Positions 1 through 64,000 of a stretch of DNA of 64,000 bases are shown here, one piece after another. The stretch lies in NCBI RefSeq assembly GCF_000712075.1, contig NZ_JONW01000005.1, forward strand, positions 5,001-69,000. The letters are read 5' to 3'. The stretch comes from Caulobacter sp. UNC358MFTsu5.1. GTDB lineage: Bacteria > Pseudomonadota > Alphaproteobacteria > Caulobacterales > Caulobacteraceae. Position 1 is the stretch's first letter; the number at the start of each line of letters is the position of its first letter. The position numbers were made by a program, and so were the translations under genes. Below the pieces are notes generated by a model. It did not search any database and had not been told where the DNA came from. It worked only from the letters and a program-made list of their open reading frames with translations.

Positions 1-289
1 TCCCAATGTGGCTGATCATCCTCTCAGACCAGCTAAGGATCGTCGCCTTGGTGGGCCTTTACCCCACCAACTAGCTAATCCTACGCGGGCCGCTCCAATG
101 GCGATAAATCTTTCCCCCGAAGGGCACATCCGGTATTAGCTCAAGTTTCCCTGAGTTGTTCCGAACCAAAGGGCACGTTCCCACGTGTTACTCACCCGTC
201 CGCCACTAATCCCGAAGGATCCGTTCGACTTGCATGTGTTAGGCCTGCCGCCAGCGTTCGCTCTGAGCCAGGATCAAACTCTCAGGTTG
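1..289 (-). rRNA. 16S ribosomal RNA, 5' portion (partial)
   Basis: The reverse strand reads AGAGTTTGATCCTGGCTCAG from position 282 downward. This is the universal 27F site (E. coli position 8), which puts the mature 5' end near 289. The GGCAGGCCTAACACATGCAAG segment and the short V1/V2 hairpins are alphaproteobacterial and match my memory of Caulobacter 16S. The gene runs off the left edge, so only about 290 nt of some 1,450 are present. Confidence 0.97.
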
Positions 290-566
290 AGTTGACATTG
301 ACCCAGACTACCAATCCCGAAGGATCGGCGTTCTGGTTTGCATAGTTTCTTGACGAGTTCCCATCACACATCGACCGAACCGAAGTCCGATCGGCGTATG
401 TATGGTGTCTTCAAGAGACCGCATTTGTCAGCGTCGAGATGGACCTTCTCAGTCCATCGCCAGAGCGCCGCCGCCTGCGTTTCTCTTTCCAAATCAACAA
501 TGTCAAAGACCCGAACCCCTCTCCCGAGGAGCCCATCGTTTAGCGCCCGATGTCGGCGGAGGCGGC

Positions 567-595
567 TATCTATCCAACCTCGAATTCCGTGTCAA
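567..595 (-). promoter_or_regulatory. rrn promoter, proximal
   Basis: Reverse strand: TTGACA at 595-590, 17-nt spacer, TAGATA at 572-567. A start near 560 gives a leader of about 270 nt before the mature 16S. It is the strongest consensus match of the stack. Confidence 0.7.
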
Positions 596-669
596 ACCGT
601 TTTTCTTCAAAACCGTTCGAACCGATCCAACCAAACCGCCCGAAGGCGAACCCAGTAGACCGTGGCGAC

Positions 670-698
670 CTTCTAGAGAAGAGCGCCAACCAAGTCAA
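670..698 (-). promoter_or_regulatory. rrn promoter, second
   Basis: Reverse strand: TTGACT at 698-693, 17-nt spacer, TAGAAG at 675-670. Same spacing and the same TAGAA-type -10 as its neighbours. Confidence 0.6.
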
Positions 699-719
699 GT
701 AAGAATTTCCAGGAAACTC

Positions 720-748
720 TTTCTAGACTTGAAGAACCTGGCGTCGAA
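720..748 (-). promoter_or_regulatory. rrn promoter, third
   Basis: Reverse strand: TTCGAC at 748-743, 17-nt spacer, TAGAAA at 725-720. It lies 50 bp upstream of the previous promoter. Confidence 0.5.
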
Positions 749-786
749 TTCTTGCGAACCCCTCACCAAACCCTCCGGAGCCGCGC

Positions 787-815
787 CTTCTATTGAAAGC
801 CCAAACCCCTGTCAA
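787..815 (-). promoter_or_regulatory. rrn promoter, fourth
   Basis: Reverse strand: TTGACA at 815-810, 17-nt spacer, TAGAAG at 792-787. A weaker fifth copy may lie at 965-937 (TTGCAT, 17 nt, TAGGTT). Confidence 0.6.
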
Positions 816-1204
816 TCGGCCTTTTCACTTTCGTCTATGAGCTGGCCGAGGCCGCTTCGAAGGACAAAAGCGCGGCGACGAAGCCCTTGAAGACAGGGTC
901 TTCGCAAATTCGTCACCGAGTCGATTGAGGCTGCGGAACCTAGCGATCCACCCTTTCGAATGCAAGCCCCGGAGGCCTCGAATTCGTCCGGAAGGCCGTG
1001 GCCCCGAAGCGAGGGCGGTGTTTAGCCACCGCCCCGGAGAGTCGCAACCGCAAAAGCGACCCGATCAATCGCACGCATCGCATTGTCTGTGTGTGGATCT
1101 GTGAATGGTTTTTGGAGCCGCCCCCTCGTCGCCCCCGGGCGACGACGCTTGCGCCACCCCCTCCCCTGGCTCCATAGACCTCCACAAGAGGAGGCCTCGC
1201 GTCC

Positions 1205-1645
1205 ATGTTGTCCCAGAAAGCGCGTTACGCCCTGCGCGCCATGATCGAACTGGCCCGGGAAGACGGGCAGGTCACCGCCGGCGAACTGGCGGTCCGCGCC
1301 GACGCGCCGCGCAAGTTCCTCGAGGCCATACTTCTTACACTGGCGCGCCAGGGCCTGGTGATCAGCCGCCGGGGCAAGTTCGGCGGCTATCTGCTGGGGC
1401 GCGAGCCCGCCCAGATCAGCTTCGCCGAGATCATCCGCCTGGTCGACGGCCCGCTGGCCCTGACCCCGTGCGTCAGCCGCACCGCCTTCCGGCGCTGCGA
1501 GGACTGCCGCGACCTGGCCACCTGCGCCCTGCGCGAAGCCCTGCTGCGGGCCCGCGACGCCACGGCGGCGGTGCTGGAGGGCTACAGCTTGGCCGACGCC
1601 GTCGCCGGTTCGGGCGCGGAACTGCTGGAAGAGCCGGCGTCCTGA
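1205..1645 (+). CDS. Rrf2/BadM-family transcriptional regulator
   Basis: The 146-aa protein opens with MLSQKARYALRAM, the typical Rrf2 start, followed by a winged helix-turn-helix (about residues 10-65, with GKFGGYLL in the wing). Four cysteines follow: C89, C98, C101 and C107. Rrf2 regulators such as IscR and RirA bind an iron-sulfur cluster through three cysteines in this area, so a redox- or iron-sensing role is likely, although the target is unknown. ATG at 1205 follows an AGGAGG site. It is transcribed away from the rRNA operon and converges on the CBS gene. A perfect inverted repeat lies just after the stop. Confidence 0.88.
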   Translation: MLSQKARYALRAMIELAREDGQVTAGELAVRADAPRKFLEAILLTLARQGLVISRRGKFGGYLLGREPAQISFAEIIRLVDGPLALTPCVSRTAFRRCEDCRDLATCALREALLRARDATAAVLEGYSLADAVAGSGAELLEEPAS

Positions 1646-1651
1646 ACGACG

Positions 1652-1676
1652 CTCTATATAGGCGCCGTATATAGAG
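1652..1676. promoter_or_regulatory. perfect 9-bp inverted repeat after the Rrf2 gene
   Basis: CTCTATATA and TATATAGAG flank GGCGCCG. There is no T tract on either strand, and the arms are strikingly AT-rich for this genome. It could be a weak terminator or a protein-binding site. Confidence 0.4.
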
Positions 1677-1728
1677 TGCGGGGACGCTCCTCTCCGGACC
1701 GCCCCGCCGTCCCCCTCGCGACGCGGCC

Positions 1729-2160
1729 TCAGCCGGCCGCGATATAGGCCTTCAGGCCCTCGGCCTCGGCCTGAGCCTCGCTGATCTTGTACTTCACCAG
1801 GTCGCCGATCGAGATGATGCCCGCCAGGCGCTTGCCCTTGCAGACCGGCAGGTGGCGGATGCGGCGGTCGGTCATCCGCTCGAGCAGGGCGTCGACGGTC
1901 TCTTCGGGCTGGGCGAAGACCACGTCCCTGGTCATGCAGCTGGAGATCGGCTTGGACAGGGCCGCCGCCCCGCCCTCGGCGATCACCCGCACGATATCGC
2001 GTTCGGACAGGATGCCGGCGATCGTCTCGTCCTCCTCGAGCACGACCATGGCGCCCACGCGCCGGGTGTGCAGCAGGGCCGCCGCCGCCCCCACCGTCTC
2101 GTTCGGCGAGGCGGTGAAGACGAGATCGCCCTTGTCCTTCAGGATCTGAGAAACCAGCAA
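1729..2160 (-). CDS. Two-CBS-domain protein
   Basis: The 143-aa protein is almost entirely a tandem CBS pair, at about residues 8-62 and 76-132. The second half of each shows the usual pattern (GILSERDIVRVI and GIISIGDLVKYKI). Tandem CBS modules bind adenosine nucleotides such as AMP, ATP or SAM; stand-alone ones are usually energy-sensing partners. No catalytic domain is attached and no partner is obvious nearby. The start is TTG at 2160, supported by GGGAGG eight bases upstream. It is divergent from hfaA, and the 200-bp gap holds the hfa promoter. Confidence 0.88.
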   Translation of the reverse strand: MLVSQILKDKGDLVFTASPNETVGAAAALLHTRRVGAMVVLEEDETIAGILSERDIVRVIAEGGAAALSKPISSCMTRDVVFAQPEETVDALLERMTDRRIRHLPVCKGKRLAGIISIGDLVKYKISEAQAEAEGLKAYIAAG

Positions 2161-2313
2161 AGCTTAATCCTCCCTGAGACTTATATTCCGAGCAGGGTCT
2201 CGCAAAGCGGCCCCCTTATCAATGGGCCGCGCGCCGGAGCGGCCGCATATTGTCGCGGGCCAGCTTAACCAAATCGCGAGACCTTCGGGCGTAGACCGAA
2301 CGCTGTCCGATAT

Positions 2314-2329
2314 TGGCACGGGGGTTGCT
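2314..2329 (+). promoter_or_regulatory. sigma-54 promoter of the hfa operon
   Basis: TGGCACG (2314-2320), GGGG, TTGCT (2325-2329) matches the sigma-54 consensus TGGCACG-N4-TTGCW at every position, with the -24 GG and -12 GC exactly 12 bp apart. Transcription should start near 2340, leaving a 25-nt leader before hfaA. A lone TTAACC at 2265-2270 could be a CtrA half site, but its partner half is absent. Confidence 0.75.
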
Positions 2330-2364
2330 TGCCGTTCGGACACGTCGGTGTTCACGAGGTCCAG

Positions 2365-2841
2365 ATGGCTGCGAGTGTGAAGAAACTGCCGGGCGCCGGC
2401 CGCCTGCTGGCGATCAGCGCCGCCGTGCTGGCCCTGGCCGCGGCCGCGACGGGCCTGGTGCTGTCGAGCCCCGCCCGCGCCCAGACCCTGGACACCAACT
2501 CCGCCTCGTTCAACGCCGGCTACGGCCGCGTGGCCGGTTCCGAGAACCACGTGGTCGAGTATTCGACCCGCGACGCCAACGGCAACCGGGTGATCGTCGA
2601 CGGCGTCATGCTGACCGGCGCCGACCAGAGCGTCTATTCGTCCAGCCGGTCGTCGGGCTCGCTGGACTCCTATTCGGGCGTCGGCTCCCTCGGGGGCTGG
2701 GGCAGCTCCACGGCGATCGGCAACAACCTGACGGTCGTCACCCAGGGCAACAACAACACCGTCATCGTCAACTCCAGCCAGATCAACAACGGCAACATCA
2801 GCGCCGGAACGAACGTCGGGAAATCGGGCAATGGCCAGTAA
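2365..2841 (+). CDS. hfaA: Holdfast anchor protein HfaA
   Basis: The protein has 158 residues from ATG 2365, preceded by GAGG at a suitable distance; an in-frame TTG 36 bases earlier lies inside the promoter and is rejected. A signal peptide ends near ARA-Q (about residue 38). The mature part is rich in Asn, Gly, Ser and Thr. Its C-terminal third contains the curlin-like run GNNLTVVTQGNNNTVIVN, consistent with the amyloid-like HfaA subunit that anchors the polysaccharide holdfast to the stalk tip in Caulobacter. It is the first gene of hfaABD and its stop lies 11 bases inside hfaB. The call rests on gene order as well as sequence. Confidence 0.85.
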   Translation: MAASVKKLPGAGRLLAISAAVLALAAAATGLVLSSPARAQTLDTNSASFNAGYGRVAGSENHVVEYSTRDANGNRVIVDGVMLTGADQSVYSSSRSSGSLDSYSGVGSLGGWGSSTAIGNNLTVVTQGNNNTVIVNSSQINNGNISAGTNVGKSGNGQ

Positions 2842-3844
2842 GCGCCTCCTCCTTCTGCTGGCGGGCGCCTGCGCCGCGCTGAGCGCGTGCGGCGGCGTTC
2901 CCAAGTCGATGACCGACGGCAACTACGCCACGCCGATCGGCTCGGCGCCCGTGACCGCCAATCCGACGCCCTACACCGCCGGCCTGGTCTGCCTGGCGCA
3001 GTACGCCCGCGCCAACCACGTGGTCGCGCCGCGCGTCGCCATCGGCCGCATCGCCGACTACACCGGCAAGGAAGAGTCCGACGGTTCGGGCCGCAAGGTC
3101 ACCCAGGGCGCCTCGCTGCTGGCCATGACCGCCTTCGCCAAGGCCGGCATGCCCATGGTCGAGCGCTTCGACACCTCGGTGTCGGAGTACGAGCTGAAGT
3201 ACGCCAACAACAAGCTGATCTCCGACAACCCCAAGCCGGGCGCCGACGCCCCGGCCGACTACCGCCGCATCCTGGCGGGCCAGGTCCCGGGCTCGGACTT
3301 CTATGTGGCCGGCGGCATCACCGAGCTGAACTACAACATCCGCTCGGTCGGGGCCGACGCCTATATCGGCGACAAGGACACCGACGGCCTGAAGGGCAAC
3401 TTCCGCCGCCGGGTGTTCGTGATGAACATCGCCCTGGACCTGCGCCTGATCAACACCCGCACCCTCGAGGTCGTGGACGTGATCTCCTACCAGAAGCAGG
3501 TGGTCGGCCGCGAGATCAGCGCCGGTGTCTTCGACTTCCTCAATGGCAACATCTTCGACATCTCGGCGGGCCGCGGCGCGCTGGAGCCGATGCAGCTGGC
3601 CGTGCGCTCGCTGATCGAGCGGGCCACCATCGAGATGAGCGCCAACCTCTACGGCATGCCGGGTCCGCAGAGCTGCCTGCAGTACGACCCCTACGCCGCC
3701 AACACCGTCGGCGCGACCGGGGCCTTCGTCCCCGCCTACAACAACCTGGGAACCAACAATGCGCAGACCCGCGAAGACCCGTCTCGCTGGAACGATCGCA
3801 GCGATCCCAATGTGCGTGATGCTGGCAAGCGGGGTCGCTACTAG
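2831..3844 (+). CDS. hfaB: Holdfast anchor secretion lipoprotein HfaB (CsgG family)
   Basis: The 337-aa lipoprotein has a lipobox LSAC with Cys20 as the lipidated residue, then a CsgG-type domain covering most of the chain. CsgG proteins form a multimeric outer-membrane pore that exports unfolded amyloid subunits. In Caulobacter HfaB is required for HfaA and HfaD to reach the cell surface. The start overlaps the hfaA stop by 11 bases (ATGGCCAGTAA), so translation is probably coupled. The 3' end overlaps hfaD by 86 bases. Its closest functional counterpart here is the CsgG-like gene at 6604. Confidence 0.88.
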   Translation: MASKRLLLLLAGACAALSACGGVPKSMTDGNYATPIGSAPVTANPTPYTAGLVCLAQYARANHVVAPRVAIGRIADYTGKEESDGSGRKVTQGASLLAMTAFAKAGMPMVERFDTSVSEYELKYANNKLISDNPKPGADAPADYRRILAGQVPGSDFYVAGGITELNYNIRSVGADAYIGDKDTDGLKGNFRRRVFVMNIALDLRLINTRTLEVVDVISYQKQVVGREISAGVFDFLNGNIFDISAGRGALEPMQLAVRSLIERATIEMSANLYGMPGPQSCLQYDPYAANTVGATGAFVPAYNNLGTNNAQTREDPSRWNDRSDPNVRDAGKRGRY

Positions 3845-5000
3845 CCAGACCGTCCCCGTCCAGGGCTCCAACGACCAGTTGAACCTCGGCGGGATCTTCG
3901 CCGACCAGACCCTGAACGTCGTCACCGCCGACGAGGGCGTCACCGCCACCACCACGGCGGGGGGCAACACCTTCGGCGCGACGACCGTCAACGCCGACGC
4001 CGGCCTGACGTCCAACCAGGTGAACCAGGGCGCGATCGGCGCCCACGGCGTGGTCAACGTCTCAGGCTCCATGGGCGACTCCAGCACCGTGACCACGACG
4101 GCCGTCGGCAACAGCGGCACGGCCACGGCGGCCTACGGGACGCTGAGCGGCTTCATGGTCCAGACCAACAGCGGCGCGGTCACCGCCCGCAGCCAGATCG
4201 AGGGCGAGACGGCCCAGGCCGGCGACGTGATCGAGACCAGCTCGGCGGCCGGCAACAGCCAGGGCCTGCTGATGGTCAACGGCGCGATGGGCGCGCGGGT
4301 CAGCCAGAACAACCAGGCCGACGTCGCCGCCGACGGCGGGGCGGTGCTGCAGTACGTGGCCGGGACCGCGGTCGTGGCCGGCACGGCGGCGGGCAACAAC
4401 ATCGACCTGACCGGAGCCAACCAGTCGGCGGCCCGGGTGATCACCGACCAGAACAACGGCGCGGCCAATGTCACGGCCACCAAGTTCGCGGCCTACGGCA
4501 ACAGCTACCTGACCACCACGGCGGCCACGGCCTCGGGCAACAACCTGAACGCCAGCAACGACGGCACGCTGCTGGACGTGGCCAGCCACCAGTACAACAC
4601 CGCCTATGTGCGGGCCCAGGCCGAGGAGACCTCGTACCAGTTCGGCGGCGCCCAGGCGACGGCGTACGGCGTGGGCAACTCGGCCATGGCCAGCAACAGC
4701 AACGGCCCTGGCCTGGTGCTGGACAACGTCCAGGTCAACGACGGCGGCGGGGTCGAGGTGATCGCCAGCTTCGACGGCCATGACGGCTACGACGCCGGCG
4801 CCAGCGCCACGGCCATCGGCAACGCGGTCAGCGGCTACGCCTGCAACCTGTGCAGCGGCACGATGACGGCCACCAACAGCCAGTCCAACAATGTCGACAT
4901 CAGCGCCCGCTCGACCGTGACCGTCCGCTCGTCGGGCCGCGCGGTCGTGGGCGTCTCGACCGCGACGGGGAACAACGCGACGTTCTCGGTGACGAACTAG
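3759..5000 (+). CDS. hfaD: Holdfast anchor protein HfaD
   Basis: The 413-residue protein has an N-terminal signal peptide (about residues 1-30, cleavage near ATS-Q) and a long mature part rich in Gly, Asn, Ala, Thr and Val. It is built from degenerate repeats containing A-x-GN motifs (AVGNSGTATA, AAGNNIDLTG, ATGNNATF) spaced about 35-45 residues apart. This fits a beta-rich surface protein like HfaD, which together with HfaA anchors the holdfast. ATG 3759 lies 86 bases inside hfaB. It is preferred because the next internal Met would cut off the charged start of the signal peptide. A conserved CNLCS pair of cysteines lies near residue 365. Confidence 0.82.
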   Translation: MRRPAKTRLAGTIAAIPMCVMLASGVATSQTVPVQGSNDQLNLGGIFADQTLNVVTADEGVTATTTAGGNTFGATTVNADAGLTSNQVNQGAIGAHGVVNVSGSMGDSSTVTTTAVGNSGTATAAYGTLSGFMVQTNSGAVTARSQIEGETAQAGDVIETSSAAGNSQGLLMVNGAMGARVSQNNQADVAADGGAVLQYVAGTAVVAGTAAGNNIDLTGANQSAARVITDQNNGAANVTATKFAAYGNSYLTTTAATASGNNLNASNDGTLLDVASHQYNTAYVRAQAEETSYQFGGAQATAYGVGNSAMASNSNGPGLVLDNVQVNDGGGVEVIASFDGHDGYDAGASATAIGNAVSGYACNLCSGTMTATNSQSNNVDISARSTVTVRSSGRAVVGVSTATGNNATFSVTN

Positions 5001-5044
5001 GGCCGGCACGGGCGGGACTCCCTTCTCGATCAGGCGCGGTCAGC

Positions 5045-5163
5045 CCTTGCCCCCTACGGACCGCTTCGCGGTCGTCTTCCCCCGGAGGGGGAAGAGCCTC
5101 GCGCAGGCGGCTCCGCCCCCTACGGGGGCGGACAGGCGGCGAAGCCGCCAGGTGGGGGCAAGG
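5045..5163. repeat. Palindromic intergenic repeat element
   Basis: Outer arms CCTTGCCCCC (5045-5054) and GGGGGCAAGG (5154-5163) enclose nested hairpins: ACCGCTTCGCGGT, CTTCCCCCGGAGGGGGAAG, CCGCCCCCTACGGGGGCGG and GGCGGCGAAGCCGCC. This is a typical REP/BIME-like chromosomal element, and it could also end hfaABD transcription. Confidence 0.6.
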
Positions 5164-5693
5164 GGGTCAGCCACGGCTTTTCAGCCTCACGCGATCTCTC
5201 GCTGAAGGTATGGAAAGGGACGCGGAGCGCCGGACATCGTCCGGAGTGTTTGAAGCAGTAACCGTTTCGACGAAGCCCGATCGCTCCGCGCGGTCGTTAT
5301 CCGGAAGCGCGGCGGCGCCGAGTTCTGTTCGAACCTCGCCGCCTTGAAGCCTCCGACGGGCGGGCCAGGTCAACGACACCCGGTCCCGGACCGCGAGCCT
5401 CTCACAGCCCGCCTGCTGCTCAATCGGCCCCCATCCAACGCTGTATCCGTGTTCCGAGCCCAGCCGGCACCAGATGGATGGAGTTTGATCCTTTCGGACC
5501 GCCGACAGAGCTTCCCGCTCGATCGCCCCCCGCCGCCGCATCGGTCGCTGGCCATGCGCCCTTTCCCGCGTCGAGGTGGGTAAAGGATACGAGCGGTTTG
5601 GAGGGTGAGCATAAGTTCGGTCGAAAAAGTTCAGGGCGTTGAAATCACTGAGGTTCATCCGCTATCCACCGAGCATAAATCACCCACTTTGAA

Positions 5694-5848
5694 CCCTCTC
5701 CCATAGGGAGAGGGCAGGGTGAGGGGTTACGGCGCCCGCCGGCGCGCCGGCAATGCGGCCGCAGCCAAACCCGACAGGGTGAAACCCCTCACCCTCCCAC
5801 GCCTGCGGCGCGGGCCCCTCCCTCTCCCTCTGGGAGAGGGCGCGAGGC
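5694..5848. repeat. Paired inverted repeat (ccctctccc family)
   Basis: CCCTCTCCC-ATA-GGGAGAGGG (5694-5714) followed by CAGGGTGAGGGG faces an opposite copy at about 5780-5840 (CCCCTCACCCTCCC ... CCCTCTGGGAGAGGG). The same two-ended arrangement recurs at 42167-42401, and a single palindrome of the family is at 29525-29545. Confidence 0.6.
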
Positions 5849-6073
5849 GCCGCACCTCAAACCCCATCGACAAAAGGGATTTCAATATTCAGACAGTGTC
5901 CGCATCCGCATTTCACCCATCATTGAAATACATCCCCCACGCTCCCCAAGCACTCCAAAAACTAGGTAGATGACCTGATTGACTCCCCTAAACCCCGGGA
6001 GCAAGGGTTCTGGCATTGTGGCGCCGCTTGACGGGCCGCCGTCGAGCCGATCGCCATCCAGGATGGCTTCGCT

Positions 6074-6601
6074 ATGCACAGTTTCATTTGCGCATCCCCC
6101 GGCGGGCGGATGCGAAATCTCGCCGGACCCGGCGAACGAACCCTCGCGCCTGATCGTCGCCGGGGCTCGCACCGCACCCCCTGGGTCGCCTTCGGCGCGG
6201 CGCTGGGCCTGTCGCTGACGGCGACGCAAGGCCTGGCCACCGACCTGCGCTACGCGCCGATGTCGCCCAACTTCGGCGGCTTCAACCCCGTGGGCTTCCA
6301 GATGGCCCAGTACGAGAAGTCGCTGAAGGCCGCCCAGGCGGCCGCCGAAGCCGCGGCGGCGCGCGCCGGGACGCCCAGCGATCCGAACGCCGCCTTCGTC
6401 AACGCCATCATCTCGCAGCTGAACGGCATCGTCGCCCAGACCATCGCCCAGAGGATCGCCAACGCCGGCGACGGCCAGGCCGGCACCATCCAGTCCGGAT
6501 CGGTGACCATCACCTACATCAATTCGGACGGGCAACTGAGCGTGACCATCACCTCGCCGACCGGCACGACCACCCTAGTCATCCCCTCCGGCGGGGTTTG
6601 A
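6074..6601 (+). CDS. CsgF-like curli assembly protein
   Basis: After a long basic leader and a signal peptide ending near GLA-T, the mature part begins TDLRYAPMSPNFGGFNP. PNFGG is the hallmark N-terminal motif of CsgF, the part that plugs into the CsgG pore. Later segments also parallel E. coli CsgF: FVNAIISQLNG resembles FTQAIQSQILG, and DGQLSVTITSPTGTTTLVI resembles its DGQLQLNVTD region. CsgF couples CsgG secretion to nucleation of the amyloid subunit. Start choice is uncertain: ATG 6074 has a loosely placed AGGA upstream, and ATG 6110 would also give a usable signal peptide. The stop is three bases before the csgG-like ATG. Confidence 0.82.
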   Translation: MHSFICASPGGRMRNLAGPGERTLAPDRRRGSHRTPWVAFGAALGLSLTATQGLATDLRYAPMSPNFGGFNPVGFQMAQYEKSLKAAQAAAEAAAARAGTPSDPNAAFVNAIISQLNGIVAQTIAQRIANAGDGQAGTIQSGSVTITYINSDGQLSVTITSPTGTTTLVIPSGGV

Positions 6602-6603
6602 CC

Positions 6604-7392
6604 ATGAGGGGGGGCAGAGCGCTGGCCGGACTGATCGCGGCGACCGTCCTGGCCGGCTGCGTGACCGCGCCGGTCCATCCGCCCGAAGTGCAGACCCAGC
6701 CGGACTTCACCCTGCCGCCCGCCCCGCCCCGCGCCCTGACGGTGGGGGTCTACAGCTGCATCGACACCTCGGGCCAGCGGCGGCCGACCAAGCTGCCGCA
6801 GGAACTGAGCACGGCGGTGCCCATGGACTGCACGCCCTATCTGATCGACGCCGTGCGCTCGGTGCCCAGGGGCTATGTCTTCCTGGTCGAACGCCAGCAT
6901 GTCGATGAGCTGCTGCGCGAGCGGCAACTGGCCACCCTGGCGCTGAACACACCGCCGGAAACCACCGCGCCCGCCGCCGGCCTGGAGGCGCTTCCGCCGC
7001 CCCCGGCCCGCCGCCTGATCACCCTGAGGGTGGCCGAGATCCTGCTGATCGGCCAGGTCGTCGCCTACGACCGCGCCACGCGCCAGGCGGCCGGCGGCCT
7101 GGCGGTCAACGGCACGGGCGGCAGCGGGGAATACGTCACCGACCTGGTGACCTTCAGCCTCCGCGCCGTGGCCGTCCAGACCGGCGAGGTGCTGGGCCAG
7201 GCCACGGTCAGCAAGTCGGTCACCTCGCTGTCGATCGGCGGGCACATCTCCAAGATCTACGACACCTCGACGGTGGAATTCGAAATCGGCGGCGCGGGCA
7301 ACGAGCCCGTGGGCCTGGCGCTGGGCGCGGCCGTGCGCAGCGCGCTGTTCGCACTGATCAACCAGGGGCTTCGCGACGGATGGTGGTCCTGA
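6604..7392 (+). CDS. CsgG-like curli secretion lipoprotein
   Basis: The 262-aa protein has a clear lipobox LAGC (Cys16) and a CsgG domain. Regions recognisably parallel E. coli CsgG: VGVYSCIDTSGQ, LSTAVPMDCTPYLIDAV (the constriction-loop region), FLVERQHVDELLRERQL, LRAVAVQTGEVLGQATVSKSV, and NEPVGLALGAAV near the end. It ends at DGWWS, shortly after that point, so it lacks the C-terminal tail of E. coli CsgG. It should form an outer-membrane export channel for the protein at 7421. ATG 6604 is used; an in-frame TTG at 6598 would overlap the upstream stop. It is a paralogue in function of HfaB 3 kb away. Confidence 0.87.
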   Translation: MRGGRALAGLIAATVLAGCVTAPVHPPEVQTQPDFTLPPAPPRALTVGVYSCIDTSGQRRPTKLPQELSTAVPMDCTPYLIDAVRSVPRGYVFLVERQHVDELLRERQLATLALNTPPETTAPAAGLEALPPPPARRLITLRVAEILLIGQVVAYDRATRQAAGGLAVNGTGGSGEYVTDLVTFSLRAVAVQTGEVLGQATVSKSVTSLSIGGHISKIYDTSTVEFEIGGAGNEPVGLALGAAVRSALFALINQGLRDGWWS

Positions 7393-7420
7393 GCGGGTCC
7401 CGACATAAGGGAGAGAGGAA

Positions 7421-8539
7421 ATGTCTCAGTCACAACGGGCCAGGAGCCGCCTAGGACGAACCGTCAGGCTGCTGCTGATGGCCTCGGCCGCTTGTGCGGC
7501 CATGGGGGCGGCCGCCGACGTCGCCCTCGCCGCCAACACCCTCAACATCGACATCAGCGGCGGCGGCACGGTGCGGTCCCTGCGGATCCGGCAGGACAAT
7601 GTGGGCCCCACCCACGTGATCAGCGCCAACGGCGCCACCAACGGGGCGGCCTTCCCCGTGCGCGGCGCGTGGAACAGCATCGCCATCACCCAGATCGGCC
7701 AGAGCAACACCCTGGCCGGGGCGGTCACCTCCAGCGCCTCGACCACCGCCTCGCTCAGCCTGACCTACGGCTCCGGCGTGACCGGCGGTAACAACCATCA
7801 CAGCCTGACGATCGGCGGGACCACGGCGCCGGTGAACCCCAGCGTCACGGTGGCCGTCATCAACTCCGATCCGACCAACGCCACCAACACGATCACCGAC
7901 GTGCTGGACGGCTCCAGCCTGACCTACGCCCTGACGCTGAACGGCGCCGACAACACCGTGGCCAACACCCTGGCCGCCACCGGCGCGGTCAATGTGACGG
8001 AGACGATCAACGGCGGCGCCCTGGGCGTCGGCAACACCGTCACCAACACCATCACCGGCGCGACCACGATCACCGGCACGATCACCATCGCCTCGGACGA
8101 CAACGTGGTGACCAACACCTCCGACGGGGCCGGAGCCAAGACGTTCAGCGTCAACCTGCCCAGCGGCGGCGCCGACGGCAACACGATCAGCACCGACTTC
8201 ACCGGCGGCTCGGGGACCCAGATCTCGAACCTGACGGTCAACGGCGTGACCTCGCGCGTCGACTACAGCGTCGTGGCCAGCGGCGCGGGATCGACTGTCA
8301 ACACCACGCTCAGCAACGCCGTCGGCGCGGCGGGCGCGGCGGGCGTCGTGCGGGTGGTCCAGACCGGCAGCGGCGCCTCCCTGGGCCTGACCGTCAACGG
8401 CGGGGCCTTCACCATGGGCTCCGACACGGTGGACAGCCTGACCGGCGGCATCCTGGTCACCCAGGCCAATCCCGGCGCCTCGGCCAACCTGATCGTCACC
8501 GCGGGGGGCGATGGCTACACATTCGCGATCAGCCAGTAG
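7421..8539 (+). CDS. Curlin-repeat-like secreted protein, probable amyloid subunit
   Basis: The 372-aa protein has a signal peptide (basic start, then LLLMASAACAAMGAAADVALA) and ATG 7421 follows AGAGAGGAA. The mature chain is almost free of Lys, Cys and aromatics and rich in Thr, Asn, Gly, Val and Ser. One stretch, ITQIGQSNTLAGAV, fits the curlin repeat pattern Q-x-G-x-x-N-x-A. Several further GxxNTVxNT segments (GADNTVANT, GVGNTVTNT, SDDNVVTNT) repeat every 30-40 residues. Placed directly after CsgF- and CsgG-like genes, it is the best candidate for the exported fibre subunit. It is much longer than CsgA (about 150 aa). Amyloid formation is inferred, not shown. Confidence 0.68.
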   Translation: MSQSQRARSRLGRTVRLLLMASAACAAMGAAADVALAANTLNIDISGGGTVRSLRIRQDNVGPTHVISANGATNGAAFPVRGAWNSIAITQIGQSNTLAGAVTSSASTTASLSLTYGSGVTGGNNHHSLTIGGTTAPVNPSVTVAVINSDPTNATNTITDVLDGSSLTYALTLNGADNTVANTLAATGAVNVTETINGGALGVGNTVTNTITGATTITGTITIASDDNVVTNTSDGAGAKTFSVNLPSGGADGNTISTDFTGGSGTQISNLTVNGVTSRVDYSVVASGAGSTVNTTLSNAVGAAGAAGVVRVVQTGSGASLGLTVNGGAFTMGSDTVDSLTGGILVTQANPGASANLIVTAGGDGYTFAISQ

Positions 8540-8966
8540 GGTCGCAGCCCTCGCCCTGCTGCTGGGGCTGGCGGCGGGTGTCGTCCTGACGACGCCCGCC
8601 GCCAGTCGCGCCGCGACCCTGCTGATCTGCCGGGTGTTCGACACCGCCACGCCGCCGATCCGCCCCCTGGTCGTGCCCGCCGGCTCGCTGTTCCGCGACA
8701 CCGGCCGCTCGGACGATCCCCTGGCGGCCTTCACCGGCGACGCCTGGTCGCTGCGGCTGGAGACCGTGGGCGACACCGTGATCCCCTCGCTTCGGGCCTG
8801 CGCCCGCTCCCCCGTGCGGATCACCAGCGACTCCAGCGTCAAGGCGGTGTCGGCCAACGACAACCGGACCTTCGTCTACGCCGGCTCGAACCTGCTGCTC
8901 GACGCGCCCGAGACGTCGGAGGAGATGTTCGGACTGACGGGCCGGATGCTGGACCAGGCGCCTTGA
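8511..8966 (+). CDS. Small secreted protein of the Csg-like operon, unknown family
   Basis: The 151-aa protein has an N-terminal signal peptide (about residues 1-34, ending ASRA-A). The mature part of about 115 residues has two cysteines, in LLICRVF and LRACARS, that could form a disulfide. I do not recognise the family; it is not obviously CsgE, CsgC or CsgH. ATG 8511 lies 29 bases inside the preceding curlin-like gene, which argues for translational coupling and joint function. A periplasmic chaperone, a minor subunit or a nucleator are all possible. This is the last gene of the operon. Confidence 0.65.
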   Translation: MATHSRSASRVAALALLLGLAAGVVLTTPAASRAATLLICRVFDTATPPIRPLVVPAGSLFRDTGRSDDPLAAFTGDAWSLRLETVGDTVIPSLRACARSPVRITSDSSVKAVSANDNRTFVYAGSNLLLDAPETSEEMFGLTGRMLDQAP

Positions 8967-9093
8967 GACCTGCCGGCGACACGCGCCCCGATCGACGCCG
9001 GAGCGTGGCCGTTTCGCCCAACCGACGCCTTGCTTGCGCCACGTGCTCCGGCCAAGGTGCGCCCCCTCCGATGGTCTATCCTCAAGGTCGCAC

Positions 9094-12048
9094 ATGATCC
9101 GCGTTTCGCGCCTGGCGCTCGTCCTCTCCGCCGGGCTCAGCCTCTCAGCCTGCGCGACCCTGTCCCACGTGATGCCCGGCGGAAAGGACGAGGCCGCCGC
9201 GCCGGCCGCCCCGGCCGCAACGTCGACGCCCAAGGCGTCGCACGAGCTTCCGCCCAAGCCGTCGCCCAAGACCTCTGACGTCCCGACCATCGACCAGGTG
9301 AAGCCGGGCCAGTGGCCGCAGGCCGTCTCGGACGTCGCGCCCGATCCGCGCGTGCGCTTCGGCGTGCTGCCCAACGGCATGCGCTACGCCATCCAGAAGA
9401 ACGCCACCCCGCCCGGCCAGGCCGCCCTGCGCCTGTGGTTCGACGCCGGCTCGCTGAACGAGACCGACGAACAGCAGGGCCTGGCCCACTTCCTCGAGCA
9501 CATGGCCTTCAACGGCTCCAAGAACGTGCCCGAAGGCGAGATGATCAAGATCCTCGAGCGCCACGGCCTGTCGTTCGGCGCCGACACCAACGCCTCGACC
9601 AATTTCAGCGAGACCACCTACCAGCTGGACCTGCCCAAAACCGACGACGACACGGTCGACACCGCCATGATGCTGCTGCGCGAGGCGGCCGGCGAGCTGA
9701 CCATCGCGCCGGACGCGGTGGATCGCGAGCGCGGCGTGGTGCTGTCGGAGGAGCGCACCCGCGACAGCCCCGGCTACCGCGTGTTCGTCAACACCTTCGG
9801 CTTCCAGCTGCAGGGCCAGCGGCCGCCGCAGCGCCTGCCGATCGGCAAGACCGACATCCTCAAGGCCGCCCCGGCCCAGACCATCCGCGACTTCTACCAG
9901 GCCTGGTACCGGCCCGAGAACGCCGTGGTGGTGGCGGTGGGCGACTTCGACGTCGACGCCATGGAGGCCAAGATCAAGGCCCGCTTCGGCGACTGGAAGG
10001 GCCAGGGCCAGCCGGGCGTGAGGCCCGACCTCGGCCCCGTGGCCAAGCGCGGCCTGACCGCCAAGGTGCTGGTCGAGCCCGGCGCCCAGACCTCGGTCCA
10101 GATGGCCTGGGTCCTGCCGCCCGACCTGGAGCTGGAGACCCGCGCCAAGGACAAGGAAGAGCTGGCCAAGGCCCTGGGCTTCGCGGTGCTGAACCGACGG
10201 CTGACGGTGCTGACGCGCTCGGACAATCCGCCGTTCATCGTCGCCGTGGCCGTGCAGAACGACCAGGAGCACGCCGCCGACATCACCACCCTCGGCGCCA
10301 CCGTCCAGCCGGGCCACTGGGCCGAGGCGCTGACCGCCCTGGAGCAGGAACAGCGCCGCATCGTCCAGTACGGCGTGCGCCAGGACGAGCTGGACCGCGA
10401 GATCGCCTCGATGCGGGCCGCCTTCGTGGCCGCCGCCGCGGGCGAGGCCACCCAGCGCACCACGGCCCTGGCCGGCGCCATCGTCGGCACGCTGGGCGAT
10501 CGCGAGATCGTCACCAGCCCGTCCCAGAACCTGGCCGTCTTCGACGAGGCCACCAAGGGCCTGACCGCCGAGAAGGTCTCGGCCCTGGTGAAGGCCCAGT
10601 TCGCCGGCTCGGGCCCGCTGATCACCGTCCCGACCCCGACCGCCATCGACGGCGCGGAGAAGACGGTGCTGGACGCCTACGCCGCCTCGGCCAAGACCCC
10701 GGTCACGGCCCCGGCCGCGCCGGGCGTCATCAACTGGCCCTATGCGACGTTCGGCGCCAAGGGCGCGGTCGTCGAGCAGAAGGACGTCACCGACCTGGAC
10801 ACCGTCTTCGTGCGTTTCGCCAACGGCGTGCGCCTGACGGTCAAGCCGACCAAGTTCCGCGACGACCAGATCCTGGTGAAGGCTCGGATCGGCCACGGCC
10901 TGCTGGACCTGCCGTCGGGCGCCCAGTCCCCGATGTGGGCCGGCTCGGCCTTCATCGAGGGCGGCCTCAAGCAGATCAGCACCCAGGACATGGAGCGGGT
11001 GCTGAACGGCAAGGTCTACAACGCCGGCCTGGGGGTCGAGGACGACGCCTTCAGCCTGTCGGGCCGCACCCGTCCGGAGGACCTGGACACCGAACTGCAG
11101 GTGCTGGCCGCCTACGCCACCGAGGGCGGCTGGCGTCCCGAGGCCTTCAACCGCATCAAGACCTATTACGGCTCGATCCACGACCAGCTGGAAAGCACGC
11201 CCAGCGGCGTGATGGGGCGCGACCTGGGCGGGCTGCTGCACGGCGGCGACGGCCGCTGGACCTTCCCAAGCCGCCAGCAGATCGCCGGCGCGACGCTGGA
11301 ACCGCTGAAGTCGGCGGTGTCCGGTCCGCTGGCCGCCGATTCCATCGAGGTGGTGATCGTCGGCGACATCACGGTCGACAAGGCCGTGGCGGCCGTGGCC
11401 CAGACCTTCGGCGCCCTGCCGGCCCGTCCCGACACCCCGGCCCCGGCCGGGGCCGAGAAGGCGCCCTTCCCCGCCCCGTCGAAGACCCCGATCGTCCGCA
11501 CCCACAAGGGCCGGGCCGACCAGGGCCAGCTGTTCATGGCCTGGAAGACCGACGACCTGTTCAGCGACCTGCAGCGGGCCCGCAACATCCAGGTCCTGGC
11601 CCAGGTGATGCAGCTGCGGCTGACCGACGAACTGCGCGAGAAGCAGGGGGCGACCTATTCGCCCTCGGCCTCGGCGACGGCCAGCGTGGCCTTCACCGGC
11701 TGGGGCTATCTGGCGGTCAGCGTTGAGACCCCGCCCGACAAGATCGACGGCGTCATCGCCAGCATCCGCCAGATCGCCGCCGACCTGCGCGACAAGCCGA
11801 TCGACGCCGACGAGCTGGAACGGGCCAAGAAGCCGCGCATCGACCAGATCGAGAAGGCCCGCGAAACCAACGAGTACTGGCTGGGAGCCCTGTCGGGCGC
11901 CCAGACCGACCCGCGCCTGCTGACCGCCACCCGCTCGGTGCTGGCCGGCCTGCAGCGCGTCAGCATCGCCGACGTCCAGAAGGCGGCCCAGACCTTCCTG
12001 GGCGACGACAAGTCGTGGACGATGATCGTCAAGCCGGAGGGGAAGTAA
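9094..12048 (+). CDS. M16 family zinc metallopeptidase, lipoprotein
   Basis: The 984-aa protein starts at ATG 9094; an upstream in-frame start at 9034 is rejected because it would bury the signal peptide. A lipobox LSAC marks a lipoprotein. The first M16 domain carries the inverted zinc motif HFLEH (H132, E135, H136), with the third ligand in SEERTRD near residue 219. A second, inactive M16 half follows, as in pitrilysin and insulinase proteins, which enclose and degrade short peptides. Location should be periplasmic and membrane-anchored. It stands alone, and a perfect palindrome 9 bp after its stop may end the transcript. Confidence 0.92.
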   Translation: MIRVSRLALVLSAGLSLSACATLSHVMPGGKDEAAAPAAPAATSTPKASHELPPKPSPKTSDVPTIDQVKPGQWPQAVSDVAPDPRVRFGVLPNGMRYAIQKNATPPGQAALRLWFDAGSLNETDEQQGLAHFLEHMAFNGSKNVPEGEMIKILERHGLSFGADTNASTNFSETTYQLDLPKTDDDTVDTAMMLLREAAGELTIAPDAVDRERGVVLSEERTRDSPGYRVFVNTFGFQLQGQRPPQRLPIGKTDILKAAPAQTIRDFYQAWYRPENAVVVAVGDFDVDAMEAKIKARFGDWKGQGQPGVRPDLGPVAKRGLTAKVLVEPGAQTSVQMAWVLPPDLELETRAKDKEELAKALGFAVLNRRLTVLTRSDNPPFIVAVAVQNDQEHAADITTLGATVQPGHWAEALTALEQEQRRIVQYGVRQDELDREIASMRAAFVAAAAGEATQRTTALAGAIVGTLGDREIVTSPSQNLAVFDEATKGLTAEKVSALVKAQFAGSGPLITVPTPTAIDGAEKTVLDAYAASAKTPVTAPAAPGVINWPYATFGAKGAVVEQKDVTDLDTVFVRFANGVRLTVKPTKFRDDQILVKARIGHGLLDLPSGAQSPMWAGSAFIEGGLKQISTQDMERVLNGKVYNAGLGVEDDAFSLSGRTRPEDLDTELQVLAAYATEGGWRPEAFNRIKTYYGSIHDQLESTPSGVMGRDLGGLLHGGDGRWTFPSRQQIAGATLEPLKSAVSGPLAADSIEVVIVGDITVDKAVAAVAQTFGALPARPDTPAPAGAEKAPFPAPSKTPIVRTHKGRADQGQLFMAWKTDDLFSDLQRARNIQVLAQVMQLRLTDELREKQGATYSPSASATASVAFTGWGYLAVSVETPPDKIDGVIASIRQIAADLRDKPIDADELERAKKPRIDQIEKARETNEYWLGALSGAQTDPRLLTATRSVLAGLQRVSIADVQKAAQTFLGDDKSWTMIVKPEGK

Positions 12049-12056
12049 CCCATGGT

Positions 12057-12090
12057 TCCGCTCATCCCGGCAAATGCCGGGATGAGCGGA
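12057..12090. repeat. Perfect palindrome of the ctcatcccggc repeat family
   Basis: Arms TCCGCTCATCCCGGC and GCCGGGATGAGCGGA surround AAAT. There is no T tract, but the stem is strong and sits directly after the M16 gene. Related copies occur at 16981-17107 and 27726-27757. Confidence 0.7.
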
Positions 12091-12100
12091 GCTGAGAGAT

Positions 12101-12244
12101 TTACCGGCAGGCGATCAGGCGGACCGGATCCTGCGGGGCCCGGGTCGACGGGTGGGCGAGCGCCCCGTAGGCCACGAGCGCCCAGATCGCCAGCACGGCC
12201 AGCCATTCGACGGGGGTGACGGGATAGGGCCTGGGCGGTTTCAT
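12101..12244 (-). CDS. Possible 47-aa single-span membrane peptide
   Basis: From ATG 12244 the peptide starts MKPPRPYPVTPVEW, followed by a hydrophobic stretch of about 17 residues (LAVLAIWALVAYGALA) and a short polar tail. It resembles small inner-membrane peptides, but there is no clear ribosome site and no family I recognise. A longer version from 12298 is possible. It is divergent from the LysR gene and convergent with the M16 gene. Confidence 0.35.
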   Translation of the reverse strand: MKPPRPYPVTPVEWLAVLAIWALVAYGALAHPSTRAPQDPVRLIACR

Positions 12245-12315
12245 GGCGGCGTTATCCGACGGTTGCCCTTCCTCGGATAACGACTTATCAGCGGACATCT
12301 GTGAGGTTTCGTCAC

Positions 12316-13287
12316 ATGGCCGCCCGCTCGCTCCCGCCGCTCAACGCCCTGCGCGCCTTCGAGGCGTTCGGCCGGCGCGGCCGGATGACCCTGGCGGCCG
12401 ACGAGCTGTGCGTCACCCACGGGGCGATCAGCCGCCAGATCCGCCAGTTGGAGGATCACCTGGGCGTGGCCCTGACCGAGGGGCCGCGCAACCGCCTGAC
12501 CCTGACCGAGGCCGGCCTGACCCTGGCCCAGGCCCTGACCCAGGCGCTGGACCAGATCGAGGCCGCCCTGCCCCAGCCCGCCGGCGCGGGCGACGGGGCG
12601 CTGGTGGTCTCGTGCCTGCCGACCTTCGCCATGAAGTGGCTGATCCCGCGCCTGCCCGGCTTCGTCGCCGCCCATCCCGACATCCAGGCGCGGATCGTGG
12701 AGTCCAACGGCCCGTTCGACTTCCGCGCCGACGGCGTGGACCTGGCGATCCGCATGCGCCTGCCCGATGCCCCGCCCTCGCCGGACGCCGAGGTCACGCC
12801 GTTCCTCAAGCACTATGTCGGGCCGGTGGCCGCCCCGGCCCTGGCCGCCCAGATCGAGGCCCCGGAGAGCCTGGCCCGCCTGCCCCGGCTGCACACCCGC
12901 ACCTTCCTGGAGAGTTGGGCCGAATGGGAGGCCGCGGCGAAGGTCGTCCTGCCGCCGGCCGCCGTGAACCGCGAGTTCGACCACTATTTCTACATGCTGG
13001 AGGCCGCCGCCGCCGGCCTGGGCGTGGCGCTCAGTCCCTGGGCCTTCGCCGAGACCGACCTGGTCTCCGGGCGCCTGGTCGCGCCGCTGGGCATGATCCC
13101 CGGCCAAGCCCGGGTCTGCGCCCTGACGCCCAAGGGCAAGGCCACCCGCGCCGCGCGCCGGTTCCGCGACTGGCTGGTGGCCGAGGGCGCGGCGACGCCG
13201 CCCCCGCCCGGCTCGCGGCCGGGTTCTCAACAGCTGGTCGAGCGCGCCGGAGCAAAAGCCCTTACACTTTCGCGTCCGGCCCTCTAG
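12316..13287 (+). CDS. LysR-family regulator, GcvA type
   Basis: The 323-aa protein begins with the pattern LPPLNALRAFEAFGRRG typical of GcvA-like LysR regulators. The helix-turn-helix is at about residues 18-62 (LAADELCVTHGAISRQIRQLE), then a substrate-binding effector domain runs to about residue 300. The C-terminal 30 residues are Pro/Ala/Gly-rich and probably disordered. ATG 12316 is preferred over the in-frame GTG 12301. There is no obvious target next to it apart from the tiny divergent ORF, so its ligand and regulon are unknown. Confidence 0.88.
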   Translation: MAARSLPPLNALRAFEAFGRRGRMTLAADELCVTHGAISRQIRQLEDHLGVALTEGPRNRLTLTEAGLTLAQALTQALDQIEAALPQPAGAGDGALVVSCLPTFAMKWLIPRLPGFVAAHPDIQARIVESNGPFDFRADGVDLAIRMRLPDAPPSPDAEVTPFLKHYVGPVAAPALAAQIEAPESLARLPRLHTRTFLESWAEWEAAAKVVLPPAAVNREFDHYFYMLEAAAAGLGVALSPWAFAETDLVSGRLVAPLGMIPGQARVCALTPKGKATRAARRFRDWLVAEGAATPPPPGSRPGSQQLVERAGAKALTLSRPAL

Positions 13288-13339
13288 TTTCCGCCGATCC
13301 CCCGCGCCCTGCGCGCCCCATCGATATCAGGAGCCCGTC

Positions 13340-13546
13340 ATGGACGCCGGCACGATCACCAAGCTCGAAGCCCATCTCAAGCGTACCTTCGGCAACCCGC
13401 ACATCGCCCTGAAGGCCCGTCCCAAGCAGAAGGACTCGGCCGAGGTCGAGGTGAAGGGCGAATTCATCGGCGTCATCTTCCAAGACGAAGACGAAGACGG
13501 CTCCTTCATGTTCGAGATGGCGATCCTGGCCGAAGACCTGGAATAG
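13340..13546 (+). CDS. DUF3126-family small protein
   Basis: The 68-aa acidic protein matches the small DUF3126 family of alphaproteobacteria in size and in features such as a KLEAHLKRTFGNP start and an EVKGEFIGVIFQDEDEDGSF middle. The function of the family is unknown. ATG 13340 follows a purine-rich AGGAG site. It is a single gene between LysR and the toxin-antitoxin pair. Confidence 0.85.
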   Translation: MDAGTITKLEAHLKRTFGNPHIALKARPKQKDSAEVEVKGEFIGVIFQDEDEDGSFMFEMAILAEDLE

Positions 13547-13559
13547 GCTTCTCCGCCGC

Positions 13560-13606
13560 TTGGCGAAAATGACCACTTTGACTATCTTTCGGTCGAAGTG
13601 GTCATT
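13560..13606 (+). promoter_or_regulatory. vapBC promoter with operator
   Basis: A perfect 11-bp inverted repeat, AATGACCACTT (13568-13578) and AAGTGGTCATT (13596-13606), has a 17-nt spacer. A promoter-like TTGGCG (13560-13565), 17 nt, TATCTT (13583-13588) places one arm between -35 and -10 and the other near the start site, as expected for autorepression by the antitoxin-toxin complex. Confidence 0.65.
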
Positions 13607-13616
13607 GGAGGGCGTC

Positions 13617-13895
13617 ATGCCCGATGGAACCTGGAGTCTGGCCGACGCGAAGGCCAAGTTGAGCGAAGTGGTCGAACGGGCCAAGACCCAGGGCCCTCAA
13701 CACCTTACCAAGAACGGCAAGGACGCCGCCGTCGTCCTCTCGGCGGAGGACTACCGACGGCTCAGCGAGGCGGAAGCCAACACCGCCAAGCCGCCCCCCA
13801 GCTGGCTCGATCCTCGCTACCGCGTTCTCAGCGACGAAGAACACGCGCGACTGTTCACCCGTGACCCGGATCCGGGGCGGGTGATCGAGTTCTGA
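13617..13895 (+). CDS. Phd/YefM-type antitoxin
   Basis: The 92-aa protein starts MPDGTWSLADAKAKLSEVVERA, the usual Phd/YefM N-terminal DNA-binding fold (TWSLADAKAKLSEVV ... VVLSAEDYRRL, residues 5-52). A C-terminal tail should wrap the toxin. ATG 13617 follows GGAGGG; earlier in-frame Met codons lie in the operator and are rejected. The stop TGA overlaps the toxin ATG (TGATG), so the two are translationally coupled. As in related pairs, the antitoxin alone or with toxin should repress the operon through the inverted repeat upstream. Confidence 0.88.
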   Translation: MPDGTWSLADAKAKLSEVVERAKTQGPQHLTKNGKDAAVVLSAEDYRRLSEAEANTAKPPPSWLDPRYRVLSDEEHARLFTRDPDPGRVIEF

Positions 13896-14314
13896 TGTTT
13901 CTGCTCGACACGAACGTCCTGTCGGATTCCACCAAACTGACGCCGCATCTCTCGGTGACCCGATGGCTGGGTGCGCAATCCCGTTCGACGCTGTTCGCCA
14001 GCGTCATCAGCCTGGCCGAGGCGAACTACGGCATTGAAAGACTTCCCGCGGGCCGAAAGGCCGACAGCCTGCGCCATTGGCTCGGCAGCGTGATCGTCGA
14101 TTTTGGCGAACGCATGCTGCCCGTCGACGCGCAGGTCGCCATGGCGCAAGCGCGCCTCCGCCGTTCGGCCGAGAACGATCGGCGGACCATGCCCGCGAAC
14201 GACGCGTTCATCGCCGCTACGGCGGAGGTCCACGGCCTCACCCTGGCGACTCGCAACGTCCGTGACTTCGAAGCCTGGAGCGGGCCGGTGTTCAATCCGT
14301 GGGACGCGGATTAG
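13895..14314 (+). CDS. PIN-domain toxin (VapC/FitB type)
   Basis: The 139-aa PIN-domain ribonuclease has the acidic catalytic set visible as D5 (LLDTNVLSD), E42 (LAEANYGIE), D103 (ANDAFIAA) and D124 (NVRDFE). The family cuts tRNA or other RNA when the antitoxin is lost. The gene begins inside the antitoxin stop codon. The FitB-like sequence with a Phd-type antitoxin is a common alphaproteobacterial pairing. Its stop codon overlaps that of the convergent MFS gene. Confidence 0.9.
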   Translation: MFLLDTNVLSDSTKLTPHLSVTRWLGAQSRSTLFASVISLAEANYGIERLPAGRKADSLRHWLGSVIVDFGERMLPVDAQVAMAQARLRRSAENDRRTMPANDAFIAATAEVHGLTLATRNVRDFEAWSGPVFNPWDAD

Positions 14315-15582
14315 CCGGCGGTCGCCTCCGCGACCATCCCCCGACGCACCATCAGCGACGCCCCGGCGGCCAGCAGCCCCGCCGCCCCGGCGATGACGAA
14401 CGCCTCCATGTACTGCCCCTGCTGCGCGCGGATCACGCCCGCGCCGATCGCGGCCGTCGCCGCGCCCAGCTGGTGGCCCGCGCCGATCCAGCCGAACACG
14501 ATGGGCCCGTCGCGATCGCCGAACGCCTCGGTGGCCAGGCGCACGGTCGGCGGCACCGTGGCGATCCAGTCCAGGCCGTAGAACACCGCGAAGACCGACA
14601 GGCTCATCAGCGAGAAGTCTGAGAACGGCAGGTAGATCAGCGAGAGCCCGCGCAGGGCGTAGTAGACGAACAGCAGCTTGCGCGGATCGTAGCGGTCGGT
14701 CAGCCAGCCCGAGGCCGTGGTGCCGAACAGGTCGAACAGCCCCATCAGCGCCAGCAGACCCGCGGCCTTGACCTCGGGCAGGCCCCGGTCGCCGCAGAAG
14801 GCGATCATGTGCACGCCGATCAGGCCGTTGGTGGTCAGGCCGCAGATGAAGAAGCCGCCGAACAGCAGCCAGAAGGTGCGGGTCTTGCTGGCCCGGTGCA
14901 GGGCGCCGAAGGCGGCGGCCAGGGCGTTGGACGCCGAGCCCTTGGGCGGCGGGGTCCAGTCGTCGGGCGCGCCGAACGGGCGCTGGCCGATGGCGTCGGG
15001 GCTTTCGGGGATCAGCAGCCAGCAGATCGGGGCCATGATCGCGGCGACGGCGGCCACGGTCAGCACCACCGGCCGCCAGCCGCCATGGTCGGCGATCCAG
15101 GCCATGGCCGGCAGGAAGATCAGCGAGCCGGTGGCCGTCGCCGCCGTCAGCAGGCCCAGCATCAGGCCGCGCCGCTGGACGAACCAGCGATTGACGATGG
15201 TCGCGCCCAGCACCATGGCCACCGCCCCGCTGCCGACGCCCGCCATCACGCCCCAGGTGGCCACGTACTGCCAGCTCTGGGTCATGAAGGCCGACAACCC
15301 GGTGGACACCGCCATCAGCAGCAGGGCCAGGCTGATCGTGCGCCGCACGCCGAACGACTGCATCAGCGCCGCCGCGAACGGTCCGGTCAGGCCGTAGAGG
15401 AAGATGCCGATCCCGGCGGCCAGGGAGATCGAGCCGCGGTCCCAGTGGAAGGCCTTCTCCAGCGGCAGGATCAGCACGCCGGGCGCGGCGCGGAGGCCGG
15501 CGGCCGACAGCAGGGCCAGGAAGGTCGCGGCGGCCACGACGAAGGCGTAGCGGTTTCCGAGGGTGCGACGAAGAATCTGCAT
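14311..15582 (-). CDS. MFS transporter
   Basis: The 423-aa protein has about 12 hydrophobic spans and an MFS loop motif (GVRRTISLALL after span 2, with DRYDPRKLL as the second-half equivalent). No substrate can be named. ATG 15582 (MQILRRTLGNRYAF) is chosen over ATG 15621, because the latter sits within a promoter -10 (TTGACG 15646-15641, 18 nt, TATGCA 15622-15617). It is divergent from a TetR regulator, and palindromes lie in the shared region, so it is probably repressed by that regulator and induced by its own substrate. Confidence 0.85.
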   Translation of the reverse strand: MQILRRTLGNRYAFVVAAATFLALLSAAGLRAAPGVLILPLEKAFHWDRGSISLAAGIGIFLYGLTGPFAAALMQSFGVRRTISLALLLMAVSTGLSAFMTQSWQYVATWGVMAGVGSGAVAMVLGATIVNRWFVQRRGLMLGLLTAATATGSLIFLPAMAWIADHGGWRPVVLTVAAVAAIMAPICWLLIPESPDAIGQRPFGAPDDWTPPPKGSASNALAAAFGALHRASKTRTFWLLFGGFFICGLTTNGLIGVHMIAFCGDRGLPEVKAAGLLALMGLFDLFGTTASGWLTDRYDPRKLLFVYYALRGLSLIYLPFSDFSLMSLSVFAVFYGLDWIATVPPTVRLATEAFGDRDGPIVFGWIGAGHQLGAATAAIGAGVIRAQQGQYMEAFVIAGAAGLLAAGASLMVRRGMVAEATAG

Positions 15583-15590
15583 GCGATGTA

Positions 15591-15646
15591 ACCGATCGGT
15601 ACGGGGCTTGTCGCCTTGCATACGTACCGGTAAGTAACATCGTCAA
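15591..15646. promoter_or_regulatory. Divergent MFS/TetR promoter region with palindromes
   Basis: Two palindromes, ACCGATCGGT (15591-15600) and TACCGGTA (15625-15632), share the half site TACCG/CGGTA. The minus promoter for the MFS gene (TTGACG, 18 nt, TATGCA) and a plus promoter for TetR (TTGTCG 15608-15613, 17 nt, TAAGTA 15631-15636) both overlap them. They are good candidates for the TetR operator. Confidence 0.5.
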
Positions 15647-15651
15647 GCGCC

Positions 15652-16299
15652 ATGACGAAATTCGACGAAAAAACCTCCGCCCCAAAACCCTTGGAAGGGC
15701 CCGAGCACCCCTACGGTCCGGGGGCGCGCGCCGCCGAGCGCATCTTCGAGACCGCGCGGGACCTGTTCTATCGCGAGGGCATCCGCGCCGTGGGCGTGGA
15801 CGAGATCGTCACCCGGGCCGGGGTGACCAAGCCCAGCCTCTATCGCGGCTTCAAGTCCAAGGACGATCTGGTGGCCGCCGTGCTGCGCGAGGTCGAGGTG
15901 GGGTTCTGGGGCCGCTTCGATTCGGCCGAGACGGCGTTCCCCGACGATCCCAAGGCCCAGATGGTGGCCTTCTTCGAAGGCCTGGCGGCGCGGTCGGGCG
16001 GCGCGGACTATCGCGGCTGCGCGCTCAGCAACGCCGTGGTCGAGTATCCGGACCGCGACCACGCCGGCCGGGCGGTGGCCCAGGTCCACAAGCAGGACCT
16101 GCGCGCGCGGCTGCGGGCCAAGGCCGGCGAGATGGGCGCGTCCGACCCCGCCGCCCTGGGCGACGCCATGATGCTGCTGGTCGAGGGGGTGTTCACCTCC
16201 AGCCAGATGTTCGACGACGACGACAAGCCCGCCCTGGCCGTGGTCGGGGCGGTGAAGGCGTTGATCGGGGCGTATTGCTCCCCAAGTGAGCAAGGATGA
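15652..16299 (+). CDS. TetR-family regulator
   Basis: The 215-aa protein has an N-terminal helix-turn-helix (about residues 25-70; RIFETARDLFYREGIRAVGV then VTKPSLYRGFKSKDDLV), the signature of TetR proteins, and a helical ligand-binding C-terminal part. It probably represses the divergent MFS gene. ATG 15652 is only a few bases after the predicted transcription start and has no ribosome site, so the message may be near-leaderless. The stop overlaps the next gene by four bases (ATGA). Confidence 0.87.
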   Translation: MTKFDEKTSAPKPLEGPEHPYGPGARAAERIFETARDLFYREGIRAVGVDEIVTRAGVTKPSLYRGFKSKDDLVAAVLREVEVGFWGRFDSAETAFPDDPKAQMVAFFEGLAARSGGADYRGCALSNAVVEYPDRDHAGRAVAQVHKQDLRARLRAKAGEMGASDPAALGDAMMLLVEGVFTSSQMFDDDDKPALAVVGAVKALIGAYCSPSEQG

Positions 16300-16979
16300 G
16301 CCATCCCCTCGACCGCCCTGTCTGGTCCGCCTTCACGGGCCGTCAGTCGCATCTGGCGCTGCGCGACGGGACCGCCCTGCGGGTGCATCCGGACTTCGGC
16401 CTGTTCGCCGCGACGGCGGACGACGCGCCCGGGAGCCTGGAGGCCCTGGGCCGGCTGGTCCGCGCCCATGGCGGCGAGGTCGGGCTGGTCGAGCGGTTCG
16501 ATCCGCCGCCGGTCCCGGGGACCACGGTCGTCAAGAGCGCCCTGTGCTGGCAGATGGTCGCCGAGAAACTGGCCGCGCCCAAGCCCGCCGCCTTCGACAT
16601 CCTGCCCCTGACCGACGCCGACGCGCCGGAGATGCTGGCCCTGGCCACCCTGACCGCGCCCGGCCCGTTCTTCTCGCGCACCCACGAGTTGGGCGGGTTC
16701 GTCGGGGTGAAGGTGGACGGCAAGCTGGTGGCCATGGCCGGCGAGCGCATGCGGCCCGACGGCTTCACCGAGGTCAGCGGCGTCTGCGCCCACCCCGATC
16801 ATCGCGGCAGGGGCTACGCCGCGACGCTGATGCTGCACGTGGCCGGCAAGATGGTCGAACGCGGCGAGACCCCGTTCCTGCACAGCTACGCCGACAACAA
16901 GGGCGCCATCGCGCTGTACGAGGCGCTGGGCTTCCGGTTCCGGTGCGAGCAGGTGCTGACGGTGCTGGCTCCCCTATAA
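16296..16979 (+). CDS. GNAT-family N-acetyltransferase
   Basis: In the 227-aa protein the C-terminal half is a GNAT fold. EVSGVCAHPDHRGRGYAATLM (about residues 155-175) contains the acetyl-CoA pyrophosphate-binding R/Q-x-x-G-x-G/A loop (HRGRGYA), and NKGAIALYEALGF is the usual last helix-strand. The N-terminal 80 residues are a second, degenerate domain. Acceptor unknown. The four-base overlap with the TetR gene (ATGA) indicates one transcript; the TetR-controlled set may thus be an efflux pump plus a modifying enzyme, as in detoxification pairs, but this is inference. Confidence 0.86.
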   Translation: MSHPLDRPVWSAFTGRQSHLALRDGTALRVHPDFGLFAATADDAPGSLEALGRLVRAHGGEVGLVERFDPPPVPGTTVVKSALCWQMVAEKLAAPKPAAFDILPLTDADAPEMLALATLTAPGPFFSRTHELGGFVGVKVDGKLVAMAGERMRPDGFTEVSGVCAHPDHRGRGYAATLMLHVAGKMVERGETPFLHSYADNKGAIALYEALGFRFRCEQVLTVLAPL

Positions 16980-16980
16980 T

Positions 16981-17107
16981 CCGCTCATCCCGGCGAATGC
17001 CGGGACCCAGATCCGAGAACTGGGAAGCTGACTGGATAGGCTCGGCGCTCTTGGCCTCAGCCACACCGCCATTCCATCTGGGTCCCGGCATTCGCCGGGA
17101 TGAGCGG
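16981..17107. repeat. MITE-like element with perfect 32-bp terminal inverted repeats
   Basis: Positions 16981-17012 and 17076-17107 are exact reverse complements over 32 bp (CCGCTCATCCCGGCGAATGC...). The 127-bp element carries no gene and begins right after the GNAT stop. The arms themselves are palindromic, so the transcript would fold strongly. Confidence 0.75.
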
Positions 17108-17119
17108 AGCATTGGACAA

Positions 17120-17157
17120 ACAAAAGGACCCGGAAGGCGCTCGCCCTCCGGGTCCCT
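17120..17157 (-). terminator. Rho-independent terminator of the OPT gene
   Basis: Reverse strand: stem GGACCCGGA-GGGCG / GCC-TTCCGGGTCC followed by TTTTGTTTG, about 20 nt after the OPT transporter stop. Confidence 0.75.
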
Positions 17158-17178
17158 TGTCCGCCTAGATCGGCGCGA

Positions 17179-19167
17179 TCACGCCTCGATCTGCTCCGCC
17201 GATTTCCGCGCCCAGCCGTACAGCGCGAACACCACGACCGCTGCGGCGACCAGGGCGAAGATCATGCCCAGGTGCTCGGAGGGCGCGAAGGGCACCTCCA
17301 GCGGGCCGGGCTTCTGGGTGGCGACGATCAGGCCGGCCAGGGCCACGTTGAACAGGCTCTCGCCGACGATGAAGCCCGAGGCGATCAGCACGCCCAGGCG
17401 CTTGGCGGCCTCGCCGTTGCGGTCCTTGTCGACCAGCTTGTCGTAGACCCAGCCGATCACGGCGCCGACCACCACCGGGGCGGTCACGGCGCTGGGCAGG
17501 TAGATGGCCAGGCCCACGCCCAGGGGCGGCAGGCTGAAGCGGCCGTTGCTGGCGCGGCGCAGGACGATGTCGATGATGACCAGGCCCACGCCGATCAGGG
17601 CGCCGTAGCCCAGCAGGCTCCAGTTCAGGTCATGGCCGATCACGCCCTTGGCCAGGGTCGAGATCAGGGTCGCCTGCGGCGCGTCCAGCGGCTTGGCGCC
17701 GGCCACGGTCGACAGGTTGGCCGCGCCCGAGAAGCCGTTCGACTGGTTCAGCAGCTCCAGCACGAAGGGGATGACGATGGCGCCGGCGACGACGCCGATG
17801 ATCAGGGCCACCTGCTGCTTCCACGGCGTGGCGTCGACCAGCTGGCCGGTCTTCAGGTCCTGCAGGTTGTCGTTGGCGACCACGGCCACGGCCAGCACCA
17901 TGGTGGTGACGTAGAGGGCGTAGGCGACCAGGGCCTTGGCGATGTCCGGGCCGATCACGCCGCGGCCGACGATGCCGACCATCAGCGAGGCGCCCAGCAC
18001 GGTCAGGATGGCGATGCCCGAGACCGGGCTGTTGGACGAGCCGATCAGGCCGGCCATGTAGCCGCAGACGGCGGCGGCCAGCAGGCCGGCCACCAGGACG
18101 TAGCCGATGCCGATGGCCACCAGCGGCGCGGCCAGGCTGGTGATCGGGCCGCCGGTCAGGAAGTGGGCCAGGAACCAGCCGGCCGGGGCCAGCAGGACCA
18201 GCGAGACGACGCCGACGATGCCGATCGGGATGTCCTGCTCGGTGCGGGGGATGTCGCCGCCGCCCGACTTGCGGACCTTGTTGGCCTCGAAGGCCGAGAC
18301 CAGGCCCGACCAGATCGGCAGGGCCAGCTTGCCCAGGGTCCAGATGGCGGCGGCGCCGATGACGCCCGCGCCCATGAACCGCACTTCGGTCTTCCAGACG
18401 GTCAGGGCGTGCTTGGCGACGTCGACGTCGGGCATGGGGTGCAGGCTGGTCATGACCGGCACCAGCACGCCCCAGGCGATGGCCAGGCCGGCGAACATGG
18501 CGACGCCGACGGTGATGCCCATCAGGTGGCCCGCGCCCATCAGGGCCAGCGAGCTGGAAGCGCCCAGGCCGGTCGCGCCGGCCCCGGCCTTGAAGTAGCC
18601 CGCGACCTCGGCCGCGAAGATCTTGGCGGCGGCCAGGGCGGCGAACAGGGCCGAGGCGACGGTGCCCAGCACCACGGCCACCAGGCCCTTCTGCCCTTCG
18701 GCGGCGCCCGCGCGCGAGCCGGTGCCGACCTTCAGCACCTCGGCGGCGGCGACGCCTTCCGGGTAGGGCAGGTCGGAATTGGTGACCAGGGCCCGGCGCA
18801 GGGGGATGGTGTACATCACCCCCAGCACCCCGCCGACCAGGCAGGCGCCGAAGGTGGTCAGGAACGGCACGTGGGCCCACCAGCCGATCATCAGCAGGCC
18901 GGGCAGCACGAAGATCACCGACGACAGGGTGCCCGCCGCCGAGGCGATGGTCTGGACGATGTTGTTTTCCTGGATCGTCGCGGTCTTGAAGGCGCGCAGC
19001 AGGGCCATCGAGATGACCGCGGCGGGGATCGAGGTGGCGAAGGTCAGGCCCACCTTCAGGCCCAGATAGACCTGGGCGGCGGTGAAGACCAAGGTGATGG
19101 CGATCCCGAGAAGGACCCCTCGGAGGGTGATCTCCGATCGGGGAGTCGCGGCGGCGTCGGACGTCAT
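17179..19167 (-). CDS. OPT-family oligopeptide transporter
   Basis: This 662-aa polytopic membrane protein has about 15-16 hydrophobic spans. It shows the OPT-family features TLRGVLLGIAITLVFTAAQVYLGLKVG near the N terminus and SNSPVSGIAILTVL in the middle, and its length is usual for prokaryotic members. OPT proteins import oligopeptides or metal chelates by proton symport; the substrate here cannot be read from sequence. ATG 19167 (MTSDAAATPRSE) is preferred over an earlier in-frame start at 19227, which would add a non-conserved leader. It is monocistronic, with its own terminator. Confidence 0.9.
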   Translation of the reverse strand: MTSDAAATPRSEITLRGVLLGIAITLVFTAAQVYLGLKVGLTFATSIPAAVISMALLRAFKTATIQENNIVQTIASAAGTLSSVIFVLPGLLMIGWWAHVPFLTTFGACLVGGVLGVMYTIPLRRALVTNSDLPYPEGVAAAEVLKVGTGSRAGAAEGQKGLVAVVLGTVASALFAALAAAKIFAAEVAGYFKAGAGATGLGASSSLALMGAGHLMGITVGVAMFAGLAIAWGVLVPVMTSLHPMPDVDVAKHALTVWKTEVRFMGAGVIGAAAIWTLGKLALPIWSGLVSAFEANKVRKSGGGDIPRTEQDIPIGIVGVVSLVLLAPAGWFLAHFLTGGPITSLAAPLVAIGIGYVLVAGLLAAAVCGYMAGLIGSSNSPVSGIAILTVLGASLMVGIVGRGVIGPDIAKALVAYALYVTTMVLAVAVVANDNLQDLKTGQLVDATPWKQQVALIIGVVAGAIVIPFVLELLNQSNGFSGAANLSTVAGAKPLDAPQATLISTLAKGVIGHDLNWSLLGYGALIGVGLVIIDIVLRRASNGRFSLPPLGVGLAIYLPSAVTAPVVVGAVIGWVYDKLVDKDRNGEAAKRLGVLIASGFIVGESLFNVALAGLIVATQKPGPLEVPFAPSEHLGMIFALVAAAVVVFALYGWARKSAEQIEA

Positions 19168-19295
19168 GAAGGGTCCCAAAACAGTTAAGGCGGCCGGACC
19201 TTGCACGTCCGACCGCCCCAAACTCAAGCCTTGTTCCGCATTTTCGCGTTTTGCGGGCTGGCGTTACCCTTGAAATCCCTTTTCAGGGAACAGGT

Positions 19296-20069
19296 TCAGA
19301 GCACGCCCAGCATTTCCGCGACCAGCGGATGGCGGACGATGTCGCGGTCGGCCAGGCGGACCACCGCGATGTTCTCGACCGGCTCGAACTTGGCCGACAC
19401 CTCGGCCAGGCCCGAGATGCCCGGCAGCAGGTCCGACTGGTTCGGGTCGCCCGTGACCACCATGGTCGAGTTCCAGCCCAGGCGGGTCAGCAGCATCTTC
19501 AGCTGCATGTAGGTGCAGTTCTGGGCCTCGTCGATCACCACGAAGGCGTTGTTCAGCGTGCGGCCGCGCATGAAGCCGACCGGGGCGATCTCGATGGCGC
19601 CCTCGGCCATCAGCGCCCGCATGCGCTTGACCGACAGGCGGTCGCTGAGCGCGTCGTAGAGCGGGCGCAGATACGGGGCCAGCTTGTCCTCCATGTCGCC
19701 CGGCAGGTAGCCGATCGACTCGCCGGCCTCGACGGCGGGGCGCGACAGCACGATGCGGCCGACCTTGCCGGCCTCCAGGGCCTCCACGGCCTTGGCGATG
19801 GCGATGTAGGTCTTGCCGGTGCCGGCCGGGCCCAGGGCCATGATCAGGTTCTTGCTGTCGATCGCCTCGATCAGGCCCGCCTGACCGGGCGATTTGGGTT
19901 TGATCGTTTTGAGGTAACTCTGGTCCCGGTCCTCATGCCCTGGATTGCCCAGCGGCGACCAAGCGTGGCGATGCTCCACCGGCAGGCGGCGCACCTTGGC
20001 GTCGTCGTCGTAACGGCCAGCATCATTCGCGCCTTCGCGCACCATCCGCTTGAGAGCTCGCTTGGTCAT
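19296..20069 (-). CDS. PhoH-family ATPase
   Basis: The 257-aa protein has Walker A GPAGTGKT (about residues 80-87), Walker B VVIDEAQN and the sensor region TGDPNQSDL, all typical of the PhoH helicase-like domain. PhoH-like proteins are RNA-linked ATPases, often phosphate- or ribosome-associated. The start is ATG 20069 because GGAGG lies five bases upstream; the in-frame ATG at 20081 has no ribosome site. About 20 nt further upstream, on the same strand, is a strong terminator hairpin, so expression could be attenuated. Confidence 0.92.
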   Translation of the reverse strand: MTKRALKRMVREGANDAGRYDDDAKVRRLPVEHRHAWSPLGNPGHEDRDQSYLKTIKPKSPGQAGLIEAIDSKNLIMALGPAGTGKTYIAIAKAVEALEAGKVGRIVLSRPAVEAGESIGYLPGDMEDKLAPYLRPLYDALSDRLSVKRMRALMAEGAIEIAPVGFMRGRTLNNAFVVIDEAQNCTYMQLKMLLTRLGWNSTMVVTGDPNQSDLLPGISGLAEVSAKFEPVENIAVVRLADRDIVRHPLVAEMLGVL

Positions 20070-20090
20070 GTAAGCCTCCATTCAGGCATG

Positions 20091-20122
20091 AAAAAAGGAC
20101 GTGGCCGAAGGGCGACGTCCTT
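20091..20122 (-). terminator. Terminator-like hairpin just upstream of phoH
   Basis: Reverse strand: AAGGACGT-C-GCC, loop CTTC, GGC-C-ACGTCC, then six T residues (plus-strand A20091-20096). It ends about 20 nt before the phoH start codon, so it ends an upstream transcript or acts as an attenuator. Confidence 0.7.
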
Positions 20123-20396
20123 GGAGCAGGTGGGGAGGAGAGAAACGAAGACGCGAGCGCGGCCGGGCGGTTCGGAGCTTGCCCCCGAAGGCGGTGATGA
20201 ACGCCCAAACCCCAAAACCGACACCCAAGGTCTCCGTTACCGGGAGGCCGCGTTCGGCGATCGAGCGCGGCTCGGATACGAGAAGAATGACTCCCGATGT
20301 GGGAGTGTTCCCCCTCGAATCGCACAAATACAATGGGGCGAGCATGGTTTATGAGCCGTTAAGCCCTTGCTCGATTTTAGAACACGAGGTGTACGG
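20123..20396 (-). ncRNA. Candidate structured leader or small RNA upstream of phoH
   Basis: This gap between phoH and the carbonic anhydrase gene has no credible ORF. On the minus strand it folds well by eye. CCTTGG at 20230-20225 pairs with CCAAGG at 20124-20119 (the latter shared with the terminator base), enclosing GGGCG/CGCCC and an apical TTCGGGG-GCAAG-CTCCGAA hairpin. A strong T-tract terminator follows. It could be a stand-alone small RNA of roughly 200 nt or a regulated phoH leader. I cannot assign it to a known RNA family. Confidence 0.35.
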
Positions 20397-20927
20397 ATGA
20401 CTGTCTATTCCTTGGGCGCCGCAAATCCTTCGCTGCCGCCGGAAGGCGAATATTGGATCGCGCCCAGTGCCTCGGTGATGGGAAACGTCATCATGCGGAA
20501 GAACTCCAGCGTCTGGTGGGGCGCAATAGTTCGCGGAGACAACGATCCCATTGAGATCGGCGAGAACAGCAACGTCCAGGACGGCTCAGTACTGCACACC
20601 GACATCGGCAGCCCGCTGACCATCGGCGCGAACGTGACAATCGGCCACATGGTCATGCTTCACGGCTGCACGATCGGCGACGGCTCGCTGATCGGCATCG
20701 GCTCGATCATCCTGAACGGCGCGAAGATCGGGAAGAACTGCCTGATCGGCGCCGGGGCCCTGATCACCGAGGGCAAGGAGATCCCCGACAACTCGATGGT
20801 CATGGGCGCGCCCGGCAAGGTGGTCCGCGAGATCGGCGAGGGCCACGCGGCGATCCTCCAAGCCTCGGCCCTGCACTATGTCGAGAACTGGAAGCGCTAT
20901 CGGGCCGAGCTGACGCGGATCGACTGA
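20397..20927 (+). CDS. Gamma-class carbonic anhydrase-like protein
   Basis: The 176-aa protein is a left-handed beta helix built of hexapeptide repeats ([49 protein letters not shown]). Three candidate zinc histidines stand at the usual places ([14 protein letters not shown]), followed by a C-terminal helix. Members are called gamma-carbonic anhydrase family, YrdA or PaaY-like; many lack proven carbonic anhydrase activity. ATG 20397 (MTVYSLG) follows GAGG. It is a single gene, divergent from the phoH leader. Confidence 0.88.
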
Positions 20928-20984
20928 GATCCGTCGGGCACCCGACTTAATAAAATACCGACGGTTTAGGAGCATGGTCGGGCC

Positions 20985-23102
20985 ATGGCGTGGGGACAGC
21001 GCATGGCGGCCAGCCCGAGACGAGTGTGGAATCCGGCGCATCGACGCCTGGCGGTCCTGACGCTCGCCTACGCCGGGTGCATGGCCTACAGCCTGTTCCT
21101 GGCCGGCGCCGCCCAGCGCATCCCCACCATCTGGACCGCCAACGCCGTGCTGATCGGCGGCCTGCTGCTGCTCAGCCGCCGGCAGGGCCTGGCCCTGCTG
21201 GCCCTGACCGCCGTCGTGCACGTGGCCATGGAGCTGGCGGTCGGCGACTCGCCCCGGTTCGTGCTGACCATCACGGCGCTCGACATCCTGCAGACCGCGG
21301 CGACCGCGGCGGTCCTGCGCCTGACGCGCCTGCCGATCCGCGTGCGCTCGATGCGCGGCTTCCTGGCCCTGATGGCCGCCTCGACCGGCTTCACCGCGAT
21401 CAGCTCGGTCGTCGTCAACGGCCTGCTGTCGTTGAGCTTCCACGGCCCGTTCTGGCGCGCCTGGAGCGAATGGACCACCTCCAACGTGCTGGGCGTGGCC
21501 ATCGCCCTGCCCACCCTGCTGATCCTGTTCGACCGCCGCCACCGCGACAGCTTCCGCGTCAGCCTGTCGGAATCGCTGCTGGTCCTGATGCTGGTGCTGG
21601 TCACCGCCGTGACCGTGTTCACCGCCGACACCGCCCTGCAGGTGCTGCTGTTCGCCCCGGCCCTGCTGGCGGTGTTCCGCGGCGGACCGCGCGCGGCCGC
21701 CGTGCTGGTGACCGGCTCCCTGGCCGCGACCATCCCGGCGATCCTGTACAAGACCGGAATGGACCCCGCGGCCGCCGTGCCCCTGCTGCGGCAGGCCCAG
21801 ATCTTCCATCTGGTGCTCTACGCCGTGTGCCTGGCCGCCGCCCTCGCCCTCAGCCGCCAGGCCCGCCTCCAGGCCCTGCTGGTCCGCCGCCAGGCCACCG
21901 CCCGCGCCGCCCAGGCCAAGGCCCAGGCCGCCAACCAGGCCAAGAGCGACTTTTTGGCCACGATCAGCCACGAGATCCGCACCCCGCTCAACAGCATCCT
22001 CGGCTTCGCCGGCCTGGTCGGCGATGATCCCGGCCTGTCGGCCGAGAGCCGCCGTCGCCTGGACCTGGTGGAGCGCGCCGGGCGCTCGCTGGCCGAGATC
22101 GTCGGCGACCTGCTGGACTTCGCCAAGGTCGAGGCCGGGCGGCTGGACCTGCGGCCCGAGCCCGCCTCGCCCGCCGCCCTGCTGCGCGACGCCGTCGCCA
22201 TCATCGCCCCCGCCGCCCAGGCCAAGGGCCTGGCCCTGACCGTGGACGTCGAGACCACGGGCGACGGCGACGAGGCCGCCCTGCTGGCCCTGGACGAGAC
22301 CCGCCTGCGCCAGGTGCTGCTGAACCTGCTGGCCAACGCGCTGAAGTTCACCGCCCAGGGCCGGGTGACGGCCCGCCTGACCCTCGGCCCCGCGCCGGGC
22401 GATCTGCGGTTCGAGGTCGCCGACACCGGCATCGGCATCGCCCCCGACGTCCAGGCCCGTCTCTTCCGCCGCTTCAGCCAGGCCGACAGCTCCATCAGCC
22501 GCAGCTACGGCGGCGCGGGCCTGGGCCTGGCGATCAGCAAGGCCCTGGTCACCCAGATGGGCGGCGAGATCGGCGTCGACAGCGCCCCGGGCGCCGGTTC
22601 GCGGTTCTGGGTGGCCCTGTCGGCCCAGGTCGCGGCCAAGCCCGCCCCCGCCCCCGCCCTCGCCGCGCCGGCGGCCGAGCCGGAGCCCCCTCGCCCGGCC
22701 CGGGTGCTGCTGGTCGACGACCATCCGATGAACCGCGAGCTGGGCCACGCCCTGCTGACCCTGGCCGGCTGCGACGTTTCCACCGCCGAGGACGGGGCCC
22801 AGGCCCTGGAGGCCGCCGGCCTGGGCGGCTTCGACCTGATCCTGATGGACGTCCACATGCCCGGCATGGACGGCCTGGCCGCCGCCCGCGCCATCCGCGC
22901 CCTGCCCGGTCCGCCCGGCGCCGTGCCGATCGTGGCCCTGAGCGCCGACGTCCTGCCCGAACAGATCGCGCGGTGCCGGGCGGCGGGCATGGACGACCAC
23001 GTGGCCAAGCCGATCCGGCGCGAGGACCTGCTGGCGGCGGTGGGACGGGCGCTGGCGGGAGAGCGGAAGCCGGAAGGCCGGGCGCGTGTCGGCGAGGGCT
23101 GA
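20985..23102 (+). CDS. MASE1-type membrane hybrid histidine kinase
   Basis: The 705-aa protein has an N-terminal block of about eight membrane spans to residue 290 or so, with WTANAVLIGGLLLL and GVAIALPTLLILFDRR resembling the MASE1 sensor domain. A dimerisation helix follows with the H-box FLATISHEIRTPLN, then the ATPase domain (NLLANALKF; DTGIGIAPD; GGAGLGLAIS). Last comes a C-terminal receiver (LLVDDHPMN, phospho-acceptor Asp in LILMDVHMPGMDG, Lys in HVAKPI). An Ala/Pro linker separates kinase and receiver. The output probably goes through a phosphotransferase elsewhere; no cognate regulator is nearby. The signal is unknown. Confidence 0.92.
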   Translation: MAWGQRMAASPRRVWNPAHRRLAVLTLAYAGCMAYSLFLAGAAQRIPTIWTANAVLIGGLLLLSRRQGLALLALTAVVHVAMELAVGDSPRFVLTITALDILQTAATAAVLRLTRLPIRVRSMRGFLALMAASTGFTAISSVVVNGLLSLSFHGPFWRAWSEWTTSNVLGVAIALPTLLILFDRRHRDSFRVSLSESLLVLMLVLVTAVTVFTADTALQVLLFAPALLAVFRGGPRAAAVLVTGSLAATIPAILYKTGMDPAAAVPLLRQAQIFHLVLYAVCLAAALALSRQARLQALLVRRQATARAAQAKAQAANQAKSDFLATISHEIRTPLNSILGFAGLVGDDPGLSAESRRRLDLVERAGRSLAEIVGDLLDFAKVEAGRLDLRPEPASPAALLRDAVAIIAPAAQAKGLALTVDVETTGDGDEAALLALDETRLRQVLLNLLANALKFTAQGRVTARLTLGPAPGDLRFEVADTGIGIAPDVQARLFRRFSQADSSISRSYGGAGLGLAISKALVTQMGGEIGVDSAPGAGSRFWVALSAQVAAKPAPAPALAAPAAEPEPPRPARVLLVDDHPMNRELGHALLTLAGCDVSTAEDGAQALEAAGLGGFDLILMDVHMPGMDGLAAARAIRALPGPPGAVPIVALSADVLPEQIARCRAAGMDDHVAKPIRREDLLAAVGRALAGERKPEGRARVGEG

Positions 23103-23256
23103 GGCGGCGCCGCTTTTCCGTGCCCGGCGCATCTGACGAACGGCTCCGCCCTGGACGCCCATCCGGCCCCGGGGCGGTGCGCCCAATCATCGCGCCTGGA
23201 ATTGGTGCGGCTCCAAGGCTGGCGTTCTGCTTCCGCCCGCGTTAGCAGACCGCCCC

Positions 23257-24885
<1,629 letters not shown>

Positions 24886-25024
24886 CGGCCTCACCGCCGG
24901 GAGCCGGACCGGACGGGTCGGCTCCCGGCGCGGGCCTTCCCCCGCGTCCCCCTTGCCCGCCGTCAAAACCCGCGTCACTCTCTGGCTTAACAACGATAAC
25001 ATTCCAGGGAGGCGACGTCGGGCC

Positions 25025-26689
25025 ATGGCCAGCACGCGCTACGACTACGTCATCATCGGCGCCGGTTCGGCCGGCTGCGTCCTGGCCGCGCGGCTGACCG
25101 AGGACCCCAACGTCAAGGTCCTGCTGCTGGAGGCCGGCGGCAAGAACACCTCGATCCTGGTCAAGATGCCCGCCGGCGTCGGCGAGTTGATCAAGGCCAA
25201 GGGCGACCAGAACTGGGGTTTCTGGACCGAGGCCGAGCCTCACCTCAATGACCGCAAGCTGTGGTGGCCTCGCGGCAAGGGCCTGGGCGGCAGCTCGGCC
25301 ATCAACGGCATGATCTATATCCGCGGCCATGCGCGCGACTACGACCAGTGGCGGCAGATGGGACTGGCGGGCTGGTCCTATGCCGAGGTCCTGCCCTACT
25401 TCAAGCGCTCGGAAAGCCACCACGGCGGCGGCGACGCCTATCATGGCGACGCGGGTCCGCTGCACGTCTCGCACGGCGAATCCAAGAGCCCGTTCTATCC
25501 CGCCCTGATCGAGGCCGGCCGCCAGGCGGGCCACGCGGTGACCAAGGACTTCAACGGCTATCGCCAGGAGGGCTTCGGCCCCTACGACCTGACCATCCGC
25601 GACGGCAAGCGCTGGAGCGCGGCGGCGGCCTATCTGACGGCCGCCCTGACCCGGCCGAACCTGACCTGCGTGACCGAGGCCCGCACGACCCGCATCCTGG
25701 TCGAGAAGGGCAAGGCGATCGGCGTCGAGTACGTGGTCGCGGCCAGCCCCGAGCGCCTCGTGGCCCATGCCGACGCCGAGGTGCTGCTCAGCGCCGGGGC
25801 GGTGCAGTCGCCGCACATCCTGCAGCTGTCGGGCATCGGCGCCCCGGACGACCTGAAGGCCCAGGGCGTCGCGGTCGTCCATGAGAGCAAGGGCGTCGGC
25901 GCCAACCTGCAGGACCACCTGGACGTCTGCCTGTCGTGGACGACCAAGAACCTGCAGACCGCCTATTCGGCCAACAAGGGCCTGAAGAAGCTGAGCACGG
26001 GCCTGTCCTACATGCTGCTGGGCAAGGGCCTGGGCCGGCAGCAGTTCCTGGAGAGCGGCGCGTTCCTGAAGTCGCGTACCGACCTCGACCGGCCCGACCT
26101 GCAGATCCACGGCGTGCTGGCGATCATGCAGGACCACGGCAAGGTCCAGGTCGAGAAGGACGGTTTCACCCTGCACGTCTGCCAGCTTCGCCCGGAAAGC
26201 CGGGGCAAGGTGGGCCTGCGCTCGGCCGACCCGTTCGACGACCCGACCATCCTGGCCAACTACCTGGCGACCGAGGAAGACCGCCGGGCCGTGCGCGAGG
26301 GCGTGAAGATCGCCCGCGACGTGGTGGCCCAGGCCGCCTTCGATCCCTATCGCGAGGCCGAGTACGCGCCGGGCGCCGGGGTGAAGACCGACGCCGAGAT
26401 CGACGCCTGGGTGCGGGCCAAGGCCGAGACCATCTACCACCCGGTCGGCACCTGCCGGATGGGCGCGGCCGGCGATCCGCTGGCGGTCGTCGATGACCAG
26501 TTGCGCGTGCAGGGGCTTTCGGGCCTGCGGGTGATCGACGCCTCGGTCATGCCCACCCTGATCGGCGGCAACACCAACGCCCCGACCATCATGATCGCCG
26601 AGCGCGCGTCCGACCTGATCCGGGGCAAGGCGACCCTGGCGCCGATCGACGCGCCGGTGTTCGAGGACGGCCGGGCGGCGGCGGCTTAA
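25025..26689 (+). CDS. GMC-family FAD oxidoreductase
   Basis: The 554-aa protein has an N-terminal FAD-binding motif YVIIGAGSAGCVLAARL ending in EAGG, the GMC signature GLGGSSAINGMIYIRG, SAGAVQSPHILQLSGIG, and the C-terminal VIDASVMPTLIGGNTNAPTIMIAE. Catalytic His/Asn-type residues lie in YHPVGTCRMG and NTNAPT. Relatives oxidise alcohols such as choline or polyethylene glycol; no substrate can be named. ATG 25025 gives the canonical start; an open frame upstream overlapping the ABC-F gene is not coding. An aldo/keto reductase follows on the same strand. Confidence 0.92.
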   Translation: MASTRYDYVIIGAGSAGCVLAARLTEDPNVKVLLLEAGGKNTSILVKMPAGVGELIKAKGDQNWGFWTEAEPHLNDRKLWWPRGKGLGGSSAINGMIYIRGHARDYDQWRQMGLAGWSYAEVLPYFKRSESHHGGGDAYHGDAGPLHVSHGESKSPFYPALIEAGRQAGHAVTKDFNGYRQEGFGPYDLTIRDGKRWSAAAAYLTAALTRPNLTCVTEARTTRILVEKGKAIGVEYVVAASPERLVAHADAEVLLSAGAVQSPHILQLSGIGAPDDLKAQGVAVVHESKGVGANLQDHLDVCLSWTTKNLQTAYSANKGLKKLSTGLSYMLLGKGLGRQQFLESGAFLKSRTDLDRPDLQIHGVLAIMQDHGKVQVEKDGFTLHVCQLRPESRGKVGLRSADPFDDPTILANYLATEEDRRAVREGVKIARDVVAQAAFDPYREAEYAPGAGVKTDAEIDAWVRAKAETIYHPVGTCRMGAAGDPLAVVDDQLRVQGLSGLRVIDASVMPTLIGGNTNAPTIMIAERASDLIRGKATLAPIDAPVFEDGRAAAA

Positions 26690-26752
26690 GCGTCGTGCTA
26701 CGATGGGGGACACGCGCATGCGCGTGTCCCCGCCCCCGCTAAGAGGCTCCAC

Positions 26753-27694
26753 ATGAACCAACGTCCCTTGGGCCGCTCGGGCCTGTCCACCGCGCCGCTG
26801 GTGTTCGGCGGCAACGTCTTCGGCTGGACCGCCGACGAGGCCACCTCGCACGCCCTGCTCGACGCCTTCGTCGACGGCGGCTTCAACGCGGTCGACACCG
26901 CCGACGTCTATTCGGCCTGGGTCCCGGGCCACACGGGCGGGGAGTCCGAAAGCGTGATCGGCCGCTGGCTGAAAGCGGGCGGCAAGCGGGACAAGGTGCT
27001 GATCCTGACCAAGGTGGCCATGTGGCCGGCCCAGCCGGGCCTGTCGGCGGCCAACATCGTCGCGGCGGTCGAGGGCTCGCTGAAGCGGCTGCAGACCGAC
27101 TACATCGACCTCTACCAGTCGCACCAGGATGACGCCGACACCCCGATCGAGGAGACGCTGGAGGCCTTCGACCGGCTGGTGAAGGCCGGCAAGGTGCGGG
27201 CGGTCGGCGCGTCGAACTTCACCCCCGCGCGGCTGGGCGAGAGCCTGGCGACCAGCGCCGCCCAGGGCCTGACCCGCTACGAGACCATCCAGCCCAAGTT
27301 CAACCTCTTCGACCGCGACCAGGTCGAGGGCGAACTGGCGGCCCTGACGGCGCGCGAGGGCCTGGGGATCATCCCCTATTACGGCCTGGCCGCCGGCTTC
27401 CTGACCGGCAAGTACCGCACCGACGCCGATCTGGAGGGCAAGGCCCGCTCGCGGACCATCCTGCGCGACTACTGGAACGACAAGGGCAGGCGGGTCCTGG
27501 CGGCGCTGGACGCGGCGGCCAAGGCGGTGTCGGCCTCGCCGGCCCAGGTGGCCCTGGCCTGGATCATGGCCCATCCGGCGATCACCGCCCCGATCGCCAG
27601 CGCCACCAGCGTCGCGCAGCTGGACGAACTGATGGCCGCGGCCCGGCTGAAACTGCCGGCCGAGGTGGTTGAGGCGTTGAACGCGGCGGAGTGA
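26753..27694 (+). CDS. Aldo/keto reductase
   Basis: This 313-aa TIM-barrel enzyme has the catalytic tetrad visible as Asp and Tyr in VDTADVYSAW, Lys in ILTKVAMW and His in YQSHQDD. NADPH-binding features occur near the C terminus (ASATSVAQLDEL). It reduces carbonyls with NAD(P)H; the natural substrate is unknown. It lies 63 bp after the GMC oxidoreductase on the same strand, so the two may be co-transcribed and act on related alcohol/carbonyl pairs, although a small palindrome lies in the gap. A palindrome with a T run follows the stop. Confidence 0.92.
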   Translation: MNQRPLGRSGLSTAPLVFGGNVFGWTADEATSHALLDAFVDGGFNAVDTADVYSAWVPGHTGGESESVIGRWLKAGGKRDKVLILTKVAMWPAQPGLSAANIVAAVEGSLKRLQTDYIDLYQSHQDDADTPIEETLEAFDRLVKAGKVRAVGASNFTPARLGESLATSAAQGLTRYETIQPKFNLFDRDQVEGELAALTAREGLGIIPYYGLAAGFLTGKYRTDADLEGKARSRTILRDYWNDKGRRVLAALDAAAKAVSASPAQVALAWIMAHPAITAPIASATSVAQLDELMAAARLKLPAEVVEALNAAE

Positions 27695-27725
27695 CCTGGC
27701 GCCTTTATTCCAACCCCATAGTCGC

Positions 27726-27757
27726 GCATCCCGGCATTCGCCGGAATGAGCGGATTT
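27726..27757 (+). terminator. Repeat-derived terminator after the aldo/keto reductase
   Basis: CATCCCGGCATTCGCCGGAATGAGCGG is a partial copy of the ctcatcccggc repeat. Its CCGGC/GCCGG stem, followed a few bases later by TTTTTT, could terminate transcription. Confidence 0.5.
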
Positions 27758-27879
27758 TTTGCAAACCCCAATGGGAAGGGGTCGCCCTGCGGCGCCCCCT
27801 TCCCATCACCGGCACGTCCCCCCGGCGCGCCGTCCTTTCCGTCCCCCCCGGCACGGAAAAGCTCGTGATGTCTCTCGCC

Positions 27880-28428
27880 CTAGGCGATCCGGCGACCGTG
27901 CAGGGTCGCCAGGCGCAGGCGCGGCGACTCCTCGTTGGCCGGGCCCAGGCTCTGGATCTTGCGGACGCCCAGCTCCGAGGCCGGTCGGCCCATCAGGCGC
28001 TGGATCATGGCGATGGGCTGGTACAGGCCCAGGAAGCGGTCGGTCTGGCCGTCGACCCCGACCATCGGGGCCAGCAGCACCTCCATGCCCACGGAAGGCG
28101 CCCCGATCGAACGGATGTCGGCGGTGATCACCACCGGCTCGCCGCGGCGACGCGCGACCTCCAGGGCCGACTTGACCTCCAGGCGGTGGGACAAGGCCCA
28201 GAAGCCCAGGGCGTCCTCGCCGCGCAGGTCGCGGGCATGCAGATCGGTGACGAAGCCGCCCGCCAGCCGCACCGGATAGCGGCCCTTGGCGTCGCGCCCG
28301 AGGATGAACACCTGGGGCAGCAGATCGAGGAAATCGCCCGGATTGACGCTGGCCCGCGCGGGCACGCCGTCGTTAACGGCCCTGCTACGCCAATAGTCTA
28401 TCAATCGTTCCGTGCTTGGATGGAACAT
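27880..28428 (-). CDS. PAS_5 (MopJ-like) single-PAS protein
   Basis: The 182-aa protein starts MFHPSTERLIDYWRSRAV, the typical opening of the alphaproteobacterial PAS_5 family; a single PAS fold follows (about residues 30-135) with no output domain. Caulobacter has several such proteins, among them the cell-cycle factor MopJ; which paralogue this is cannot be told. They are thought to act by protein contacts. ATG 28428 is used; the open frame extends upstream but loses similarity. It is divergent from the sigma-54-driven secreted protein at 28616. Confidence 0.75.
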   Translation of the reverse strand: MFHPSTERLIDYWRSRAVNDGVPARASVNPGDFLDLLPQVFILGRDAKGRYPVRLAGGFVTDLHARDLRGEDALGFWALSHRLEVKSALEVARRRGEPVVITADIRSIGAPSVGMEVLLAPMVGVDGQTDRFLGLYQPIAMIQRLMGRPASELGVRKIQSLGPANEESPRLRLATLHGRRIA

Positions 28429-28550
28429 CGTCGTTCCCCTCGCGGGCTCACTCGCGGTCCCCTTTTCGACCGCACCGGGCTTGCAAGGAGAACCGTGCCA
28501 GCCCTCGGACCGTGCCGTCCTGGGACAGTTCCCCGGTCGGACGGCGGGCA

Positions 28551-28566
28551 TGGCGTGGTTCTTGCT
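28551..28566 (+). promoter_or_regulatory. Probable sigma-54 promoter
   Basis: TGGCGTG (28551-28557), GTTC, TTGCT (28562-28566) has the -24 GG and -12 GC exactly 12 bp apart and only two mismatches to TGGCACG-N4-TTGCW. Transcription would start near 28577, 39 nt before the start codon of the secreted protein. Confidence 0.6.
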
Positions 28567-28615
28567 TGGCTTTGCGCCACGCGGCACGTCGGGGTGTTGT
28601 GAAGGGAAAAGGCCG

Positions 28616-29515
28616 ATGCAGGCGCCGAAAATGACCTTGTCCAAGCTGTGGATCAGCCTGGCCGCCTTCGTGGGCGTGCTGGTGCTGGGCGGGGTCGCCT
28701 ACGCCCAGTGCGGCAGCTGCACGCCGACGCCGCCGCCCTGCTGCAGCCCGCCGCCGGCTCCGCCGCGTCCGCCGACCCCGCCCAGCTGCAACACCTGCGG
28801 CGGCGGCCACAACGTCTATGTCCCCGGCATCAACATCCACGTCGGCGGCTCGGTCGTCGTCAACGCCAGCGCCTCGGCGACCAGCACGGCCTCGGCCGGC
28901 GCGGGGGCCGGCGCGGGCGCGGGCGCCTCGGCGGGCTCGACCGTCTATTACGGCGGCGGCACGCACGGCGGCTACTATTCCGGCCCGGTCTCGACCGGCT
29001 ACATCCAGGGCCTGAACGTCGAGGGCGGCGAAATGCGCCGCCGCGCGTCCTACGAGGCCACCCGCACCCGCTACAAGCGCGTGGTCATCCGCGCCGTCTG
29101 CCTGGACGACCGCGACGTGCCCCACCCCGCCTCGCAGGTCACGCCCGACCGCGAGATCGACAACGGCTACGACGGCGAGCTCTATCGCTGCATCGCCGGC
29201 TCGCGCATGCAGTACGTGGTCGGCGAGAGTCTGGACCAGAGCAACTTCAGCGGCGAGACCTATGTCTGCGGCAAGAACGACGCCCTGTACTTCTCGCCAG
29301 GGGCCCAGGGCGGCTCGGTGGCCTGCCGGCCCCAGAAGCCGGCCCGCGACTGCAACGAGCGCTCGCTGCTGCGCCGCTACGGCGCCGGCGTGAAGGTCCT
29401 GACCATGCTGATCACCGAGAAATACACCGCCGAGCGCGAGGAGACGGTCCGCGAGCAGCAGAGCTCGGGCATGAGCCTCAGCCTGGACGGCGGCGTCGGC
29501 GGGGTCGTGTACTAG
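28616..29515 (+). CDS. Secreted Cys/Pro- and Ala/Gly-rich protein, unknown family
   Basis: The 299-aa protein starts at ATG 28616, after GAAGGGAAAAGG. It has an N-terminal signal peptide (cleavage near AYA-Q) and then a Cys/Pro-rich segment (CGSCTPTPPPCCSPPP, with further cysteines to about residue 60). A Val/Asn/His segment follows, then an Ala/Ser/Gly linker with GAGAGAGAGA, a YYGGG patch, and a C-terminal domain of about 160 residues with six more cysteines (SGETYVCGKND, SVACRPQKPARDC). I do not recognise the family. The Cys pattern suggests a disulfide-rich surface or stalk-associated protein, and the sigma-54 promoter fits polar-structure genes. Confidence 0.75.
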   Translation: MQAPKMTLSKLWISLAAFVGVLVLGGVAYAQCGSCTPTPPPCCSPPPAPPRPPTPPSCNTCGGGHNVYVPGINIHVGGSVVVNASASATSTASAGAGAGAGAGASAGSTVYYGGGTHGGYYSGPVSTGYIQGLNVEGGEMRRRASYEATRTRYKRVVIRAVCLDDRDVPHPASQVTPDREIDNGYDGELYRCIAGSRMQYVVGESLDQSNFSGETYVCGKNDALYFSPGAQGGSVACRPQKPARDCNERSLLRRYGAGVKVLTMLITEKYTAEREETVREQQSSGMSLSLDGGVGGVVY

Positions 29516-29524
29516 TCATAATTC

Positions 29525-29545
29525 CCCTCTCTCTTTGAGAGAGGG
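29525..29545. terminator. Perfect palindrome after the secreted-protein gene
   Basis: CCCTCTCTC-TTT-GAGAGAGGG, ten bases after the stop. It belongs to the same repeat family as 42167-42401. With no T tract, terminator function is only likely. Confidence 0.5.
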
Positions 29546-29646
29546 TTCAATGAAGCGCCCGCCTGTGGCACGTTTGGTCTTCGGACACCGCTCCGCACCT
29601 GAGTACGCGCACCGCCGCCCCTGCTCGCCTCGTGAGACCGTGTGCG

Positions 29647-30291
29647 ATGACCTCCAAGACCCTTTCTGACATCACCTTCGGCCGCGCCGCGCCGGGGATC
29701 TTCGTTCGCGACATCGAAAAGGCCCTCGCCTTCTATGGCGACGTCCTGGGCTTTGCGAAGGTGTTCGAGAACGGCGATCCCGTCGGCTTCGTGATCCTGG
29801 AGAAGGATCGGGCCGAGCTCCACCTGAGCCTGGTCAGGGACCACAAGGCCTCGACCACCAACGTGGCCCACCTGATCGTCGACGACATCGACGCCCTGCA
29901 CGCGATCTGCGTGGCGGCGGGCGTGCGGATCATCAAGTCGCTGGCCGACAAGGACTATGGCCTGCGGGCCTTCGTGTTCGCCGACCTCGACGGCAACCGG
30001 ATCGACGTGGGCCAGCCGATCGGCGGCGCTCAAGAGGCCCCCGCGCGCTTCGAGCGCCGGAACCTGACCGGCGCGGTGTTCCATGACACCGCCCTTCCCG
30101 GAGCGACCTTCGACGACATCAACCTGTCCGCCGCCCTGTTCTCGAACGTGAACCTGCGCCAGGCGCGGTTCACCAACGTCAACCTGAGCGGCGTCGCCAT
30201 CGAGGACGCCAATATCGAGGGGCTGACGATCTACGGGATCGACATCCACGCCCTGGTGCAGGTGGAGCTGGCGAAGCGCGGGCGGGGCTGA
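29647..30291 (+). CDS. VOC (glyoxalase-fold) domain fused to pentapeptide repeats
   Basis: In this 214-aa protein, residues about 12-125 form a vicinal-oxygen-chelate domain like glyoxalase/bleomycin-resistance proteins (PGIFVRDIEKALAFYGDVLGF, ELHLSLVRDH, LRAFVFADLDGNRIDVGQ). Residues about 138-205 are pentapeptide repeats of the A(N/D)LXX type (NLTGAVFHDT, NLSAALFSNV, NLRQARFTNV, NLSGVAIEDA). VOC single domains bind metals or drugs; pentapeptide proteins mimic DNA or bind gyrase in some cases. Their fusion suggests binding rather than catalysis, but the function is unknown. ATG 29647 is used, and the ribosome site is weak. Confidence 0.82.
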   Translation: MTSKTLSDITFGRAAPGIFVRDIEKALAFYGDVLGFAKVFENGDPVGFVILEKDRAELHLSLVRDHKASTTNVAHLIVDDIDALHAICVAAGVRIIKSLADKDYGLRAFVFADLDGNRIDVGQPIGGAQEAPARFERRNLTGAVFHDTALPGATFDDINLSAALFSNVNLRQARFTNVNLSGVAIEDANIEGLTIYGIDIHALVQVELAKRGRG

Positions 30292-30307
30292 CCCGCTTCA
30301 CTCATTC

Positions 30308-30419
30308 GTTGTCATCCCGGAAAGCGCGCAGCGCTTGTCCGGGATCCAGGTGAACCGCATCGCATCAGCCCAGTCCCCTGGGTCCCGGACAGCCCCTGCG
30401 GGGCTTCCGGGATGACAAC
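30308..30419. repeat. Small element with inverted ends (gttgtcatcccgg family)
   Basis: GTTGTCATCCCGGAA (30308-30322) and TTCCGGGATGACAAC (30405-30419) are exact inverse copies. An inner GTCCGGGATCCAGG / CCTGGGTCCCGGAC pair matches at 13 of 14 positions. The 112-bp element sits between two convergent genes. Confidence 0.65.
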
Positions 30420-30450
30420 CTTTAGTTCGGATCGGCGGAGCCGCGAACCC

Positions 30451-31308
30451 TCAGATCACGTAGTCGTAGACCACGTCGGCCAGCGTATGGTCCATCGTCC
30501 GGGCCGGCTCTTCGCAGGTGGGGCAATTGACGATCCGGGCGGGGACGCCGGCGGCCGTGCAGTGCGGCGGCACGGGCTTGAGCACCACCGAGCCCGAGGC
30601 GATCTTGGCGTATTCGCCGATCTCGATGTTGCCCAGCACCTTGGAGCCGGCGCCCAGCAGCACGCCGCGGCCGATCTTGGGGTGGCGGTCGCCGCGCTCG
30701 GCGCCGGTGCCGCCCAGGGTCACGCCGTGCAGCATCGAGACGTCGTCGCCGACCACCGCCGTCTCGCCGATGACGATGCCGGTGCCGTGGTCGATGAACA
30801 CGCCCTTGCCGATGCGGGCGGCGGGATTGATGTCGACCTGGAAGACCTCGCTGGCCCGGCTCTGCAGATAGAAGGCCAGGGTCTCGCGGCCCTGGCTCCA
30901 CAGCCAGTGCGACACGCGGTGGGTCTGCAGGGCCAGGAAGCCCTTGAAGAACAGGAACGGCTGGACGTAGCCCTTGGTGGCCGGGTCGCGCTCGAACACC
31001 GCCACGAGGTCGGCCTCGGCGGCGGCGACCAGCGACGGGTCGCTCTCGAAGGCGTCGGCGGCGAACTCGCGGGCGGTCATGGCCCGCATCTCCTGGTCGC
31101 CCAGCTTGCGCGCCAGCTGGAAGGTCAGGGCGTCGGCCAGGTTGTCGTGGCTGAGGATCACGGCGTTCAGCAGCGAGGCCAGGGCCGGCTCGGCCTTGGC
31201 GGCGTGTTCGGCCTGGTTGCGCAGCGCGGCCCACACGGGCGGCGTCGTTTCCTGCGTCACGACCTCGAGATGCTTGGCCACCGGGTTCTCCCTCGCCCAC
31301 GCCGCCAT
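30451..31308 (-). CDS. cysE: Serine O-acetyltransferase
   Basis: The 285-aa protein makes O-acetylserine from serine and acetyl-CoA, the first step of cysteine synthesis. The N-terminal helical domain (residues about 10-150) is the CysE type (FLALQTHRVSHWLWSQGR). The C-terminal part is a hexapeptide-repeat helix with conserved IDHGTGIVIGETAVVGDDVSMLHGVTLGGTG. The C-terminal tail ends DVVYDYVI; a terminal Ile is the residue that docks into cysteine synthase in CysE-CysK complexes. Start ATG 31308 (MAAWARENPVAKHLEV) is preferred over 31359. It is monocistronic, with no cys operon nearby. Confidence 0.93.
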   Translation of the reverse strand: MAAWARENPVAKHLEVVTQETTPPVWAALRNQAEHAAKAEPALASLLNAVILSHDNLADALTFQLARKLGDQEMRAMTAREFAADAFESDPSLVAAAEADLVAVFERDPATKGYVQPFLFFKGFLALQTHRVSHWLWSQGRETLAFYLQSRASEVFQVDINPAARIGKGVFIDHGTGIVIGETAVVGDDVSMLHGVTLGGTGAERGDRHPKIGRGVLLGAGSKVLGNIEIGEYAKIASGSVVLKPVPPHCTAAGVPARIVNCPTCEEPARTMDHTLADVVYDYVI

Positions 31309-31391
31309 AGAGCATCTTTTTGAGAAATGCTCCAGACGTCCTTTGGATTCAACGGTCAAGCCGTCGAACCGTTCGCCATTTAGGAACGCGC

Positions 31392-32000
31392 CTAGGCCAG
31401 CACAAGTCGCGCCAGGCCCTCCGGAAGCTCGCCCTTCACCGCCATATGGTGCACGCGAAGCAGTAAAGCCACCGTCAAGGAGTCCGGCATGTGGCCGGAC
31501 ACCGCCGCGTCCAGCGCCACGCCGAACGGCACGCGGACGATCGCCAGGTCCTCGGTCTCGTCCGGCGCGGTCGCCGTGGGCGTCAGGTCCAGGGCCAGAT
31601 AGCCGTGGCAGAACTCGTCGGTGATCGAATTGGACAGCTCCATGGTCAGGATCAGGCGCCAGTCGGCGGCCTCCAGCCCCACTTCCTCGGCCAGTTCACG
31701 CTTGGCGCCGTCCAGCGGATCCTCGTCCAGCGGCGAGCCGCCCTCGGGGATTTCCCAGCTGTAGTTGGCCCGGGGAAAGCGGTTCTGCCCCACCAGGGTC
31801 ACCGTGCCGTCGGCATGCAGCGGCACGACGCCGATCGCCCGGTTCTTGAACCCGACCTTGCCGTAGAGGGCGGGCCGCCCGGTCGGCGCGATCGTCTGGT
31901 ACTCGGTCAGGGTGATCCAAGGATTGTCGTAGACGATCGTTTCGCGTGTCACGGTCCACGGCGCCCCGTGCGCCTTCAGCCAGGCTGGTTTATCGGTCAT
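31392..32000 (-). CDS. NUDIX hydrolase
   Basis: The 202-aa protein carries the full Nudix box GGSPLDEDPLDGAKRELAEEVGLE at about residues 95-118, matching GX5EX7REUXEEXGU. It hydrolyses nucleoside diphosphates linked to another moiety; the sequence recalls ADP-ribose pyrophosphatase-type members, but substrate is not certain. ATG 32000 (MTDKPAWLKAHG) is used. It is divergent from the nitroreductase, whose TTG start is 77 bp away. Confidence 0.9.
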   Translation of the reverse strand: MTDKPAWLKAHGAPWTVTRETIVYDNPWITLTEYQTIAPTGRPALYGKVGFKNRAIGVVPLHADGTVTLVGQNRFPRANYSWEIPEGGSPLDEDPLDGAKRELAEEVGLEAADWRLILTMELSNSITDEFCHGYLALDLTPTATAPDETEDLAIVRVPFGVALDAAVSGHMPDSLTVALLLRVHHMAVKGELPEGLARLVLA

Positions 32001-32076
32001 GCGAACGGCTCGCGACTTGTGGCGGCCGAGGCCCGGCCATAGGTGTGCTGCCTTAGCCTGCTTTCTGGAGGTCGTC

Positions 32077-32694
32077 TTGACCGGTTCTGTCCCCCCTGCC
32101 CCGCAATTCGGCCAAGAGCTGCCGATCGAGCCGTCGCAGGCGGTGCTGGACTTCCTGGCCAAGCGGCGCTCGGCCTCGGCCATGAGCCTGACAGCGCCGG
32201 GCCCGGACGACGCCCAGCTGACCGACCTGCTGCGCCTGGCCGCCCGCGTGCCCGACCACGGCAAGCTGTCGCCCTGGCGGTTCGTGATCCTGCGCGGCGC
32301 GGCCAAGGACGCCTTCGCCGCGAAGATCACCGCCCTGGCCGACAGCCAGGCCAATCCGGTCAAGGCCAACGCCGCCCTGCGCAAGCTGACCCGCCCGCCG
32401 GTCGCCGTGGCGGTGATCTCGCGCCACATCCCCGGCGAGATTCCCGAATGGGAGCAGCGCCAGAGCGCTTCGGCCGTCTGCCAGCAGATGCTGCTGGCCG
32501 CCGCCGCCATGGGCTGGGGCGCCAACTGGATCACCGACTGGTATTCCTACGACCCGCGCGCCAAGGCCGTCCTGGGCCTGGCCGAAGACGAACTGGTGGC
32601 CGGCTTCCTCTATCTGGGGACGTCGACCGAATCCCCGCAGGAGCGCGTGCGGCCCGACGTGGCGGCGATCACCACCGAATGGTCCGCCGACTGA
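32077..32694 (+). CDS. Nitroreductase family flavoprotein (YdjA-like)
   Basis: The 205-aa FMN-dependent NAD(P)H reductase has the FMN-binding RRSASAMSL at the start of the domain, the YdjA-type PDHGKLSPWRFVIL and the later GWGANWITDW. Members reduce nitro compounds, quinones or enones; the natural substrate is unknown. The start is TTG 32077, chosen for GGAGG seven bases upstream; no ATG near the conserved N terminus has a comparable site. Single gene. Confidence 0.88.
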   Translation: MTGSVPPAPQFGQELPIEPSQAVLDFLAKRRSASAMSLTAPGPDDAQLTDLLRLAARVPDHGKLSPWRFVILRGAAKDAFAAKITALADSQANPVKANAALRKLTRPPVAVAVISRHIPGEIPEWEQRQSASAVCQQMLLAAAAMGWGANWITDWYSYDPRAKAVLGLAEDELVAGFLYLGTSTESPQERVRPDVAAITTEWSAD

Positions 32695-33000
32695 GGTCCC
32701 TTCCGGCCCCGACCCTGTTGCGTTTCGGCATCGGTCGGGCGCCTTCATGAAGGCCGCTCATGCGCAAAATGACCACTAAAAGCGCAGAACGGCCGCCCGA
32801 CTAGTCTCTAGTCCCATGCCGTGGGACTTGCGAACCGCAAGGTTCGCCGTGCATCAGCTGCGACATTTTATGTAACAGTCTTGCATCAATTCGACCTTAA
32901 GCATCGGTAACTTGTCAGTTGGCCTTGAGTTGCATAAGGCCCAGCTCGACGACGTCTGCGTACTTACACGCCGACCAAAACTTTTCGGCCGACGGGGTTT
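32695..33000. other. Intergenic leader with several small hairpins
   Basis: No gene. It contains short inverted repeats TGCGC/GCGCA (32761-32786), GACTAG-TCT-CTAGTC (32799-32813) and CGAACC-GCAA-GGTTCG (32831-32846), then an AT-richer part before the TonB receptor. No cobalamin or other riboswitch signature was recognised, and no convincing promoter. Confidence 0.45.
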
Positions 33001-35874
33001 ATGACGCTCTCTCTTCTAATTCTCGGCATGTCCGCCGCTCTCGAAGGCGCGCCTGAGGCCGCGCCCGCGCAGCAGGAGCCGGTCGCGCAGGTCCAGCAGA
33101 CGCCGCAGCAGGCGGCCCAGGCCGATCCGTACGCGTCCGAAGTCGACGCCGTCGAGGTGGTCGCCGGCAAGCCGCGCGGCTCGGTCGAGGGCGACATCAA
33201 GCCCGAGCTGACGCTGAACCCCGCCCAGATCCGCGCCTACGGCGCCGGCAGCATCTCCGAGCTGATGGCGTTCCTGGAACCGCAGCTGCGCAGCACGCGC
33301 GGCGACGGCCAGCCGGTCATGCTGATCAACGGTCGCCGCATCTCGGGCATGCAGGAGATCCGCGACATCCCGCCCGAAGCCATCGAGCGCTTCGAGATCC
33401 TGCCCGAGGAAGTGTCGCTGACCTACGGCTACCGCGCCGACCAGCGGGTGGTGAACATCGTCCTGCGTCGCCGCTTCCGCGCCCTGACCAACGAGGCCGG
33501 CGTGAAGGCCGCCACGGCCGGCGACCGCACCTCCGCCGACCTGCAGAGCACCCTGTTCCGCGTCCAGGGCGACCAGCGCTGGCTGTTCAACGGCAAGATC
33601 AGCCACGACAGCCCGCTGTTCGAGACCGACCGCGACGTCGTGCGCACGCCGTCGGGCTCGCCCTACGACCTGACCGGCAACGTCACCGGCTTCAACGGCC
33701 AGCCGATCGACCCGGCCTTGTCCGCCCTGGTCGGCAGCGACGTCACCGTGGCCCAGGTGCCCGCCTCGGCGGCGGTCACCACGCCCAGCCTGGCCGACTT
33801 CGCCACGAACGCCGGCGTCCCGGCCATCGACGACCTGAAGTCCTGGCGCAGCCTGGCCCCGAAGAACACCGCCGCCTCGCTGACCGGCGCGGTGACCCGT
33901 CCGCTGGGCAAGACCGCGATGGCCACGATCAGCGGCTCGTTCGAGGACAACACCACCCTGACCTATCTGGGCCTGCCGGGCGTCCGCCTTGTCGTGCCGG
34001 ACGGCAACCCCTATTCGCCGTTCACCCAGGACGTCCAGCTCTACCGGTTCGTCGACGACTACATGGCCATGACCCGCAAGGTCGACAGCCAGAAGGCCAC
34101 GGTGCAGGCGGCCGCCAACGGGCGGATCAAGGAATGGCGCTGGAGCGTCACCGGCGGCTATGTGCACTCGACCAGCGACACCACCACCGGACGCGGCCTG
34201 GACGCCTCGGCCTTCCAGGCCGGCCTGAACGCCGACGACCCCACGCTGAGTCCGTGGGGCAACATCCCCTCGCAGCTGCTGGCCCGGGTTTCGCCCGACA
34301 CCGCCCACTCGACCTCCGACACGGCCAACGCCGAGGTGGTGTTCGTCGGCCGTCCGGTCAGCACCCCGGCCGGCGACGTGTCGACCACGTTCAAGGCCGG
34401 CGCCGACACCCAGACCCAGGACTCGCAAAGCACCCGCTTCGACGCCCTGACCCAGACCAACCGGGTGATCGACCGCGACATCTCGCGCACGAGCGGCAAC
34501 CTGCAGACCAATGTCAGCGTGCCGATCGCCAACCGGGCCAAGGACGTGCTGCCGCTGCTGGGCGACCTGTCGCTCAACTTCAACGGCGAGTACGAGCAGC
34601 TGTCGGACTTCGGCGGCCTGACCACCCTGGGCGGCGGCTTCAACTGGACGCCGGTCGATCCGCTGACCGTCATCGTCGGCTACACCGACGAGCAGGGCGC
34701 CCCCAGCGCCTCGCAGCTGAACGACCCGATCCTGTCGACGCCCAACGTCTCGATCTTCGACTTCAAGAACAACCGCACCGTCCTGGCCACGCGCATCGAG
34801 GGCGGCAACCCGAACCTGCTGTCCGACAGCCGTCAGGTCATGAAGCTGGGCGTCACCCTGCGGCCCCTGCCCAGGGAGGCCAAGACCAACCTGCAGATCA
34901 ACGCCAACTACACCGTCACCCGGATCGACGACTCGACGAACAACTTCCCGGCCATCACCGCCGACATCGAGCAGGCCTTCCCCGACCGCATCGTGCGCGA
35001 CGCCGAGGGCAACCTGATCTCGGTCGACGCGCGGCCGGTGAACTACGCCAAGACCGAGCAGGAGCAGATCCGCTGGGGCTTCAACCTGTCGCGGCCGTTC
35101 GGCAAGCCGCGCCCGGGGGGCCCGGGCTTCCAGTTCGGCGGCGGCGGCCCGCCTCCGGGCGGCGGCGGTGGCGGTGGCGGTGGCGGCCCTGACGGCCCCG
35201 GCGGCGGCGGCCAAGGCCCCGGCGCGGGCGGCGGCGGCGGCGGCGGCGGTGGCTTCCGCGGCCGCAACGGCCCGCGCCCCGGCCAGGGCCAGTTCCAGGT
35301 CTCGCTCTATCACACCTGGAAACTGAAGGACGAGATCACCATCCGCGACGGCCTGCCGATCATCGACCGCTTGAACGGCGGCTCGGGCGCGGGCCCCGAG
35401 CACGAGGTCCAGCTGCAGGTCGGGGTCTTCAAGAGCGGCATGGGCATGTTCCTGAACGGCAGCTGGCGCAGCGGCTATCGCCTGAACGGCGACACGTCCG
35501 AGAAGGACCTGTTCTTCAGCGACCAGTCGACCTTCAGCCTGAACGTCTTCGCCGATCCGACCTCGCGGCCCGACCTGATCCGGGCCCATCCCTGGCTGCG
35601 CGGGACGCGGGTGCAGATGCAGGTCCAGAACCTGTTCGACACCCGCCAGGACGTCCACGACCGCCTGGGCCTCACGCCCCAGGCCTACCAGCCGGACTAT
35701 CGCGACCCGATCGGCCGGACGGTGCGGATCAGCTTCCGCAAGCTGATCGGCCCGGCCCCGCCCGTGCGGACGCCGGGCGGGGCCCCGGGCGTACGCCCGG
35801 GCGTCGCGCCGCGGGGCCCGGCTCCGGCCGGCGCCCAGCCCACGCCGCCGGCCCAGCCGGCGACGCCTCGCTGA
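33001..35874 (+). CDS. TonB-dependent receptor with Gly-rich insertion
   Basis: The 957-aa protein has a plug domain (about residues 70-160; LNPAQIRAYGAGSISELMAFL, VMLINGRRISGMQEIRDIPPEAIERFEILPEEVSLTYGYRADQRVVNIVL) followed by a large beta-barrel. Three things are odd. The N terminus is a poor signal peptide, followed by a Gln/Pro/Ala stretch. An insertion of about 55 residues, almost pure Gly and Pro, sits at residues about 702-758. After the last barrel strand (VRISFRKLIG) a Pro/Ala/Gly tail of about 43 residues replaces the usual terminal aromatic. ATG 33001 is used; an upstream start is not available. A strong terminator follows. The substrate is unknown. Confidence 0.87.
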   Translation: MTLSLLILGMSAALEGAPEAAPAQQEPVAQVQQTPQQAAQADPYASEVDAVEVVAGKPRGSVEGDIKPELTLNPAQIRAYGAGSISELMAFLEPQLRSTRGDGQPVMLINGRRISGMQEIRDIPPEAIERFEILPEEVSLTYGYRADQRVVNIVLRRRFRALTNEAGVKAATAGDRTSADLQSTLFRVQGDQRWLFNGKISHDSPLFETDRDVVRTPSGSPYDLTGNVTGFNGQPIDPALSALVGSDVTVAQVPASAAVTTPSLADFATNAGVPAIDDLKSWRSLAPKNTAASLTGAVTRPLGKTAMATISGSFEDNTTLTYLGLPGVRLVVPDGNPYSPFTQDVQLYRFVDDYMAMTRKVDSQKATVQAAANGRIKEWRWSVTGGYVHSTSDTTTGRGLDASAFQAGLNADDPTLSPWGNIPSQLLARVSPDTAHSTSDTANAEVVFVGRPVSTPAGDVSTTFKAGADTQTQDSQSTRFDALTQTNRVIDRDISRTSGNLQTNVSVPIANRAKDVLPLLGDLSLNFNGEYEQLSDFGGLTTLGGGFNWTPVDPLTVIVGYTDEQGAPSASQLNDPILSTPNVSIFDFKNNRTVLATRIEGGNPNLLSDSRQVMKLGVTLRPLPREAKTNLQINANYTVTRIDDSTNNFPAITADIEQAFPDRIVRDAEGNLISVDARPVNYAKTEQEQIRWGFNLSRPFGKPRPGGPGFQFGGGGPPPGGGGGGGGGGPDGPGGGGQGPGAGGGGGGGGGFRGRNGPRPGQGQFQVSLYHTWKLKDEITIRDGLPIIDRLNGGSGAGPEHEVQLQVGVFKSGMGMFLNGSWRSGYRLNGDTSEKDLFFSDQSTFSLNVFADPTSRPDLIRAHPWLRGTRVQMQVQNLFDTRQDVHDRLGLTPQAYQPDYRDPIGRTVRISFRKLIGPAPPVRTPGGAPGVRPGVAPRGPAPAGAQPTPPAQPATPR

Positions 35875-35878
35875 AACA

Positions 35879-35916
35879 AGAAGGGCGCGTCCGGCCGGAC
35901 GCGCCCTTCTCTTTAT
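35879..35916 (+). terminator. Rho-independent terminator
   Basis: A perfect 32-nt palindrome, AGAAGGGCGCGTCCGG and its complement, followed by CTTTATT, five bases after the receptor stop. On the minus strand it may also end queF readthrough. Confidence 0.85.
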
Positions 35917-35932
35917 TACCTGGCGGTCGGTA

Positions 35933-36388
35933 TCAGCCCCGGCCGCGATAGGGCGCGACGCCCTGGTCGGGCACCCACAGCCCTTCCGGCGCGGGGCCGG
36001 TCTGCCAGAACACGTCGATGGGGATGCCGCCGCGCGGATACCAGTAGCCGCCGATGCGCAGCCAGCGCGGCTGGGCGATCTCGACGATCTTGCGGCCGAT
36101 CTTGACCGTGCAGTCCTCGTGGAACGAGCCGTGATTGCGGAAGCTGGTCAGATACAGTTTCAGCGACTTGCTCTCGATCAGCCAGTCGCCCGGCGCGTAG
36201 TCGATCACCAGGTGCGCGAAGTCGGGCTGGCCGGTCACCGGGCACAGCGAGGTGAATTCGGGGGCCACGAAGCGGGCCAGATAGGTCACGTCGCTCTGCG
36301 GATTGGGCACGCGCTCGAGGACGGCCTGGTCGGGGCTGGCGGCGGGCTCCACCACCTGGCCCAGCTGGGTCACATGAAGTTCGGTCAT
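35933..36388 (-). CDS. queF: NADPH-dependent preQ0 reductase QueF
   Basis: The 151-aa protein is the single-domain form of QueF. It reduces 7-cyano-7-deazaguanine to preQ1 in queuosine tRNA modification. The substrate-binding Cys lies in [15 protein letters not shown], and the QueF motif [20 protein letters not shown] is nearly complete (residues about 72-91). Length is usual for the short type found in Bacillus and many alphaproteobacteria. No other queuosine gene is adjacent. Confidence 0.95.
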
Positions 36389-36480
36389 GGCCGGTCATCT
36401 AGGCCCCGCGCCCTCGCGAGACAAGCGCGCGCGGTGTCGCTATCACTGGTCCAAACAAACGTTGGGACAGGAAAGCGACC

Positions 36481-37284
36481 ATGAGCGGACGGGATTTCGA
36501 CGGTTTCACGGTGGTGGTCACCGGCGCCTCCACGGGCCTGGGCCGGGCCATGGCGGTGGAGACCGCCCGGCGCGGCGCCGGCCTGGTGGTCGTCAACTTC
36601 GCCAGCAGCGCCGCCGAGGCCGAGGAGACCGCCCGCCTGATCGAGGCCGAGGGCGCCAAGGCCGTCCTGGTCCAGGGCGACGTGGCCCAGGACGCCGACT
36701 GCCGCCGAATCGCTGAGGCCGCCGCGGGCACGGGCCGCATCGACGCGCTGTTCAACAACGCCGGAATCACCAAGTTCGCGCCCAACCACGCCGATCTCGA
36801 CGCGGTCGACGCCGACGACTTCCTGCGCCTCTACGCGGTCAACGTGGTGGGCGCCTTCCAGATGGTCCGCGCCGCCCGCAGCCTGCTGGAGGCCGCGCCC
36901 CAGCCCGGGGCCGTGGTCAACACCGCCTCGATCGCCGGGGTGGTCGGCAACGGCTCGTCGGTGCCCTACGCCGCCTCCAAGGGGGCCCTGACCACCATGA
37001 CCCTGTCTCTGGCCCGGGCCCTGGCGCCGCGCATCCGGGTCAACGCCGTCTGCCCCGGCTTCATCGACACGCCCTGGTTCGGCAAGGCCATGGACGCCGA
37101 GCGCGTCGACCGGCTTCGCGCCGGCGCGGCGGCCGCCACGCCGCTGAAGGTCGCCTCCACCGCCGAGGACATCGCGGGGTCCGCCGTGTTCCTGGCCTCG
37201 CCCGCATCAAAGCACGTCACGGGCGAAACCCTGCTGGTGGATGCGGGCCTGCACTTGGGCGGCGCCAGCCTGGCGATGCGCTGA
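36481..37284 (+). CDS. Short-chain dehydrogenase/reductase
   Basis: This 267-aa classical SDR has the cofactor motif TGASTGLGRAM (TGxxxGxG), NNAG, and the active site Ser in NTASIAGVVG with YAASK for Tyr and Lys. The C-terminal GETLLVDAGLHL is also typical. The absence of an acidic residue after the second strand and an Asn-Phe there suggest NADPH rather than NADH, but this is soft. ATG 36481 follows AGGAAAG. Substrate unknown; no operon partner. Confidence 0.93.
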   Translation: MSGRDFDGFTVVVTGASTGLGRAMAVETARRGAGLVVVNFASSAAEAEETARLIEAEGAKAVLVQGDVAQDADCRRIAEAAAGTGRIDALFNNAGITKFAPNHADLDAVDADDFLRLYAVNVVGAFQMVRAARSLLEAAPQPGAVVNTASIAGVVGNGSSVPYAASKGALTTMTLSLARALAPRIRVNAVCPGFIDTPWFGKAMDAERVDRLRAGAAAATPLKVASTAEDIAGSAVFLASPASKHVTGETLLVDAGLHLGGASLAMR

Positions 37285-37538
37285 GGCCGCAGGTAAAGCT
37301 CAAACAACCGCGCCCCCGACACTGTGGCGCCCTACGCCACTTCTGCAGCAAAATCGTCACACTTCGCTTATTCCTTGTGCTCGGGGCGCCGTTTCTGCTG
37401 GCGATTTAACCATCGCGATTGCAACTAGGGTGTAGTCCACGACTATTCCAGTTGTGCCACAACACGCTTGCAGGCGTCGCTGGACGGCGAAGGCTCCAAA
37501 CCCTTCGGTCGGCAAAACGAAATAAGGGGATAGAACAC

Positions 37539-38252
37539 ATGAAGTTCATGAAACTGGCGCTGGTCGCCGCCGCCGCTTCGGTCGCCATGGGCGGCGCCGC
37601 GATGGCTGAAGAGCTGAAGCTCTCGTACAACGCCGGCATCGCCAGCAACTACATCTTCCGCGGCATCAGCAACACCAACACCAACGGCCAAGTCTTCGGC
37701 GGCGTCGACGCCACCTACGGCATCGGCTACGCGGGCGTCTGGGCCTCGAACGTCGACTTCGGCACCCCGAACCCCGACACCGAAATCGACCTGTACGCCG
37801 GCGTGCGTCCGACGGTCGGCCCGGCTTCGCTGGACTTCGGCGTCATCTACTACGGCTACGACAAGGACAAGAACGGCGCCCCGGGCTCGTTCAGCTACTT
37901 CGAAGTCAAGGCCGCGGGTTCGATCCCGGCCGGTCCGGCCACCGTCGGCGCCGCGCTGTACTACTCGCCGGAATTCCCGGGCAAGGGCGGCGAAGCCCTG
38001 TACTACGAGCTGAACGGCTCGATCCCGCTGGAAGAAAAGCTGACCCTGAGCGGCGCCGTTGGCCGTCAGGACGTCGACGCCGAGAACTACTTCGGCGGCC
38101 AGACGACCAGCTACGTGACCTGGAACGCCGGCGTCACCGCCGCGATCAACGATCACATCAGCGCCGACTTCCGCTACTCGGACACCAACAAGAGCGACTA
38201 CGGCAAGATCTATCACGCGACGGTCACCGCCTCGCTGAAGGTCGCCTTCTAA
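37539..38252 (+). CDS. TorF-family putative porin
   Basis: The 237-aa protein has a signal peptide (MKFMKLALVAAAASVAMGGAAMA-E) and a mature beta-rich chain with the family start LSYNAGIASNYIFRGISNT and the closing strand ATVTASLKVAF. It belongs to the TIGR02001/gcw_chp set of Proteobacteria, presumed outer-membrane channels. ATG 37539 follows AAGGGGA. Codon use is more biased to GAA and AAG than in neighbours, hinting at high expression. The 250 bp upstream hold a lone TTTAACC motif and no named operator. A strong terminator follows. Confidence 0.87.
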   Translation: MKFMKLALVAAAASVAMGGAAMAEELKLSYNAGIASNYIFRGISNTNTNGQVFGGVDATYGIGYAGVWASNVDFGTPNPDTEIDLYAGVRPTVGPASLDFGVIYYGYDKDKNGAPGSFSYFEVKAAGSIPAGPATVGAALYYSPEFPGKGGEALYYELNGSIPLEEKLTLSGAVGRQDVDAENYFGGQTTSYVTWNAGVTAAINDHISADFRYSDTNKSDYGKIYHATVTASLKVAF

Positions 38253-38278
38253 GCCACGCGCTCCAGAAGTCAGGAACG

Positions 38279-38312
38279 GGCCGCCTCGACACTGTCGAGG
38301 CGGCCTTTTCTT
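38279..38312 (+). terminator. Rho-independent terminator
   Basis: Stem GGCCGCCTCGAC, loop ACT, GTCGAGGCGGCC, then TTTTCTTT, 27 bases after the porin stop. Confidence 0.88.
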
Positions 38313-38328
38313 TGGCCGGAGCCCCGCC

Positions 38329-39597
38329 CTAGGCCTTGGGCGCGGACGGCGGGCGCATGAACAGCGCCGCCACGAACACCACCGCCGTCAGGGCCGCGAA
38401 CAGCTCGAAGGCCGGGGTGAACGAGCCGACGCGGTCGCGGATCGCGCCGCCGATGAACGGCCCGGCCGCCGACACCGCCCCGATCAGGCAGGTCAGGGAG
38501 AACAGCTCGACATTGTTGCGGCGGCCGAAATAGTTCAGCAGCAGCAGGCTGACGGCCAGCACCGTCAGGCCGAACCCGACGCCCACGCCCACCGCGTACA
38601 GCGTCAGCAGCAGCGGCGTCGTGGCCCGCGACAGGGCCAGCAGGCCGACCACCAGCAGCCCCTGGGCGAAGACCAGCAGCCAGCGCGGGTCCACCCGGTC
38701 GCCGATCGCGCCGCCGCCCAGGCGGGCGACCACCTGCATGCCGCCCTCCAGGCTGAGCATGCCCGCCGCCACCGCGCCGGCCACGCCCAGCTGGGTCAGA
38801 TGGGCCTGGGTCAGGCTGGCGGCGCTGATGCCGGCCAGCAGGTGGCTGAAATAGGCGGCCAGCAGCACGTAGAACTGCGGCGTGCGCACCGCGTCGCGGA
38901 CGCTCCATTCGTGGTCGGTGTGATAGACGCCCGAGGGCGTCGCGCCGGCTTTGGCCTCGGCGTCCAGCTCGCGGTCCAGCGCGGCGCCCGCCTGCTCCAG
39001 CCAGCGCGGCCCGCCCACCGCCACGGCGCACAGCAGGCCGACCAGGCCGACCGCCAGGGCCTGCAGGGCCCAGTAGAGCCGCCAGTCGTTGTGGGTCGCG
39101 GTGAGCGCGCTGACCACCATCCACGGCCCGGCCACCCCGCCCAGGGCGCCGAAGGTGAAGTAGATCCCGAACGGCAGGGCGCGTTCCTTGAAGATCGCCG
39201 ACAGCACGTGGGTGCCGGGAATCAGGGCCGCCATCTGGAAGCCGATCCCGCACAGGGCCGTCCCGAAGAAGTAGATCGGCAGGGCGTGGACCCGCGACAG
39301 GCAGAAGAGCCCGCCCGCCATCACCGCCACCCCGACCAGGATCGCGCCGCGCACGCCCATCCCGCGGATCAGCATGGCCGGCAGCCAGGACGACAGGCCG
39401 GTGAAGACCCCCAGGATGGTGAAGCCCAGGAAGGCGTGCTCCCAGCTCCAGCCCAGCTCCGGCACCATGGCCGGGATCACCACGCCCAGCGAGGAATAGG
39501 TCGCGGCGGTGATCAGGAACAGCAGCAGGCTGAAGACGGCGACCAGCAGCCAGGGGCGGAAGGCGCTCGCGGTCCGGGGAATCGACAGGTCGGTCAT
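38329..39597 (-). CDS. MFS transporter coupled to siderophore-type receptor
   Basis: The 422-aa protein has about 12 spans and MFS loop residues (GDRVDPRWLLV as the second-half motif). ATG 39597 overlaps the stop of the upstream TonB receptor (TGATG), so the two are translated together. In several siderophore systems a single MFS protein (RhtX/FptX type) carries the ferri-siderophore across the inner membrane; that role is inferred from coupling, since the sequence by itself does not distinguish it from other MFS carriers. An export role is equally possible. Confidence 0.85.
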   Translation of the reverse strand: MTDLSIPRTASAFRPWLLVAVFSLLLFLITAATYSSLGVVIPAMVPELGWSWEHAFLGFTILGVFTGLSSWLPAMLIRGMGVRGAILVGVAVMAGGLFCLSRVHALPIYFFGTALCGIGFQMAALIPGTHVLSAIFKERALPFGIYFTFGALGGVAGPWMVVSALTATHNDWRLYWALQALAVGLVGLLCAVAVGGPRWLEQAGAALDRELDAEAKAGATPSGVYHTDHEWSVRDAVRTPQFYVLLAAYFSHLLAGISAASLTQAHLTQLGVAGAVAAGMLSLEGGMQVVARLGGGAIGDRVDPRWLLVFAQGLLVVGLLALSRATTPLLLTLYAVGVGVGFGLTVLAVSLLLLNYFGRRNNVELFSLTCLIGAVSAAGPFIGGAIRDRVGSFTPAFELFAALTAVVFVAALFMRPPSAPKA

Positions 39598-42020
39598 CAG
39601 AACGTCCGCTTCAGGGTCACGCGCCATTCCCGCCCCTTGCCGGGCAAGGCCCCGAGATTGGCATAGGTGTCGGCGTCGGGGGTGAAATAGAGCTTGTCGA
39701 ACAGATTATCGACGTTGAGCTCGGCGGTGTACGGCCCGCGCGTCACATAGGCCGAGGCGTTGACCACGGCGTAGGCGGGATAGGTCACCGCGTCCTGCAC
39801 CAGGCCCGAGGTCTTGGTCACGTGGGTGACGCCCAGGGTCGCCCCGGCCTGCCCCCAGTCGTGCCTGTCGCTGGTGTAGGCGCCGTACAGGCTGACCACC
39901 GACTTGGGGATCAGGGTGTAGTCGTAGTCGCCCGCCCGGCCCGCCAGGCTGCTGAACGTCCAGACCACATAGGAGCCGCCGTAGCCCTGGGCGCCGGGCA
40001 CGCCCGCCGTATAGGCCGGGATGTACTGGAACGAGTTGTCCGGCCCCTTCACCGTGGTGTGCTGGGCGTTGGCCGTGGCCGTGAAGCTGAGGTGCTCGGA
40101 CGCCAGCCAGCGGACCTCCAGCTCAACGCCCTTGGCCCGCGTGCCCTGCACCACCGGCGTCAGGCCCGACAGCTGGGTGCGGTTCTGGCGATAGGCGGCC
40201 AGCGAGCCGACCAGGGTCCCCTTCAGCAGCTGGAACTTCACGCCGGCCTCGGCCAGGTCGCTGTCCGACAGCCACGAACCGTCGGCGACCAGGTTCGGGG
40301 CCACCTCGCCCGCCTGGCTGACCTCGAGCGCCGAGGCCTTGGCGTAGCTGATGTAGGGCATCAGGCCGACCGGGGTCTGGTAGGTCAGGCTGGCGCTGTA
40401 GGTCCCCTTCCCCCGGCTGTCGGCCTGGCGGCCCGTGGGGGCGAAGGTCAGGAAGCCGGTGTCCTGGGCGGCGACGTCGTACCAGTCGTAGCGCCCGCCC
40501 AGGGTCAGGGTCAGGCGCTGGCCGAACTTGACGTCGCTGGTGAAGAACAGGCCCGTCTGGCTCCACGTGCCCCGGTTGTCGTTCTCCCATTCCAGCCCCT
40601 GGACACCGGCCGGCTCGGTGCTGAACGGGCTGTCGATGATGTCGTTGGGCTGGGCGCCGACCGAGATGTCGCGGCGGTCGATGGCGATCAGGCCGCTGTT
40701 GAAGCTCTCGCGGCGGTGTCCCTCGAACTCCCGATAGCCGGCGCCGACGATGGTGGTCGTGCTGACCGATCCGAACTCGCGCTTGAACGCATAGCTGGCC
40801 CGCGCCTCCCAGACATGGCTGTCGAACCAGGCCGGATAGCCGTAGCTGACGAAGCGCTTGTTCTCCTGGTCGTCGTAGAACAGCTGCAGCTTCAGCACGC
40901 TGTCGTCGTCGAACCGCTTGGCCAGGTCGAAATAGAGGGTGTTGGTCCGGGTCTTGGAGAAGTCGGCGGCGCTGACATAGACCGTGCGCGGGTCCAGCTT
41001 GGTGGTCCCCACGCCGGTGTCCAGGGTGTGGTTGGCGTCGCTGGCGGGGAAGCCGTAGTACGGGATGTAGAGCGCGCTGCCGAACGGGTAGGGCCCCACC
41101 TCGTTCGGGGTGATCCGGCCGTTGCCGTCGGCGTCGACCAGGCTGGTGTCGCGTCCGGTGATGTAGGTCTGGTGGTCGATCAGGTCCTGGGTCAGGCGGT
41201 TCCAGCCGGGCGTCTGGATGTCGCCGGTCGAGTGATAGACCATGCCGCCGAAGGCCGTGCTCCAGCCGTTGTTCAGGTCGAAGTCGGCCGAGACCTCGGC
41301 CAGCTGCCGCTTGGGGTGCAGGCCGCGATAGAAGCTCTTGGAATCATCCAGCTCGCCATAGGCGTAGAGCCCGCCGTCGGCCGCGCCCAACTTGACCGGC
41401 AGGGCGACCTGGCCGGTCAGGTTCTTCTTGTCGTAGGCGCCGAGCGTGGCGGTGATCTCGCCCTTGGGATCGGTCAGGAACCGGCCCTCGTCGCGCGCCG
41501 ACTTGGGGATGAAGTTCAGCATGCCGCCGACCTTGCCCGAGCCGTAGATCGGGGCCGGCGGGCCGCGCACGATCTCGATCTGGGCCGCGCCGCCGATGGG
41601 GGTGGAATAGGTGCCGCGGTTCTCGACCCGCTTGAAGCCGCGGAAGTAGTTCTCGGCCAGGGTGCCGCGGATATTGAGCGCGCCCGGCACGCCGTAGAAG
41701 CTGGCGGTGTAGGTCCCCGGCGAGACGGCGGTCAGGCCGTCGATGGTCTCGATGCCGTAGCGGGTCAGGGTGGTGTCGCTGACGAAGCTGGCCGAGCGCG
41801 GGGTCTCCAGCAGCGGCTTCTCCAGGCCGAACACGGTGGTGCTGGGCTGCTTCTCCAGAAGGCCGGCCTTGTCGCGCGCCTGGACGATCACCGCGTCGAC
41901 GGCGTCGCCCCCCGCGATGTTCTGCGGCGCGTCCTCGCCCCCTTCGCGCGCGAAGGCCTGGCCCGACGCGAACACGCCGACAGCCATGGCGGAAGCGAGC
42001 AGATAGGCGCGGATCGGCAT
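39597..42020 (-). CDS. TonB-dependent siderophore-type receptor
   Basis: The 807-aa protein has a signal peptide (residues 1-24, ending AFA-R), a plug domain with DGLTAVSPGTYTASFYGVPG, LNIRGTLAENYFRGFKR and IEIVRGPPAPIYGSGKVGG, and a 22-strand barrel closing with the aromatic end WRVTLKRTF. This is the FhuE/FpvA-like architecture of ferri-siderophore receptors. No Fur box was found by eye; a pair of AACGTT palindromes lies in the leader. Its stop overlaps the start of the MFS gene. Confidence 0.9.
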   Translation of the reverse strand: MPIRAYLLASAMAVGVFASGQAFAREGGEDAPQNIAGGDAVDAVIVQARDKAGLLEKQPSTTVFGLEKPLLETPRSASFVSDTTLTRYGIETIDGLTAVSPGTYTASFYGVPGALNIRGTLAENYFRGFKRVENRGTYSTPIGGAAQIEIVRGPPAPIYGSGKVGGMLNFIPKSARDEGRFLTDPKGEITATLGAYDKKNLTGQVALPVKLGAADGGLYAYGELDDSKSFYRGLHPKRQLAEVSADFDLNNGWSTAFGGMVYHSTGDIQTPGWNRLTQDLIDHQTYITGRDTSLVDADGNGRITPNEVGPYPFGSALYIPYYGFPASDANHTLDTGVGTTKLDPRTVYVSAADFSKTRTNTLYFDLAKRFDDDSVLKLQLFYDDQENKRFVSYGYPAWFDSHVWEARASYAFKREFGSVSTTTIVGAGYREFEGHRRESFNSGLIAIDRRDISVGAQPNDIIDSPFSTEPAGVQGLEWENDNRGTWSQTGLFFTSDVKFGQRLTLTLGGRYDWYDVAAQDTGFLTFAPTGRQADSRGKGTYSASLTYQTPVGLMPYISYAKASALEVSQAGEVAPNLVADGSWLSDSDLAEAGVKFQLLKGTLVGSLAAYRQNRTQLSGLTPVVQGTRAKGVELEVRWLASEHLSFTATANAQHTTVKGPDNSFQYIPAYTAGVPGAQGYGGSYVVWTFSSLAGRAGDYDYTLIPKSVVSLYGAYTSDRHDWGQAGATLGVTHVTKTSGLVQDAVTYPAYAVVNASAYVTRGPYTAELNVDNLFDKLYFTPDADTYANLGALPGKGREWRVTLKRTF

Positions 42021-42080
42021 CTCGAAAGCTCCAGGCCCGCCGGGGGAGCGGCGGCGAAGCTAGCAAATGGGACCTTACGC

Positions 42081-42098
42081 AACGTTCGTCAAAACGTT
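42081..42098. promoter_or_regulatory. Twin AACGTT palindromes upstream of the siderophore receptor
   Basis: AACGTT (42081-42086), CGTCAA, AACGTT (42093-42098) overlaps a minus-strand TTGACG -35-like element. It is a plausible operator; the regulator is unknown. Confidence 0.35.
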
Positions 42099-42166
42099 AT
42101 GTGAAATTTCAGAGGAAATTATATTGAGGGTGATGACAGGAAAGCTTGGCATGGCGCCGTTTGGAT

Positions 42167-42401
42167 CCCTCTCTCTTTGAGAGAGGGAGGGGCCCGCCGC
42201 CGCAGGCGGTGGGAGGGTGAGAGGTTTCACCCTGTCCAACAAACCCGGAGCTTTGGAGCCTTCAGATTTGGCCAGGCATCCACCTTAGGGACGGCCGTCG
42301 ACGCAGGCCGTCTTCGTCAGAGCCTCGTCCTGAGAGAGTGTAACCTCTCACCCTCCCACCGCTTCGCGGCGGGCCCCGCCCTCTCTCTATGAGAGAGGGA
42401 T
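42167..42401. repeat. Two-ended inverted repeat element
   Basis: CCCTCTCTCTTTGAGAGAGGG at the left end and CCCTCTCTCTATGAGAGAGGG at the right end flank inner inverted copies of GGTGGGAGGGTGAGAGGTT / AACCTCTCACCCTCCCACC with GC-rich hairpins. The whole element is about 235 bp and carries no gene. The gap between the receptor and the GntR gene consists almost entirely of it. Confidence 0.65.
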
Positions 42402-42406
42402 TCCAT

Positions 42407-43138
42407 CTACCCTTCGACCATCGGCCGAGTGGCTTCGGGCATGATGTTGAGCACGCGCATCATCGCCAGCTTGGCGCCTTCGACGTCACCGCTGGCGATC
42501 ACGTCGGCCACGGCCCGGTGCTGCTCGACGTCGGCGATCAGCTCGGCTTCGGTGGCCGCGCCGAATGAGAACACCCAGTAGCGGGCGGCCTTGTGCTGCA
42601 GGGGGATCAGGATGCGGGCCAGGGCCATGTTGCCGCCGGCGCGGGCCACGGCGGCGTGGAAGCGCTGGTCCATGGCCACCAGGGACGGCAGGTCGCGGTC
42701 GCGGGCCGCCCGTTCGCCGTCGTCGAAAGCCGCGCGGATCGCCTCGGCCTCGGCCTTGCTGGCGTTGCGGGCCGCCAGGCCGGCGCAGTGCGGCTCGATC
42801 AGGGCCCGGGCCTCGTAGCCCTGGCGCAGCTCGACCAGGTCCAGCGGCGCCACCGTGGTGCCGGAGCGCGCGCGGCGGATCACCAGGCCTTCCAGGGCCA
42901 GGCGGCCCAGGGCGTCGCGCACCCCGGCCAGGCCCGCGTCGTAGCGCGCCGCCAGCGACTGCTCGTCCAGCCGCGCGCCGGGCGCCAGGCGGCCCAGGAT
43001 CAGGTCCAGCAGGATGCGCTCGTAGACCTTGGCCTTCTGAAGGTCGGGCGACCAATCTTCGAGACCCGAGGACGAGCAGACGTCCAGCACCAGCATCCGG
43101 TCGCGGCCGCCCCCGGCCGAGGCGTCGTCAGGGGCCAT
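42407..43138 (-). CDS. GntR-family regulator, FCD (FadR) subfamily
   Basis: The 243-aa protein has a winged helix-turn-helix at about residues 35-95 (KVYERILLDLILGRLAPGARLDEQSLAARY then VRDALGRLALEGLVIRR), then an all-helical FCD ligand domain with metal-binding histidines (DQRFHAAVARAGGN, EQHRAVADVIASGD). These regulators respond to organic acids. It lies 109 bp after metQ on the same strand and might be read with it, but a metabolic link is not evident. ATG 43138 is preferred over TTG 43150; neither has a strong ribosome site. Confidence 0.86.
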   Translation of the reverse strand: MAPDDASAGGGRDRMLVLDVCSSSGLEDWSPDLQKAKVYERILLDLILGRLAPGARLDEQSLAARYDAGLAGVRDALGRLALEGLVIRRARSGTTVAPLDLVELRQGYEARALIEPHCAGLAARNASKAEAEAIRAAFDDGERAARDRDLPSLVAMDQRFHAAVARAGGNMALARILIPLQHKAARYWVFSFGAATEAELIADVEQHRAVADVIASGDVEGAKLAMMRVLNIMPEATRPMVEG

Positions 43139-43247
43139 GAACTGTCGCAAGGCGGGGCTCCGAAGGCAGTAAGCCCTGATATGTACGGTGAAATGTCAGG
43201 CCGCGCCAGGGCGGGCGCGCCCGTAAGGGCGCGCATCCTGAGATTGC

Positions 43248-44045
43248 CTAGAAGGCCGGCACCACCGCGCCGTGATACTTCTGCTCCATGAAGGCCTTCA
43301 CCTCGGGCGAGGTCAGGGCCTTGGCCAGCTTCTGGACGCGCGGGTCGTCCTTGTTGTCGGGCCGGCCGACCAGATAGTTCACGTAGGGGCTGTTCTTGTC
43401 CTCGATCAGCAGGGCGTCCTTGGCCGGGTCCAGCTTGGCGTCGAGGGCGTAGTTGGTGTTGATCACCGCCAGGTCCACCTGGTCCAGGGTGCGCGGCAGG
43501 GTCGCGCCCTCCAATTCCTTGAACTTCAGGCCCTTGGGGTTGCTGGCGATGTCCTTGAGGCTCAGGCCGGCCTTGCCGAGGTCCAGCCCGATGACGTTGT
43601 TCTTGGCGAGAAGCCGCAGGGTGCGGTCCTCGGTCGAGGCGTCGTTGGGGATGGCCACCGTCGCGCCCTGGGGCAGCTCGGCGATCGACTTGTAGCGGTG
43701 CGAATAGGCGCCGATCGGCTCGATGTGCACGCCGATCACCGGCACCAGATTGGTGCCCTTGTCGCGATTGAAGGTCTCCAGGTACGGCAGGGTCTCGAAA
43801 TAGGAGACGTCCATGCGCTTCTCGGCGACCTGGATGTTGGGCTGGACGTAGTCGTTGAAGACCTTGATCTCGATCTTCAGCCCCTGCGCCGCCAGCTTCG
43901 GCTTGATGAACTCCAGCACCTCGGCGTGCGGGATGGCCGTGGCGGCGACCGTCAGGGTGTCGCCGGCGCTGGCGGCGGGCTTCTTGGCGCACGCGGCGAG
44001 CGACAGGACGGCGAGGCTGACGAGAAGGGCGCGGCGGGCGACCAT
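43248..44045 (-). CDS. metQ: Methionine ABC transporter substrate-binding lipoprotein MetQ
   Basis: The 265-aa lipoprotein has a lipobox LAAC (Cys19) and the NlpA/MetQ family features ATAIPHAEVLEFIKPKLAAQG, NDYVQPN, DVSYFETLPYLE and AVINTNYALDAKLDPAKDAL. It captures D- or L-methionine for the MetNI permease. It is separated from metI by two small genes, one on the opposite strand, so it probably has its own promoter. No SAM riboswitch was recognised in its 140-nt leader. Confidence 0.93.
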   Translation of the reverse strand: MVARRALLVSLAVLSLAACAKKPAASAGDTLTVAATAIPHAEVLEFIKPKLAAQGLKIEIKVFNDYVQPNIQVAEKRMDVSYFETLPYLETFNRDKGTNLVPVIGVHIEPIGAYSHRYKSIAELPQGATVAIPNDASTEDRTLRLLAKNNVIGLDLGKAGLSLKDIASNPKGLKFKELEGATLPRTLDQVDLAVINTNYALDAKLDPAKDALLIEDKNSPYVNYLVGRPDNKDDPRVQKLAKALTSPEVKAFMEQKYHGAVVPAF

Positions 44046-44189
44046 GAACGGCTCCGTAAAGGCGATTAGACGGGTCGGGTATTGCCCGTTTCCGGCTGGA
44101 CCGGGAAATCAGTTTTCCTGAACCGGGGCGCAGAGTCTTGGATCATTTCGAGATCGCGCCTTGACCCGACCCGCGAACAGGTCGCCTGG

Positions 44190-44444
44190 ATGGGGATGGC
44201 CCGAGAAACCGTCTACATCGTCCAAGCCTACAAGGCCGGCCGCGGCAAGGGGCTGAAGGCCGAGCAGCAGGTCGGCTGCAAGGACGCCGAGGAAGCCCGC
44301 CGCAAGGCCGAGCGCCTGGCCCCGCTGCGCGAGGGCGTCGTGGCCTTCGCCGCCTCGGCCGACGTCGAGCTGGGCGACTATGACGAGAACCCGGTGATCC
44401 TGTTCAAGGCCGGCCGGCTGCCGTTCCCGTTCGACCAGGCCTAG
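44190..44444 (+). CDS. Conserved-looking 84-aa protein, unknown function
   Basis: This small soluble protein starts at ATG 44190 (or 44196): MGMARETVYIVQAYKAGRGKGL, then a charged helix (DAEEARRKAERLAPLREGVVAFA) and a tail ending LPFPFDQA. It looks like a real protein from its charge pattern and codon use, but I do not recognise the family. It lies between metQ and the 121-aa gene on the opposite strand and ends three bases before that gene's stop. Confidence 0.6.
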   Translation: MGMARETVYIVQAYKAGRGKGLKAEQQVGCKDAEEARRKAERLAPLREGVVAFAASADVELGDYDENPVILFKAGRLPFPFDQA

Positions 44445-44447
44445 GGC

Positions 44448-44813
44448 CTATTCCTCGTCGTTCGCCGGCTCTTCCGGCCCGGCGATCGTCCAGCTGGACA
44501 GGAAGTCGGGGTTCTCGACGCTCTCGCCGCCGGTCAGCGGGTAGAGGCCGGGCTCGGCGGCGCGGATGTTCGAGGTCTGGGGCGGCAGGGTCGTGGTGTC
44601 GCCGTCCTGCGGACCCAGCAGGTCGAGCAGGACGCCCTCCTCCGCGTCGGCGGTGATCACCACGCCGTAGAAGGCCTCGCGGCCCTCCACCTCGCCCTCG
44701 GCGTCGAGGAAGGTCAGGTTCACCAGCATGGTCTTGCCGACCAGGCCCTGGGCGAAGCCCTCGTCCCAGTGTTCGGGCGGCGGGGCGGAGAGGATGGGGA
44801 TGTCGTCGGTCAT
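44448..44813 (-). CDS. Acidic 121-aa protein in the met operon, unknown function
   Basis: The strongly acidic protein (MTDDIPILSAPPPEHWDEG...PANDEE) has no signal or membrane span and contains a beta-rich middle (TMLVNLTFLDAEG, FYGVVITADAEEGVLLDLLG). It starts ten bases after the metI stop on the same strand, so it is almost certainly co-transcribed with metN-metI. I do not recognise the family. Whether it has anything to do with methionine uptake is unknown. Confidence 0.7.
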   Translation of the reverse strand: MTDDIPILSAPPPEHWDEGFAQGLVGKTMLVNLTFLDAEGEVEGREAFYGVVITADAEEGVLLDLLGPQDGDTTTLPPQTSNIRAAEPGLYPLTGGESVENPDFLSSWTIAGPEEPANDEE

Positions 44814-44822
44814 GGGATCGTC

Positions 44823-45488
44823 CTAGCGGTGCGAGACGCGGCGCACCACCGCGTCGCCGACCATCTGCAGCGCCTGGACCAGCACCAGCAGCAGCACCAC
44901 GGTCACCACCATCACGTCGGTCTGGAAGCGCTGGTAACCGAAGCGGATGGCCAGGTCGCCCAGGCCGCCCGCGCCCACCACGCCGGCCATGGCGGTGTAG
45001 GACACCAGGGCGATGGCGGTGACGGTGGCCGCGGCGATCAGGCCCGGCATGGCTTCCGGCAGCAGGGCGCCCAGCACCACCTGCCGCCGCTTGGCGCCCA
45101 TGGCGAAGCTGGCCTCGATCACGCCCTTGTCCACTTCGCGCAGGGCCGTCTCGACCAGGCGGGCGAAGAACGGCGCGGCGCCGGCCACCAGCGGCGGGAT
45201 CGCTCCGGCCACGCCCAGCGAGGTGCCGACCAGGGCCACGGTCAGGGGGATCATCACGATCAGCAGGATCACGAACGGCACCGAGCGCAGGATGTTGATC
45301 ACCAGCGACAGCACGCCGTTGGCGACGCGGTTCTGCAGCATCTGGCCCTTGCCGGTCAGGAACAGGATCACGCCCAGCGGCAGGCCCAGCACCACGGTCA
45401 GGGCCATGGAGCCGCCCAGCATCGACAGGGTGTCGAGCGTCGCCTGGCCGATCTCCGACCAGTCGATGTTGTCCATGAAGCCGCTCAT
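44823..45488 (-). CDS. metI: Methionine ABC transporter permease MetI
   Basis: The 221-aa inner-membrane protein has about five spans and the family features [38 protein letters not shown], the ABC coupling-helix region [22 protein letters not shown], and [23 protein letters not shown]. It overlaps the metN stop by four bases, as expected for a tight transporter operon. Confidence 0.94.
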
Positions 45489-46495
45489 CGGCCGACCTCC
45501 CCGACCAGGTCCACCCGGACGCCGTCGGCCTGGAACCGTGCGATCGCCGCTTCGACGTCACCGCCGGTCAGGGACAGGGTCAGCTGGCCGTAGGGCGTCT
45601 CGCGCAGGCGGTGGATGCGGCCGCCCAGGATCGAGTAGTCGACGCCGGTCTCGCGGGCCACCGCGCCCAGGATCGGCTTGTAGGTGGCCTCGCCCTTGAA
45701 GGTCAGGCGCACCACGCGGCCGCCGACGACGGCGCCCTCGCCCGGCTCGCCTTCCGCCTCGGTGACGAACCGCCGGGCCGTGGCGCTGGCCGGATGCAGG
45801 AACACCTGCTCGACCGGGCCGCTCTCGACCACCCGGCCGCCCTCCAGCACCGCCACCCGGTCGCAGACGCGGCGGACCACATCCATCTCATGGGTGATCA
45901 GCACGATGGTCAGACCCAGCTCGCGGTTGAGGTTGGAGATCAGCTCCAGGATCTGTTCGGTGGTCTCGGGATCCAGCGCGCTGGTGGCCTCGTCGCACAG
46001 CAGCACCTTGGGGCCGGTCGCCAGGGCGCGGGCGATGCCGACGCGCTGCTTCTGGCCGCCCGACAGCTGGGCCGGATACTTGTTCGCGAAGTCGCTCAGC
46101 CCCACCCGCGCCAGCAGCTCGGCGGTGCGCGCCTTGACCTCGGCGTCGGGCTTGCCGGCCAGCTTCAGCGGGAAGGCGACGTTGCCGGCCACGGTCTTGG
46201 ACGACAGCAGGTTGAAGTGCTGGAAGATCATCCCGACCCGGCGGCGCAGGCTGCGCAGCCCTTCGACGCCCAGGGCCGCCACGTCGTCGCCGTCGACCAC
46301 GACCTTGCCGCCGGACGGCTTCTCCAGGCCGTTGATCAGCCGGATCAGGGTGGACTTGCCCGCGCCCGAGGCGCCGATCACGCCGAACACCTCGCCGGGC
46401 GCGACCGACAGGTCGACTCCGCTGAGCGCGGCGCGCCCATCGTCTTTGGCGCCGCCCCCGGCATAGGTCTTGGAGACGTCTTGGAAGGTGATCAC
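45485..46495 (-). CDS. metN: Methionine ABC transporter ATPase MetN
   Basis: The 336-aa ATPase has Walker [14 protein letters not shown] signature [15 protein letters not shown], Walker [13 protein letters not shown], and a C-terminal NIL domain (residues about 255-336; [32 protein letters not shown]). In E. coli MetN this domain binds methionine and inhibits transport. The start is GTG 46495, reading [11 protein letters not shown]; there is no strong ribosome site. It is first in metN-metI-orf121, with the amidohydrolase gene ending 70 bp upstream. Confidence 0.94.
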
Positions 46496-46565
46496 GATCT
46501 GGCCCGGGCGTTATGGAGCCGCTGCATTTAGGCGCTGCCGCTCCATTTGGCGAGAGGCGAGCCCG

Positions 46566-47855
46566 TCAGGGCCGCTTCACCACCGTCCCGCCCTTCATCA
46601 CGAACACCGGACGCTCCAGCGTCGTGACGTCGGTCAGGGGGTCGTCGTCCACCGCGATCAGGTCGCCGTAGCGGCCCACGGCCACCTGGCCGACGTCCTT
46701 CTCGCGGCCCAGGGCCTGGGAGGCGGTGATCGTCGCGGCCTGGATCGCCTGCAGGGGCGTGGCGCCATAGCGGACCATCACGGCGAACTGCTTGGCGTTG
46801 GTCCCGTGCGGATAGACCCCGGCGTCGGTGCCGAAGATCATCTTCACCCCGGCCTTCAGGGCCTTGCGGAAGTTCTCGCGCTGCAGCTCGCCGATGTCGC
46901 GGTCCTTGCGCAGGTTGTCCTCCAGCACGCCGTTCCGGGCGCCTTCGGCCTGGGTGTAGTCGGTGTTGTAGATGTCCATCGAGAAGTAGGCGCCCTTCTG
47001 GACGGCCAGCTTGATGCCCTCGTCGTCGACCAGGCTGGCGTGCTCGATGGTGTCGACGCCGGCCCGGATGGCGTCCTTGATCCCCGCCGCGCCGTGGGCG
47101 TGGGCGGCGACCTTCAGCCCGGCCATGTGGGCCTCGTCGACGATGGCGGTCATCTCGGCCAGGGTCAGCTGCTGCTGGCCCGGCTCGTCGCCGTGCGAGA
47201 ACACCCCGCCCGTCGCGCAGATCTTGATCACCTGGGCGCCGTACTTCTTCAGCGTGCGCACCACCTTGCGGCCCTCGTCGGGGCTATCGACGTTGTAGGG
47301 GCTCTTCTGGTCCATCGACGGCGGGAAGAAGGTCGAGTCGCAGTGGCCGCCCGTGGCGCCGATGGCGTAGGTGGCCGTGACGATGCGCGGCCCTTCCACA
47401 TAGCCCCCGTCGATCGCCTCGCGCAGGCCCACGTCGTCGAACCGGTCCGAGCCGACGTTGCGGATGGTGGTGAAGCCGGCCTCCAGCGTCTTCTTGGCGT
47501 TGGCGGTCTGGACCACGCTCCAGAAGGCGTCGCTGAATTCCAGGCTGTTGTAGCCGCCGATCTCGGCCACGGCGCTGATGTGGGTGTGCATGTCGATCAG
47601 GCCGGGCAGCAGGGTCGCGCCCGGCAGGTCGGTCACCACCGCGCCCAGCGGCGTGGCGTCGCCCGCCTTGCCCACCGCGGTGATCCGGCCGTCGATGATC
47701 ACCACCTGCGGATTGTCGACATACTTGCCGGTGGCCACGTCGAGCAGCCGCGCGGCGCGCACCACCTCGATGTCGGCCGCCTGGGCCACAGTGGGGGCCA
47801 GCGGCGCGACAGCCGCCGCCGCGATGAAGGCCAGAGCGGCCAGTTGACGCTGCAT
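46566..47855 (-). CDS. Secreted amidohydrolase, Xaa-Arg/Lys dipeptidase (Cc2672-like)
   Basis: The 429-aa protein has a signal peptide (MQRQLAALAFIAAAAVAPLAPTVAQA) and the amidohydrolase metal centre: HTH in GLIDMHTH, Lys in VIKICATGG, His in KVAAHAHG and TIEHASLVD, and Asp in FGTDAG. From memory it is very close to Caulobacter Cc2672, a structurally characterised carboxypeptidase that removes C-terminal Lys or Arg from dipeptides. It would act in the periplasm. ATG 47855 is used; GTG 47861 has a closer GGGGA and remains possible. Confidence 0.9.
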   Translation of the reverse strand: MQRQLAALAFIAAAAVAPLAPTVAQAADIEVVRAARLLDVATGKYVDNPQVVIIDGRITAVGKAGDATPLGAVVTDLPGATLLPGLIDMHTHISAVAEIGGYNSLEFSDAFWSVVQTANAKKTLEAGFTTIRNVGSDRFDDVGLREAIDGGYVEGPRIVTATYAIGATGGHCDSTFFPPSMDQKSPYNVDSPDEGRKVVRTLKKYGAQVIKICATGGVFSHGDEPGQQQLTLAEMTAIVDEAHMAGLKVAAHAHGAAGIKDAIRAGVDTIEHASLVDDEGIKLAVQKGAYFSMDIYNTDYTQAEGARNGVLEDNLRKDRDIGELQRENFRKALKAGVKMIFGTDAGVYPHGTNAKQFAVMVRYGATPLQAIQAATITASQALGREKDVGQVAVGRYGDLIAVDDDPLTDVTTLERPVFVMKGGTVVKRP

Positions 47856-48039
47856 GATCACTTAATCCCCGTCCCCGCCCTCTTTCCGGGCGATCCAGAA
47901 CGGCGACGCTATCACGCGCCGAAGGGACGTCGAGCCGTAACGGCCACGTTTCGCGCCCGTGCCAAGAACGAGGGCGCCCGCGAGGGCCGCGCTCGCCCTT
48001 GGCGGGACTCTCCCCCCAGCCTATACGGGCAGGACCAGC

Positions 48040-48126
48040 GCGGGCGTGGCGAAACTGGTAGACGCAGCGGACTTAAAATCCGCCAGCCGCAAGGCTATGC
48101 CGGTTCGACCCCGGCCGCCCGCACCA
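48040..48126 (+). tRNA. tRNA-Leu (anticodon UAA)
   Basis: Acceptor GCGGGCG (48040-48046) pairs with CGCCCGC (48116-48122), followed by an encoded CCA end. The anticodon arm GCGGA-CTTAAAA-TCCGC gives anticodon UAA. A long variable arm and the T arm GCCGG-TTCGACC-CCGGC are present. Length 87 nt, normal for class II tRNA-Leu. Confidence 0.97.
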
Positions 48127-48132
48127 CCTCTC

Positions 48133-48840
48133 CTATTCGACGACCGGAACGTCCAAGGCTCCACCGACGGCGAAGCCGTGCGCTTCGGTCCGGTTGGCCT
48201 TGCCGGCCGCCACGCGGGCGGAGGGGTTGGGCCGGGGCTCGGCCACCTTGTGCAGGGCGTTGCGATCGACATGGCGGAAGGGCGCGGTGCGGCCGCGGAC
48301 CTGCAGCATGGTGGTGGAGACGTACGACCAGCCGCCGTCGGCGTCGAACTTCACGTCCAGCTCGTAGGAATCGGTCCGGAACGCCCACTCCAGGAAGTCG
48401 GTCGAGCAGATGCCGTAGCCCGGCCCGCCGCGATCCGCCCTTACGATCAGGCCCGAGCCGTCCGGCGCGGCCTGGCCCTTGGCCAGCGCCGTCTGGCCGC
48501 GCGGGATCGCCAGGGTCTGCATGATCAGCCCCGTCGCGGGCTCCCACAGCCAGTAGCCGACCTGGTCGTGGAAGGTCGTGTCCTCGTCGGAGGCGACGAT
48601 GTGGACGTGGTAGCGCAGGCCGTAGAACAGCTGGGGTCCGTTGGCCTGGGGATCGATCGGCTGCATCTCGATGCGCTCGAGATAGTCGCGCCGCTCCGGC
48701 CCCTCGGCCTTGGGGTTCAGGTCGACGCCCTTGCGGCCTTCCCACACGCCGGCCAGCCGCCGCAGCGGACCCAGATTGGCCAGGGTGTCGGGATCCACAT
48801 CTTCCGGCTCGGTGAAGATGTCGTCGGGGAAGTCGTGCAT
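48133..48840 (-). CDS. Heme-binding beta-barrel (nitrobindin-like) protein
   Basis: In this 235-aa protein, residues about 20-200 match the FABP-like heme-binding barrel family (LGPLRRLAGVWEGRKGVDL at the start, YGLRYHVHIVASDE, HDQVGYWLWEP). Nitrobindins bind ferric heme through a histidine on the C-terminal side and scavenge reactive nitrogen; a candidate is in FRHVDRN. The function in bacteria is not well known. The 3' end lies 6 bp from the tRNA-Leu 3' end on the other strand, so the two converge. Confidence 0.8.
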   Translation of the reverse strand: MHDFPDDIFTEPEDVDPDTLANLGPLRRLAGVWEGRKGVDLNPKAEGPERRDYLERIEMQPIDPQANGPQLFYGLRYHVHIVASDEDTTFHDQVGYWLWEPATGLIMQTLAIPRGQTALAKGQAAPDGSGLIVRADRGGPGYGICSTDFLEWAFRTDSYELDVKFDADGGWSYVSTTMLQVRGRTAPFRHVDRNALHKVAEPRPNPSARVAAGKANRTEAHGFAVGGALDVPVVE

Positions 48841-48951
48841 CGGGTTCGGTTCTCGCGCGCGCCGCCGTGTCCGTCACGGCCAAGCATCCTCGGAGCCGAA
48901 ATCCCATCGACGGGCGCCGAGGTCAACGCCCCCGCGCCCGTCGTCCGGAGT

Positions 48952-50529
48952 TCAGAGCAGTTCGTAGGCCGGAATGGTCAGGAACTCCTCGAGGGTGTCG
49001 GAAAGGACCATGCGCGTGAACATGTGCGCGGCCTCCTCCAGGCGCGGCGAGCCGAAGTCGCGGCGCAGGTCGGCCATCTCCTGGGTGAACAGGCTGACGA
49101 ACAGCTCCGAGCTCAGCACCCGCCCGTCGTCCAGGGCCGCGCCCAGGCGCACCCACTGCCACAGCTGGGTGCGGCAGATCTCGGCGGTCGCCGCGTCCTC
49201 CATCAGGTTGTAGAGCGGCACCGCGCCCCGGCCTTCCAGCCAGGCCTGGGTGTAGCGCACGCCCACGCGGATGTTCTCGCGCACGCCGGCCTCGGTGCGG
49301 ACGCCCTCGTGCAGCTCCAGCATCTGGGGCTGTGTGATATCGAGGTCGGCCAGGGTCTTGTCGCGCTGGTTCGGCGTCGGCATCAGGCGGTCGAAGACCT
49401 CCATCGCCACGGGGACCAGGTCGGGGTGGGCGACCCAGGTGCCGTCGTGGCCGGCCCCGGCCTCGCGCTCCTTGTCGGCCTTGACCTTGGCGAAGGCGGC
49501 CTGGTTGGCGGCGTCGTCGCCCTTGACCGGGATCTGGGCCGCCATGCCGCCCATGGCGAAGGCGCCGCGGCGGTGACAGGTCTGGATCAGCTTCAGCGAA
49601 TAGGCGCCCAGGAAGGCCTTGCCCATGACCATGGCCGAGCGGTCCGGGGTCAGGAATTCGGCGCGACGGCCCAGGCGCTTGATGAACGAGAAGATGTAGT
49701 CCCAGCGGCCGCAGTTGAGGCCGACGATGTGGTCCTTCAGCTCGAACAGGATCTCGTCCATCTCGAAGGCGGCCGGGATGGTCTCGATCAGCACGGTGGC
49801 CTTGATCGTCCCGACCGGCAGGCCAAGGGCCTCCTGGGCGCGGACGAACACGTCGTTCCAGAGGCGGGCCTCCAGGTGGCTTTCCAGCTTGGGCAGGTAG
49901 AAGTACGGACCCGAGCCCTTGGCGATCGCCGCCTTGGCGTTGTGGAAGGCGTAGAGGCCGAAGTCGAACAGCGCCCCGGCCACGGCCTGGCCATCGACCT
50001 CCAGGTGGCGCTCCATCAGGTGCCAGCCGCGCGGGCGCACCTTCAGCACCGCCGGGGTCGGCCCCATGGCGTACGCCTTGCCGGACTTCGGGTCGACGTG
50101 GGTCAGCTCGCCCTGCCAGCGATCCTTCAGATTGACCTGGCCCTCGATGACATTGGCCCAGGTGGGGGCGGTGGCGTCCTCGAAGTCGGCCATGAACACC
50201 TTGGCCCCGCAGTTCAGGGCGTTGATGATCATCTTGCGGTCGACCGGGCCGGTGATCTCGACGCGGCGGTCCAGCAGGTCGGCCGGGACCGGGGCGACGG
50301 CCCAGTCGGCGGCGCGGACGTGCGAGGTCTCGGCCAGGAAGTCGGGCAGCTCGCCGGCGTCGAAGCGGGCCTGGCGCGCCTGGCGGGCTTCCAGCAGCTG
50401 GCGGCGACGGGCGTCGAAGCGACGGTGCAGGTCGGCCACGAAGGCCAGGGCCTCGGGGGTGAGCACTTCCACCGCGCGACCCTCGACCGGGCCGGTGACT
50501 TGGATATGGGCGGCGACGTCGAGCGGCAT
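48952..50529 (-). CDS. aceB: Malate synthase A
   Basis: The 525-aa enzyme of the glyoxylate shunt condenses acetyl-CoA and glyoxylate to malate. The family signature KDHIVGLNCGRWDYIFSFIK is intact (about residues 265-284). MADFEDATAPTWAN and RPRGWHLMERH carry substrate and metal residues. Length fits the A isoform. It is downstream of aceA and a 77-codon gene on the same strand, so the shunt genes are probably one operon under the divergent RamB/ScfR-like regulator. Confidence 0.96.
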   Translation of the reverse strand: MPLDVAAHIQVTGPVEGRAVEVLTPEALAFVADLHRRFDARRRQLLEARQARQARFDAGELPDFLAETSHVRAADWAVAPVPADLLDRRVEITGPVDRKMIINALNCGAKVFMADFEDATAPTWANVIEGQVNLKDRWQGELTHVDPKSGKAYAMGPTPAVLKVRPRGWHLMERHLEVDGQAVAGALFDFGLYAFHNAKAAIAKGSGPYFYLPKLESHLEARLWNDVFVRAQEALGLPVGTIKATVLIETIPAAFEMDEILFELKDHIVGLNCGRWDYIFSFIKRLGRRAEFLTPDRSAMVMGKAFLGAYSLKLIQTCHRRGAFAMGGMAAQIPVKGDDAANQAAFAKVKADKEREAGAGHDGTWVAHPDLVPVAMEVFDRLMPTPNQRDKTLADLDITQPQMLELHEGVRTEAGVRENIRVGVRYTQAWLEGRGAVPLYNLMEDAATAEICRTQLWQWVRLGAALDDGRVLSSELFVSLFTQEMADLRRDFGSPRLEEAAHMFTRMVLSDTLEEFLTIPAYELL

Positions 50530-50628
50530 GAGGAATTCCCGTGGTCGTGAGGGCTTCCCGGGACCCTCGCCCCGGGAAGCCGCATGGATACTAGATGAAG
50601 CGTACGTCTTGTTGAGGGCCCGGCGCTC

Positions 50629-50862
50629 TTAGGCGGCGCCGTTCTGCCCTCCGCCCCGGACGGTCGGGACGATCTGGTCGCCCCAGTTGCCGGCGCCGTC
50701 GTGGTGACGCGAGGTGCGCACCAGTTCGACCGAATAGCCGGCCGCGATGGCCCGCTGCACCGCTTCGTTGAGACGGTGCGCGGCCTCGGCCACCCGGTCG
50801 ACCGCCCGTTGCTGGTCGCTGGAGTTCGGCATGGCGGCGGGAGCGAATTGCGTGGCGGTCAT
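50629..50862 (-). CDS. 77-aa protein between aceA and aceB, unknown function
   Basis: MTATQFAPAAMPNSSDQQRA is followed by a helix (VDRVAEAAHRLNEAVQRAIAAGYSVELVRTSRHHD) and a short tail. It is soluble, with no known motif that I recognise. It lies 46 bp after aceA and 99 bp before aceB on the same strand, so it is likely co-transcribed with the glyoxylate shunt. The helix-strand pattern and codon use support a real gene. Confidence 0.65.
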   Translation of the reverse strand: MTATQFAPAAMPNSSDQQRAVDRVAEAAHRLNEAVQRAIAAGYSVELVRTSRHHDGAGNWGDQIVPTVRGGGQNGAA

Positions 50863-50908
50863 GGGATGAATCCTCGATCGGGTGGAAGGGGAGGCTGAAG
50901 GTTCGTCG

Positions 50909-52528
50909 CTATTCGGCGGCGAACTGGTTCATGGTGTTGGCGTGGCCGCCGGCTTTCAGGGCGCGCTCGCCGGCGACCATCTCCTTGAAGGTGTCGCCCA
51001 GGTCCGAGCCGACCTCGTGCTGGTGCTTCACGGCCGACACCCCGCGGCGGATCTCTTCGCGCTGCACGGTGTTGACGTAGGCCTGCATGCGGTCCTCGCC
51101 GAAGTAGCCGCGCGACAGCTCGTCCACGCTCTTGGCCGTCAGGTGGAAGGTCGGCAGGGTGATCAGGTTGTGGAACACCCCGGCGCGGGCCGAGATGTCG
51201 ACCTGGAAGCGGGCCAGGCGCTCGTCGGCCTCGCGGCCCAGGTCGCTCTTGTCGTACTCGGCCGACATCAGCGCGTTGCCTTCGGGATAGCTGTCCTTGT
51301 GGATCTTGCCCTCGGCGATCCACTGGTCGCGGACCTGCTTGCGCAGGTTCAGGGTCCAGTTGAACGACGGCGAGTTGTTGTAGGTCAGCTTGGCGTTCGG
51401 AACGACCTTGCGGATCTCGGCCACCATCGAGGCGATCTCGTCGACATTGGGAGTGTCGGTCTCGATCCACAGCAGGTCGGCGCCGCCCTGGGTGAGGTTG
51501 GCGATGCAGTCCTCGATGACGCGCTGGCGGCCGGTGCCGTCCTGGAAGGCGAACAGGCCGTTGGGCATGCGCACCGGCTTGACGAACGCGCCGTCCTTCA
51601 TGATCGCCAGCTCGCCGTCCTGCAGCGGGTTGTCGGCCGTGACGGGCTCGGTCTTCAGCCACTTGATGTAGTCGCTGGCCAGGTCGCCCGGCTCCTGGCT
51701 GACCGGGATCTTCTGGGTCAAGCCCGCGCCCAGGCTGTCGGTGCGGGCGACGATCACGCCCTCGTCGACGCCCAGCTCCTCGAAGGCCAGGCGGCAGGCG
51801 CGCAGCTTCTCGATGAAGTCCTCGCGCGGCACGGTGACCTTGCCGTCCTGGTGGCCGCACTGCTTGGCGTCGCTGACCTGGTTCTCGATCTGCAGGCAGC
51901 AGGCGCCGGCCTTGATCATCTCCTTGGCCAGCAGATAGGTCGCGTGCTCGTTGCCGAAGCCGGCGTCGATGTCGGCGATGATCGGCACCACGTGGGTCTC
52001 GAAGTTGTCGATGGCCTTGATCGCGGCCTGCTCGGCGACCTGGTCGCCGGCCTCACGGGCGGTGCTCAGGGCCTTGAACAGGTCGTTGATGGCCACTTCG
52101 TCGGCCTGCCGCAGCGAGACGTAGATCTCCTCGATCAGGTCGACGACCGAGGTCTTCTCGTGCATCGACTGGTCGGGCAGGTGGCCGAAGCGGTTGCGCA
52201 GGCCCGCGACCATCCAGCCGGACAGATAGACATAAGCGCCCTTGGTCGTGCCGCGCAGGCGCTTGACCGACTTGATCATCTGCTGGGCGTGGAAGCCCGA
52301 CCAGCAGCCCAGCGACTGGGTGAACTTGGCGCTGTCGGCGTCGTAGGCGGCCATGTCGGCACGCATGACCGGGGCCATGGCGCGGGCGATGTCGAGGTGG
52401 GTGTTGAAGGTGTTCTGCAGCTTCAGCTGGATGATGGCGTCGATGTCGACCCCGCCCGGCGCGACGCCGTTCGGATAGCGCGCCAGCAGGGCGTCGCGGT
52501 GGTCGGCATAGGTCTTGCGCTGCGTCAT
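50909..52528 (-). CDS. aceA: Isocitrate lyase
   Basis: The 539-aa protein cleaves isocitrate to succinate and glyoxylate. The active-site segment is KQCGHQDGK (about residues 205-213), where classical enzymes have KKCGH; this Gln variant is, as I recall, usual for the longer isocitrate lyases of Pseudomonas and related bacteria. IADIDAGFGNEHATYLL and NNSPSFNWTLNL are also conserved. ATG 52528 (MTQRKTYADHRDALL) is preferred over an extended start at 52579. It is the first gene of the shunt operon. Confidence 0.96.
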   Translation of the reverse strand: MTQRKTYADHRDALLARYPNGVAPGGVDIDAIIQLKLQNTFNTHLDIARAMAPVMRADMAAYDADSAKFTQSLGCWSGFHAQQMIKSVKRLRGTTKGAYVYLSGWMVAGLRNRFGHLPDQSMHEKTSVVDLIEEIYVSLRQADEVAINDLFKALSTAREAGDQVAEQAAIKAIDNFETHVVPIIADIDAGFGNEHATYLLAKEMIKAGACCLQIENQVSDAKQCGHQDGKVTVPREDFIEKLRACRLAFEELGVDEGVIVARTDSLGAGLTQKIPVSQEPGDLASDYIKWLKTEPVTADNPLQDGELAIMKDGAFVKPVRMPNGLFAFQDGTGRQRVIEDCIANLTQGGADLLWIETDTPNVDEIASMVAEIRKVVPNAKLTYNNSPSFNWTLNLRKQVRDQWIAEGKIHKDSYPEGNALMSAEYDKSDLGREADERLARFQVDISARAGVFHNLITLPTFHLTAKSVDELSRGYFGEDRMQAYVNTVQREEIRRGVSAVKHQHEVGSDLGDTFKEMVAGERALKAGGHANTMNQFAAE

Positions 52529-52639
52529 GGTCGTTCGGTCCCAACTTCGGAGCCCGGGGCGGTAAGCCTTGCGGGCCAAGGAAAACTTGTCGTTGGGGAC
52601 CTAACGCCGCGCCGCCGGAACGGTCGAACCTATTGAGGG

Positions 52640-52690
52640 CAAATTGTCAAAGATCGACTTTGTAATTTCTGTAAAGTCGTGACAAATTGA
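52640..52690. promoter_or_regulatory. Inverted repeats between aceA and its putative regulator
   Basis: CAAATTGTCAAAG (52640-52652) and CTTTGTAATTTC (52658-52669) form an imperfect palindrome around ATCGA. A third related half, GTCGTGACAAATTG, follows at 52677-52690. ACTTTG-type half sites are reminiscent of RamB/ScfR-family operators. This is the only AT-rich stretch in the gap. Confidence 0.5.
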
Positions 52691-52694
52691 CTGA

Positions 52695-54134
52695 ATGGCG
52701 ACGCTCGATAAGAAACAAGGCGACAAGAAGCTTTTCCTGGGGGGACGGCTGAAGCGGCTGCGGCGCGACCTGGGCGTGACCCAGGCGCGGATGGCCGAGG
52801 AGCTGGGCGTCTCGCCCAGCTATCTGAACCTCCTCGAGCGCAACCAGCGGCCGGTCACCGCCCAGCTGCTGCTGCGCCTGGCCGACGCCTACGACCTGGA
52901 CCTGCGCAGCCTGTCGGCCGACGATCCCGGCGGCGGGGCGGGGCTGGAGGAGGTGCTGGCCGACAAGATGTTCGCCGACCTGGGCGTCGGTCGCCACGAG
53001 GTCGCCGAGGTGGCCGAGCTGTCGCCCGGCCTGGCCGAGGCCATGACCCGGCTCTATCGCGCCTATCTGGACCGGGGACGGCTGATCGACCTGGGCGCCT
53101 TCGAGCGGCCGGACGGCGCGGGGCCGGTCTCGGGCCAGTCGCCGACCGACTGGGTCCGCGACCTCGTCGGCGCCCAGCGCAACCACTTCGCCGAACTGGA
53201 GACCCTGGCCGAGACGATCCTGGCCAAGCTGAAGGCCGACCCGCAGGACCTGGGCCCCGCCGTGCGCGAGCGGCTGCTGCGCGAGTACGGCGTCCAGTGC
53301 CGCGTCATGCCGGTGGAGGTGATGACCGGCTCGCTGCGCCGCTACGACCACCACCGCAAGCGCCTGATGCTGTCGGAGACCCTGGCCCCGGCCAGCCGCA
53401 TCTTCGGCATGTGCTACCAGCTGGGGCTGATGGAGGGCGGCCAGGTTCTGACCGACCTGACCGACCGCTTCAACGCCCCCGACCGCGCCACCCGCCAGCT
53501 GCTGAAGGTGTTCCTGGACGGCTACCTGGCCGCGGCGATCATGATGCCGTACGAGCCGTTCCTGGCGGCCATGGAGTCCACCGGCTACGACATCGAGCGG
53601 GTGCGGCCGCGCTTCGGCGTCAGCTACGAGCAGGCCGCCCAGCGCCTGACCACCCTGGGCCGTCCGGGCTCGCGCGGGGTGCCGTTCTTCATGATGCGGC
53701 TGGACGCGGCGGGGAACATCTCCAAGCGCTTCGCGGCAGGGCCGTTCCCGTTCTCGCGGTTCGGCGGCGCCTGTCCGCGCTGGAACGTCCACGACAGCTT
53801 CAAGACCCCCGGCCGCATCGTCACCCAGGTGATCGAGACGCCCGACAGCGAGCGCTACTTCACCCTGTCGCGCACCGTGCGGCGGGTGTCGGGCCTGCAG
53901 GCGGGGCTGGAGGACGAGCTGGTCGTCGGCCTGGGCTGCGAGCTGAAATATGCGGGCAAGCTGGTCCAGGCGCGCGGGCTGGACATGGCCAACCCGATCA
54001 CCATCGAGATCGGCCCCTCGTGCCGGATCTGCGAGCGTCCGGCCTGCCCGCAGCGCGCGGCGGCGCCGATCAATCGGACCCTGCTGGTCGAGGAGAACAG
54101 CAAGTCGCTGTCCCCCTTCCCCTTCGCCCGCTAG
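52695..54134 (+). CDS. RamB/ScfR-family regulator (XRE plus IrrE-like plus DUF2083)
   Basis: The 479-aa protein has an N-terminal XRE helix-turn-helix (LGVTQARMAEELGVSPSYLNLLERNQRPV, about residues 25-53). A degenerate IrrE/ImmA peptidase-like middle and a C-terminal DUF2083 region follow, the latter with conserved cysteines in PSCRICERPACPQR. This is the family of RamB, MccR and PccR, which sense short-chain acyl-CoA and control acetate or propionate genes. Divergence from aceA-aceB makes it the likely shunt regulator. It ends three bases from the convergent carboxylesterase stop. Confidence 0.88.
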   Translation: MATLDKKQGDKKLFLGGRLKRLRRDLGVTQARMAEELGVSPSYLNLLERNQRPVTAQLLLRLADAYDLDLRSLSADDPGGGAGLEEVLADKMFADLGVGRHEVAEVAELSPGLAEAMTRLYRAYLDRGRLIDLGAFERPDGAGPVSGQSPTDWVRDLVGAQRNHFAELETLAETILAKLKADPQDLGPAVRERLLREYGVQCRVMPVEVMTGSLRRYDHHRKRLMLSETLAPASRIFGMCYQLGLMEGGQVLTDLTDRFNAPDRATRQLLKVFLDGYLAAAIMMPYEPFLAAMESTGYDIERVRPRFGVSYEQAAQRLTTLGRPGSRGVPFFMMRLDAAGNISKRFAAGPFPFSRFGGACPRWNVHDSFKTPGRIVTQVIETPDSERYFTLSRTVRRVSGLQAGLEDELVVGLGCELKYAGKLVQARGLDMANPITIEIGPSCRICERPACPQRAAAPINRTLLVEENSKSLSPFPFAR

Positions 54135-54137
54135 CCC

Positions 54138-55790
54138 TCAGGGACAGGCGGGCGTCGGGCCGGGCATGACCGGGGACACCAGGCCGACGTTCCAGTTCCA
54201 GGCCTGGTCGCCACTGGCCCGCCGCCGGCACATGACCCGCTCGTTCAGCGCGAACATGCCCGGCATCAGGTCGGCGGCGGTCGTCGGCTTGTCGCGGAAG
54301 GCCATGTAGCCGCCCGCCGGCGCATAGGCCGGCCAATCAGCAGCACCAGCGGCCTGGGGCCGACCGGTCCGCGCGAAGCTGGTCCAGTAGCCGATCATGG
54401 CCTGGGAAAGTCCCCGTTCCTCCGGCGTGTCCGGCGATTTGGGCCAGCGCGGCGAGGTGCGGTCCATGTTCCCGAACATGAACGGGATCTCGCTGGCGTG
54501 GAACGCGTGGATGCCCGCCTGGTCCATGGCCGGATAGCCGTGGTCCCACAGATAGAGGAACGAGGGATGGCCGGCCTTGGCCTGGGACCGGACCAGCCGC
54601 TCGGCCGTCCAGCCGTACATGGCGTCGCGGGTGGTGGCCAGGACGCTCTCCTCCAGGTTCGACGACGGGTAGAGCGCCAGGAAATCGTCGGCCAGGTCGC
54701 GATAGCGTTCGCGGATCGTCTTCTCGTACTCCGCCGCGCCCTTGGGCGTCGGCGGGGCCAGGAAGCGCAGGGCGCGGATCTCGCCGCTGTTGAAGCCGGC
54801 CAGGATCGGCGCGGGCGCCTGCTCGCCGCGATCGAAGGTGTCGACCAGCTGGCGGGGCAGCACCTTGCCGTCCACGACCCCGAAGGGCAGGAAGCCGGCC
54901 TTGGCCGCGCCGTCGGTCACCGCCTGGGGGTCCATGGCGCGCAGGGCCGCCAGGTTCGGCGCCTTCAGCGCCCCGGCCACATAGGCCCCCGCCCCCTCGC
55001 CCGACGGCATGCCGTAGCGGGCGGTCTTCAGCTCGGGCGTCGAGATCATGTAGGCGCTCTGGGCGATCGCCTTGTGGAACAGCCCGCGCGCCTGGGGCGA
55101 GGCCATCAGGTACATGACGCTGAGCGCCCCGGCCGACTCGCCGGCGATGGTGACGTTGGCCGGGTCGCCGCCGAACGATGCGATGTTGCGCTGGACCCAC
55201 TGCAGGGCCGCGATCTGGTCCAGCAGGCCGTAGTTGCCCGAGACGCCGTCGGGCGACTCCTTGCTGAGCTCGGGATGGGCCAGGTAGCCCAGCGCGCCAA
55301 GCCGGTAGTTGATCGTCACGACGACCGTGCCGGTCGCCGCCAGCTTGGCGCCGTTGTAGCCGTTGGACCGGCCCGTCCCCGAGGTCAGGGAGCCGCCGTG
55401 GATCCAGACCAGCACGGGGGCCTTGCCCGTCGTGGACGGGGTCCAGAGGTTCAAGGTCAGGCAGTCCTCGCTGGTCGGGACCTCGGCGGTCGAATAGACC
55501 GACGCCGGGCCGGGCGCGGGCTGGATGCAGGCGGCGCCGAACTGGCCGGCGTCGCGGGTCCCTGTCCAGGACGTGGCCGGCGCGGGCGGACGCCAGCGGC
55601 CGGCGCCCACCGGCGGGGCGGCGTAGGGCAGGCCCTTGAAAGCCAGCAGGCCGCCGTCGACCACGCCTTCCGCCGTTCCGGCCGGGGCGGCGACCACCGG
55701 CCGCGCGGACTCGGCGAAGGCCTGGTCGGGACCCGCCAGCAGGGCGACGGCGCCCGCGAGGCCGAGAAGGGGCTTCAAGAAATTCGTCAT
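54138..55790 (-). CDS. Type B carboxylesterase, secreted
   Basis: The 550-aa alpha/beta hydrolase has a signal peptide (MTNFLKPLLGLAGAVALLAGPDQAFA). The nucleophile Ser is in VTIAGESAGALSV, the oxyanion loop is HGGSLTSG, and EDCLTLNLW is the type B signature. The catalytic His is probably in AFHASEIPFMFG. It hydrolyses an ester in the periplasm. ATG 55790 overlaps the MFS stop (ATGA), so translation is coupled. It is last in a minus-strand run of receptor, serine hydrolase, MFS and esterase genes. Confidence 0.92.
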   Translation of the reverse strand: MTNFLKPLLGLAGAVALLAGPDQAFAESARPVVAAPAGTAEGVVDGGLLAFKGLPYAAPPVGAGRWRPPAPATSWTGTRDAGQFGAACIQPAPGPASVYSTAEVPTSEDCLTLNLWTPSTTGKAPVLVWIHGGSLTSGTGRSNGYNGAKLAATGTVVVTINYRLGALGYLAHPELSKESPDGVSGNYGLLDQIAALQWVQRNIASFGGDPANVTIAGESAGALSVMYLMASPQARGLFHKAIAQSAYMISTPELKTARYGMPSGEGAGAYVAGALKAPNLAALRAMDPQAVTDGAAKAGFLPFGVVDGKVLPRQLVDTFDRGEQAPAPILAGFNSGEIRALRFLAPPTPKGAAEYEKTIRERYRDLADDFLALYPSSNLEESVLATTRDAMYGWTAERLVRSQAKAGHPSFLYLWDHGYPAMDQAGIHAFHASEIPFMFGNMDRTSPRWPKSPDTPEERGLSQAMIGYWTSFARTGRPQAAGAADWPAYAPAGGYMAFRDKPTTAADLMPGMFALNERVMCRRRASGDQAWNWNVGLVSPVMPGPTPACP

Positions 55791-57127
55791 TGGACGGCTC
55801 CGGTCTTGGGGGCCTTGCCCAGCAGCCGCGCCAGCGCCAGGAACAGGCCGATGGCCAGGGCGTAGAACGGGGCCAGGGTGAAGAGCGCCATCTGCAGCGA
55901 GTTGGTCGGGTGGTCGGCGCGGAAGAAGTCGCTGGCCGCGCCCACATAGGTCGGGCCCAGGCCCAGGCCGATGAAGTTCATCACCAGCAGCAGCAGGGCG
56001 CCCGACATCACTCTTTGATTGGGCCGGACCTCGGTCTGGACCAGGGCCACCGCGGGCGACAGGTAGAAGTGGTTCAGGCACATCGGGAAGATCAGCAGGC
56101 CGATCGCCAGCGGCCAGCTCGGCGCCCAGACGAAGGCCAGGAAGAACGGTACGGCCAGGATCAGGCCGATGGCCGGCGCCAGGCCGTAGGCGCGCTTGGA
56201 CACCCGCGTGAACCGGTCGATCAACCAGCCCGAGCCGAAGATGCCCACGCTCATGCCGACGCCCACGACCAGCGCGTACCAGAGGGCGACCTCCTGCAGG
56301 GTCATGCCCTTCTCGCGCATCAGGAACAGGGTGGCGAAGTTGCCCAGGCCGTAGGTGATGAACTGGGTCGCGCCGCCGCCCAGGGCGGCCAGCATCAGGG
56401 CGGGATGGCAGACGAACATGCGCAGGGTCTCGCCGAAGCCCGCCTTGGGCGGAGCCGGCGCGTCGGCCGCCCGGTCCAGTCCGCCGCGCTTGGGCTCGCG
56501 GACGATGAAGGTCAGGGCCAGGGCCGCGACCAGGCCGACGCCGCCGGTCACCAGGAAGGCGTCGCGCCAGCTGAACGCCGCCGCCACCGAGGCGCCGAAC
56601 GCGATGCCCAGGGCTGCCCCCACCGGCGGGCCCAGGTTGTAGAGGCCCAGCGCCCTCCCCCGGCGTCCCGGCGGGAAATAGTCGGTGATGATGGCGTAGG
56701 ACGGCGGCACGCCGCCCGCCTCGCCGAAGCCCACCGTCATCCGCGCCACGGCGAAGCCGCCATAGGTCTTGGCCACGCCGCAGGCCATGGTCGCCGCGCT
56801 CCAGATGCCGCAGGCGATGGCCAGCACCGCCACCCGGTTGGTCCGGTCCGCCAGCCAGCCCACCGGGATGGCGATGAAGCAGTAGAAGGCCGCGAAATAG
56901 AGCCCGCCCAGCAGGCCCAACTGGCTGTCGGTGATGTGCAGGGTGTCCTGGATCGGCTTGGCCAGGATCGACAGCAGCTGCCGGTCCAGGAAGTTCAGGA
57001 CGTAGATGAACCACAGGCAGCCGAGGGCGACCCAGGCCCTGGCGTCGGGCGCGCGGGCCTCGGCGGTCCCGCCTTCGACAAGGGGCGGCGCGGTCGCGAC
57101 GGGGACGGCTTCGGCGTTGCTCATCAT
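55787..57127 (-). CDS. MFS transporter, spinster-like
   Basis: The 446-aa protein has 12 predicted spans and the spinster-type start LGCLWFIYVLNFLDRQLLSILAKPIQ, with loop motif GWLADRTNRVAVL. It probably imports the product released by the neighbouring esterases; this is inferred from context. ATG 57127 follows GAGGAAACG. A 13-bp tandem repeat lies between it and the upstream serine hydrolase gene. Confidence 0.88.
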   Translation of the reverse strand: MMSNAEAVPVATAPPLVEGGTAEARAPDARAWVALGCLWFIYVLNFLDRQLLSILAKPIQDTLHITDSQLGLLGGLYFAAFYCFIAIPVGWLADRTNRVAVLAIACGIWSAATMACGVAKTYGGFAVARMTVGFGEAGGVPPSYAIITDYFPPGRRGRALGLYNLGPPVGAALGIAFGASVAAAFSWRDAFLVTGGVGLVAALALTFIVREPKRGGLDRAADAPAPPKAGFGETLRMFVCHPALMLAALGGGATQFITYGLGNFATLFLMREKGMTLQEVALWYALVVGVGMSVGIFGSGWLIDRFTRVSKRAYGLAPAIGLILAVPFFLAFVWAPSWPLAIGLLIFPMCLNHFYLSPAVALVQTEVRPNQRVMSGALLLLVMNFIGLGLGPTYVGAASDFFRADHPTNSLQMALFTLAPFYALAIGLFLALARLLGKAPKTGAVQ

Positions 57128-57164
57128 CGTTTCCTCGGACCGCGAGCCTTGGGGCTCGTCTATC

Positions 57165-57203
57165 GTTCAGGATGGGCGTTCAGGATGGGCGTTCAGGATG
57201 GGA
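57165..57203. repeat. Three tandem copies of a 13-bp unit
   Basis: GTTCAGGATGGGC is repeated three times (the last copy ends in A) in the 84-bp gap between the serine hydrolase and MFS genes. Confidence 0.8.
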
Positions 57204-57211
57204 TAGTCGGT

Positions 57212-58468
57212 TCACGCGTCCCGCAAGGCGGCATAGACGGCCTGCTGGTAGACGGGCAAGGCGCGGCGGCCGGCCGCCCCCTGCCCCGTGGCGATGGTCG
57301 CGCCCGAGCCGGCCGAGACCGGCACCTGGTGCTGGATCAGGTAGATCATGACCAGGTCGTTGGCCGGGTCGGCCTGCCACCAGGTGCCGAAGATGCCCGG
57401 CCAGGTCATCGCGCCCGGCGCGCCGCAGGCATAGGGATTGTCGACGACGTCCTCGGCCACCGACAGCCCCAGCCCGAAGCCGGACTTGCGCCACAGCGGC
57501 ATGCCCGCGAACGGGACCTCGCGCTGGGCCTGCGTCAAGCGGTTGGTCCGCATCAGGGCGACGGTCTCGGGCCGCAGCAGGCGGACGCCGTCGAGCGTCC
57601 CCTCGCCCAGGATCATCCGCGCGAACCGGTGATAGTCGCCCGCCGTCGAGATCAGCCCGCCGCCGCCCGGCGTATAGGCCGGCGGTTCGTCGTACATCTC
57701 GGGCTCGACCTTCGCGAGGCCGCCCGACGCCTCGTCATAGGCGTAGAGGCTGGCCAGGCGACGGCGCTGGTCGCGCGGCAGCCAGAAGTCGGTGTCGTCC
57801 ATGCCGAGCGGCGCGAAGATGCGCTCCCGCAGGACCTGGCGCAGCGGCTTGCCCTCGACGCGGCCGACCAGGAAGCCCAGCACGTCGGTCGAGTGGCCGT
57901 AGTGGAAGCGCTCGCCCGGCTGGTAGGCCAGGGGCAGGCCGCCCAGAGCCGCCAGCCATTCGTCGACGGAGAGGCGGGTCATGGCCGGGTCGCCCAGCGC
58001 CCGCTCGTAGGCCGCCTTCAGCGGGCCCTCCGAGAAGAAGCCGTAGGCGATCCCCGCGCGGTGGGTCAGCAGGTCCTCGACGGTGATCGGACGCCGGGCC
58101 GGCGTCACGTCGCGCAGCGGCCCCGCCGCGTCGCGCAGCACCAGCGGGTCGGCCAGTTCCGGGATCCAGCGCGCGATCGGATCGTCCGGGGCGATCCGGC
58201 CCTCCTCGACCAGCATCAGGGCCGCCGCCGAGGTGATCGGCTTGGTCATCGAGGCGATGCGGAACAGGGTGTCCGACCGCATCGGCGTGCGGGTTTCCAG
58301 GTCGCTCCAGCCGACCGCCTCGCTCTGGACGACCTGGCCGCCTTGGGACGTCAGGGTCACCACGCCCGCCAGCTCGCCGCGATCGACGAAGGCCTGGAGC
58401 GCCGGTCTAACCAGGGCCAGCCTGGCGAGGTCGAAGCCTCGAACGGGGCCAAAAACGTCACGGGTCAT
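57212..58468 (-). CDS. Serine hydrolase, beta-lactamase fold (family VIII esterase-like)
   Basis: The 418-aa protein has the SxxK nucleophile motif in FRIASMTKPITSAAALML, a Tyr motif in FHYGHSTDVLGFLVG, and a closing W-rich region (GIFGTWWQADPAND). It has no signal peptide from ATG 58468 (MTRDVFGPV), so it is probably cytoplasmic. Family VIII carboxylesterases and related enzymes share this fold and hydrolyse esters; beta-lactamase activity is unlikely. Together with the type B esterase it suggests a substrate with more than one ester bond, or a lactone. Confidence 0.87.
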   Translation of the reverse strand: MTRDVFGPVRGFDLARLALVRPALQAFVDRGELAGVVTLTSQGGQVVQSEAVGWSDLETRTPMRSDTLFRIASMTKPITSAAALMLVEEGRIAPDDPIARWIPELADPLVLRDAAGPLRDVTPARRPITVEDLLTHRAGIAYGFFSEGPLKAAYERALGDPAMTRLSVDEWLAALGGLPLAYQPGERFHYGHSTDVLGFLVGRVEGKPLRQVLRERIFAPLGMDDTDFWLPRDQRRRLASLYAYDEASGGLAKVEPEMYDEPPAYTPGGGGLISTAGDYHRFARMILGEGTLDGVRLLRPETVALMRTNRLTQAQREVPFAGMPLWRKSGFGLGLSVAEDVVDNPYACGAPGAMTWPGIFGTWWQADPANDLVMIYLIQHQVPVSAGSGATIATGQGAAGRRALPVYQQAVYAALRDA

Positions 58469-58584
58469 CAAGAGGGGCGCTCCGGCCTCGTAAGGGTCAC
58501 TGCCGCGCCGCGGGAGGGGACGGGGGAGGTCGTGCTCCCGCCCGCGGCGCGTTCGGCGACCCCACCCGGTCGCCGCTTGGATCG

Positions 58585-61218
58585 TCAGAAGGACTTGCGC
58601 AGGTTGACGGCCACGAAGCGCCCGATCGGGTTGTAGGCGCCGCCGATGCCGTCCGTCGCGGGGAAGAACGGCGGCGTCTCGTCGAACAGGTCGTTGACCT
58701 GCAGGGCCAGCACCGTCCCCTTCGTCCAATCCTTGTCGGGCAAGGTCCAGATCACGCGCAGGTCGACCGTCGTGTAGCCGTCGGCCTCGTACGACCCGAC
58801 CCCGGTCGGCGTCGTGAAGTTGTTCGTGATCCCGTCCCGATGGTTCACGTAGCCGATGACCGAGACCGGGCCCGCCATGGCGCCCAGGGTCGCCCGCGCG
58901 GTCCAGCGCGGCACGCCCAGCTTCAGACTGTCGGAGACCGGCGCCCCCGGCGAGAACTGGGTGTCGAAGTTGAGGATATAGTTGCCGGCCAGGTCGGCGA
59001 ACACCGAACCGAAGCTCGTGGTCCACCGGTAGTTGGTGTCGAAGTCCAGGCCGTCGGTCTTGCGGACCCCGAAGTTGTTGAGCCGCAGGTCCAGCACGTT
59101 GCCGATCGCCGGCAGGGGCGAAGGCAGGTTGACCGGCGTGGCCAGCGCCAGCAGCGCGTTGAGCTGGGTCGGCGTCGGGTTGCGATAGACCTGGCCCGCG
59201 AAGGTCGGGTCGGTGAAGACGTAGGGCACCGACGGCGTGCCGATCACGCCGGTGTATTCGATGTTGTAGTAGGTCAGGCTGGCGCGCAGGGCCGGCAGGG
59301 CCTTGGGGTTCACGTCCACGCCGAACGAATAGGTCTTCGCCTCCTCGGGCTTCAGGTCGCGATTGCCGCCCAGCAGGTAGACGGTGTTGACCTGGGTCGC
59401 GCCCCGGGTCGGGTCGTTGGCGAAGGTGACCGCCTGGGCGGCGCTCAGATAATACGAGCCGACGGTCGCGCCGACCTGGCGCAGGCCCGGCGCCCGGAAC
59501 GAGGTGCCGTAGGAGCCGCGCAGAGTGACGCCCTCGACCGGCTCCCAGTTGACGCCCACCTTCGGGTTGGTCGTCGACCCGAAGTCGCTGTAGTCGTCGT
59601 ATCGACCCGACAGCGACGCCGAGAGGCTGCGGAACAGCGGCGCCGAATTGCCCGCGCCGATGATCGGCACGAAGAGCTCGCCATAGATCGATTTGACGTC
59701 GCGCTTCAGGTCCTCGGGCACCGAGGTCGCGCCGACGAAGCCCCGCTGCTGGAACGTCTCGCGCCGGACCTCGGCGCCGACCGCGAACCGCAGCGTGCCG
59801 CCCGGCAAGTCCATCAGCGGCCCGTCCAGCTTGGCGGCCGCCAGCTTGGTGGTCTGCTTGATGTCGACGTCGGTGGACGAGTTGAGGATGGCGGCGCGCA
59901 CCGTCGGCGACGTGCCGGTTCCGAACGGGTCCAGGGCGGTGGCCGTGGTGGTCCCGGCGGCGGCGGCCGTGATCGCCGCGGTGTTGATCTGCGGGATGAA
60001 GGCGTCGTTCTCGGCCCAGTCGTACGAGCCGTAGACCGTCAGGTTCAGGTCGCGCGGCAGCTTGTAGTCGACCCCGACGGAAGAGTTGCCCGCGCGCCGG
60101 TCGTCGGTGTTGGTGAAGTGGTCCGAGCCGATCAGGTTGTCGGGACGGAACAGGACATACTCGCTGGTGGCGCCCGCCGGTCCCTGGAAGAAGGGGTTGG
60201 CGCTGGTGATGAACACCGTCTGGGCCGGCGCCGCCGCGCGGATCTCGTCGTGGCGGTCGGAGTACAGCAGCTCGCCCCACAGGGTGGCGCGGTCGCTGAG
60301 GTCCTGGCGGCCCGACACGAACAGGCTGTGGGTGCGCGACTTCGGCAGCAGGTCGGCCACCGCGCCGCTGTCGCAATAGTTCACCGTGTTCAGGCCGAAC
60401 GCCGGGGCCGCCTGGTAGATCGACCAGAGGGTCGTGCTGGCCAGCACGTTGGGCGAAGGACACGAGGTCGCGCGGGTGTCGATGCCGCCCTGGGGGCGGA
60501 AGTCCTGGACGCGATAGTCGCGGTCGCCGCCGGTGACGTTGCCGTTCTCGGCGTACTGGTAGGCCGCCAGGATCGAGCCGGAGCCCCAGTCCTTGCCGAC
60601 CAGGGCGCCCACATAACCGGCGACGTAGTCGTCGGCCGCGCCGTAGCTGGCGTTCAGCTCGACGCCCGAGAAGCGCTTGCGGGTGATGAAGTTCACGACG
60701 CCGGCGACGGCGTCCGAGCCGTAGATCGACGAGGCGCCGTCCGCGACGATCTCGACGCGCTCGATCGCCAGGCCGGGGATCAGCGGATAGTCGGGGTTGG
60801 TCTCGTTGGCCGCCGCGGCGACCAGGCGGTGGCCGTTCATCAGCGGCAGGGTGGCGCTGGCCGGCAGGCCCCGCATGCCCGGCGCGTAGGACCCCATCCC
60901 GCCCAGGCTGGCCTGGGGCGCGGTGTTGAAGCTGTTCAGCTGGGGGACGGTGGCCAGGAGGTCGGGCGTGCTGACCGCGCCGATGGCCTGGATGTCCTCG
61001 CGGGTGACGCTGATCAGGTTCGAGCCGACCGGCGGCACGCCCCGGATGCTCGAGCCGGTGACGACCAGCTCTTCCAGCACCGTATCGCTGCTGTCGGCGG
61101 CGGCTTTCGGCGCCGCGTCCGACGTCTGCGCCAGCCCGTTTCCGGCCGCCAGCAGCATGGCCGCGAGCGATGCGCCCGACAGCGCGATCCGCCGCGCGGC
61201 GTTCCAGGTTCTAGCCAT
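58585..61218 (-). CDS. TonB-dependent receptor of the esterase island
   Basis: The 877-aa protein has a signal peptide (ends near GLA-Q), then LEELVVTGSSIRGVPPVGSN leading to the plug domain (TPDLLATVPQLNSF, MRGLPASATLPLMNGHRLV, ERVEIVADGASSIYGSDAVAGVVNFIT). The large barrel ends in FVAVNLRKSF with the usual terminal Phe. It lacks an N-terminal signalling extension. ATG 61218 has GGGGAGGG upstream. A promoter-like TTGACGG (61283-61277) ... GCTACCCG lies in the leader, with the TetR operator just upstream. It should bring the bulky ester substrate into the periplasm. Confidence 0.92.
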   Translation of the reverse strand: MARTWNAARRIALSGASLAAMLLAAGNGLAQTSDAAPKAAADSSDTVLEELVVTGSSIRGVPPVGSNLISVTREDIQAIGAVSTPDLLATVPQLNSFNTAPQASLGGMGSYAPGMRGLPASATLPLMNGHRLVAAAANETNPDYPLIPGLAIERVEIVADGASSIYGSDAVAGVVNFITRKRFSGVELNASYGAADDYVAGYVGALVGKDWGSGSILAAYQYAENGNVTGGDRDYRVQDFRPQGGIDTRATSCPSPNVLASTTLWSIYQAAPAFGLNTVNYCDSGAVADLLPKSRTHSLFVSGRQDLSDRATLWGELLYSDRHDEIRAAAPAQTVFITSANPFFQGPAGATSEYVLFRPDNLIGSDHFTNTDDRRAGNSSVGVDYKLPRDLNLTVYGSYDWAENDAFIPQINTAAITAAAAGTTTATALDPFGTGTSPTVRAAILNSSTDVDIKQTTKLAAAKLDGPLMDLPGGTLRFAVGAEVRRETFQQRGFVGATSVPEDLKRDVKSIYGELFVPIIGAGNSAPLFRSLSASLSGRYDDYSDFGSTTNPKVGVNWEPVEGVTLRGSYGTSFRAPGLRQVGATVGSYYLSAAQAVTFANDPTRGATQVNTVYLLGGNRDLKPEEAKTYSFGVDVNPKALPALRASLTYYNIEYTGVIGTPSVPYVFTDPTFAGQVYRNPTPTQLNALLALATPVNLPSPLPAIGNVLDLRLNNFGVRKTDGLDFDTNYRWTTSFGSVFADLAGNYILNFDTQFSPGAPVSDSLKLGVPRWTARATLGAMAGPVSVIGYVNHRDGITNNFTTPTGVGSYEADGYTTVDLRVIWTLPDKDWTKGTVLALQVNDLFDETPPFFPATDGIGGAYNPIGRFVAVNLRKSF

Positions 61219-61288
61219 TCAACCCTCCCCAATTGTGTTCTTGCTTGACCAACCGGGTAGCCCAGGGAGGCGGCGTCCGTCAAGTTCA

Positions 61289-61308
61289 TTCATTTAGTGC
61301 TAAATGAA
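61289..61308. promoter_or_regulatory. Palindromic operator between receptor and TetR genes
   Basis: TTCATTTAG-TG-CTAAATGAA is a perfect 9-bp-arm palindrome, six bases upstream of the receptor -35 and 108 bp before the TetR start. A related site lies in front of the acyl-CoA ligase gene. Confidence 0.7.
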
Positions 61309-61416
61309 ATATATGCGCGGCGTCGCTTGACCGGGCGGGAGGGTCACCCCATCGTCCCCCTTCTGAGGGATCGGGTGCGTGGCCCGGGCGACGCACCATC
61401 GGGAAGGCTGGAGGGC

Positions 61417-62109
61417 ATGGCGGCAGCGACCAAAGTGGAGGGACGCCGAACGCGGGCGGAGCAGCGCGCCTCCACCGTGAAGACGATCCTCGACACCAGC
61501 GAGGACCTGTTCGCCCAGCTCGGTTATTTCGGGGTGACCATCAAGGACGTGGCCGACCGGATGGGCATCCATCCGGCGCTGATCCACTACTATTTCGATG
61601 GCAAGAAGGCGCTGTTCGACGCGGTGTTCGAGCGTCGCGTGGAGTACGCCGTCGCCGCGCGGACGGCCGGGCTGGACGCCTACGCCGCCGAGGCCGCGGG
61701 CCGCCCCACCGTCGAGGGCGCGCTGCGCTGCTATTACGACAGCGCGTTCGACGTCTACATCAACGGCGACGAGGGCTGGCGCAACTTCGGCCGCATCTTC
61801 GCCCAGGTGAACAACGCCCCCGGCTACGGGGCCGAGAAGATGGACACCTATTTCGACCCGCTGGTGCTGCGCCTGATCGACCTGCTGCAGCAGGCCCTGC
61901 CCGACGCCCAGGCCGAAGACCTGTTCTGGAGCTTCCAGTTCACCTCGGGAGCCTATTCGCTGATCCTGTCGCGCACCGGCCGTATCGATCGCCTGTCGAA
62001 CAATCTGTGCAGGTCCGACGACTTCGAGGCGGTGCGCGAGCGGTTCGTGACCTTCATGGCCGGCGGTTTCGACGCGCTCTACAAGCGCCGCAAGGCGGAG
62101 GCGGGCTGA
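61417..62109 (+). CDS. TetR-family regulator of the esterase island
   Basis: The 230-aa protein has a helix-turn-helix at about residues 20-65 (ILDTSEDLFAQLGYFGVTIKDVADRMGIHPALIHYYFDGKKALFDAV), classic TetR. The C-terminal ligand domain has several aromatic residues (EGWRNFGRIFAQVNN, LFWSFQFTSGAYSL). ATG 61417 follows GGAGGG; the open frame upstream runs through the operator and is not coding. It is divergent from the receptor and converges on the ligase, both of which carry its putative operator. Confidence 0.9.
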   Translation: MAAATKVEGRRTRAEQRASTVKTILDTSEDLFAQLGYFGVTIKDVADRMGIHPALIHYYFDGKKALFDAVFERRVEYAVAARTAGLDAYAAEAAGRPTVEGALRCYYDSAFDVYINGDEGWRNFGRIFAQVNNAPGYGAEKMDTYFDPLVLRLIDLLQQALPDAQAEDLFWSFQFTSGAYSLILSRTGRIDRLSNNLCRSDDFEAVRERFVTFMAGGFDALYKRRKAEAG

Positions 62110-62124
62110 GCCCGCCGCCGGTCC

Positions 62125-63585
62125 TCAGGTCGAAGGCGTCAGCCGCGCCTCCCGCAACGCCGCCCGGCGCACCTTGCCGGCCTCGTCCCGCAGCGGCTCG
62201 CTGGTGAACTCCACGCTCTTGGGCAGCTTGAAGCGGGCCAGGCGGTCGGCGACGAAGTCCAGCAGCTCGGCGTCCTCCAGCCCGCTGCCCTCGACCGCCT
62301 GGACGATGGCGTGGACGCGCGCGCCCCACTCCTCGTCCGGCAGGCCGATCACGGCGCTGGTCCGCACCGCCGGGTGGGCGTCGATCGCCGCCTCGACCTC
62401 GGCCGGATAGATGTTGGCGCCGCCCGAGATGATCAGGTCGTTGCGGCGGTCGGCCAGATAAAGATAGCCCTCCTCGTCGACCCGCCCCAGGTCGCCTGGG
62501 GTCTCCCACTCGCCCACGCGGCGCGCCGCGCTGCCCAGATAGTGGTAGGTCGATCCCGCCCCGCCCTGGGGGCGGAAGAAGACCTCGCCCACCTCGCCGA
62601 CCGGACGCTCGTTCCCCGCCTCGTCGAGGATCTTCAGCGCGTAGCCGTCGCGGACCCGGCCGACCGAGCCGCGATGGGCCAGCCAGTCCGCGCCCGAGAT
62701 CATCGTCGAGCCCGTGCCCTCGGTCGTGCCGTAGTATTCCCAGACCCGCTCGCTCCCCAGCCAGCCGATCCAGGCCTCCTTCAGCCAGGCGGGGCACGGG
62801 GCCGCCATGTGCAGCATCATCCGCAGGCTGGGCAGGTCGAAGCGCGAGAGGACGTCGGGGCCCAGGCGCCAGATGCGGTGCATCATGGTCGGCACCATCG
62901 TCACCCAGTTCACCCCGTGCGCCTCGATCAGCTCCAGCGACTTCAGCGCGTCGAACTTGCCCATCTCGATGATCGTGGCGCCGACGAACAGGCCCATGTG
63001 GATGCAGTGGAACGGGGCGTTGTGATAGAGCGGACCCGGATTGAGGATCACGTCGCCGGGCCTCTGGCCCAGGAAGCCCTCCTGCGGATTCCATCGCGCC
63101 GGCATGGCGTCGACGATCACCTTGGGCCGGCCTGTCGAGCCGCCGCTGGTCATCGCCTTCCAGTGCGGCGACACCGCCTCGGGCAGAGCTTCGGTGGAGT
63201 AACCCTCCAGCCCCTCCGGCTGGGCGGCCAAGGCGGGGACGCCGGGGCCGGGCGGCGCGCCGACGAACAGCTTGGGCCGCACGATGTCGAGGATCGCCTC
63301 CATCTCCAGACGCGGCAGCTTGGCGGCGACGACGTTGGGGATCGCGCCCAGCTTCCACAGGGCGAAGGTGGTCTCGTAGAACGCCTGGCCGTTGGGCAGG
63401 GCCACGGTGACGAAGTCGCCCTGGCCCACGCCCCGCGCGGCCAACATCCGCGCCCGCTGGTTCGAACGCGCGTCCAGCTCGTCGTAGGTGACGGCGACGT
63501 CGTCGACGATCAGCGCCGCCCGGGCGGGCGACCGCCGCGCGTGATGGGCGAGGATGGAACCGAGTGCGACACCGTCATGCGACAT
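62125..63585 (-). CDS. AMP-dependent acyl-CoA synthetase/ligase
   Basis: This 486-aa ANL-superfamily enzyme has the phosphate loop TSGGSTGRPKV, the adenine motif EYYGTTEGTG, the hinge region GDLGRVDEEGYLYLADRRND, and GANIYPAEVE. The C-terminal catalytic Lys is probably in DEAGKVRR. It activates a carboxylic acid to its CoA thioester; the acid is presumably what the two esterases release. ATG 63585 (MSHDGVALG) has GGGAGG nine bases upstream; TTG 63591 is rejected. Its promoter contains a copy of the TetR operator. Confidence 0.92.
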   Translation of the reverse strand: MSHDGVALGSILAHHARRSPARAALIVDDVAVTYDELDARSNQRARMLAARGVGQGDFVTVALPNGQAFYETTFALWKLGAIPNVVAAKLPRLEMEAILDIVRPKLFVGAPPGPGVPALAAQPEGLEGYSTEALPEAVSPHWKAMTSGGSTGRPKVIVDAMPARWNPQEGFLGQRPGDVILNPGPLYHNAPFHCIHMGLFVGATIIEMGKFDALKSLELIEAHGVNWVTMVPTMMHRIWRLGPDVLSRFDLPSLRMMLHMAAPCPAWLKEAWIGWLGSERVWEYYGTTEGTGSTMISGADWLAHRGSVGRVRDGYALKILDEAGNERPVGEVGEVFFRPQGGAGSTYHYLGSAARRVGEWETPGDLGRVDEEGYLYLADRRNDLIISGGANIYPAEVEAAIDAHPAVRTSAVIGLPDEEWGARVHAIVQAVEGSGLEDAELLDFVADRLARFKLPKSVEFTSEPLRDEAGKVRRAALREARLTPST

Positions 63586-63660
63586 AACCAAACGCCTCCC
63601 TGGCGGCCCTCGACACCTTCTCTGGGGTCAGTCCGAACGGGGCCGCGACCTGCGATGCGC

Positions 63661-63696
63661 TTTCATTAATTTAGTCGTGAATGAATGAAAAGTCAG
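63661..63696 (-). promoter_or_regulatory. Ligase promoter with TetR-type operator
   Basis: Minus strand: CTGACT (63696-63691), 17 nt, TAAATT (63673-63668). The spacer and -10 contain a near copy of the 61289 operator (ATTTAGTCGTGAATGAA against ATTTAGTGCTAAATGAA), inside wider TTTCATT/AATGAAA arms. Binding here should block the polymerase. Confidence 0.6.
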
Positions 63697-63715
63697 ATTC
63701 GACAGATCGTCGAGA

Positions 63716-64000
63716 TCAGGCCTTCCGGGCCTTCCAACGCCCCCACCCCGCCTGGATCACGCCGACCGCGAAGGCGATCAGCTCGGCGTCGCTCCAGAGG
63801 TAGTAGGTGGAGAAGAAGCTCCACTGCATCAGGCTGCGGTCGATCATGAAGGCCACGTGGGTCAGCACGACCAGCAGCTGGAAGGCGGTCATGAACAGGA
63901 TCCAGACCCGCCGCTCGACCGTGCACAGGCCGACCAGGATCGCCAGGTAGACGAGGTCGACCGCGAAGATCCCCCACTGCACGCCGACGGGATCGGGCGA
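63716..64000 (-). CDS. Small membrane protein, N terminus beyond the window
   Basis: At least 94 residues are visible and the frame is open to the right edge (…SPDPVGVQWGIFAVDLVYLAILVGLC), so the true start is probably outside. Three hydrophobic spans can be seen (VDLVYLAILVGL, ILFMTAFQLLVVLTHVAFMI, LIAFAVGVIQAGW), and the chain ends in a basic GRWKARKA. I do not recognise the family. A GTG at 63982 could serve as an internal start if the gene is complete, but that would begin inside a span. Confidence 0.6.
   Translation of the reverse strand, partial: SPDPVGVQWGIFAVDLVYLAILVGLCTVERRVWILFMTAFQLLVVLTHVAFMIDRSLMQWSFFSTYYLWSDAELIAFAVGVIQAGWGRWKARKA

Follow-up and report, generated by a model that had tools for sequence, protein, structure and literature searches.

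The window, a 64,000-nucleotide stretch of DNA from Caulobacter sp. UNC358MFTsu5.1, contains a tight run of four genes, here named csgF, csgG, rep and sm, which encode a CsgF-like protein, a CsgG-like lipoprotein, a secreted protein and a small secreted protein (Table 1). This run had been described at 6074-8966 in a first-pass annotation, and the open reading frames are found at those positions, with the frames of rep and sm overlapping by 29 nt. Two CsgG-family genes (the variant csgG and hfaB) and one CsgF gene occur in the source genome. The run is flanked by hfaABD and by a large downstream gene, which we take to encode an M16-type peptidase. A hairpin-rich stretch near the start of csgF is conserved over its full length in a single other genome, that of Caulobacter sp. 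Root1455 (G170), a search of 75 genomes having given only short pieces elsewhere; given this distribution and the lack of any Rfam match at E 1, a leader riboswitch was rejected.

Table 1. Features of the locus, with positions in the window
Feature	Position	Strand	Basis or remark
hfaA (context)	2365..2841	+	Name by position; identity with six relatives 92-94% (four) or 74% (two)
hfaB (context), other CsgG relative	2831..3844	+	NCBIfam NF037935, 437 bits
hfaD (context)	3759..5000	+	NCBIfam NF037936, 419 bits
Hairpin-rich stretch at and before csgF start	5955..6165	+	85% identity with G170
csgF-like gene, variant type	6074..6601	+	Start uncertain, ATG 6074 or 6110
csgG-like outer-membrane channel lipoprotein gene, variant clade	6604..7392	+	PF03783, tree, residues
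rep, 372-aa secreted beta-solenoid (predicted), proposed fibre subunit	7421..8539	+	AlphaFold2, strand motif test
sm, 151-aa secreted protein, proposed accessory	8511..8966	+	Kept after rep
Large downstream gene (context), end of variable interval	9094..12048	+	In 71 of 75 genus genomes, E 1e-200

The four-gene set is not a product of chance, since the same order recurs in other genomes, with dN/dS values of 0.18-0.47 between the window and Root1455 and of 0.26-0.43 between the genomes G215 and G200, all four genes remaining below 0.5 in both pairs. The order csgF-csgG-rep-sm has been detected in four of 75 Caulobacter-group genomes (a set in which 15 lie outside limits of 90% completeness and 5% contamination) and in one Phenylobacterium MAG, and is constant in these five genomes across four kinds of site. 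An Acetobacteraceae MAG (L047) shows the same order plus a second, shorter rep, and two further MAG contigs carry the cassette but stop within rep, giving eight known cassettes. A nucleator of its own, as had been suggested for the system, is not apparent in the five cassette genomes searched, each of which has one rep gene adjoining csgG, although the second, short rep of the Acetobacteraceae MAG (L047 8512-9276) could be a CsgB-like nucleator. An initial search of genome contigs with CsgF as the sole query returned no match. No cassette match at 60% identity or above was obtained in plasmids and phages, nor any relative in viral contigs queried with two peptide patterns, and plasmid or phage carriage was rejected on these grounds; base composition gave no sign of foreign origin.

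Both secretion components belong to the families assigned to them in the first-pass annotation, with CsgF scoring 51.4 bits against PF10614 (gathering score 25.8) and CsgG 99.4 bits against PF03783 (gathering score 20.8). Profile-profile comparison with canonical CsgF gave a probability of 98.5%, and the protein is 56-83% identical to its counterparts in four other cassettes. Its mature N-terminus, judged by eye, lies near TDLRYAPMSPNFGG, and a PNFGG or PSFGG motif is present in all seven variant CsgF sequences aligned from the eight known; a CsgF profile search of solved structures returned no CsgF chain among its matches. In CsgG, an LAGC lipobox was recognised by eye, and its Cys19 is invariant in all eight variants. 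The absence of CsgE and of a typical curlin, also claimed earlier, holds for all five cassette-bearing genomes (no match to PF10627 or PF07012, with the E. coli control positive in both searches). CsgE is reported to be absent from Alphaproteobacteria in general, a missing CsgE or CsgD being usual for the class (PMC3521004).

The variant CsgGs form one clade with a support of 100/100 and a long stem, apart from 19 others, in a tree taken without the row L061 and without HfaB, a long branch. A residue table, likewise without L061, places Cys52 and Cys76 in eight of eight variants versus none of 36 others. CsgG scores in draws of 75, 385 and 398 genomes left a gap from 129 to 486 bits; since the sequences above the gap had themselves gone into the profile, only the absence of intermediates is informative. 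An altered eyelet was discarded as a hallmark, since ordinary CsgGs of Alphaproteobacteria also have Thr 51 and Leu 56, and two of the 19 others share Glu 55, so that only the cysteine pair and Trp 236 were retained. The window CsgG has no C-terminal extension, which was likewise set aside as a hallmark because some CsgGs of the phylum draw occupy open frames of only 261-274 aa. The cargo-binding crevice, located according to the account in PMC6957492, is only partly changed. The operon encodes a rare, divergent form of the outer-membrane secretion machine for sticky curli fibres, and its exporter probably serves a surface protein of its own.

The candidate for that protein is rep, for which AlphaFold2 predicts a beta-solenoid of 26 strands (pLDDT 71.2, pTM 0.76), in which each strand is followed 26 residues later by the next but one; a curlin repeat length of 23 +/- 5 residues is given in PMC10192328. 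Its composition is curlin-like, with 50-56% S/T/N/Q/G and few charges, and cysteine is absent except for one in the short Acetobacteraceae rep. The earlier description of the 372-aa protein as curlin-repeat-like was overstated: five Gln-ending strands near both ends do resemble curlin strands, but regular repeats are lacking. The curlin-repeat model PF07012 gave no match to the window rep at E 1, nor to three other reps at E 10, although this model does not catch every curlin, having also missed one (L029) of three curlin-like controls. Psi-x-Psi-x-Q strands number five versus 1.5 in shuffles (p 0.0065), for a pattern shortened after the sequence had been seen. The full curlin kernel N-x-Psi-x-Psi-x-Q, as described in PMC10192328, occurs once versus 0.24 times (p 0.2) and is not enriched, and it is enriched in all seven curlin controls; there is one QxGxxN turn versus 5-15 in regular curlins. 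In a test set of 41 sequences, the rep profile reached two degenerate curlins at E ~1e-4 and CsgA and CsgB at 0.013 and 0.015, with shuffles at 41 (15 of the 21 shuffles were among the matches listed); seven of the 11 curlins did no better than shuffles. An hhalign comparison with canonical curlins gave 11.5%, mostly over the N-terminal region including the signal peptide. An ordinary curlin was rejected on PF07012, hhalign and the motif counts, and rep is kept as a possible degenerate relative, a kinship for which the sequence is suggestive only. Stronger constraint on the ends was not borne out in the Caulobacter and Phenylobacterium copies, in which the middle, poor in Gln, is about as conserved as they are.

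The small protein sm follows rep in all six of the eight known cassettes whose sequence reaches it, and its Cys40 and Cys97 are invariant. No family in Pfam or NCBIfam matched it at E 1, and its best PHROGs match stood at E 0.074. In an order-wide draw of 398 genomes, the sm profile recovered its own genome and two marginal matches, which at E 6e-4 and 9e-4 were put down to chance, with the other cassette genomes absent from the match list. Identity with CsgE or CsgH was rejected for want of any sign of relation; one comparison protein, presumably CsgH-like, gave a probability of 0.1%. The best structural matches of its model were a GlxA domain (Z 9.9, rmsd 2.7, 88 aligned) and phage baseplate chains, which were set aside because the model is too poor to read (pLDDT 56.8).

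Taking the evidence as a whole, we consider it somewhat probable that the locus encodes a variant type VIII system, that its export substrate is a degenerate, curlin-like fibre subunit and that sm plays an accessory part. The four genes would constitute a single operon for such a curli-type system, in which CsgG, judging from family membership, would form the outer-membrane pore and CsgF plug its outer mouth. As the putative cargo, rep would pass through unfolded and fold outside into a solenoid of two strands per turn, probably forming a fibre on the cell surface by end-to-end stacking, with the curlin-type Gln strands close to either terminus as contacts and Gln 58, 91, 314, 348 and 372 as candidate docking residues. 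Presumably a periplasmic protein, and probably one with a disulphide bond, sm may keep rep soluble or pass it to CsgG in place of CsgE, CsgC or CsgH, the weakest step of the scheme, and the neighbouring hfa operon would be an unrelated resident of the site. The odds of this reading, and of the more far-reaching proposal given below, are slightly lowered, in favour of two rivals, by the full kernel not being enriched and by the curlins that fell at shuffle level.

An unlikely alternative is that rep is exported by CsgG and CsgF and forms no amyloid fibre, acting instead as a single beta-helix adhesin or as a surface protein that binds or acts on polysaccharide. The conserved, Gln-poor middle and the kernel count are in its favour, as are the many fold-search matches to polysaccharide lyases, epimerases and tailspikes, with one to the S-layer protein RsaA. 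Nonetheless, the proteins returned by that search are beta-helices of a generic kind, the best with Z 17.7, rmsd 4.2 and 289 aligned; they share only the common solenoid shape at 6-15% identity, with many unrelated matches tied in Z, and Foldseek found no significant match to rep (best E 0.62). Strands ending in conserved Gln also speak against this alternative, as does the binding of CsgF to the curli subunit CsgB reported in PMC6957492. An ordinary alphaproteobacterial curli operon with a merely drifted CsgA is quite improbable, in view of the separate CsgG clade, the gap in CsgG scores, the cysteine pair and the failure to find a counterpart for sm; it would accord with the usual lack of CsgE in the class, the failure of PF07012 on L029 and other csgF loci with an adjoining csgG in 16 of 299 family genomes.

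The operon lies about 1 kb from hfaABD in the window, HfaB is itself related to CsgG, and a curlin-like character has been reported for HfaA (PMC6707917), from which an additional component of the holdfast anchor, acting together with the adjacent HfaABD, could be envisaged. Such a role is very improbable indeed, as the cassette lies elsewhere in three of the five cassette genomes (G215, G200 and the Phenylobacterium MAG), the variant CsgG was not found in 71 of the 75 genus genomes, and the variable hfaD-M16 interval is without the cassette in all six relatives readable at both ends, of seven fetched. The other sites and the empty intervals make the hfa neighbourhood look accidental for the cassette, and the meaningful pairing with hfaABD read into it earlier was not sustained. 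The claim of a second CsgG-type exporter, equipped with CsgF and distinct from HfaB, did stand: with the HfaB equivalog model NF037935, whose cut-off is 300, the variant CsgG scored 14.8 bits.

Compared with alphaproteobacterial curli operons (csgF-csgG-csgA), the cassette shares a PNFGG-type CsgF, a CsgG lipoprotein channel, the absence of CsgE and a secreted beta-rich protein encoded downstream, and differs in its own CsgG clade with the cysteine pair, six more CsgF residues after the motif, a cargo lacking regular curlin repeats and the extra gene sm. Like the degenerate (D) class of CsgA described in PMC10192328, rep misses N/Q at core positions and has turns of more than 23 residues. That class is found by the Dueholm curlin HMM, whereas rep was missed by PF07012, a different model, and its remaining Gln strands are confined to the regions near its ends. 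In HfaABD, too, an exporter of the CsgG family is accompanied by secreted proteins that are beta-prone and low in charge, but CsgF is missing. Pelagiphages and methylophages carry csgF and csgG, with 28-33% identity to the cassette over CsgG, and the methylophage is reported to be without csgA and csgB (PMC9004378).

A more far-reaching and rather improbable proposal is that the cassette represents a separate type VIII branch that arose by joint change of its channel, plug and cargo. The CsgG eyelet loop would be pinned by a disulphide, the solenoid would have a different core and keep docking strands of the curlin type solely in the regions near its two ends, a new disulphide-bonded accessory, sm, would replace CsgE and CsgC/CsgH, and the cassette would be transferred whole between Caulobacterales and bacteria of the Rhodospirillales type.

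Surveys of curli based on CsgA repeats may overlook systems whose cargo escapes those models. Should rep prove to form fibres, it would offer a test of the extent to which a functional amyloid depends on the curlin Asn/Gln ladder, and of the ability of CsgG and CsgF to accept cargo far from CsgA. The sm protein is a candidate for the factor that replaces CsgE in bacteria without it.

The four open reading frames that the first-pass annotation had described as a tight run beside the holdfast anchor genes hfaABD, here termed the csgF-csgG-rep-sm cassette, have been recovered where that annotation placed them, all on the same strand. The naming of the first two genes holds in profile searches, the window CsgF scoring 51.4 bits (cut-off 25.8) and CsgG 99.4 bits (cut-off 20.8), and profile-profile alignment of five CsgFs of the cassette type, hereafter variants, with ten canonical CsgFs gave a probability of 98.5%. 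Rep, a 372-aa proposed fibre subunit, and sm, a 151-aa secreted protein, matched nothing in Pfam and NCBIfam at E 1. The genes are closely packed, with 2 nt between csgF and csgG, 28 nt between csgG and rep and a 29 nt overlap of rep and sm. Upstream, hfaB and hfaD have been confirmed (NCBIfam), and the genome holds two CsgG-family genes and one CsgF. The dN/dS values of all four cassette genes range from 0.18 to 0.47 (two genome pairs), with the large downstream M16 gene at 0.31 (one pair) as a yardstick. As a separate observation, csgF has a hairpin-rich leader (5955-6165) with 85% identity in Caulobacter sp. Root1455 (L027, 831-1038), where at least one paired change judged by eye preserves a stem; in other Caulobacter genomes, pieces of it, mostly around query 65-113, are matched over short stretches, and 28/75 genomes show at least one match at E 0.01.

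Genes of the cassette in the window
Gene	Position	Strand	Assignment
csgF	6074-6601	+	ORF; PF10614
csgG	6604-7392	+	ORF; PF03783
rep	7421-8539	+	ORF
sm	8511-8966	+	ORF

The conservation survey proposed for the four genes has been carried out, and the same order recurs in 5 of 299 family genomes. PF10614 is matched in 21 of the 299, and the five order-keeping genomes comprise four within the genus (G000, G170, G200 and G215) and one of another genus (G259); across them, identity to the window copy is 53-81% for rep and 57-87% for sm. The remaining 16 have other csgF loci, all with a CsgG relative adjoining csgF and many with long curlin-looking proteins downstream, two of which were tested and match PF07012. 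In the Caulobacteraceae loci L031-L044, many with such long proteins after csgF-csgG, the CsgGs carry C-terminal extensions of 70 to 213 residues (10 rows read to the end). In two genomes of genus g2 (L029, 6291-9797, and L030), downstream of csgG lie genes for two short, degenerate curlin-like proteins and for a protein of 358 aa; the one curlin-like protein tested from this pair, from L029, has no PF07012 match. Relatives with the variant set are Root1455 and MAGs of Phenylobacterium (these two taken to be G170 and G259, respectively), Telmatospirillum, Acetobacteraceae and Rhodospirillales, the Telmatospirillum and Rhodospirillales contigs stopping within rep. Of the 8 known cassettes, 6 extend far enough to include sm, and in all 6 it follows rep. 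The Acetobacteraceae MAG has the order csgF-csgG-rep (390 aa)-sm (147 aa)-second rep (254 aa); this shorter paralogue (L047, 8512-9276) contains two QxGxxN turns and is possibly a CsgB-like nucleator. A profile of the eight variant CsgGs, run against 75 genus genomes, gave four at 487-502 bits, high by construction since those genomes are rows of the profile, and a fifth at 28 bits. Among 385 class and 398 phylum genomes only the genome itself came near, and the informative part of these draws is the gap below it, the next best reaching 111 and 129 bits, respectively.

In a maximum-likelihood tree of 27 CsgGs, the 8 variants are split from 19 others by a branch with 100/100 support and a long stem. 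Cysteines at residues 41 and 64 (E. coli numbering) occur in 8/8 variants, 0/19 others and 0/17 further CsgGs. The pair flanks the loop bearing residues 51, 55 and 56, to which PMC6957492 assigns a pore-lining role, and from this placement a disulphide at the base of the pore loop would be a reasonable guess. All 8 variants have Trp at position 236, a residue of the cargo-binding crevice, whereas no Trp occurs there in the 18 others that extend this far. Variant CsgFs have six extra alignment columns past the PNFGG region (7 variants against 10 others). Variant CsgGs stop 1-2 residues past the Trp237 equivalent, while 15 others, those not cut there by extraction, run at least 25 residues further. 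The missing extension was dropped as a hallmark, since short forms (open frames of 261-274 aa) apparently also occur in the phylum draw.

Rep proteins consist of 50-56% S/T/N/Q/G with few charges, have a signal peptide as judged by eye, and lack Cys, bar one in the short Acetobacteraceae rep. The AlphaFold2 model (pLDDT 71.2, pTM 0.76, alignment of 6 sequences) shows 26 successive strands spaced at a median of 13 residues, and its two-strand turn of about 26 residues is close to the curlin repeat of 23 +/- 5 residues (PMC10192328). Foldseek returned no significant match (best E 0.62), and VIA tied many unrelated beta-helix proteins (best Z 17.7, rmsd 4.2, 289 aligned), thus indicating a beta-solenoid and nothing more. 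The first-pass description of rep as curlin-repeat-like stands in part. Window rep contains 5 Psi-x-Psi-x-Q strands, where shuffles give 1.5 (p 0.0065, for a short pattern picked after seeing the sequence); seven other, non-independent rep sequences gave p 0 to 0.046, and HfaA and HfaD no excess. The Gln strands lie near both ends, with Gln 58, 91, 314, 348 and 372 invariant in the five copies from Caulobacter and Phenylobacterium; three of them (58, 91 and 348) are also kept in both Acetobacteraceae copies. However, PF07012 matched neither window rep at E 1 nor three other rep proteins at E 10 (curlin-like controls 2/3), and the published kernel N-x-Psi-x-Psi-x-Q, enriched in 7/7 curlin controls, is not enriched in window rep (1 against 0.24, p 0.2). 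In a 41-sequence test, two degenerate G036 curlins were matched by the rep profile at E about 1e-4, and CsgA and CsgB reached about 0.01, but the remaining 7/11 curlins did not outscore the shuffles shown (E 41). Hhalign against curlins reached only 11.5%. Taken together, these results are suggestive of rep being a strongly degenerate curlin relative.

Sm is conserved: identity to the copy in the window is 46-89%, and two Cys are invariant across 6/6 copies. No relation was detected to CsgE or to a protein we take to be CsgH-like, and the structure predicted for sm is of low quality (pLDDT 56.8). CsgE was found in 0/5 cassette genomes. Position, co-occurrence, a signal peptide recognized by eye and this absence together suggest that sm may be an accessory protein.

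The idea that adjacent amyloid exporters form a functional unit is not supported. The cassette sits among quite different genes in G215, G200 and G259; G170 shares with the window the genes downstream of the cassette, and its contig begins 946 nt before csgF, leaving the hfa side out of view. Caulobacter relatives retain the order hfaABD-interval-M16, with an interval of 0.7 to 3.7 kb and differing content, and the cassette occurs in 0/6 relatives read at both ends (seven genomes were retrieved, one being left out as its contig ends before hfaD). Given these other sites and cassette-free intervals, the hfa pairing is no functional unit on present evidence, and the window is a case of the cassette placed in a variable interval. 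This variable spot (window 5001-9093; L131-L137) holds, with names given by eye, the cassette in the window, glutathione-transferase-like and kinase-like ORFs in G212, a beta-helix-like protein in G091 and G191, and little (0.7 kb) in G188.

Curli systems without CsgE are already reported in Alphaproteobacteria by PMC3521004, and the channel and plug therefore place the cassette among type VIII systems, while its subunit, as far as tested, does not make it a curli operon. The statement that no description of this set was known agrees with searches of an open-access library, in which none of the titles and abstract openings listed describes it. We rate the cassette as a new form of a known secretion-system type.
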